28,491 bases of DNA, taken from assembly GCA_002399565.1 (NCBI GenBank), contig DHDW01000042.1, positions 53,431 to 81,921 on the forward strand. The letters run 5' to 3'. Positions 1 to 28,491 of this stretch are shown here, piece by piece. A program made the position numbers and the translations under genes. A model generated the notes under the pieces. The model was given only the letters and a program-made list of their open reading frames with translations, made no database searches and was not told the origin of the DNA. The stretch is from Bacteroidales bacterium UBA4866. GTDB lineage: Bacteria > Bacteroidota > Bacteroidia > Bacteroidales > P3. Each line of letters begins with the position of its first letter. Position 1 is the first letter of the stretch.

Positions 1-26
1 AATCCTGATTCAGACAAATGAAAAAA

Positions 27-2303
27 TTACATCAATTTTAATTTTGCAAATCTAAGAACTAATTTTTTAATTCCAAAACCAACAAATTCTACTTCTGCTT
101 TTGTATCATCGCCTTTGCCTTCCAAAGTAAGGATTTTTCCCCTACCAAACTTATCGTGATAAACATCCATCCCTTCTTTAAAAGCATTCATATCACTAAC
201 AGGTGTTCCTCCAATTGGTTTCGGAAGGGCATCTATTTTCTTTAAATTTCTGCTTACACTAACAAAATCATTATTGGAGTATGAAGGAGTTTTAAGCATT
301 GATTTTTCCTTCAAACTGCTATAATTCTCAGTAAAATAATCCTTATCTATATCTCCCAAAAATCTACTCTCTTCATTATAGGTCATAGTTCCATTCCTAA
401 AACGCATTTGAGCACAGGAAAGTGCTAATTCCTTTTTTGCTCTGGTCATTGCAACATAGAAAAGACGTCTTTCTTCTTCCATTTCAATCTGAGAACCTAT
501 ACACATGGCACTTGGGAAAAGATTTTCTTCCATTCCTGCAACAAAGACATAAGAAAATTCCAACCCCTTAGATGAGTGAATAGTCATAAGAGAAACTGTA
601 TTATCATCATTCTTATCTCCCCTGTCTGTTTCGCTTAAAAGACTGGTTTGCTGAACAAAAACATCTAAGGTTTTATTTCTAAGAGCTATCTCCTCGCCTG
701 TTTGTTCATCCAATATCATTTCATCTTCTGACTCAACAAATGCTTGAATTGCACTTATCAATTCATCAATATTATCTAATTTATCTTCAACAGCAGGATC
801 TGCTTCATTCTTTAAAGTTGTTACAATATTTGATTTTGCAATAATTTTAACTCCAAGCTCATAAGCATCAATCTTATCTTTTTCAATTGTGAAAGCTTGA
901 ATCATTGTAACAAAATCAATTATGCTTTGTTTAGTTCTGGGAGTAAGTTGTATTTTATCAATATGATTTAAAGCAGCATGAAACAAAGATACATTTTCTT
1001 CGTTGGCAAGAATTTTAAGCTTATTTATGGAAGTGTCGCCAATTGAACGTGCAGGATAGTTGATAACTCTTAAAAAAGCTTCATCATCCGAATTATTTAC
1101 AACCAAACTAAAATAAGCTAATATATCTTTTATTTCTTTTCTTCCATAAAATGAAATACCACTGAAAATTCTATAAGGAATATTCAAAAAACGAAGATTT
1201 TCTTCCAAAACACGTGATTGTTGGTTGGTTCTGTAAAGAATTGCAAAATCCTTATAATCGGCATCTTCTTCACGCATTCTATCACTAATAGTATTACAAA
1301 TCCATTTTGCTTCATCCTTATCGGAATCAGATTTACAGAAATTAATCTTCCTACCCTCTCCATTATTTGTCCAAACCTTTTTCTCAATCTTTTTGGAATT
1401 ACGACTGATAACACTATTTGCAGCATTTACAATATTGCTTGTTGAACGATAGTTTTGTTCGAGTTTAAAGAGTTTTGCATCTGGATAATCCTTTTGAAAA
1501 TCCAATATATTACGAATATCTGCCCCACGAAAAGCATAAATAGATTGAGCATCATCACCCACCACACAAATATTTCTGTATCGAGCTGAAAGCTTTTTAA
1601 CAATATAATATTGGGCAAAATTTGTATCCTGATACTCATCAACCAATATGTATTTAAACCTCTCTTGATACTTTAAAAGCAAATCGTTGTGATCCCTAAG
1701 CAAAACATTCATATTGAAAAGCAAATCATCAAAATCCATAGCCATATTTCTTCTCAAACGATGATTATACTCTTGATATATTTTAGCAATATATGGTCTT
1801 GAATTTGTTCTATCCTCCATCATCAACTGCTCATTATCCATATAAGCCTGTGGAGAAATCAAACTACTCTTTGCTGCTGAAATTCTGTTTAAAAGATAAG
1901 ATTTGTTATATAACTTATCATCCAAATTAAAATCCTTAATTATGGCACGAATAACTGATTTTGAATTTTCTGTATCGTAAATTGTAAAAGAATTCAAATA
2001 GCCCAATCTTTCAGCTTCAATACGAAGAATTTTAGAAAAAATGGAGTGGAAAGTACCCATGAAGATATATTTAGCATTATCCCCAACCAAATCCACAATT
2101 CTCTCTCTCATTTCGTTAGCTGCTTTATTGGTAAAGGTTAAAGCCAATATATTATGAGGATTAACCCCTTGTTGAATCAAATAAGCAATCCTGTAAGTTA
2201 AAGTTCTGGTTTTTCCACTACCAGCACCAGCAATAATCAAATTAGGTCCCTCAACACTCTCACATGCCAACCTTTGCTCAGGGTTCAAATCGTCTAACAA
2301 CAT
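27..2303 (-). CDS. pcrA: ATP-dependent DNA helicase, UvrD/PcrA family (superfamily 1A)
   Basis: This is a 3'-5' DNA helicase acting in nucleotide excision repair, replication restart and removal of proteins from DNA. The SF1A motifs occur in order in the 758-residue protein: the Walker A loop (AGAGSGKT, residues 25-32), the Walker B type DEYQDTN, GDDAQSIYAFRG (motif III), LEQNYRS (motif IV), MTIHSSKGLEF (motif V) and VAMTRAKKEL (motif VI). The C-terminal 60 residues, with DKFGRGKILTLEGKG, form the small Tudor-like tail typical of PcrA/UvrD rather than Rep. Length is normal for the family. The ATG start is supported by the usual N-terminal LNPEQ motif. A TATCTTTG box about 45 bases upstream is the likely promoter. 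The gene is followed by a leftward operon on the same strand, separated from it by its own promoter. PcrA and UvrD cannot be told apart by sequence alone. Confidence 0.95.
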   Translation of the reverse strand: MLLDDLNPEQRLACESVEGPNLIIAGAGSGKTRTLTYRIAYLIQQGVNPHNILALTFTNKAANEMRERIVDLVGDNAKYIFMGTFHSIFSKILRIEAERLGYLNSFTIYDTENSKSVIRAIIKDFNLDDKLYNKSYLLNRISAAKSSLISPQAYMDNEQLMMEDRTNSRPYIAKIYQEYNHRLRRNMAMDFDDLLFNMNVLLRDHNDLLLKYQERFKYILVDEYQDTNFAQYYIVKKLSARYRNICVVGDDAQSIYAFRGADIRNILDFQKDYPDAKLFKLEQNYRSTSNIVNAANSVISRNSKKIEKKVWTNNGEGRKINFCKSDSDKDEAKWICNTISDRMREEDADYKDFAILYRTNQQSRVLEENLRFLNIPYRIFSGISFYGRKEIKDILAYFSLVVNNSDDEAFLRVINYPARSIGDTSINKLKILANEENVSLFHAALNHIDKIQLTPRTKQSIIDFVTMIQAFTIEKDKIDAYELGVKIIAKSNIVTTLKNEADPAVEDKLDNIDELISAIQAFVESEDEMILDEQTGEEIALRNKTLDVFVQQTSLLSETDRGDKNDDNTVSLMTIHSSKGLEFSYVFVAGMEENLFPSAMCIGSQIEMEEERRLFYVAMTRAKKELALSCAQMRFRNGTMTYNEESRFLGDIDKDYFTENYSSLKEKSMLKTPSYSNNDFVSVSRNLKKIDALPKPIGGTPVSDMNAFKEGMDVYHDKFGRGKILTLEGKGDDTKAEVEFVGFGIKKLVLRFAKLKLM

Positions 2304-2347
2304 CTTTATAACGCAATTATTTATAATAATACACTAAAATTAATCTT

Positions 2348-2355
2348 CAAAGATA
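2348..2355 (-). promoter_or_regulatory. Bacteroidetes -7 box of the helicase gene
   Basis: On the minus strand this reads TATCTTTG, an exact match to TAnnTTTG. It lies about 45 bases upstream of the helicase start codon. I see no TTG at the -33 position. Confidence 0.55.
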
Positions 2356-2388
2356 ATACAAAAAATAGAATTAGAGAAATTTGATTAG

Positions 2389-2424
2389 GCGTTTAGTTGT
2401 TGAGGTGTTTAGTTGTTTAGTTGT
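2389..2424. repeat. Simple-sequence patch built from GTTTAGTTGT and GTTGAGGT words
   Basis: The plus strand alternates GTTTAGTTGT, TGAGGTGT and TTTAGTTG words. The patch overlaps the last codons of the CPBP protease gene and its 3' flank. The same two words build the array near 4617-4694. Confidence 0.6.
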
Positions 2425-3251
2425 TTTCTATTTATTCTTATTGCTAAAAAATACAGTCCTATTGTTAGGATTAGAGATAGGGCAAAGAGAATTGGAGTGT
2501 AAATGTAGCCAGTTTGAGTTAAGTTTGTTTCTATTATTTTTGTATTGAATAGATAGTAGCCCATTACTATAATTAGGTTGTTGAAGAAATGATAAATAAT
2601 TGGCACTATAATATTCCTACTTAGCACATAAAGGTATCCTAAAAACATTCCCAAAATTACTCTTGGAATAAAAGAAAAGAGTTGAAAATGTATTAGACTA
2701 AATATTATAGAAGTAAGAAGTATTCCTATAAAGTTATTTTTAAAAAGCTTTATCATAGTAGTTTGCATAGCATATCTAAAAAAATATTCTTCCAAAAGAG
2801 CAGGTATTAGAGCAAGGACAATTATATTTAATATTAGTTTAGTGGTTGATGTATCTTGCATAAATTTCTCCATAACCCTTTGTGCATTTTCTTCCATTAG
2901 TCTGAATTGTTCTTCTCCCTGAAAATGCCAAGAATTATTCCAAATATTTATTCCATCAATTAGTGGCATTGAAACAATTAGAAGTCCTATGGCTATTAGT
3001 ATATAATATTTTATATTCTTCTTTTGAAAATCAATACTTTTATACGCTGAGCCTTCAAACATTAACGACCATAAAAGCGGAGCCATTCCAAACATTATAA
3101 TTTGCGATAGAGCTTGTGAAGCTAATGAAGGAAGAGGTGCAATACTTAAAATAAATGATGTAATTGAGGTAAAAACCATAAATATACATATTAGCATCAT
3201 TAACTTAACAAATGGCTTTGATTCAACAAAGTAAAAACTATATTTTTTCAT
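2409..3251 (-). CDS. CPBP family intramembrane glutamic endopeptidase
   Basis: This is a polytopic membrane protein of the CPBP (Abi/CAAX protease) family. These are glutamic intramembrane proteases related to eukaryotic Rce1, and most bacterial members have unknown substrates. In the 280 residues I see about eight hydrophobic segments. The family signature follows: EEYFFR (the EExxxR motif) near residue 155, then FSLIHFQ (second motif, with His) and YHFFNN (third motif, with His) further on. The start codon overlaps the stop of the upstream AlgJ/AlgX-like gene by four bases, so translation is probably coupled. This makes it the last gene of the acyltransferase cluster. A role in processing a surface-polysaccharide partner is possible but is inference from position only. 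Confidence 0.85.
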   Translation of the reverse strand: MKKYSFYFVESKPFVKLMMLICIFMVFTSITSFILSIAPLPSLASQALSQIIMFGMAPLLWSLMFEGSAYKSIDFQKKNIKYYILIAIGLLIVSMPLIDGINIWNNSWHFQGEEQFRLMEENAQRVMEKFMQDTSTTKLILNIIVLALIPALLEEYFFRYAMQTTMIKLFKNNFIGILLTSIIFSLIHFQLFSFIPRVILGMFLGYLYVLSRNIIVPIIYHFFNNLIIVMGYYLFNTKIIETNLTQTGYIYTPILFALSLILTIGLYFLAIRINRKQLNN

Positions 3252-4603
3252 CGGTCACTGATTTTTTGAGCTTTAATTTCTTGTTTTATTTTAGCATCTT
3301 GCTCTTGTTCCAACATATAAGTAGCATCAATCCTTAGGGCTTCTTCTAATGGCTTATTCCATTTTTTTGCTTTTTCTTTAACTGATTCGTACCATTTTGG
3401 GTCTTTCTTAATCAATTCTATATAATATTTAATTCTAATTTCCTTTTCTTCTTCATTTATATTTGGCAAGAATGATGCATAAAGTCTTTCAATAAAACTA
3501 AATCCTAAATCATTAAGGTTTTGTTCAGTTTGGAAAAATACTATTACATCAAACTTATCAATTATCTTATGCATATCAGTAAACATGGGCTCTCTCTGAA
3601 CAATTTTACCATTTTCAAAAATTTCTGGATATACTACTCTATTATAATACCAAAATTCTCCTCTATCAAAAACTTCATTACACATACCCCAATAATACAT
3701 TCCCCAATAAAAACTATCACCCACAACCAAAAGTCGTGGTCTTTTTTTATCCGCTTTTGTCGTATCTATATAAACATCAGGATAAGCTAAGAGCTGATCA
3801 TCTTTTTGCAATAAAAGATTTAATGGGTCAATCATATCTCTATCTGTAAATTGTGGAGTGTGAGTTAGTGTTAGCTTCCTATATCTTGCCTTTGGTAGAT
3901 TCCAATTATATTTTTCACTCATATAATTGATTAATGAATCCATAGCAACATACTCACCATATTTAGTCCAATGTATTCCAAACTTATTCATTAGTGAATA
4001 TTTAGATTTCTGCTTTTGGGACAAAAACCAAGCACTAAAATCAATATATTGAACCTTACTTTTAGATAATTGTTTAGCTAACTGCTCATAATTGCTTTTA
4101 TCTTTCTTTTGAATTAAATATCTTTCTGGAATATATTCCGAAAAGTATCTAACCTTTGAAGGAGCTAAAACAACCAATATTTGCTTATTCAATGATTTGA
4201 GGGTGTCTAAAACATTCTCTAATTTTAATACTTTTAATCTTATTTCTTCATCTCCAACAAAATCTTTCCCCAAATAAGCATTTACGTGTTTTGTATCAAA
4301 AAGATAATCATTCTTACCCAAAACAATATTTACATTTGGAGAGTTAGCTAAAAGACTATAATTTATTTGATTGTAAATTCTAACAAAGAAAGGTCTAAAA
4401 CCAGTGTGTTCAGGTCTATATTTCTCTTCAACAGATTGGAAACTCCCATTAAACCAATTCTCAACACTTAATGTAGATTTTGGAGCAGGAACAAATTCCC
4501 CTTGTAGAGGTATTTCTTTATAAAAAGGATAGATGCTTTGCAATAATGGCAGAAACAATATCCCCACAAATCCAATAAACAATATGTATTTTATTATCTT
4601 CAT
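3248..4603 (-). CDS. AlgJ/AlgX-like (SGNH hydrolase-like) polysaccharide O-acetylation protein, copy 2
   Basis: This is a membrane-anchored extracytoplasmic protein of the AlgX/AlgJ/DHHW type, which passes acetyl groups from an MBOAT partner to an exported polysaccharide. The 451-residue product starts with one N-terminal membrane segment (residues 5-25). GKNDYLF is near residue 96. VVGDSF holds the presumed nucleophile Ser297, and GIHW holds His211. The position two before this His, Asp in AlgX and in DHHW proteins, is Gly209. The C-terminal tail, ending in LEEALRIDATYM, is shared with the paralogue at 4775-6076. Upstream on this strand are an 8-bp tandem repeat and a tRNA; downstream, the CPBP gene overlaps by four bases. 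No -7 box precedes it, so it is probably transcribed from further upstream. Enzyme activity is inferred from the family. Confidence 0.8.
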   Translation of the reverse strand: MKIIKYILFIGFVGILFLPLLQSIYPFYKEIPLQGEFVPAPKSTLSVENWFNGSFQSVEEKYRPEHTGFRPFFVRIYNQINYSLLANSPNVNIVLGKNDYLFDTKHVNAYLGKDFVGDEEIRLKVLKLENVLDTLKSLNKQILVVLAPSKVRYFSEYIPERYLIQKKDKSNYEQLAKQLSKSKVQYIDFSAWFLSQKQKSKYSLMNKFGIHWTKYGEYVAMDSLINYMSEKYNWNLPKARYRKLTLTHTPQFTDRDMIDPLNLLLQKDDQLLAYPDVYIDTTKADKKRPRLLVVGDSFYWGMYYWGMCNEVFDRGEFWYYNRVVYPEIFENGKIVQREPMFTDMHKIIDKFDVIVFFQTEQNLNDLGFSFIERLYASFLPNINEEEKEIRIKYYIELIKKDPKWYESVKEKAKKWNKPLEEALRIDATYMLEQEQDAKIKQEIKAQKISDR

Positions 4604-4616
4604 CTTTTTCTGTTTA

Positions 4617-4694
4617 TTGTTTAGTCGTTTAGTTGTTATTCGTTATCTCAACACCTCAACACCTCAACACCTCAACATCTCAACACCTCAACAC
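4617..4694. repeat. 8-bp tandem repeat CTCAACAC x6 with adjoining GTTTAGTYGT words
   Basis: From 4647 to 4694 the plus strand has six contiguous 8-base units, five CTCAACAC and one CTCAACAT. Bases 4617-4636 carry GTTTAGTCG and GTTTAGTTG. The array lies between the 3' end of the tRNA-Arg gene and the start of the downstream AlgJ/AlgX-like gene, so it falls in that gene's transcribed leader. The unit is not a multiple of three and could change in copy number by slippage. Confidence 0.85.
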
Positions 4695-4698
4695 TAAG

Positions 4699-4770
4699 AA
4701 CCTTCGAGCAGAATCGAACTGCCATCTTCTGAACCGGAATCAGAAATTTTATCCATTAAACTACGAAGGT
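4699..4770 (-). tRNA. tRNA-Arg (anticodon CCG)
   Basis: Read on the minus strand this folds as a complete 72-nt cloverleaf. The acceptor stem pairs ACCTTCG with CGAAGGT. The D stem pairs GTTT with AAAT. The anticodon stem pairs TCTGA with TCAGA around the loop TTCCGGT, giving anticodon CCG (plus strand 4735-4737) for the Arg codon CGG. The T arm is GGCAG-TTCGATT-CTGCT. No CCA is encoded. The base in the discriminator position would be U, unusual for tRNA-Arg, so the exact 3' boundary is slightly uncertain. It sits only four bases after the stop codon of the upstream AlgJ/AlgX-like gene and must be cut out of that transcript. Confidence 0.93.
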
Positions 4771-4774
4771 TTAT

Positions 4775-6076
4775 TTATTTATACTTCTTTTTCAAATTTT
4801 CTATTGCCATATATTTAGCATCAATATCTATTGCTTCTTCTAATGAAACACCATTCTTTTTTGCTTTTAATTCTATGTTTTTCAACCAGTTCTTATTATT
4901 TTTAATTGCTAAGGTGTATTTCTTTACATAATCTTTAAATTCCTCATTATATTCGGGTTTCTGACAATAATGATAATAAAGTTTTCTTGCAAACGATATT
5001 GGAGAAGTAGTTAATGTTCCATCAGTCATAACGATAAGGAGAACATCATGCTTTTCTATTTCTTCTTTAATATCATCATATTCTATAATATATTTTATCC
5101 CTGTTGGATTATTTGGTTTATCTACGTACTCAAAATAAAACCAGAATTCACTTTCATAAAACACTGACCTGTTTAAGCCCAAATCATTTAATCCATAGAA
5201 ATAACTATCTCCAATTGAAAGTACTCTTAATTTATCTTTACCTGCTGAATCAATCTTTAATTCAACATTTGGCATAGGATAATCAGGAATATTTTTAATA
5301 ACATTCATTAATTTTTCAGCATCATCATCAGAACGAATCATGTTAGTTGATTCTTTAACATTAGATATTTTTAACCTTGGCAAATTAATTGCATATTTTT
5401 TATCAAAATAACTTGTCAAAGAATCAATTGTTAAATAGCAGGCATATTGTCCCCAGTGAACACCTGTATTTGAAAATAATCTATACTTTGTTTTTCCTTT
5501 TAATGAACGTATCCATGCATAAAAATCTAAATAATTAATATTATGCTTGTAAAACTCTTTACTGTATTTTTCATAGTTGGTGATTTCTGGCTTTAATCTT
5601 GAATAATATTTTGGGAAGTATTCAGGATAAAAACTTCCCTTACCTGGAACAATCATTATTACCAAATCAACTCCTTTAACTTTTAAAGAATCTCTTACCT
5701 GTGCCAACTGTTTTACTACCAAACTTACGGTGTCTTGTGGCACAGAATCTCTTCCTAAATATGAATTAATATAATAATCATAATAAAGATAATTATCCTT
5801 GCCTACTACTACACCTTTTACATTTGATGATTTAAGAAATGTGTATCTAATCTGGTTACTAAACTTTATAAAGAAATCAGCAAAAGCTATTTGTTGTTTC
5901 CCATATTTCTCTAATTTATTTTGAAATTCTAATGAATTAAAGGCTTTTAATGATAATTCAGGCTTTTCTATTTTCACATAGTAGCCTCCCAGATTACCAT
6001 TTTTGTATCCAAAGTATTGGGAAACCATTGGAGTAAAAATAAGTGCTATAAAAAGAATAAACAAAAACCTTTTCAT
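4775..6076 (-). CDS. AlgJ/AlgX-like (SGNH hydrolase-like) polysaccharide O-acetylation protein, copy 1
   Basis: The 433-residue protein is a paralogue of the gene at 3248-4603 and has the same architecture: an N-terminal membrane anchor (residues 4-20), the GKDNYLYYD motif near residue 92 followed by SYLGRD, GVHW with His207, and SIGDSY with the presumed nucleophile Ser291. As in its paralogue, Gly205 stands where AlgX-type proteins have the triad Asp. The C-terminal tail, ending in LEEAIDIDAKYM, is also shared. It begins 11 bases after the MBOAT gene, the classical partner that brings acetyl groups across the membrane, so the two very likely act together on an exported glycan. The polymer cannot be identified from this window. 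Its stop codon is four bases from the tRNA-Arg gene. Confidence 0.8.
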   Translation of the reverse strand: MKRFLFILFIALIFTPMVSQYFGYKNGNLGGYYVKIEKPELSLKAFNSLEFQNKLEKYGKQQIAFADFFIKFSNQIRYTFLKSSNVKGVVVGKDNYLYYDYYINSYLGRDSVPQDTVSLVVKQLAQVRDSLKVKGVDLVIMIVPGKGSFYPEYFPKYYSRLKPEITNYEKYSKEFYKHNINYLDFYAWIRSLKGKTKYRLFSNTGVHWGQYACYLTIDSLTSYFDKKYAINLPRLKISNVKESTNMIRSDDDAEKLMNVIKNIPDYPMPNVELKIDSAGKDKLRVLSIGDSYFYGLNDLGLNRSVFYESEFWFYFEYVDKPNNPTGIKYIIEYDDIKEEIEKHDVLLIVMTDGTLTTSPISFARKLYYHYCQKPEYNEEFKDYVKKYTLAIKNNKNWLKNIELKAKKNGVSLEEAIDIDAKYMAIENLKKKYK

Positions 6077-6087
6077 GTACCTGTTCT

Positions 6088-7506
6088 CTAAAATCTATAA
6101 TATATAAATGGATTGAAATCGGAAGAGATTATAAAGGAGACTGATAATAGTAGTAGAACAAGGGATATAAATGATAGTAAAATATGTTGTTTTGTGTTGT
6201 ACAATGGTTTTTGGAAGAAGAAATCGTTTAGTTTTTGACCCCATTTAAACTTTGTTATAAATGCAAAGAAAACTGCAACAAAAATCATTCTTATAAAATC
6301 AGGATTAGGTAAAAACAGATTACCACCAGTGAAAGAGAATAATTTACCAATATAAGCAAATGCAAAATCCAAACTATCGGAGCGGAACAAAACCCAACCT
6401 ATCATTACAATTATAAAGGTTAGTAGATTTGAAAGGAAACCACCCATCTTGTTTAATACTTTCAAGAGAAACATCTTATCCAAAACTAAGAATAATCCAT
6501 GAAAGGCACCCCAAGCAACAAAATTCCACGATGCTCCATGCCATAAACCTGAAATAAGGAATACTATCCAAAGGTTAAAATACATTTTCCTCTTACCTAC
6601 TCTATTTCCACCAAGTGGAATGTATAAATAATCCTTCATAAAACTTCCCAAAGTAATATGCCAACGTCTCCAAAACTCTGTTATACTTTTAGCAGTGTAT
6701 GGAAGATTAAAGTTTTCAGGGAATTTAAGCCCCATCATTAAAGCAAGTCCAATTGCCATATCAGAATAGCCAGAGAAATCGAAATAAATTTGGAATGTAT
6801 AAGCAATAATCCCAAGCCAAGCATTTGGAGTGCTAAGAGTTAGAATATCGCCATTAAATATAGCATCGGCTTGTGCAGCCATTATATTTGCTATCAATAC
6901 CTTTTTAGCCAATCCAATTGCAAAACGATAGACACCCAATAATTTTTCATCAATGGTTTCATTTCTTGAAGCAATTTGGTCAGCTATGGTATTGAAACGA
7001 ACAATTGGTCCAGCAATCATATGAGGGAATGCCATTATATAAATTGCGTATTCACTTAGTTTTTTGAATGGCTTGTGAACATTTCTATAAGCATCAATAA
7101 TATAGGTTATGGAGTGGAAAGTGTAAAAAGAAATACCAATTGGCAATGCAATCTCAATCCACTTCATTGGCTTTATTCCAAAAGAAGAAATTAGAAAATT
7201 TACGCTATCAATAAAGAAGTTAGCATATTTGAAATAAGCAAGTAAGCCAAGATTTAGGATAATTGCTAAGGTTGTGAATATTCTTTTTTTCTTAATGGAG
7301 TCGGCCTCATAAAGTCCTTTCACCAAATAGAAAGTAAGAATAATTGCACCCGCAATAACAAAAAGAAATTTAGGTGCTCCCCAAGCATAAAAGATAATGC
7401 TTGCTAATAAAATAATATAATTCTTCCAACTCTTTGGAACAATATGATAGATTAGAAGGAAAACGGGAAGAAAATATAATAAGAAAAGTGTACTACTAAA
7501 AACCAT
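6088..7506 (-). CDS. MBOAT family membrane-bound O-acyltransferase (AlgI/DltB-like)
   Basis: This polytopic acyltransferase moves acyl groups, usually acetyl, across the inner membrane for polysaccharide modification. The protein has many hydrophobic segments. The AlgI-type core is clear: PHMIAGPIVRF, FDFSGYSDMAIG, FPENFNLPYTAKSITEFWRRWHITLG (given here as family landmarks) and SGLWHGASWN, which holds the invariant MBOAT histidine. I place the start at the ATG at 7506, giving 472 residues; a TTG codon six bases upstream is in frame but less likely. It lies 38 bases after sdaA without a clear terminator or -7 box between them, and is followed by two AlgJ/AlgX-like genes. That arrangement is typical of O-acetylation loci for alginate-like or other surface polysaccharides. 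Confidence 0.92.
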   Translation of the reverse strand: MVFSSTLFLLYFLPVFLLIYHIVPKSWKNYIILLASIIFYAWGAPKFLFVIAGAIILTFYLVKGLYEADSIKKKRIFTTLAIILNLGLLAYFKYANFFIDSVNFLISSFGIKPMKWIEIALPIGISFYTFHSITYIIDAYRNVHKPFKKLSEYAIYIMAFPHMIAGPIVRFNTIADQIASRNETIDEKLLGVYRFAIGLAKKVLIANIMAAQADAIFNGDILTLSTPNAWLGIIAYTFQIYFDFSGYSDMAIGLALMMGLKFPENFNLPYTAKSITEFWRRWHITLGSFMKDYLYIPLGGNRVGKRKMYFNLWIVFLISGLWHGASWNFVAWGAFHGLFLVLDKMFLLKVLNKMGGFLSNLLTFIIVMIGWVLFRSDSLDFAFAYIGKLFSFTGGNLFLPNPDFIRMIFVAVFFAFITKFKWGQKLNDFFFQKPLYNTKQHILLSFISLVLLLLSVSFIISSDFNPFIYYRF

Positions 7507-7544
7507 TTTCAATTATTATTTGTTTATAAAACTCTCAATTTTTA

Positions 7545-8759
7545 TTATTTTAGCTTACTGGGTTTATGAACAATGGCAAGACCACCTTCGGCAGTTTCCT
7601 TATAAAGAGAAGGTAAATCCTTTCCTGTTAGCTTCATTGTTTCAACAACTTTATCAAAAGAAATTAAATGCTTACCATCTGACATCATTGCATAAAGATT
7701 TGCATCCAAAGCACGAAGAGCTGCAAAAGCATTTCTCTCAATACATGGCACTTGCACCAAACCATAAATAGGGTCACAAGTTAATCCTAAGTGATGCTCT
7801 AAGCCCATTTCTGCTGCATATTCAATTTGTTGTGGAGTTCCGCCAAAAAGCTGATTAGCTGCTGCTGCTGCCATAGAACAAGCAGAACCTATTTCTCCTT
7901 GACAACCAACCTCAGCACCAGAAATAGAAGCATTAAACTTAATGGAAGTACCAAAAACACCAGCAGTTGCTAATGCCCAAACAATTTGTTTATCCGAAAA
8001 ACCATGCTCCTTACTCAAATGATAAAGAACAGCAGGTAAAACCCCCGAAGAACCACAAGTGGGAGCAGTTACAATAACACCTCCCGAAGCATTATGTTCA
8101 GCAACAGCCAATGCATAAGCTTGAACAGAGGTGCGACCAATTAATGAGGTTTTATAACTTTTAGATTTAGTGTAATAGGACATAGCTTTTCTCCTCAAAT
8201 GCAATCCACCAGGAAGCACTCCCTCTTCTTGCAAACCATCCTCAACAGATTCCTTCATAGTATGCCATATATTAGCTAAATAATCCCAAATATCTTTTTC
8301 TTCATATCTCTCAACATATTCCCAAAAGGTTAATCCTCTTTCGTCTATATAATCAAGAATTTCAGAAATATTCTTATGCGGATAAATATGATTTTCCTGA
8401 GCTTTTAATTCAGTATTCTCATCAGCAATTTTTCCACCCCCAACACTATAAATTATCCATTCATCAATAACATCCCCTTTATCATTTAAAGCAACAAAAC
8501 GCATACCATTTGGATGAAATGGAAGAAAAGTTTCAGGTTCCCATAAAATGGTAGCTCTCTCTTGTGAAAGAACACTAAGAATAGCAAGGTCGGTTAAGTG
8601 CCCCTTACCAGTAGCAGCCAAAGAACCATACAAAGTAACCTTATAAGAGTTTGCATTTGGAGTCCTTTTCAAAAAAGCAATAGCAGCATTCTTAGGCCCA
8701 ATAGTGTGTGAACTCGAAGGACCATTCCCAATCCTATAAATTTCCTTTATACTTTCCAT
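7545..8759 (-). CDS. sdaA: L-serine ammonia-lyase (iron-sulfur dependent L-serine dehydratase)
   Basis: It converts L-serine to pyruvate and ammonia using a [4Fe-4S] cluster. The 404-residue protein is the single-chain form, with the beta domain first (GPSSSHTIGP near residues 13-22 and TGKGHLTD) and the alpha domain second. The candidate cluster cysteines are in CGSSG, TCDPIYG and VPCIERNAF. Length is slightly shorter than the E. coli enzymes (about 455). A TATTTTTG box lies about 20 bases upstream of the ATG. It is the first gene of a leftward run leading into the acyltransferase genes, but a shared function with them is not evident. With serC and serA elsewhere in the window, the cell both makes and degrades serine. 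Confidence 0.93.
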   Translation of the reverse strand: MESIKEIYRIGNGPSSSHTIGPKNAAIAFLKRTPNANSYKVTLYGSLAATGKGHLTDLAILSVLSQERATILWEPETFLPFHPNGMRFVALNDKGDVIDEWIIYSVGGGKIADENTELKAQENHIYPHKNISEILDYIDERGLTFWEYVERYEEKDIWDYLANIWHTMKESVEDGLQEEGVLPGGLHLRRKAMSYYTKSKSYKTSLIGRTSVQAYALAVAEHNASGGVIVTAPTCGSSGVLPAVLYHLSKEHGFSDKQIVWALATAGVFGTSIKFNASISGAEVGCQGEIGSACSMAAAAANQLFGGTPQQIEYAAEMGLEHHLGLTCDPIYGLVQVPCIERNAFAALRALDANLYAMMSDGKHLISFDKVVETMKLTGKDLPSLYKETAEGGLAIVHKPSKLK

Positions 8760-8779
8760 AAATCAATTATATTAATCTA

Positions 8780-8787
8780 CAAAAATA
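8780..8787 (-). promoter_or_regulatory. -7 box of sdaA
   Basis: The minus strand reads TATTTTTG, matching TAnnTTTG. A TTG lies 16 bases further upstream, slightly closer than the usual -33 spacing of about 19. This would start transcription of sdaA and possibly of the whole acyltransferase run. Confidence 0.5.
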
Positions 8788-8880
8788 CATAATTTATTTC
8801 CTTCAATAGAATAAATGCAAAAAATAGTTGAAACTTTACAACTTAAATATAACTTTTCTACGAAAAATCAAATTCCATTT

Positions 8881-9027
8881 CTAACTCCTTATTCTAATTT
8901 TCTAACTCCTTATTCTATTTTACTAACTCCTTATTCTAATTTACTGAAACCTTGTTTTAATTTTTTCTTTCTTCGTTTTAATTTACTCAAACAAGGTTTT
9001 ATTTTCTTCACTCTTTTTTCTGGGAAC
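8881..9027. repeat. 21-bp-period tandem repeat array A (about 7 units)
   Basis: Seven contiguous 21-base units start at 8881, 8902, 8923, 8944, 8965, 8986 and 9007. The first three are nearly identical and begin with CTAACTCCTTATTCTA; the later ones diverge but keep the period and the AATTT core. An 11-bp inverted repeat (AAACCTTGTTT at 8947-8957 with AAACAAGGTTT at 8989-8999) spans units 4 to 6. The array lies in a 460-base gap (8760-9219) between sdaA and the YD-repeat gene. It happens to be open in one frame (8815-9063, 82 codons), which would give a heptapeptide repeat like LTPYSNF, but I see no promoter or coding signal and do not call a gene. The rest of the gap holds only the two flanking promoters. 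Confidence 0.85.
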
Positions 9028-9153
9028 AACAGAGTTCATAAGAAAATTTTAGAAACAAGTTGAATAATTATGAGAAGGGAGAAAGAATAAACGAGCTATT
9101 TAAAATTTAAACTTTCAGATACATAACTTTTAGTGAAAATATAAACAATTTAT

Positions 9154-9192
9154 CAAAGAGAATTTTATTACCTTTGCCAAAGAGAATTTATT
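9154..9192 (+). promoter_or_regulatory. -7 box (TACCTTTG, 9169-9176) flanked by direct repeats
   Basis: TACCTTTG matches TAnnTTTG and lies 43 bases upstream of the secreted protein's ATG at 9220. A direct repeat CAAAGAGAATTT occurs at 9154 and again at 9178, 24 bases apart, so one copy lies just upstream of the -7 box and one at the expected transcription start. Confidence 0.5.
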
Positions 9193-9219
9193 TAATATCA
9201 AATACAAACTAAAATCATT

Positions 9220-10947
9220 ATGAATATCTCTTCCAAAGCATTCTTAGGGTTAATAGTTTTCCTTTCTTTAACTTCTTATATCAATGCTCAATATTACAAT
9301 GAATATAATCTTAACGGAAAGGTTAAATCTTTTTACAAAAAAACCTACGACAATAGCAAAGATGGATATTTGGACACAATAAATCCATCTGAACAAATCT
9401 TTGTGGATTTTCAAAATAGAAAAGAAACGAAAAACCACAAGAAAAATGAGAGCGCAAATATAAGTGTTAAATATTATGATGAAAATAAAAACATTATTTT
9501 AGATAGTATTTTTTATAGTAGAAATAATGTTGAAGTTACCAAGTATTATTATAATTCAAATCATATACTCATTAAAAAGGATGATTATTATAATGATAGC
9601 ATTATATCAACTACAACTTATAAACATGATAATGCTAATAATTTATTAGAAGAAACTTTAATCTTTAATTCAGGAGATTCTAATATATTAATCTATACTT
9701 ATGACTCTAATAATAATCAAACATCAATGAATAGATATTACCGCAATAAAAAAATTAGTAGTGATATTACAGAATATAATAATAAAGGACAAAAAGTTAA
9801 AGATTATGATAATGAAACAATAAATGATTTCAATTTATTTGAATACGACAAAAGAGGTAACTTAGTTAAAGAAATAACTTATATTGACAATGAAATTATA
9901 GGGGAAAACATATTTATTTACAACACACATAATAAAATAAAAAAAGAAAAATCATATTATAACAATGAATTAACTTCAATAATAACCTATTCTTATGATA
10001 AAAATAATAGAATAACTAAAACTAAGCAATGGGGACTTCCTCGAGATTTTACCATTGAAAAAGAAATTTTTAAATTAGATGATAAGGGAAGAGTGATTGA
10101 AAAGAAAAAATATTGTTTTGATGATTCTCCAACAATACAACAATTCATTCATAAAGGCAATAACTTAGTTCAGGAAGTTAATTATGATCCAAGCGACTCG
10201 TATAATCAAACAAGTAAAATAGAATATACTTATAATCCAGACAATACATTATCACGTAAAGTTTGGTATTCTTGTGTTGATGGCGTTAGGGAAAATATAA
10301 AATGGAAAGAAAGTAAAGCAGAAAAATATTACTACAATGATAATAGAGAAAATATTTTAATTAAAAAGACATATTCTATGAATCCAGATGTATTATTTAC
10401 TGATAGTTTGATTTATTCAAATAATATGCTAACAAAAAAATATTTTTATACTAACCTCATTGAAAATAATACTACTCCAACAATATATAAATATGATGAG
10501 AAAAAAAGATTAATTGGAGAAGGAACTTATGGATATAATCGGGAAAGAATTATTTATAAATATAATGATGATACATTGATTTACAAATGTGAAGAAAGAT
10601 ATGATAATGATGGAAAAATAGATTATCAATTGATAAATGAATGGAAATATGATTCAAATAAAAGATTAATTGAGCATACATATAACCAAACTAATAAATC
10701 TTCTAAAACTAAATATTTTTACAATTCAAAAGGGAAACTCAAAAAGGAAATCTATAAGGATGATCTAATTGAGAATGTTATAGTAAAAACATATAAATAC
10801 AAATTATTTAGTAAGGATTATACAATAATATATAGTGATTCTTCAAACATTAAAAACGTGTATTATAAATATGATGATAAAGGAAACCTTATTGAAGAAA
10901 GACATCCTTCTTATTTGGTAAAGTTTGAATATGAATATTACGAATAG
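9220..10947 (+). CDS. Secreted YD-repeat-like (RHS-like) protein of unknown role
   Basis: The 575-residue protein begins with a signal peptide (MNISSKAFLGLIVFLSLTSY, cleavage probably after Ala23 in YINAQ). The remainder is a series of degenerate 20-25-residue repeats of the form Y-x-Y-D-x(3)-N/G-x-L/I-x(2,4)-Y, for example YTYDSNNNQT, FEYDKRGNLVKE, YSYDKNNRITK, YKYDDKGNLIEE. This is the YD/RHS repeat pattern, which forms beta-rich shells or strips on secreted proteins. There is no catalytic or toxin domain, no cysteine lipobox and no recognisable C-terminal sorting domain. The residue make-up is rich in Asn, Lys, Tyr and Asp. It is a single-gene unit with its own promoter and a shared terminator downstream. 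I cannot assign a function. Confidence 0.75.
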   Translation: MNISSKAFLGLIVFLSLTSYINAQYYNEYNLNGKVKSFYKKTYDNSKDGYLDTINPSEQIFVDFQNRKETKNHKKNESANISVKYYDENKNIILDSIFYSRNNVEVTKYYYNSNHILIKKDDYYNDSIISTTTYKHDNANNLLEETLIFNSGDSNILIYTYDSNNNQTSMNRYYRNKKISSDITEYNNKGQKVKDYDNETINDFNLFEYDKRGNLVKEITYIDNEIIGENIFIYNTHNKIKKEKSYYNNELTSIITYSYDKNNRITKTKQWGLPRDFTIEKEIFKLDDKGRVIEKKKYCFDDSPTIQQFIHKGNNLVQEVNYDPSDSYNQTSKIEYTYNPDNTLSRKVWYSCVDGVRENIKWKESKAEKYYYNDNRENILIKKTYSMNPDVLFTDSLIYSNNMLTKKYFYTNLIENNTTPTIYKYDEKKRLIGEGTYGYNRERIIYKYNDDTLIYKCEERYDNDGKIDYQLINEWKYDSNKRLIEHTYNQTNKSSKTKYFYNSKGKLKKEIYKDDLIENVIVKTYKYKLFSKDYTIIYSDSSNIKNVYYKYDDKGNLIEERHPSYLVKFEYEYYE

Positions 10948-10952
10948 AGACA

Positions 10953-10991
10953 AAAAAAAAGCTATAACCAAAATATGATTATAGCTTTTTT
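10953..10991. terminator. Bidirectional intrinsic terminator between the YD-repeat gene and clpB
   Basis: The stem GCTATAA / TTATAGC (10961-10967 with 10979-10985) is flanked by an A run on the left and a T run on the right, extending the pairing. It serves both convergent genes. Confidence 0.88.
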
Positions 10992-11010
10992 GTTATTTAG
11001 GTGTTATTGT

Positions 11011-13161
11011 TTATGCTCTTTTGAATACTAAGTTATCCTCTATTTCATCAACCTCTATCTTGGTTTCTTGCGAAATTGTTCCTTTAATTAGTTCTATGGA
11101 TAGTTGGTTGATTACTAGTTTTTGTATTGCTCTTTTTACTGGTCGTGCTCCTAAGAGTGGGTCATAACCTTTTTCTGCTAAGTAGTCAATTGCTTTTGGT
11201 GTAAAGGTGATGTCTATATGTTTTTGAGATAGTTGGCTGGTTAGTCTGTTTAGTTGCAATACTACAATTTGTCTTACTTCTTCTATCTTCAATGGTTTAA
11301 AGACTACAATTTCATCTATTCTGTTTAGAAACTCTGGACGTATTGTTTTTTTCAAAAGTTCCAAAACTTCTCTTTGAGCTTTATCCCATGAGGTTTCAAA
11401 ATTAGAAGATTCGTCTTCTAATGCGTCTTGAAGAATTTCTGAACCAAGGTTGGAGGTCATAATTATTATTGTATTCTTGAAGTCAATTACCCTACCCTTG
11501 TTATCGGTCAAACGTCCATCTTCCAAAACCTGCAATAAGATATTGAATACATCTGGGTGAGCTTTTTCAATTTCATCTAAAAGTACAATTGAATAAGGTT
11601 TCATTCTGACTGCTTCTGTCAATTGACCACTTTCTTCATATCCCACATATCCTGGAGGTGCTCCAATCAAACGGCTGACTGAAAACCTTTCCTGATATTC
11701 ACTCATATCAATTCTTATCATTAGGTTTTCATCGTCAAACAACAATTCGGCTAATGCTCTTGCAAGCTCTGTTTTTCCTACTCCTGTGGAACCTAAAAAT
11801 GCAAATGAACCAATAGGTCGTTTTTCATCGCTTAGTCCTGAACGGCTTCTACGGATGGCATTGGCTATTGCAGTTATGGCTTCATCTTGCCCCACTACTC
11901 TTTTCTTCAATTCATCTTCCAAATAAAGCAGCTTTTCTTTTTCGCTTTGCATCATTCTCTGAACGGGTATTCCTGTCCAGCGGGAAACAACATCTGCAAT
12001 ATCATTCTGGTCAACTTCTTCCTTAATAAGTGCAATTCCTCCTTGAATGTTTTGAAGTTTGGTTTTATAGTCTTCTAGGTCTTTCTCTGCTGTTTTAATC
12101 TTTCCATAACGAAGTTCTGCAACCTTTCCATAATCTCCACTTCTTTCAGCCAAATCAGCTTCCTGTTTGTAGGTTTCTATCTTTTTTACTTCATCTTGAA
12201 TGGCATCAACCAAATTCTTTTCTTCTTTCCATTTGCTGGTTAGGGTGTCTTTTTCCTTTGATAAAGCTTCTATTTCTTGTGTTAGCTGTGCTTCTTTAAC
12301 TTGATCTTTTTCCTTACGAATGGCTGCTCTTTCAATCTCCAATTGACGCAGTCTTCTATCTACTTCATCAATTTCTTCGGGTGAAGAGTTTATTTCCATT
12401 CTTAACTTTGCAGCTGCTTCATCAACAAGGTCAATTGCCTTATCTGGCAAGAAACGTGAGGTTATGTAACGGGCCGACATTTCAGCAGCAGCAATTATTG
12501 CAGCATCTTTTATTCTTACCTTGTGATGTATTTCGTATTTTTCTTTTAATCCTCTAAGTATTGAAATTGTATCTTGAACACTTGGTTCATCAATCATTAC
12601 TGTTTGAAAACGTCTTGCCAGAGCCTTGTCCTTTTCAAAATACTTCTGATACTCATTAAGGGTTGTTGCTCCAATGGCTCTTAATTCTCCACGAGAAAGG
12701 GCAGGTTTTAGAATGTTTGCAGCATCCATTGCTCCCTCACCACCACCAGCACCAACTAAGGTGTGTATTTCATCAATAAACAAAATAACATCTCCCTCAG
12801 AGCTTATAACATCATTAACCACTCCTTTCAAACGTTCTTCAAATTCTCCCTTATATTTTGCTCCTGCAATCAATGCACCCATATCTAATGAATAGATTTC
12901 CTTATCCTTCAAGTTTTCAGGAACATCCTTTCTCTCTATTCTTTGAGCAATACCTTCTGCAATAGCTGTTTTTCCAACTCCTGGCTCTCCTATTAGCATA
13001 GGGTTATTCTTTGTCCTTCGGGAAAGTATTTGCAAAACCCTTCTTATTTCATCATCTCTTCCAATAACTGGGTCTAACTTCCCTTTCTTTGCTTCGTTAT
13101 TCAAATTCCTTGCATAACGATTCAATTGATCTAATCTTTGATTTTTTTTATTTGTTTCCAT
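11011..13161 (-). CDS. clpB: ClpB-type disaggregase lacking the N-terminal domain
   Basis: This AAA+ chaperone solubilises aggregated proteins together with DnaK. In the 716 residues: NBD1 has Walker A GEPGVGKT (58-65) and Walker B ILFIDE; the pore loop has Tyr103 in AKYKGE; the coiled-coil M-domain (about 265-395) has the [15 protein letters not shown] segment that separates ClpB from ClpA/ClpC; NBD2 has Walker A GSTGVGKT (457-464), VLLDE (526-530) and pore loop GYVG (504-507). The family is normally about 860 residues. Here the protein begins at the linker before NBD1 (LDPVIGRD at 29-36), close to where the internal-start short form of E. coli ClpB begins. The 146 bases from the start codon to the metK terminator cannot hold an N-domain. 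NBDs, M-domain and pore loops look intact. Confidence 0.93.
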
Positions 13162-13225
13162 ATATATTTGTTATTTAATTATCAATACTAATTACCAATA
13201 AAGCCCTCAATTTGTTTGCCATAGC

Positions 13226-13246
13226 CAAAAATATGACAAAACGTCA
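13226..13246 (-). promoter_or_regulatory. clpB -7 box with adjoining TGAC-N5-GTCA palindrome
   Basis: On the minus strand TATTTTTG (13226-13233) matches the -7 consensus, about 65 bases before the clpB ATG. Immediately upstream of it lies the palindrome TGAC-GTTTT-GTCA (13234-13246). A repressor or activator bound there would touch the promoter spacer, so it is a candidate heat-shock operator. No CIRCE element is present. I cannot name the regulator. Confidence 0.5.
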
Positions 13247-13300
13247 GAAAGGGTTATTCTTTATATTTCAGTAAGGAGATGACCTGATAAGAAACAAAAT

Positions 13301-13359
13301 AAAAAAAAGTCGCAAAAAATATATTAACCAATATTTAAGTCAATATAGTTTTTGCGACT
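13301..13359 (-). terminator. Intrinsic terminator of metK
   Basis: The stem AGTCGCAAAAA / TTTTTGCGACT (13308-13318 with 13349-13359) is 11 bp long with further pairing (TATATT/AATATA) inside the loop. On the minus strand it is followed by eight T residues, so it ends metK transcription. Confidence 0.85.
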
Positions 13360-13387
13360 AAATGATAGAGTTTAACCTAAATGTCTA

Positions 13388-14662
13388 TTATAGATTAAAT
13401 GCTTTCTTAATTTTATCTACATAATCTAATTTTTCCCAAGTGTAAAACCCTACTGTCTTTTTTGTTTCAACTCCATTTTCAAAAATAGTTACTTCTTCTT
13501 GGTATGGTGTTCTTCCGAAATGACCATATTTGGCTGTTGGTAGGAAGATTGGATTTTTTAATCCAAAGCGATTTACTATTGAATATGGACGTAAGTCAAA
13601 AATTCCATTAATCTTTTCTGCAATAATGCCATCAGTAAGTGTTTGACCATTTTCATCTTTAACCTTTGCAGTTCCATTAGTATTTACATAAAACCCCACT
13701 GGTTTTGCAACTCCAATTGCATAAGCAACTTGAACAAGAACTTCTTCACAAATTCCTGCTGCAACCATATTTTTTGCAATATGTCTTGCTGCATAAGCTG
13801 CACTTCTATCAACTTTTGATGAATCTTTTCCTGAGAAAGCACCACCACCGTGAGCTCCTCTTCCTCCATAGGTATCAACAATAATCTTTCTTCCTGTTAG
13901 GCCTGTATCTCCATGAGGTCCTCCAATTACGAATTTTCCTGTTGGGTTAACATAAAGAATAAAGTCTTTTTTGAAAAGGTCTTGAACATCCTTACGTTCT
14001 TGCTTTGCTATCACTCTTGGGATTAAAATATCTTTAACATCCTTATGAATTTGAGCAAGCATTTTGTCGTCATCATTATCAAAATCATCATGTTGAGTTG
14101 AAACTACAATTGTATTGATTGCAATTGGTTTATTATTGTTATCATACTCAATTGTAACTTGTGATTTGCTATCAGGACGCAAATACTTCATTTCTTTTCC
14201 CTCTCTACGGATTTCTGCAAGTTCTGAAACTAATTGATGAGATAAGATAAGTGATAAAGGCATATAGTCTTCTGTTTCGCTACAAGCATAACCGAACATC
14301 ATTCCTTGATCTCCTGCTCCTTGATCTTCTGGATTTGCTCTTTCAACTCCTTGATTGATGTCGCTTGATTGTTCGTGAATTGCTGAAATAACTCCACATG
14401 AATTACTTTCAAACATATATTCACCTTTGGTGTATCCTATGTTTTTGATAACCCTTCTTGCAACGTCTTGAACGTCTATATATCCATTACATTTTACTTC
14501 ACCGCTCAAAACCACCAAACCAGTTGTTACTAATGTCTCACAAGCAACCTTTGAATTTGGATCTTGGCGAAGAAATTCGTCTAATAGTGCATCTGAAATT
14601 TGATCCGATACTTTGTCTGGGTGACCTTCTGAAACTGATTCAGAAGTAAAAAAATAAGCCAT
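13388..14662 (-). CDS. metK: S-adenosylmethionine synthetase
   Basis: It makes S-adenosylmethionine from methionine and ATP in the cytoplasm. The 424-residue protein carries GHPDKVSDQ (residues 13-21, ATP/Mg binding), GAGDQG (115-120) and the P-loop-like [19 protein letters not shown] region further on, all intact. It is somewhat longer than the E. coli enzyme (384), with small insertions around residues 185-215. The ATG at 14662 is supported by the standard N-terminal [13 protein letters not shown]. The leader of about 125 nt contains a SAM-II-type riboswitch, so the gene is probably repressed by its product. It is a single-gene unit with its own promoter and terminator. Confidence 0.97.
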
Positions 14663-14730
14663 CTTGTTTTGTCTTTAAATTAATTAATTAAACTAACAAA
14701 ATGGGAAATAAGAATTGATGTAATCAAAAA

Positions 14731-14779
14731 TGTTTTAGCATTTTTTTGTGTGGTTGCAATCAATTCAAATCTTTCCACA
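14731..14779 (-). promoter_or_regulatory. SAM-II-type riboswitch in the metK leader
   Basis: On the minus strand the hairpin P1 pairs TGTGG (14775-14779) with CCACA (14749-14753). Its large loop reads AAAGATTTGAATTGATTGCA plus one A. The 3' segment TGCTAAAAC follows after an A-rich linker. Compared from memory with the published SAM-II pseudoknot, the key parts are present: GATTT in loop 1, ATTGCAA just before the P1 3' strand, and GCTAAAA downstream. The P2 pseudoknot then forms between TTGC and GC(T)AA, leaving the U that contacts the SAM sulfur. The -7 box lies just upstream, so the RNA would begin about eight bases before P1. SAM-V has a similar core and cannot be fully excluded. Confidence 0.85.
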
Positions 14780-14790
14780 TTTTATGTCTG

Positions 14791-14798
14791 CAAAAGTA
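14791..14798 (-). promoter_or_regulatory. -7 box of metK
   Basis: The minus strand reads TACTTTTG, an exact TAnnTTTG match. Transcription would start around 14786-14787, just before the riboswitch P1 stem, which supports both calls. Confidence 0.7.
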
Positions 14799-14813
14799 AT
14801 AAAAATAAAAACA

Positions 14814-14848
14814 AATAAGGCACTTATTTATACAAATAAATGCCTTAT
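14814..14848 (-). terminator. Intrinsic terminator of rny
   Basis: The stem ATAAGGCA / TGCCTTAT (14815-14822 with 14841-14848) continues, after one mismatch, as TTATTT / AAATAA with a four-base loop. On the minus strand it is followed by TTTGTTTTTATTTTT. It overlaps the upstream part of the metK promoter. Confidence 0.85.
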
Positions 14849-14917
14849 ATAGTTTATTTTATTATCAATCAATTGCATAATAATTATTTTATTTTACTAT
14901 GCAGAGTGAATTTGATT

Positions 14918-16471
14918 TTATTTTGCGTAGTTCACCGAACGTGTTTCTCTAATTACTGTTACTTTAATCATTCCAGGGAATACCATTTCGGATTGAATTT
15001 GTTTTGATAAGTCCATTGAGATTTGGTTTGCATCTTGGTCTGAAACTTTTTCAGCTGCAACAATAACTCTTAATTCTCTACCTGCTTGAATTGCGTATGT
15101 TTTAATTACTCCTGGATAAGACATTGCAATTTCTTCCAATTTATTCAAACGGTTGATATATGCTTCAACAACTTCTCTTCTTGCTCCTGGACGTGCTCCT
15201 GAAATAGCATCACACACTTGAACTATTGGTGCATAAAGGCTTTCCATTTCAACTTCATCGTGGTGAGATCCAATTGCATTACATATTTCTGGTTTTTCTT
15301 TACAACGTTCTGCAAGCTTCATTCCATGAATTGCATGTGGAAGTTCTGGTTCATTATCTGGCACTTTACCAATATCATGTAGTAGTCCTGCACGTTTTGC
15401 TATCTTTGGATTAAGTCCTAATTCAGATGCCATGGTTGCACATAAATTGGCAACTTCACGAGAGTGTTGTAATAAGTTTTGTCCATAAGAAGAACGATAC
15501 TTCATTTTACCAATCATACGAACAAGCTCATGATGAAGATTTATTATTCCTAAATCAATACAAGTTCTTTTACCTGTTTCAATGATTTCTTGTTCAATTT
15601 GTTTTTTAGTTTTTGAAACGACTTCTTCAATTCTTGCAGGGTGGATACGTCCATCGGTAACAAGTTTGTGAAGTGCCAAACGAGCAATTTCTCTTCTTAC
15701 TGGGTCAAAGCATGAAAGGATAATTGCATCAGGAGAGTCATCAATAATTACTTCAACTCCTGTTAAACTTTCTAATGCACGGATATTTCTTCCTTCTCTT
15801 CCTATAATTCTTCCTTTAATTTCTTCATTCTCTAAGTTAAAAACAGAAACTGTGTTTTCTATTGCGTTTTCTGTTGCTGTTCTTTGGATTGATTCTACAA
15901 CAATTTTCTTAGCTTTTTGATTTGCTGTTAGTTTGGCTTCCTCAATTATCTCCATTATTCTACTTGCAGCATCTGAACGAGCTTCGCCAGTCATTGCTTC
16001 AATTAGTTGTTGCTTTGCATCATCTGCTGACAAACCAGCTATTTGTTCTAATTTTTCAACACTCTTTTGGAAAGTTTTCTCAACTTCTGCTTGACGAGTT
16101 GAAAGAATTTCTAATTGTTTGTTTAAGTTTTCTCTTGCTTGTGTAAATTCGCTGTATTTCTTTTGAAATTCTTCAACTTTAAGTTTTAAATCTTGTTCTC
16201 TTTGTTTTAGTTTATTTTCAACTTGAACAACGCGATTATTACGTTCTTGGACTTGTTTTTCGTGTTCTGATTTAAGTTGAAGAAATTTTTCTTTTGCTTG
16301 AAGGATTTTCTCTTTTTTTACAATTTCTGCTTTATTCTCTGCTTCTAATAATACTTGTGTGGATTTCTTAGTAAGTATTGCTCTAAGTTTGGTTGCAGCT
16401 AACAGTACCCCTAATCCAAAAAAGATTATAGCTACTATTATACAAACGATTACTATTGTTACTGTATTCAT
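14918..16471 (-). CDS. rny: Ribonuclease Y
   Basis: This membrane-anchored endoribonuclease starts mRNA decay. The 517-residue protein has an N-terminal membrane helix (about residues 4-26), a long charged coiled coil (about 35-170), a KH RNA-binding domain with [10 protein letters not shown] (near residue 220) and an HD domain with HSREVANLC and LLHDIGK, then SHHDEVE, which carry the metal ligands. Domain order and length match RNase Y. It lies downstream of zapA and the 6S RNA on the same strand. A near-consensus -7 box, CATTTTTG with one mismatch, lies at 16522-16529 about 50 bases upstream. Its own terminator is at 14814-14848. Confidence 0.96.
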
Positions 16472-16564
16472 AAAAATTTATAGTATTAATTTTTTAATTT
16501 CCTATTTTATAAACTAGGATACAAAAATGTTTAGATGGATTTTATGCTGCGAAAACTATAAATA

Positions 16565-16757
16565 AAAAACCCGCACCCTTTCAAAATGGAGTATTGAAAA
16601 ACTCCTTAAAACAAGATTTGAGTGCCAATTGCATCAAACTTCCACTGTCTTCTTACGAAGAACCCCTAAGGGTTGAGGCCTGTCTTTCTCAATTATGAGC
16701 GTCCTCCTTTTCTTTTTAGTGTTGAGTTTACAAACTGTTTTTGAACTGATGCGGGAA
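16565..16757 (-). ncRNA. ssrS: 6S RNA
   Basis: 6S RNA binds the housekeeping RNA polymerase holoenzyme in its active site. The roughly 190-nt segment on the minus strand closes with CCCGCA / TGCGGG (16750-16755 with 16570-16575), then, after a small internal loop, TTCAAAA / TTTTGAA (16739-16745 with 16580-16586), followed by T6. This gives a long closed rod with a T-run terminator. Internal hairpins include GGAGT/ACTCC, AACCC/GGGTT and CTTC-GTAA-GAAG. Size, closing stem and the position between zapA and rny all fit 6S RNA. The 324-base gap 16472-16795 is largely explained by this RNA. The exact 5' end and promoter are not clear. I recognise it by shape and context, not by an alignment. Confidence 0.78.
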
Positions 16758-16795
16758 TACTTCCTATATTTCCTTAATTATATTTTAATTCTATT

Positions 16796-17071
16796 TTATA
16801 GTATGCTATTGATTTCTTCTAATTTTTCAATCAATTGTTTGTTGCCAAAAAGATTATCGTCTTTTATTTTCATGTAAGATGTAACATATTGCAACAACAC
16901 CATTGCTAATAAATCTTGTTTGTCTTTATAAGCGTAAATGTTAGCATATTCTTTAATGTTGGTCTTAACTGTTTCAACTGCATTCCTAAATACCTCTTCT
17001 TCGTCTCTTTTTACCCTAACCTTATAAATTCTACCTGCTATATCAACACTAATTAAAATATCTTCTGTCAT
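16796..17071 (-). CDS. zapA: Cell division protein ZapA
   Basis: ZapA binds FtsZ and bundles its filaments at the division ring. The 91-residue protein shows the usual plan: a short beta-rich N-terminal domain (ISVDIAGRIYKVRVKRDEEE, residues 7-26, fits) followed by helices with the pattern of ZapA dimers (YANIYAYKDKQDLLAMVLLQY). Its start codon overlaps the stop of the upstream coiled-coil gene as TAATG, indicating translational coupling. The 6S RNA gene follows directly. The location and small size support the call; low sequence conservation in this family keeps it below certainty. Confidence 0.85.
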   Translation of the reverse strand: MTEDILISVDIAGRIYKVRVKRDEEEVFRNAVETVKTNIKEYANIYAYKDKQDLLAMVLLQYVTSYMKIKDDNLFGNKQLIEKLEEINSIL

Positions 17072-17388
17072 TACTTATTAGAACTTTTAGCTTTTTCGGT
17101 TTCAACAATTATTCCTACGCACTTATCAATTTTTCGCACCAAGTTATTTATTTTCAGCTTAACGTCTGTTGTATCTAAACTATTTTTTATTGTTTCTCCT
17201 AATTTTAATGTTTTTACTTGTTCTTTTAAACTATTTATTACTTGCGATTGCTCTAATACAATCTTATTTAACTCTTTTTTTTCGTCAATTAAGCTCTCAA
17301 TACTTTGCTCCAATTTATGTTTATCGTCTATTAATCTTCTTACTTTATATTCAATTCCAGCAATAAGAGTTTGCAAATCTTCCATCAT
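17071..17388 (-). CDS. Small coiled-coil protein upstream of zapA (possible ZapB-like partner)
   Basis: The product is a soluble, highly charged protein of about 105 residues, with a predicted coiled coil over the first 65 residues (EYKVRRLIDDKHKLEQSIES and onwards, with heptad spacing of Leu/Ile). There is no signal peptide or membrane segment. It ends on the ZapA start codon (TAATG). Small coiled-coil proteins next to zapA are common in Bacteroidetes and could be the equivalent of ZapB, but that is inference from position and shape. I place the start at 17388 (or 17385): the open frame continues to an ATG at 17412, but a TATATTTG promoter box at 17410-17417 would overlap that codon, leaving it outside the transcript. 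Confidence 0.7.
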   Translation of the reverse strand: MMEDLQTLIAGIEYKVRRLIDDKHKLEQSIESLIDEKKELNKIVLEQSQVINSLKEQVKTLKLGETIKNSLDTTDVKLKINNLVRKIDKCVGIIVETEKAKSSNK

Positions 17389-17409
17389 TTTTAAGCTTAA
17401 CCAACACTG

Positions 17410-17417
17410 CAAATATA
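17410..17417 (-). promoter_or_regulatory. -7 box of the coiled-coil / zapA / 6S operon
   Basis: The minus strand reads TATATTTG, matching TAnnTTTG. With a start of transcription a few bases downstream it fixes the first gene's start codon at 17388 or 17385. Confidence 0.6.
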
Positions 17418-17479
17418 AGCATATTTTCCAAAAAATGTATACTTATTGTTTTTTTTATTACATTTTATTTTAAAACGTT

Positions 17480-18691
17480 CTATTTGACATCCAAAGTATG
17501 TCCCATTCTTTTAGCTTTTGTTTTTAGGTACTTTTCGTTGTATTGATTGATTTCCACTACCAAAGGAATTGTTTCTACAATTTCAATTCCGTAACCTTCA
17601 AGCCCTCTTCTTTTAACTGGATTATTAGTTAATAAACGAATCTTATTTGCATTTTGATCTCTTAGTATTTGTGCTCCCACCCCATAATCTCTTTCATCTG
17701 CTCTAAATCCTAATGCAAGATTGGCATCAACAGTATCCATTCCTTGTTCTTGAAGATGATATGCCTTAATCTTATTAACTAAACCAATTCCTCTTCCTTC
17801 TTGACTCATATAAACTACCATTCCTTTCCCTTCTTTATCAATCATTTTCATAGCTTCATGCAATTGTCCTCCACAATCACATCTACAAGATCCAAAGATA
17901 TCTCCTGTTGCACATGATGAATGAACTCTAACAACAATTGGTTCATCTTTTGTCCAAGTACCTTTTTTAAGTACCATATGAGTTGCATTTGTATTTAATT
18001 GAGTGTAGGCTATTAAATTGAAATCTCCCCATTCCGTTGGCAACATAACTTCTTCTTCTCTTCTAATTAGAGTTTCGTTGGCTACTCTATATGAAATCAA
18101 ATCCTTAATTGAAATGATTTTTATTCCATACTTTTTAGAGATTTCAAATAATTGTGGCAATCGAGCCATTGTTCCATCTTCATTAAGAATTTCTACCAAA
18201 ACAGCAACAGGCTCTAAACCTGCTAAGCGTGCTAAATCTACACATGCCTCAGTGTGGCCACTTCTTTGTAAAACTCCTGCTGATTTTGCTCTAAGGGGAA
18301 AAATATGTCCTGGACGTCCTAATTCCTCTGGTCTTGTTTTAGGGTCTGCTAAGGCTTTAATAGTTTTTGCTCTATCACTTGTTGATATTCCAGTTGTGCA
18401 ACCATCTCCAAGCTTATCAACAGAAATTGTAAATGGAGTTTCGTGAGAGGAAGTATTATTTGACACCATCATATCAAGGTTTAACTGCCTACATCTTTCC
18501 TCTGTTAGAGGAGCACACATTAATCCTCTTCCATGAGTTACCATAAAGTTTACAATGTCTGGTGTAATTTTTTCTGCTGGGAAAATAAAATCTCCTTCAT
18601 TTTCTCTATCCTCATCATCAACACAAATAAGCAATTTTCCTTGCTTAAAATCTTCTATCGCTTCTTCTATTGTATTTAATTTAGTTTCCAT
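17480..18691 (-). CDS. ribBA: Bifunctional DHBP synthase / GTP cyclohydrolase II (riboflavin synthesis)
   Basis: It catalyses both first committed steps of riboflavin synthesis: ribulose 5-phosphate to 3,4-dihydroxy-2-butanone 4-phosphate (N-terminal half, residues 1 to about 205) and GTP to the pyrimidinone intermediate (C-terminal half). RibB motifs are [26 protein letters not shown] and [13 protein letters not shown], plus RSGHTEA. RibA motifs include the zinc cysteines in [17 protein letters not shown] and the [13 protein letters not shown] loop. All key residues are present in both halves, so both reactions should work. At 403 residues it is full length. A TATCTTTG box lies about 25 bases before the ATG. 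With a short leader of roughly 16 nt, there is no room for an FMN riboswitch. Confidence 0.97.
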
Positions 18692-18711
18692 ATATTTAAA
18701 AATTTAATCGG

Positions 18712-18719
18712 CAAAGATA
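18712..18719 (-). promoter_or_regulatory. -7 box of ribBA
   Basis: The minus strand reads TATCTTTG. It is divergent from the exporter's -7 box 44 bases away, so the two promoters share one short control region. Confidence 0.55.
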
Positions 18720-18762
18720 CAATATTTACGTCTATTTTCTCTTATTGTTAATGATATTTATG

Positions 18763-18770
18763 TAAATTTG
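18763..18770 (+). promoter_or_regulatory. -7 box of the LysE-family exporter gene
   Basis: TAAATTTG matches TAnnTTTG, 34 bases upstream of the ATG. A TTG at 18745-18747 gives a 15-base spacer, shorter than the usual spacing. Confidence 0.5.
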
Positions 18771-18804
18771 CATTCAATAAATTGTAATATCAAACGTAAC
18801 GTAT

Positions 18805-19464
18805 ATGCATTTTTTTCAAACTATAACACAAGGAATATTATTTGGTCTAACTCTATCTCTTATGGCTGGACCTGCCTTTTTCTCTCTTATCCAAACAAGT
18901 ATTAGTAAAGGCTTTAAAAAAGGTTCTCAACTTGCCTTTGGGATATCTATTAGTGATATAATTATGGTATTTGTTGCTTGGTATGGTTTATCATCAATTT
19001 TTGAAACAAATAAAGCACAAAGAATTTTATCAGTAGTCGGTGGGTTCTTTCTTTTAGGTTTTGGAGTTTATACTGCTCTCAAAAGACATATAACTAAACC
19101 CAAACAAGCAAAAGACATTGAAATAAAAACTAAATTTCAATTTAAATATATTGCCAAAGGTTTTGCTTTCAACATTCTCAATCCAAGTATTTGGATTTTT
19201 TGGTTAATCCCAATAAGTGTTGCAAGCAGTTTTCCAAAGATAAATCTTCAAATAACATTTTTAGCTTCCATATTAGTTACTGTACTTTGCATGGATTTAA
19301 TAAAATGTGCTATTGCAAACGAAATAAAACGTTTTATGACAGATAGAGTTATTACCTACACAAATAGAATTATTGGCTCAATTTTAATTGTATTTGGTAT
19401 TTATTTAATTCTGACTTTATTTATTGATATGTCTCACATTATTCCAATAAATAATCAACTCTAA
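18805..19464 (+). CDS. LysE/RhtB family amino-acid exporter
   Basis: This inner-membrane transporter of the LysE superfamily exports amino acids or related small molecules. The 219-residue protein has six hydrophobic segments and the family landmarks: PAFFSLIQTSISKGFKKG near residue 23 (the G/P-rich first loop), GGFFLLGFGVYTA near 78, and LNPSIWIFWL near residue 122, the conserved NP motif. It is alone on its strand with its own promoter, divergent from ribBA. The substrate cannot be told from the sequence. No transcript-ending hairpin with a T run follows; the 21-bp repeat array at 19557-19634 lies downstream. Confidence 0.88.
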   Translation: MHFFQTITQGILFGLTLSLMAGPAFFSLIQTSISKGFKKGSQLAFGISISDIIMVFVAWYGLSSIFETNKAQRILSVVGGFFLLGFGVYTALKRHITKPKQAKDIEIKTKFQFKYIAKGFAFNILNPSIWIFWLIPISVASSFPKINLQITFLASILVTVLCMDLIKCAIANEIKRFMTDRVITYTNRIIGSILIVFGIYLILTLFIDMSHIIPINNQL

Positions 19465-19547
19465 AAACTCCTCCTAAATCATTATTAAAATGTAATAATT
19501 CCTATAATCAAATTAAGAGAAGAGAATAATAAAGAGTGCTAAAATTA

Positions 19548-19634
19548 AATCTTCGTTTCAGTAAATTAAAACGAAGATTCAATAAAATGAAACGAAGATT
19601 CAGCAAATTAAAACGAGGATTCAATAAAGAGAAC
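19548..19634. repeat. 21-bp-period tandem repeat array B with 11-bp hairpin
   Basis: Units of 21 bases start at 19557, 19578 and 19599, with a partial fourth at 19620. The plus-strand consensus is TTCARYAAAWTRAAACGARG plus A. AATCTTCGTTT (19548-19558) and AAACGAAGATT (19569-19579) make an 11-bp stem around a 10-base loop. On the minus strand it shares the 17-mer CTTCGTTTTAATTTACT and the 13-mer AATTTACTGAAAC with array A at 8881-9027. It lies between convergent genes. Confidence 0.85.
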
Positions 19635-19645
19635 TTTTTGTAAGA

Positions 19646-20548
19646 TTATTTATTCTTTTTGGATTTAGCTTCTTGTTTTTTGTAGTCTTCAAAAAAAACT
19701 CTCCCAACTTCATAACCAATATCAAAAAGCTCTTGTGCTTTATCAAAATCCAAAATAGTGTATTTCTCTAAGTTTGGAGTTATCACATAATTACATTTTT
19801 CTGCCCAGCTCTCAGTATTACTTGAAATTGAAAGAGCCATAGATCTTGCAAATATATTCATCAATCCTTTAATCTCCGATTGATTTGGCACGGAAATAAC
19901 ATCAACACCTATAATTATATCACATTCCTCTTTTAAAAGTGGCTCCACGGGAAGATTTTGCATAACTCCTCCATCAACATACATTTCTCCTTCAACTTCT
20001 TTTGGTTCATAAACAATAGGTATTGATGCTGATGCAATAATATACTCTTTTAAATAATTCCCCTCCCCAACAAACTTATAAGTTGCTTTGTTAAAATTTG
20101 TAACGCAGCAATAGAATTTCTTATTTAGACATGAAAAATCATTACTTGGTAATGCTTTACCCAACACCTTAGAAAGTTTCTCGTGATTAAAGAACCCTCT
20201 TCCAAAACTTGAATTTAATCTAATCACATTAATGATTTTATTCATATTTTCTTTGTCCACAAGATCTAAAATTTCAATTGGAGTGTAGCCAGCACAATAC
20301 AATACTCCAATTATTGAACCCATAGATGTTCCTGAAACTACATCAACGTCAAACTTGTATTCCTTCATAGCTTGCAAGAAACCAATATGAGCATAACCCA
20401 AAGCTCCACCACCACTTAGAGCTAATCCAATTTTTGGTTTTTTCCCTTGAATATTAGGCTTATTATTTTGAGCAACTGAATTGTCAACATTTCCTATCAT
20501 AACAACAACTATTAGAATAAATAAAAATAACTTTTTAAAATACAGCAT
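19646..20548 (-). CDS. Secreted patatin-like phospholipase (RssA/YlbK type)
   Basis: A serine lipid acyl hydrolase with a Ser-Asp dyad. The 300-residue protein has an N-terminal signal peptide (residues 1-27, cleavage after VAQ), then the oxyanion loop SGGGALGYAHIG, the nucleophile elbow GTSMG with Ser75, and the dyad Asp192 in VDGG. All catalytic parts are present. Length is typical of single-domain patatins in Bacteroidetes; there is no C-terminal beta-barrel (as in PlpD/FplA) and no lipobox. It probably acts on phospholipids in the periplasm or outside, but the substrate is unknown. It has a well-placed promoter at 20581-20611 and is divergent from the methyltransferase gene. Confidence 0.9.
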   Translation of the reverse strand: MLYFKKLFLFILIVVVMIGNVDNSVAQNNKPNIQGKKPKIGLALSGGGALGYAHIGFLQAMKEYKFDVDVVSGTSMGSIIGVLYCAGYTPIEILDLVDKENMNKIINVIRLNSSFGRGFFNHEKLSKVLGKALPSNDFSCLNKKFYCCVTNFNKATYKFVGEGNYLKEYIIASASIPIVYEPKEVEGEMYVDGGVMQNLPVEPLLKEECDIIIGVDVISVPNQSEIKGLMNIFARSMALSISSNTESWAEKCNYVITPNLEKYTILDFDKAQELFDIGYEVGRVFFEDYKKQEAKSKKNK

Positions 20549-20580
20549 AAACTTATAAACGTATAAAAGAATTCATATTG

Positions 20581-20611
20581 CAAATGTACACTCATATTTA
20601 AAATTCTGCAA
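20581..20611 (-). promoter_or_regulatory. Promoter of the patatin gene (-7 and -33)
   Basis: The minus strand reads TACATTTG (20581-20588), and a TTG (20609-20611) lies 20 bases upstream, close to the consensus spacing. Confidence 0.65.
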
Positions 20612-20641
20612 CAGAATTCAAGAGAAAAAGAATATACACTT

Positions 20642-20649
20642 TATCTTTG
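20642..20649 (+). promoter_or_regulatory. -7 box directly before the methyltransferase start codon
   Basis: TATCTTTG ends only four bases before the ATG at 20654. Transcription would begin at or within one or two bases of the start codon, giving a leaderless mRNA. Confidence 0.6.
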
Positions 20650-20653
20650 CAAA

Positions 20654-21841
20654 ATGAAAATTGCATCGAACAAGGAAAGAGAATTTATTTTAAACAATTT
20701 AAATTCAGACACAAACAAACTTCTTCTTCAATCTCCAATAGAAGATATTGACATAAAATTCTGTGTAAAACAAATTATTGGATATAATAAAGCAAAAGAA
20801 AAATTCCCTTCATTATTAGAAGATAACGACTTGCTATTCCCTCCAAAAATAAATCTTGAACAAACTTCTTCTGAACAAACTGCAAAATATAAAGCATCTT
20901 TATTTCCCAAAGAATCAACTCTTAGAGACCTTACTTCTGGATTTGGAATTGATGTTATTTTCTTTGCAAAAGAATTAAAACAAGTATATTATCATGAGAT
21001 TAATTATGAATTAGCTTGTATTGCTGAGGAAAATTTCAAAACCTTAGGCTTAGATAATATAATTGTAAATAAAGGGAATAGTGCTAATGATATTGATTCA
21101 TTAGAAGAAACAGATATAATTTACCTTGACCCTTCACGAAGAGATGACTATAATAATAAAGTATTTCTATTAAAAGACTGTCAACCTGATATTCTTGAAC
21201 TACTTCCTTTCCTGTTTGAGAAAGCGAAAACTATTTGCATAAAACTATCTCCTATGCTAGACATTAAACTAGCAAGAAAAGAAATAAAGTATATAAAGGA
21301 AATCCATATTATTTCTGTTAAGAATGAATGCAAGGAATTATTCTTAGTTTTAGAGAAAGGTTATGAAAAAGATATAGAGTATAAATGCATAGATTTTGAT
21401 TCCAATGGCAAAATAAATACATTCTCATTCAAAACAGAAAAATCAATCACCCGTTTGGCTGAAAAAAAAGAGCTAAGAATGGGAGTATTTATTTATGAAC
21501 CTAACACCTCAATACTAAAAGCTGGTGGCTTTCATTCTTTATGTGAAAAATTTGAAGTAAGCAAGCTTGCCTCACACTCACATCTATATATATCAGAAAA
21601 AGAAATTGAAGACTTTCCAGGAAGAAAATTCATAATAAAAGGGATACTTCCATACAATAATAAAATCTTAAAAACGCTATCAACAAGATACCAAAAAGCA
21701 AATATTACTATAAGAAACTTCCCTCAAACTGTTTCTGAAATAAGAAAAAGAACAAATGTAAAAGATGGAGGAGAAGCTTACCTATTCTTTACCACAAATA
21801 AAGAGAATGAAAAAATAATAATTTCATGCGAAAAATTATAA
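20654..21841 (+). CDS. Class I SAM-dependent methyltransferase with THUMP-like C-terminal domain
   Basis: The 395-residue protein has a Rossmann methyltransferase core in its middle: LTSGFGIDVIFFAK (motif I, SAM binding, near residue 92), YHEIN (motif II acidic residue), and IIYLDPSRRD (motif IV, near residue 157), where DPSRR replaces the DPPY/NPPY of DNA and RNA N-methyltransferases. CIKLSPMLDI follows. The C-terminal part fits the THUMP-like module found on a Bacteroidetes family usually annotated simply as class I methyltransferase; an RNA substrate is likely but not shown. The ATG is the only early start and lies four bases after a -7 box, so the mRNA is probably leaderless. The end overlaps the next gene by 16 bases. 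Confidence 0.8.
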   Translation: MKIASNKEREFILNNLNSDTNKLLLQSPIEDIDIKFCVKQIIGYNKAKEKFPSLLEDNDLLFPPKINLEQTSSEQTAKYKASLFPKESTLRDLTSGFGIDVIFFAKELKQVYYHEINYELACIAEENFKTLGLDNIIVNKGNSANDIDSLEETDIIYLDPSRRDDYNNKVFLLKDCQPDILELLPFLFEKAKTICIKLSPMLDIKLARKEIKYIKEIHIISVKNECKELFLVLEKGYEKDIEYKCIDFDSNGKINTFSFKTEKSITRLAEKKELRMGVFIYEPNTSILKAGGFHSLCEKFEVSKLASHSHLYISEKEIEDFPGRKFIIKGILPYNNKILKTLSTRYQKANITIRNFPQTVSEIRKRTNVKDGGEAYLFFTTNKENEKIIISCEKL

Positions 21842-22563
21842 TAGCACTTCTTAGCATAATAATAAGTATAAACTTAAATGCAAACACCAACAAGAAGATT
21901 CCAAATACTGAAAAAGAGCAAGCTAAAATAATCATAGATACAATAACTCAATATGTAAATAATGACACCATAATACTTTTAGTCTATCGACCAATCAATT
22001 GTAAAGTGAAATTTACAACCTCTCGACCAGACTCCAATAATACTAAAATAAAATTATCAGTTGCAGCAGCCTTCACCGCTCCAAACCTAAAAAGCATAAT
22101 GGGTAATTATATTATTAATGGGAAAGTAAGGAAAGGTAAAAAGTTTAACTCAACAGGATATGCTGCAATAGTTAACAATAAAGTAATAATAAAACCCTCC
22201 ACAGAAAAATTAAATCATTATAAGAACATAGCAATAAAGAAAAGAGGATATCTTTTCCAACAAATGCTATTAGTTCAAGACTCAACACTTGTTCCATGCA
22301 AAATATTTGGGAAGAAAGCAACATATCGTAGAGCTCTTGTTATAATTGATGATACTCCTTGCATTATAGAATCAGAAGTAAGACTTTCAATAGATGACTT
22401 TTCAAATTCCTTAATAAGAATGGGAATAAAACAAGCCCTATGCTTAGATATGGGGACATGGAGCAAAGGATGGGTAAGAAAAGAAGAAAATAATTATATC
22501 CCAATAGGAAAATTAATTTCAAGCACAAAAGACCAAACAAACTGGTTAATTTTTACAGAGTAA
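21826..22563 (+). CDS. Secreted protein, possibly phosphodiester glycosidase-like (NAGPA/DUF2233)
   Basis: The 245-residue product begins with a signal peptide (MRKIIIALLSIIISINLNA, 19 residues). The mature part shows an order of motifs like that of the NAGPA phosphodiester glycosidase family: AAAFTAPNL (in place of NGGFF), MGNYIINGKV, GYAAIVNNKVII, QQMLLVQDSTLV, then YRRALVIIDD, and near the C-terminus a helix with MGIKQALCLDMGTWSKGW, similar to the LNLDGG region. The match is distant, and the usual NGG and DGG catalytic patches are altered, so activity is uncertain. The start overlaps the upstream methyltransferase by 16 bases in another frame, and no promoter is visible, so the two are co-transcribed and probably coupled. 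I would not assign a function beyond the possible fold. Confidence 0.5.
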   Translation: MRKIIIALLSIIISINLNANTNKKIPNTEKEQAKIIIDTITQYVNNDTIILLVYRPINCKVKFTTSRPDSNNTKIKLSVAAAFTAPNLKSIMGNYIINGKVRKGKKFNSTGYAAIVNNKVIIKPSTEKLNHYKNIAIKKRGYLFQQMLLVQDSTLVPCKIFGKKATYRRALVIIDDTPCIIESEVRLSIDDFSNSLIRMGIKQALCLDMGTWSKGWVRKEENNYIPIGKLISSTKDQTNWLIFTE

Positions 22564-22630
22564 AAAGGGCTTAATATAAAAGCTTGGTAAGATAATAAAC
22601 TTTTCTTTTAGATATAAAAAGCTAACTAAA

Positions 22631-22659
22631 AAAGGCAATTCACTTAATGAATTGCCTTT
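22631..22659. terminator. Bidirectional intrinsic terminator, strongest for serA
   Basis: A perfect 12-bp stem, AAAGGCAATTCA / TGAATTGCCTTT, closes a five-base loop. On the minus strand it is followed by a run of T residues, ending serC-serA; on the plus strand it has a weaker T-rich tail, serving the convergent genes ending at 22563. Confidence 0.93.
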
Positions 22660-22696
22660 AATTATTTTCAAAATGTATATTCTAAAAAAGTAAATC

Positions 22697-23620
22697 CTAT
22701 TTGTTTACTTTGAATTTAGTAACACCATCTTTAATGAAAGATACAATTTGATTTGCGGCTGCAAGACCTGCATTGATATTTGCTTCTGCTGTTTCAGCTC
22801 CCATTTTCTTTGGAGTTGCAAAAACTCTTGTGCCAAATTTTTCAGCAAGTTCTGCATGATTTGCTGTTGCAACGTCAGTAGCGTATTTCATATCTTCTCT
22901 TTCAGCCAAAAGCTTCAACATATCAGCTTCATTAACAACTTCTTTTCTTGCTGTATTAATCAAACATCCACCCTTTGGCATTTTTGATAACAATTCGTAG
23001 TTGATTGAATTTTTAGTTTGGTCAGTTGCAGGAATATGAAGAGATACATAGTTGCAAGTAGAATAAAGTTCTTCTACACTACCACACATTTTAACGCCTT
23101 CATTAGCCATTTGATCTGCATTTACAAATGGGTCAAAAGCATAAACTTCCATTCCCATTCCCTTAGCAATATTAGCAACTAAACGTCCTACGTTTCCGTA
23201 AGCGTGAATACCTAATTTCTTGCCTTTAAGTTCTGAACCAGTTCCTGGATTGAAAGAATTTCTTGCCATAAAAATCATCATTCCTATTGCCAATTCAGCA
23301 ACTGCATTTGAATTTTGACCAGGAGTATTCATTGCAACAATATTCTTTGCAGTGCATGCTTCTAAGTCAAGATTGTCATATCCTGCTCCTGCACGAACAA
23401 CAATTTTTAATTTCTTAGCTGCTTCAATAACTTCTTTTGTAACTTTATCAGAACGCACGATTAAAGCATCTGCGTCTTCAACAGCTTTGTAGAAATCATT
23501 TACATCAGTGTATTTTTCTAAAAGAGCTAATTCAAATCCAGCTCCTTCAACAATATTTCTTATTCCATCAACCGCTGCCTTAGCAAAAGGCTTATCGGTT
23601 GCTACCAATACTTTTGTCAT
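22697..23620 (-). CDS. serA: D-3-phosphoglycerate dehydrogenase, lysine (type K) form
   Basis: It oxidises 3-phosphoglycerate to 3-phosphohydroxypyruvate with NAD, the first step of serine synthesis. The 307-residue protein is the short form without ACT or ASB regulatory domains. RAGAGYDN (76-83) and NTPGQNSNAVAE (98-109) form the substrate side; the NAD loop reads GIHAYGNVG (137-145), with Ala140 in place of the first Gly of GxGxxG; NTARKE (222-227) contains the catalytic Arg. In most enzymes a His-Ile-Gly provides the acid/base; here the segment is PKKMGAET (270-277), with Lys at that site. This form is known from Bacteroides and from Entamoeba. It lies 12 bases after serC and is co-transcribed with it. 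Lack of an ACT domain suggests no feedback by serine. Confidence 0.95.
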   Translation of the reverse strand: MTKVLVATDKPFAKAAVDGIRNIVEGAGFELALLEKYTDVNDFYKAVEDADALIVRSDKVTKEVIEAAKKLKIVVRAGAGYDNLDLEACTAKNIVAMNTPGQNSNAVAELAIGMMIFMARNSFNPGTGSELKGKKLGIHAYGNVGRLVANIAKGMGMEVYAFDPFVNADQMANEGVKMCGSVEELYSTCNYVSLHIPATDQTKNSINYELLSKMPKGGCLINTARKEVVNEADMLKLLAEREDMKYATDVATANHAELAEKFGTRVFATPKKMGAETAEANINAGLAAANQIVSFIKDGVTKFKVNK

Positions 23621-23632
23621 ATCTAAAAATAT

Positions 23633-24718
23633 TTATGCGTTTAATTTTTCAAATTCTTGCATGCAAGCAACTAATGCCTTAACAGATTCTACTGGGCAAG
23701 CATTGTAGATTGATGCACGGAAACCTCCAACAGAGCGGTGTCCTTTAATTCCAACCATTCCTCTTTCTTTTGCAAATGCCATAAAGTCTGCTTCTTTATC
23801 TTTGTATTGTTCATTCATAACAAAGCAAACATTCATAATTGAACGGTCTTCCTTAGCAGCTGTTCCTTGGAACATTTTGTTTCTGTCTATTTCATCATAC
23901 AACAAGTTAGCTTTTTCAACATTGATTTTGTTCATTGCTTCAACACCACCAAGTTCTTTAACCCATTTTAATGTTTCGTGCATAACGAATATTGAGAATA
24001 CTGGAGGAGTGTTGAACATTGATTTATCTCTTGGTTCTTTTCCAAAATGAGTTGTATAATCAACCATTGTTTGAAGTTTTCTTTCAACTTTTCCAAGAAT
24101 ATCTTTTCTAACAATAACAAATGTTACTCCTGCAGGACCAACATTCTTTTGTGCTCCACCATAAATAAGTGCATATTTTGAAATATCAACTGGACGAGAC
24201 ATAATGTCTGATGACATATCAGCAACAAGATTTACTGGACAGTCCATATCGTATTTAATTTCTGTACCATAGATAGTGTTGTTAGTTGTGATGTGGAAAT
24301 AATCTGCATCAGTTGGTATAGTATAATCTTTTGGAATGTATGTATAGTTTTTATCTTCCGATGAAGCTACAACTTCAACTTCTCCATAAAATTTAGCTTC
24401 TTTGATTGCTTTCTTTGCCCAAACACCTGTTTGAAGGTAAGCAGCTTTTTTGTTTAATATGTTAGCTGGCAAATGGAAGAATTGAGTTGAAGCACCACCT
24501 CCTAAGAAAATCACTTCATAATTTTCAGGGATATTAAGAAGGTCTCTCCATAAAGCTTCAGTTTCAGCCATAATTCTTTCCCAACCTGGTGTACGGTGAG
24601 AAATTTCCAAAATACCAATTCCAGTGTTATCGAAATTGCGAATAGCTTCAATAGCTGATTCAATTGCTTGTTTTGGTAAAACGCAAGGACCTGCGTTAAA
24701 GTTATGTACTTGTTTCAT
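23633..24718 (-). CDS. serC: Phosphoserine aminotransferase
   Basis: This PLP enzyme converts 3-phosphohydroxypyruvate and glutamate to phosphoserine, the second step of serine synthesis. In the 361 residues: FNAGPCVLP (8-16), SHRTPGWE (40-47), GGGAST (73-78, phosphate/PLP contact), [17 protein letters not shown] (166-172, PLP Asp) and [12 protein letters not shown] (186-197) with the PLP lysine Lys191. Length is normal. Its promoter is the best-formed in the window (-33 TTG, 19 bases, TAACTTTG). The leader of about 50 nt shows no riboswitch-like structure. It is the first gene of the serC-serA operon; serB is not in the window. Confidence 0.97.
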
Positions 24719-24775
24719 CTTTAAATGTTTTTAATGGTTGATATATTAATTTAATTCATTGTAAATTATACTTTG

Positions 24776-24805
24776 CAAAGTTAGTACTTATTTTTCAAAC
24801 AACAA
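24776..24805 (-). promoter_or_regulatory. Promoter of serC-serA (-33 TTG, 19-bp spacer, -7 TAACTTTG)
   Basis: On the minus strand TTG (24803-24805) is followed after exactly 19 bases by TAACTTTG (24776-24783), the full Bacteroidetes consensus. The 313-base gap 24719-25031 otherwise holds only an inverted repeat (24851-24877) and the -7 box of cca. Confidence 0.8.
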
Positions 24806-24850
24806 GTGATAAAAATAAATAATTAATTTTATTCTAAAACATTACCTCAA

Positions 24851-24877
24851 TTCCTAATTAAAAGGTCAGATTAGGAA
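24851..24877. repeat. 8-bp inverted repeat upstream of serC and cca
   Basis: TTCCTAAT (24851-24858) and ATTAGGAA (24870-24877) pair around an 11-base loop. No T run follows on either strand, so it is not a terminator. It could be an operator for either divergent gene, but this is not otherwise supported. Confidence 0.4.
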
Positions 24878-25022
24878 GTATTAATTATGTAATTCTTAAT
24901 AGTTTTAATTTCTATTTCAAACATAAAACCAAAGAATAAGTATCTATTAATGACTATTTGTTCATTTTAGCTTAATTCATATTTCTATAATCATTTTTTC
25001 CACCTATGAGGATAAAATATAT

Positions 25023-25030
25023 TACTTTTG
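25023..25030 (+). promoter_or_regulatory. -7 box directly before cca
   Basis: TACTTTTG matches TAnnTTTG and ends one base before the first ATG (25032) and seven before the second in-frame ATG (25038). Transcription would start between or at these codons, so the mRNA is leaderless or nearly so, and 25038 is the likelier start. Confidence 0.6.
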
Positions 25031-25031
25031 C

Positions 25032-26468
25032 ATGATAATGAATTTAAAAAGACACTTAACACATCCAATTTTTCAAATTGTTCAATCTGTTTCCAATCAA
25101 ATGGGAATTAAATCCTATGTTGTTGGAGGCTGGGTTAGAGATATTATTCTAAATAGAGAGAGTAAAGATATAGACATTGTTTGCTTAGGGAGTGGAATTG
25201 AATTGGCTAATGAGGTTGCTAAACAAATCGGTGGGGATTGTAACGTATCTGTATTTAAGAATTTCGGAACTGCAATGATTAATTTTTTGGTAAAAGATTA
25301 TTATTGGCAGATTGAATTTGTTGGAGCAAGAAAAGAAAGCTATAATAGAGGTAGTAGAAAGCCTATTGTTGAAGATGGGACATTGGAAGACGATCAAAAC
25401 AGAAGAGATTTTACCATTAATGCAATGGCTATTTCCTTAAATGAAGAAGACTATGGAGAGCTTATTGACCCTTTTAATGGGTTAAAAGATATAGAAAATG
25501 GAATAATTCAAACTCCTCTTAATCCAGACATTACTTTTTCAGATGACCCTTTGAGAATGCTTAGAGCAATTCGTTTTGCAACCCAACTCAATTTCTCCAT
25601 TCATAATGATACTTTTGATGCAATTGCAAGAAATGCTTACAGGATTGAAATTCTCTCAGGAGAAAGAATTATTGAAGAAGTAAACAAGATAATATTGTCC
25701 CCAAGAGCTTCAATGGGATTCAAATTACTTGACCGCTCTGGCTTATTGAAATTATTTTTCCCTGAAATGACAGCTCTAAAAGGCGTTGATAAGGTTGGTG
25801 AGAAAGCACATAAAGATAATTTCAAACATACTCTTGAAGTTTTGGATAACATTTCAAAACTAAGTAATGATTTATGGTTACGCTGGGCTGCAATTTTGCA
25901 CGATATTGCCAAACCCCAAACAAAACGTTTTGAACCAAAAATTGGATTTACTTTTCATGGACACGAAACAAGAGGGGCTAAAATGATACCTTATCTTTTT
26001 AGAAGGATGAAGCTCCCTCTAAATGAGAATATGAAATATGTTCAAAAACTAGTAAGCCTTCATCTTAGACCTCAAATTCTTATTAAGGATGAAGTAACCG
26101 ATTCTGCTGTAAGAAGACTTTTGTTTGATGCAGGAGAAGATGTTGATGACTTAATGAGACTTTGCCATGCTGATATCACAACAAAAGACTATAATAAGAT
26201 AGTTCGCTATAGAGAAAACTTCAAAAAGGTTACTCAAAAACTTTTGGAACTTGAGGAGAAAGATCGTTTACGCAATTTTCAACCTCCTGTTAGTGGAGAA
26301 GACATTATGGACGTTTTTGGAATATCTCCTTGTAAAGAGATTGGAATAATTAAAACTATAATTAAGGATGCTATCTTGGATGGGGAAATTCCAAACGAAA
26401 GAGAAGCAGCACTTAATTTGATGTATCAAGAAGCTCAAAAGCTTGGATTAAAACCTAAGCAAATTTAA
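25032..26468 (+). CDS. cca: CCA tRNA nucleotidyltransferase with HD domain
   Basis: It adds or repairs the 3' CCA of tRNAs. In the 478-residue numbering: class II nucleotidyltransferase signature VVGGWVRD (30-37) with metal-binding Asp46 and Asp48 (KDIDIV), [10 protein letters not shown] (124-133), and the neck motif [13 protein letters not shown] (171-183). An HD domain follows, with HTLEV (266) and ILHDIAK (His290-Asp291), then GHETRGA. The first ATG lies one base after a -7 box; the second ATG (25038, two residues shorter) is probably the true start. miaA follows after 25 bases, making a tRNA maturation operon. The tRNA-Arg gene in this window encodes no CCA, so this enzyme is needed for its function. 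Confidence 0.95.
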
Positions 26469-26493
26469 AACAATTAGGAGTTCTTAATAAGAA

Positions 26494-27402
26494 ATGAAAG
26501 TGAATAATAAAAAATTAATAGTTTTGACTGGACCAACAGCTGTTGGGAAAACAAAAGAAGCTATTAATTTAGCAAAGGCACTAAATACTGAAATAATTTC
26601 TGCAGACTCTCGACAATTCTATAAAGAGTTAAATATTGGAGTTGCAACTCCAACAGAAGAAGAACTTTCGGAAGTAACACATCATTTCATTGGTCATATT
26701 TCAATACATAATAATTATAATGTAGGATTATTTGAAAAAGATGCTCTTGAAAGGATTGAACTTCTATTCAAAACATATGAAACTATAGTACTCACTGGAG
26801 GAAGTGGAATGTATATTGATGTGGTTTGTAATGGGATGGATTCTCTTCCTGATGTTGATATTGAAATTAGGAATGAGCTAAATAGGATTTTCAAAGAAGA
26901 AGGTATTTCTGTTTTGCAGGAAGAATTAAGAGAAAAAGATATAGAATACTATAATATTGTTGACACAAAGAATCATATAAGACTAATTCGTGCTTTGGAA
27001 GTCATTCGTCAAACAGGGAAAACTTTTTCTTTCTATAGAACAAATAAAAAAACTCAAAGAGATTTCCAAATCTTTAAATTTGCACTTCAAAGAGAACGTT
27101 CTGAATTGATTGAAAGGATAGACAAAAGGGTTGATTTGATGATAGAGAGTGGTTTGTTGGAAGAAGCAAAGGAAGTTTATCCATATAAAAATCTATCTGC
27201 TCTTAATACAGTTGGCTACAAGGAATTGTTTAAGTATTTTGATAATCAAATTAGCTTTCAACAAGCCATTGAAGATATCAAAACAAATACAAGAAGATAT
27301 GCAAAACGCCAAATGACATGGTTTCGCAAGGATAAAGAATACATTTGGCTTGATGCAAAAAATCCAATTAACTGGAAGGAGGTTTTAGATGGAAAAATTT
27401 AA
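26494..27402 (+). CDS. miaA: tRNA dimethylallyltransferase
   Basis: It transfers a dimethylallyl group to A37 of tRNAs that read UNN codons (i6A37). The 302-residue protein has the P-loop GPTAVGKT (13-20), SADSRQFYKELNIGVATPT (36-54, with catalytic Asp38), HHFIGHIS (63-70), LTGGSGMY, and the later helical segment LNTVGYKELFKY with the R-Y-A-K-R-Q-x-T-W-F-R motif near the C-terminus, all intact. Length is normal. The upstream AGGAG at 26475-26479 is 14 bases from the ATG, further than a standard Shine-Dalgarno. It is co-transcribed with cca. A stem-loop (27428-27446) that may end or attenuate the transcript follows 26 bases after the stop. Confidence 0.96.
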   Translation: MKVNNKKLIVLTGPTAVGKTKEAINLAKALNTEIISADSRQFYKELNIGVATPTEEELSEVTHHFIGHISIHNNYNVGLFEKDALERIELLFKTYETIVLTGGSGMYIDVVCNGMDSLPDVDIEIRNELNRIFKEEGISVLQEELREKDIEYYNIVDTKNHIRLIRALEVIRQTGKTFSFYRTNKKTQRDFQIFKFALQRERSELIERIDKRVDLMIESGLLEEAKEVYPYKNLSALNTVGYKELFKYFDNQISFQQAIEDIKTNTRRYAKRQMTWFRKDKEYIWLDAKNPINWKEVLDGKI

Positions 27403-27424
27403 TCTTAGTTTAATTGAAAATAAA

Positions 27425-27471
27425 CGGGACTTTTTTGGAAAAAGTCGGCACATATTTTTATTTATGTCCCG
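27425..27471 (+). promoter_or_regulatory. Two mutually exclusive stem-loops between miaA and the OmpA-family gene
   Basis: GACTTTTT (27428-27435) pairs with AAAAAGTC (27439-27446) across a TGG loop. Alternatively CGGGAC (27425-27430) pairs with GTCCCG (27466-27471), which includes the G of the downstream ATG (27464-27466). The two share the GAC bases, so only one can form. The first may act as a terminator for miaA, the second could cover the start codon. No -7 box is seen in the gap. Confidence 0.4.
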
Positions 27472-28491
27472 ATTATTTTTAACTTCTCTTAGCTTATGTT
27501 TTTCCTTGCTATTTTCTACCCTTTCATATTCTCAAGAAAACCTTATCTTCAATCCTTCTTTTGAAGAATATTTCACTTGTCCACAAAAAATTGAGCCCTA
27601 CGGTTATATGTCGGAAGTTGTTGCTTGGTGGCAACCTACAGGAGGGAGTGCAGATTATTATAATAAATGTGGAAGCAAACAATGTAATGTTCCAAAAAAC
27701 AAACTTGGCATTCAAATGCCACGCACTGGAGTTGGAATGATTGGGATTTATAGTTCAAAGACCGATTATAGAGAGTATATTCAAACAGAATTGAAAGATT
27801 ATCTTAAGGAAGGAGAAACCTATAAACTTAGCTTTTATGTAAGTTTGAGTGAATATTCAGCAGGAGCTGTTGCAACACTTGGAGGATTATTTACAAAGAA
27901 CAGAATTGAGGAGAAAACTCGACAAATGTTGACAGACAAAACCACAATTGAGCACGATAAAGGCGTCAGTCAATCCATATCAACCTATTTAAAGCCTCAA
28001 GTGGTTAATCATTATAGCAATCCAATTATAAATGTGGAAGATTGGACTAAAATAGAGGGAGAATTTATTGCAGAGGGAGGAGAAAAGTTTCTTACAATTG
28101 GCAATTTCTACCCTGCACCTCAAAGCAATGTTGTTGACTTGCCATATCTAACTTATCTTTTGCCTGGAGCTTATTACTATATTGATGATGTTTCTGTTTA
28201 TTGTTTAACATGCAAAGAAAAAGAAATAATAGCAAACGATGTAGTGATTACAAAAACCAAAGATGAACCAAGATTTGAGGTTGGTCAAGTTGTTATTATG
28301 GAGAACATATTTTTTGAATTTGATAAGAGCATTCTTTTACCTCAATCTTATGTTGAGTTGTATAATCTTATTAATATTTTGAACAAGAATCCAAATATGA
28401 AGATTGAACTTTCTGGACACACAGACAACAAAGGTTCTGACAACTATAATGCAAAGCTTTCTCATAGCAGAGTTAGAGCAGTTTATGATTC
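27464..28491 (+). CDS. OmpA family outer membrane / peptidoglycan-binding protein (3' end cut by window)
   Basis: The frame is open from the ATG at 27464 to the last base, giving 342 residues and no stop. It starts with a signal peptide (MSRLFLTSLSLCFSLLFSTL then SYS, cleavage near residue 23). The N-terminal domain begins with ENLIFNPSFEEYFTCP, a start typical of Bacteroidetes surface proteins with a beta-sandwich domain. From residue 280 the OmpA C-terminal domain begins (NIFFEFDKSILLP), with SGHTDNKGSDNYN and LSHSRVRAVYD, which holds the Asp and Arg that bind the peptidoglycan diaminopimelate. Only about the first two thirds of that domain is in the window. It probably anchors the outer membrane to the cell wall; the role of the N-terminal domain is unknown. 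Another in-frame start is not likely. Confidence 0.85.
   Translation, partial: MSRLFLTSLSLCFSLLFSTLSYSQENLIFNPSFEEYFTCPQKIEPYGYMSEVVAWWQPTGGSADYYNKCGSKQCNVPKNKLGIQMPRTGVGMIGIYSSKTDYREYIQTELKDYLKEGETYKLSFYVSLSEYSAGAVATLGGLFTKNRIEEKTRQMLTDKTTIEHDKGVSQSISTYLKPQVVNHYSNPIINVEDWTKIEGEFIAEGGEKFLTIGNFYPAPQSNVVDLPYLTYLLPGAYYYIDDVSVYCLTCKEKEIIANDVVITKTKDEPRFEVGQVVIMENIFFEFDKSILLPQSYVELYNLINILNKNPNMKIELSGHTDNKGSDNYNAKLSHSRVRAVYD

Follow-up and report, generated by a model that had tools for sequence, protein, structure and literature searches.

What kind of RNA element stands before metK in this Bacteroidales genome, and how might it act on a start codon that lies well beyond it? A reading of the letters alone had seen a SAM-II-type riboswitch in the leader, and the words on which it relied, P1 (TGTGG and CCACA), GATTT, ATTGCAA and a downstream GCTAAAA, are all present on the minus strand. 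When the window, i.e. the whole stretch of 28,491 nucleotides that was analysed, was searched with cmscan, the proposed comparison with Rfam gave a match above threshold to RF01726, the SAM-II long-loop model, with 70.5 bits against a gathering score of 44 (E 5.9e-12) and over model positions 1-60 of 60. The SAM-II type is supported by this score, but the matching model is RF01726 and not RF00521 (SAM_alpha), which reached 13.9 bits at permissive settings, below its cut-off of 36. RF01826 (SAM-V), the other model proposed for comparison, did not appear in 14400-15000 at E values up to 10, nor above its cut-off anywhere in the window, a negative result that presumes the presence of RF01826 in the model library. 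RF01726 and tRNA are the only Rfam families with above-cut-off matches in the window, and the genome as a whole harbours a single RF01726 match above the cut-off, the runner-up scoring 21.8 bits. The leader element is a SAM-II (long-loop) riboswitch aptamer, which presumably binds SAM. Its parts are the following.

14725..14784, minus strand: SAM-II long-loop aptamer (RF01726), full length
14775..14779, minus strand: 5' strand of P1, UGUGG, placed by the RF01726 alignment, with compensatory changes in relatives
14749..14753, minus strand: 3' strand of P1, CCACA, placed by the RF01726 alignment, with compensatory changes in relatives
14755..14757, minus strand: 5' strand of the pseudoknot, GCA, pairing with UGC at 14740-14738
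14738..14740, minus strand: 3' strand of the pseudoknot, UGC, inside AUGCUAAAA, placed by its pairing and by variation in relatives

Compensatory changes in related leaders had been named as a further check, and they were found in both P1 and the pseudoknot. The pair counts come from 71 of the 110 above-cut-off aptamers that were read; these were picked by hand, with near copies and insert-bearing sequences omitted, and amount to 70 distinct rows. In P1, which comprises five pairs in the window, U-A is replaced by A-U in 11 rows and G-C by A-U in one; three of the five pairs change on both sides, two are invariant, and the outermost is unpaired in 34 of the 70 rows. As for the pseudoknot, 98.1% of the GCA/UGC cells are paired, and one of the three pairs varies, the A-U pair being replaced by U-A in five, by G-C in one and by G-U in one of the 70 distinct sequences and unpaired in four, while the remaining two never change. 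The covariation score was 0.185 vs 0.096 in shuffles, none of the 500 shuffles reached it, and slid controls gave at most 0.101; by a weaker measure, the number of further pair types, 31 of 500 shuffles equalled the observed value. A trial third short helix (columns 23-25 with 56-58) was paired in only 75.2% of the cells.

The aptamer precedes a gene of SAM and methionine metabolism, metK, as had been claimed from the letters; the identification rests on TIGR01034 (504.4 bits, cut-off 309.4), and the association holds throughout the relatives. Above-cut-off RF01726 matches are present in 81 of 101 genomes (this one and 100 relatives), and metK lies downstream of all 81 loci, every one of which was read. 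The phylum was also sampled evenly with 395 genomes, of which 57, counting this one, exceed the RF01726 cut-off; metK lies downstream in all 29 further loci read there. The suggestion that SAM-II is unusual outside Alphaproteobacteria did not hold, as Corbino 2005 lists Bacteroides thetaiotaomicron for SAM-II (PMC1273637) and Weinberg 2010 includes 'SAM-II long loops' (RF01726) of Bacteroidetes (PMC2864571). The aptamer of the window is an ordinary member of a family already listed for this phylum in 2010.

Twenty of the 101 genomes have no above-cut-off match. Two of them (G019 and G020) have sub-cut-off matches before metK (L088 and L089), and among the remaining 18, metK was found at E 1e-20 in eight and gave no match in ten. 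In one of those eight (G082), a SAM-I/IV element (RF01725, 54.2 bits, L104:1333-1429) is found before a more distant metK in place of SAM-II; the metK loci of the other seven SAM-II-negative genomes gave no Rfam match up to E 0.5. Two genomes without a strong SAM-II match, G100 and G073, have two metK matches each, and their metK copies (L100, L105 and L106) follow what appears by eye to be the end of ahcY. Weak RF01726 matches were considered as further switches and rejected: nine of the 25 sub-cut-off rows were read, two of these being the matches before metK just mentioned, and the other seven have no metK in the stretch around the match. L089 (32.9 bits, sub-threshold) carries a long insert between P1 and the 3' strand of the pseudoknot.

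Among the best 80 of 594 named metK loci, SAM-II leaders recognised by pattern belong to Bacteroidales and Flavobacteriales (Bacteroides, Porphyromonas, Flavobacterium, Polaribacter). This regular-expression census, with 41 of the best 80 leaders, is an undercount: when 20 of these loci (19 of the 39 regex-negative ones and one regex-positive) were scanned with cmscan, two more SAM-II leaders emerged and the regex-positive one was confirmed. Matches confirmed by cmscan include those of bins labelled Chitinophaga pinensis (62.1 bits) and Mucilaginibacter (48.1 bits) and that of Patiriisocius (46.9 bits); one metK locus each of Hymenobacter, Pontibacter and Pedobacter gave no SAM-II match with cmscan.

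SAM-I (RF00162) was observed in eight of 41 genomes searched, and four of these eight (G002, G003, G066 and G067) also have SAM-II at metK. In L218 and L220 the first frame behind SAM-I is O-acetylhomoserine sulfhydrylase-like, both being 300-residue fragments that score under the whole-protein cut-off; in L219 it is cysK. These three loci come from G002, G003 and G067. SAM-I and SAM-II appear to divide the labour in such genomes, at variance with a 2007 paper in which no species was reported to have both (PMC2258182). These genomes may be metagenome bins, and hence mixed.

The layout of the locus bears on where the message would begin. On the minus strand the order is rny, a terminator-like hairpin, the box TACTTTTG, the RF01726 match, 62 bases and the metK start at 14662.

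14918-16471: rny (RNase Y), the upstream gene (TIGR03319, 637.3 bits)
14815..14848, minus strand: terminator-like hairpin between rny and the metK promoter box, from a pattern scan
14791..14798, minus strand: TACTTTTG, a match in sequence to the Bacteroidota -7 promoter box (TAnnTTTG)
13388..14662, minus strand: metK, methionine adenosyltransferase (SAM synthetase), 424 aa

The pattern scan found one hairpin in the gap between rny and metK vs a mean of 0.1 in shuffles. Of 83 related leaders, 70 have a TAnnTTTG box no more than 16 nt ahead of the aptamer, with a median gap of 5. Since this box sits at -12 to -5 in a flavobacterial transcriptome (PMC9723704), the transcription start of metK is predicted to lie around 14786, at the aptamer edge. 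No Shine-Dalgarno-like bases were seen by eye before the metK AUG in the window. Leader-peptide frames were considered and set aside: ATGTGG is found at the 5' end of only 31 of 83 leaders, and the AUG in AUGCUAAA, present in 67 of 83, sits within a pseudoknot strand and is replaced elsewhere, e.g. by ACGC or AAGC, so that no conserved upstream frame is seen.

The span first assigned to the riboswitch, 14731-14798, covers most of the aptamer, but it begins in the promoter box and ends six bases short of 14725. It also leaves out the downstream leader (14724-14659), the home of the proposed switching part, which involves three strands.

14759..14785, minus strand: strand A, the transcript 5' end and the 5' half of the aptamer, defined by the A:B duplex and its species-specific complementarity
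14695..14719, minus strand: strand B, anti-aptamer and anti-start, defined by complementarity to A and C
14719-14712 and 14708-14703, minus strand: anti-aptamer parts of strand B, AUCAAUUC and UUUCCC
14704-14695, minus strand: anti-start part of strand B, CCAUUUUGUU, overlapping the anti-aptamer part
14659..14668, minus strand: strand C, AACAAGAUGG, leading up to and across the metK start codon, forming 10 pairs with CCAUUUUGUU

Strand B of the window, AUCAAUUC..UUUCCCAUUUUGUU, begins with a mirror of the aptamer loop GAAUUGAU, continues with a mirror of P1 and ends with the segment that pairs with C. The best A:B duplex in the window has an energy of -19.7 kcal/mol and the B:C duplex one of -12.7 kcal/mol, and the metK AUG is fully paired in the best B:C duplex of 43 of 82 leaders.

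We consider it probable that the metK SAM-II riboswitch provides product feedback, with A:B as the SAM-free ON state and with masking of the AUG by a strand B that SAM has freed as the OFF state. Transcription would start at the aptamer edge. Without SAM, strand A would pair with B and hold it off the start codon, and metK would be translated. With SAM, the aptamer would fold into its pseudoknot and leave B free to pair with C, which would cover the AUG itself and turn metK off. The ON state would rest on the order of folding during transcription. Bacteroidota mRNAs are described as devoid of Shine-Dalgarno sequences, with initiation tuned by the structure around the start (PMC6847099), and covering of the AUG would thus be a plausible translation switch.

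The two complementarities on which this model draws were examined across the related leaders. With simple shuffles, A:B gave a mean z of -1.80 over 39 genera, 21 of which were below -1.64; B:C gave a mean z of -0.70 and was heterogeneous, with only eight of 39 genera below -1.64 (82 of 83 leaders in both cases, L058 being too short). A cross-species test over 39 genera, corrected for composition, asked whether B fits its own aptamer better than the aptamers of other genera. The corrected version was adopted because the shuffled-B control of an uncorrected A:B permutation test (z -7.0), now set aside, was also significant (z -3.3, p 0.002). After correction, own A:B pairs lay 4.8-4.95 kcal/mol below shuffles and cross-species pairs 1.5-2.2 kcal/mol below, a species-specific advantage of 2.6-3.4 kcal/mol (z -5.8 to -7.6, p 0.0005, the floor, in three of three draws; the permutation p values here and below assume independent genera or leaders, which is not quite true). 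For B:C, with C taken from -14 to +10, the corrected values were -1.2 to -1.4 kcal/mol for own pairs and about 0 for cross-species pairs, an advantage of 1.25-1.37 kcal/mol (z -4.1 to -4.3, p 0.0005 in three of three draws, 39 genera). A wider C (-30 to +10) gave a weaker result, p 0.013 vs 0.063 for its shuffled control. Both signals recurred in a second set of 57 leaders, with z -7.0 in both draws for A:B and z -3.2 and -3.3 (p 0.001) for B:C. This set, made of the phylum sample and named genomes and ungrouped by genus, shares no 16-mer of B with the first set, nor do its leaders share one with one another, ten of 67 leaders having been dropped for shared words.

No signal was found in the controls pairing A with the upstream 44 nt (p 0.67), C with the upstream 44 nt (p 0.44), C with shuffled B (p 0.35) or A with C (p 0.68). 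The 3' half of the aptamer against B, intended as a control, was weakly significant (p 0.035; 0.070 and 0.022 in the second set), and the transcript 5' end alone was significant in only one of three draws. The idea that the transcript 5' end mimics the start region was unsupported (longest shared word, p 0.12). In 69 of the 83 leaders (35 genera), the bases of B used by A and by C overlap by 0.47 vs 0.36 in shuffles (p 0.004), and the start region, with the aptamer set aside, is 0.45 unpaired vs 0.50 in shuffles (p 0.003); in the same number of leaders the gain in accessibility from OFF to ON was 0.10 vs 0.07 in shuffles, which is not significant (p 0.063). The A:B and B:C complementarities are species-specific and share strand B, and A:B is the better supported of the two.

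When the window leader was folded at growing lengths, the full A:B duplex was the best fold from -30 to -8, at -19.6 kcal/mol. Once C is transcribed, a combination of the A:B core with B:C (-20.1 to -23.5 kcal/mol) equals or beats it. At lengths of +6 and beyond, the unpaired share of the start region is 0.32-0.41 in the full fold, compared with 0.26-0.36 when the aptamer is set aside; a wide gap is found only at +3 (0.51 in the full fold vs 0.19 without the aptamer). Equilibrium folding of the window leader yields no clean ON state and, given the equal or better energy of the combined fold, such a state would need kinetic trapping or a given order of folding.

The direction of control is suggested by another genus of the same family, g7. 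In all three of its leaders that were scanned, a terminator-like hairpin has B as its 5' arm, and most of the arm bases also pair with A (9/10, 8/9 and 9/12 in L045, L062 and L075, respectively). In these leaders A:B would be an antiterminator and a free B would mean OFF, which supports, short of proof, SAM as the OFF signal for the family. It is possible that they harbour a transcriptional version of the same switch. In the fourth g7 leader, L058, the AUG lies directly behind the aptamer, 59 bases from the aptamer start, and the leader is too short to scan; it leaves no room for strand B, so that another mechanism or a lost platform may be envisaged. We lean towards the view that the metK SAM-II of Bacteroidota operates by a three-strand exchange around B, and that the switch has changed between translational and transcriptional control inside a single bacterial family. 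If so, SAM would decide whether B covers the aptamer or the start-codon region.

The g7 hairpins also raise the question of whether termination controls the window as well, with the B:C hairpin and the U-rich coding start of metK, CUUAUUUUUUUAC, acting as the terminator. Terminator-like hairpins are indeed more frequent than in shuffles (11 of 82 leaders vs 3.1, and two of 57 vs 0.8 in the second set), one of the eight outside g7 (L071, genus g14) shares four of five arm bases with A:B, and in proteobacteria most SAM-II switches are regarded as transcriptional (PMC6061858, PMC2258182). However, the other seven, i.e. seven of the 11 hairpin-bearing leaders, share no arm bases with A:B, and the pattern scan found no terminator-like site between the aptamer and metK in the window, where the B:C stem is A-U-rich with a 26-base loop and the U-tract is coding sequence. 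Control of the window by termination is thus unlikely in our view, and we retain masking of the AUG by strand B as the preferred reading.

We regard as very improbable a direct masking of a nearby ribosome site by the SAM-bound pseudoknot, with B and C as by-products of base composition. Such a mechanism has been proposed for translational metX SAM-II and SAM-V (PMC6061858), and it would suit L058 with its AUG directly behind the aptamer; nevertheless, the AUG of the window is 62 bases away from the aptamer (the median distance from aptamer start to AUG is 136 over 83 leaders), no Shine-Dalgarno-like bases were seen by eye before it, and the A:B and B:C signals persist after the correction for composition. 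Least probable of all is a SAM-binding aptamer whose folding B merely tunes, the start region being regulated otherwise or weakly: the stronger support for A:B and the retention of B:C in both states in the equilibrium folds of the window are in its favour, but B:C proved species-specific in each of the two separate leader sets.

What is new in this study is the evidence on a possible switching half, the aptamer and its host group being already known. Masking of the AUG by strand B offers a testable, sequence-level model of that half, which must operate without a Shine-Dalgarno sequence, and it points to a natural series, with one strand that would mask the start codon in one genus and form a terminator in another. 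Searches of open-access literature showed, among the matches listed, no account of how the SAM-II of Bacteroidota acts on metK or of the downstream strand. The metK context may be given in the Weinberg 2010 supplement. A covariation study of whole riboswitches (PMC13273304) mentions SAM-II once in its main text, where no word starts with Bacteroid.

Among the known systems, the SAM-II long-loop family RF01726 (PMC2864571) is the closest: it agrees with the window in phylum and, along the entire model, in the sequence and structure of the aptamer, with no aptamer difference seen. SAM-II/SAM_alpha, RF00521 (PMC1273637), has the layout of P1 and pseudoknot and the conserved core words in common with the window, but it differs by its score there (13.9 bits vs a cut-off of 36), and its first examples came from upstream of metA in Agrobacterium and mostly from Alphaproteobacteria. 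SAM-V, RF01826 (PMC6061858), shares the H-type pseudoknot and a proposed translational OFF switch; unlike the window, where the AUG lies 62 bases further down and the model has no match, it hides the Shine-Dalgarno sequence right at the pseudoknot. As for the metA switch of Sinorhizobium (PMC9373788), it is a SAM-II riboswitch that is translational and has a distant start codon, as we propose here for metK.
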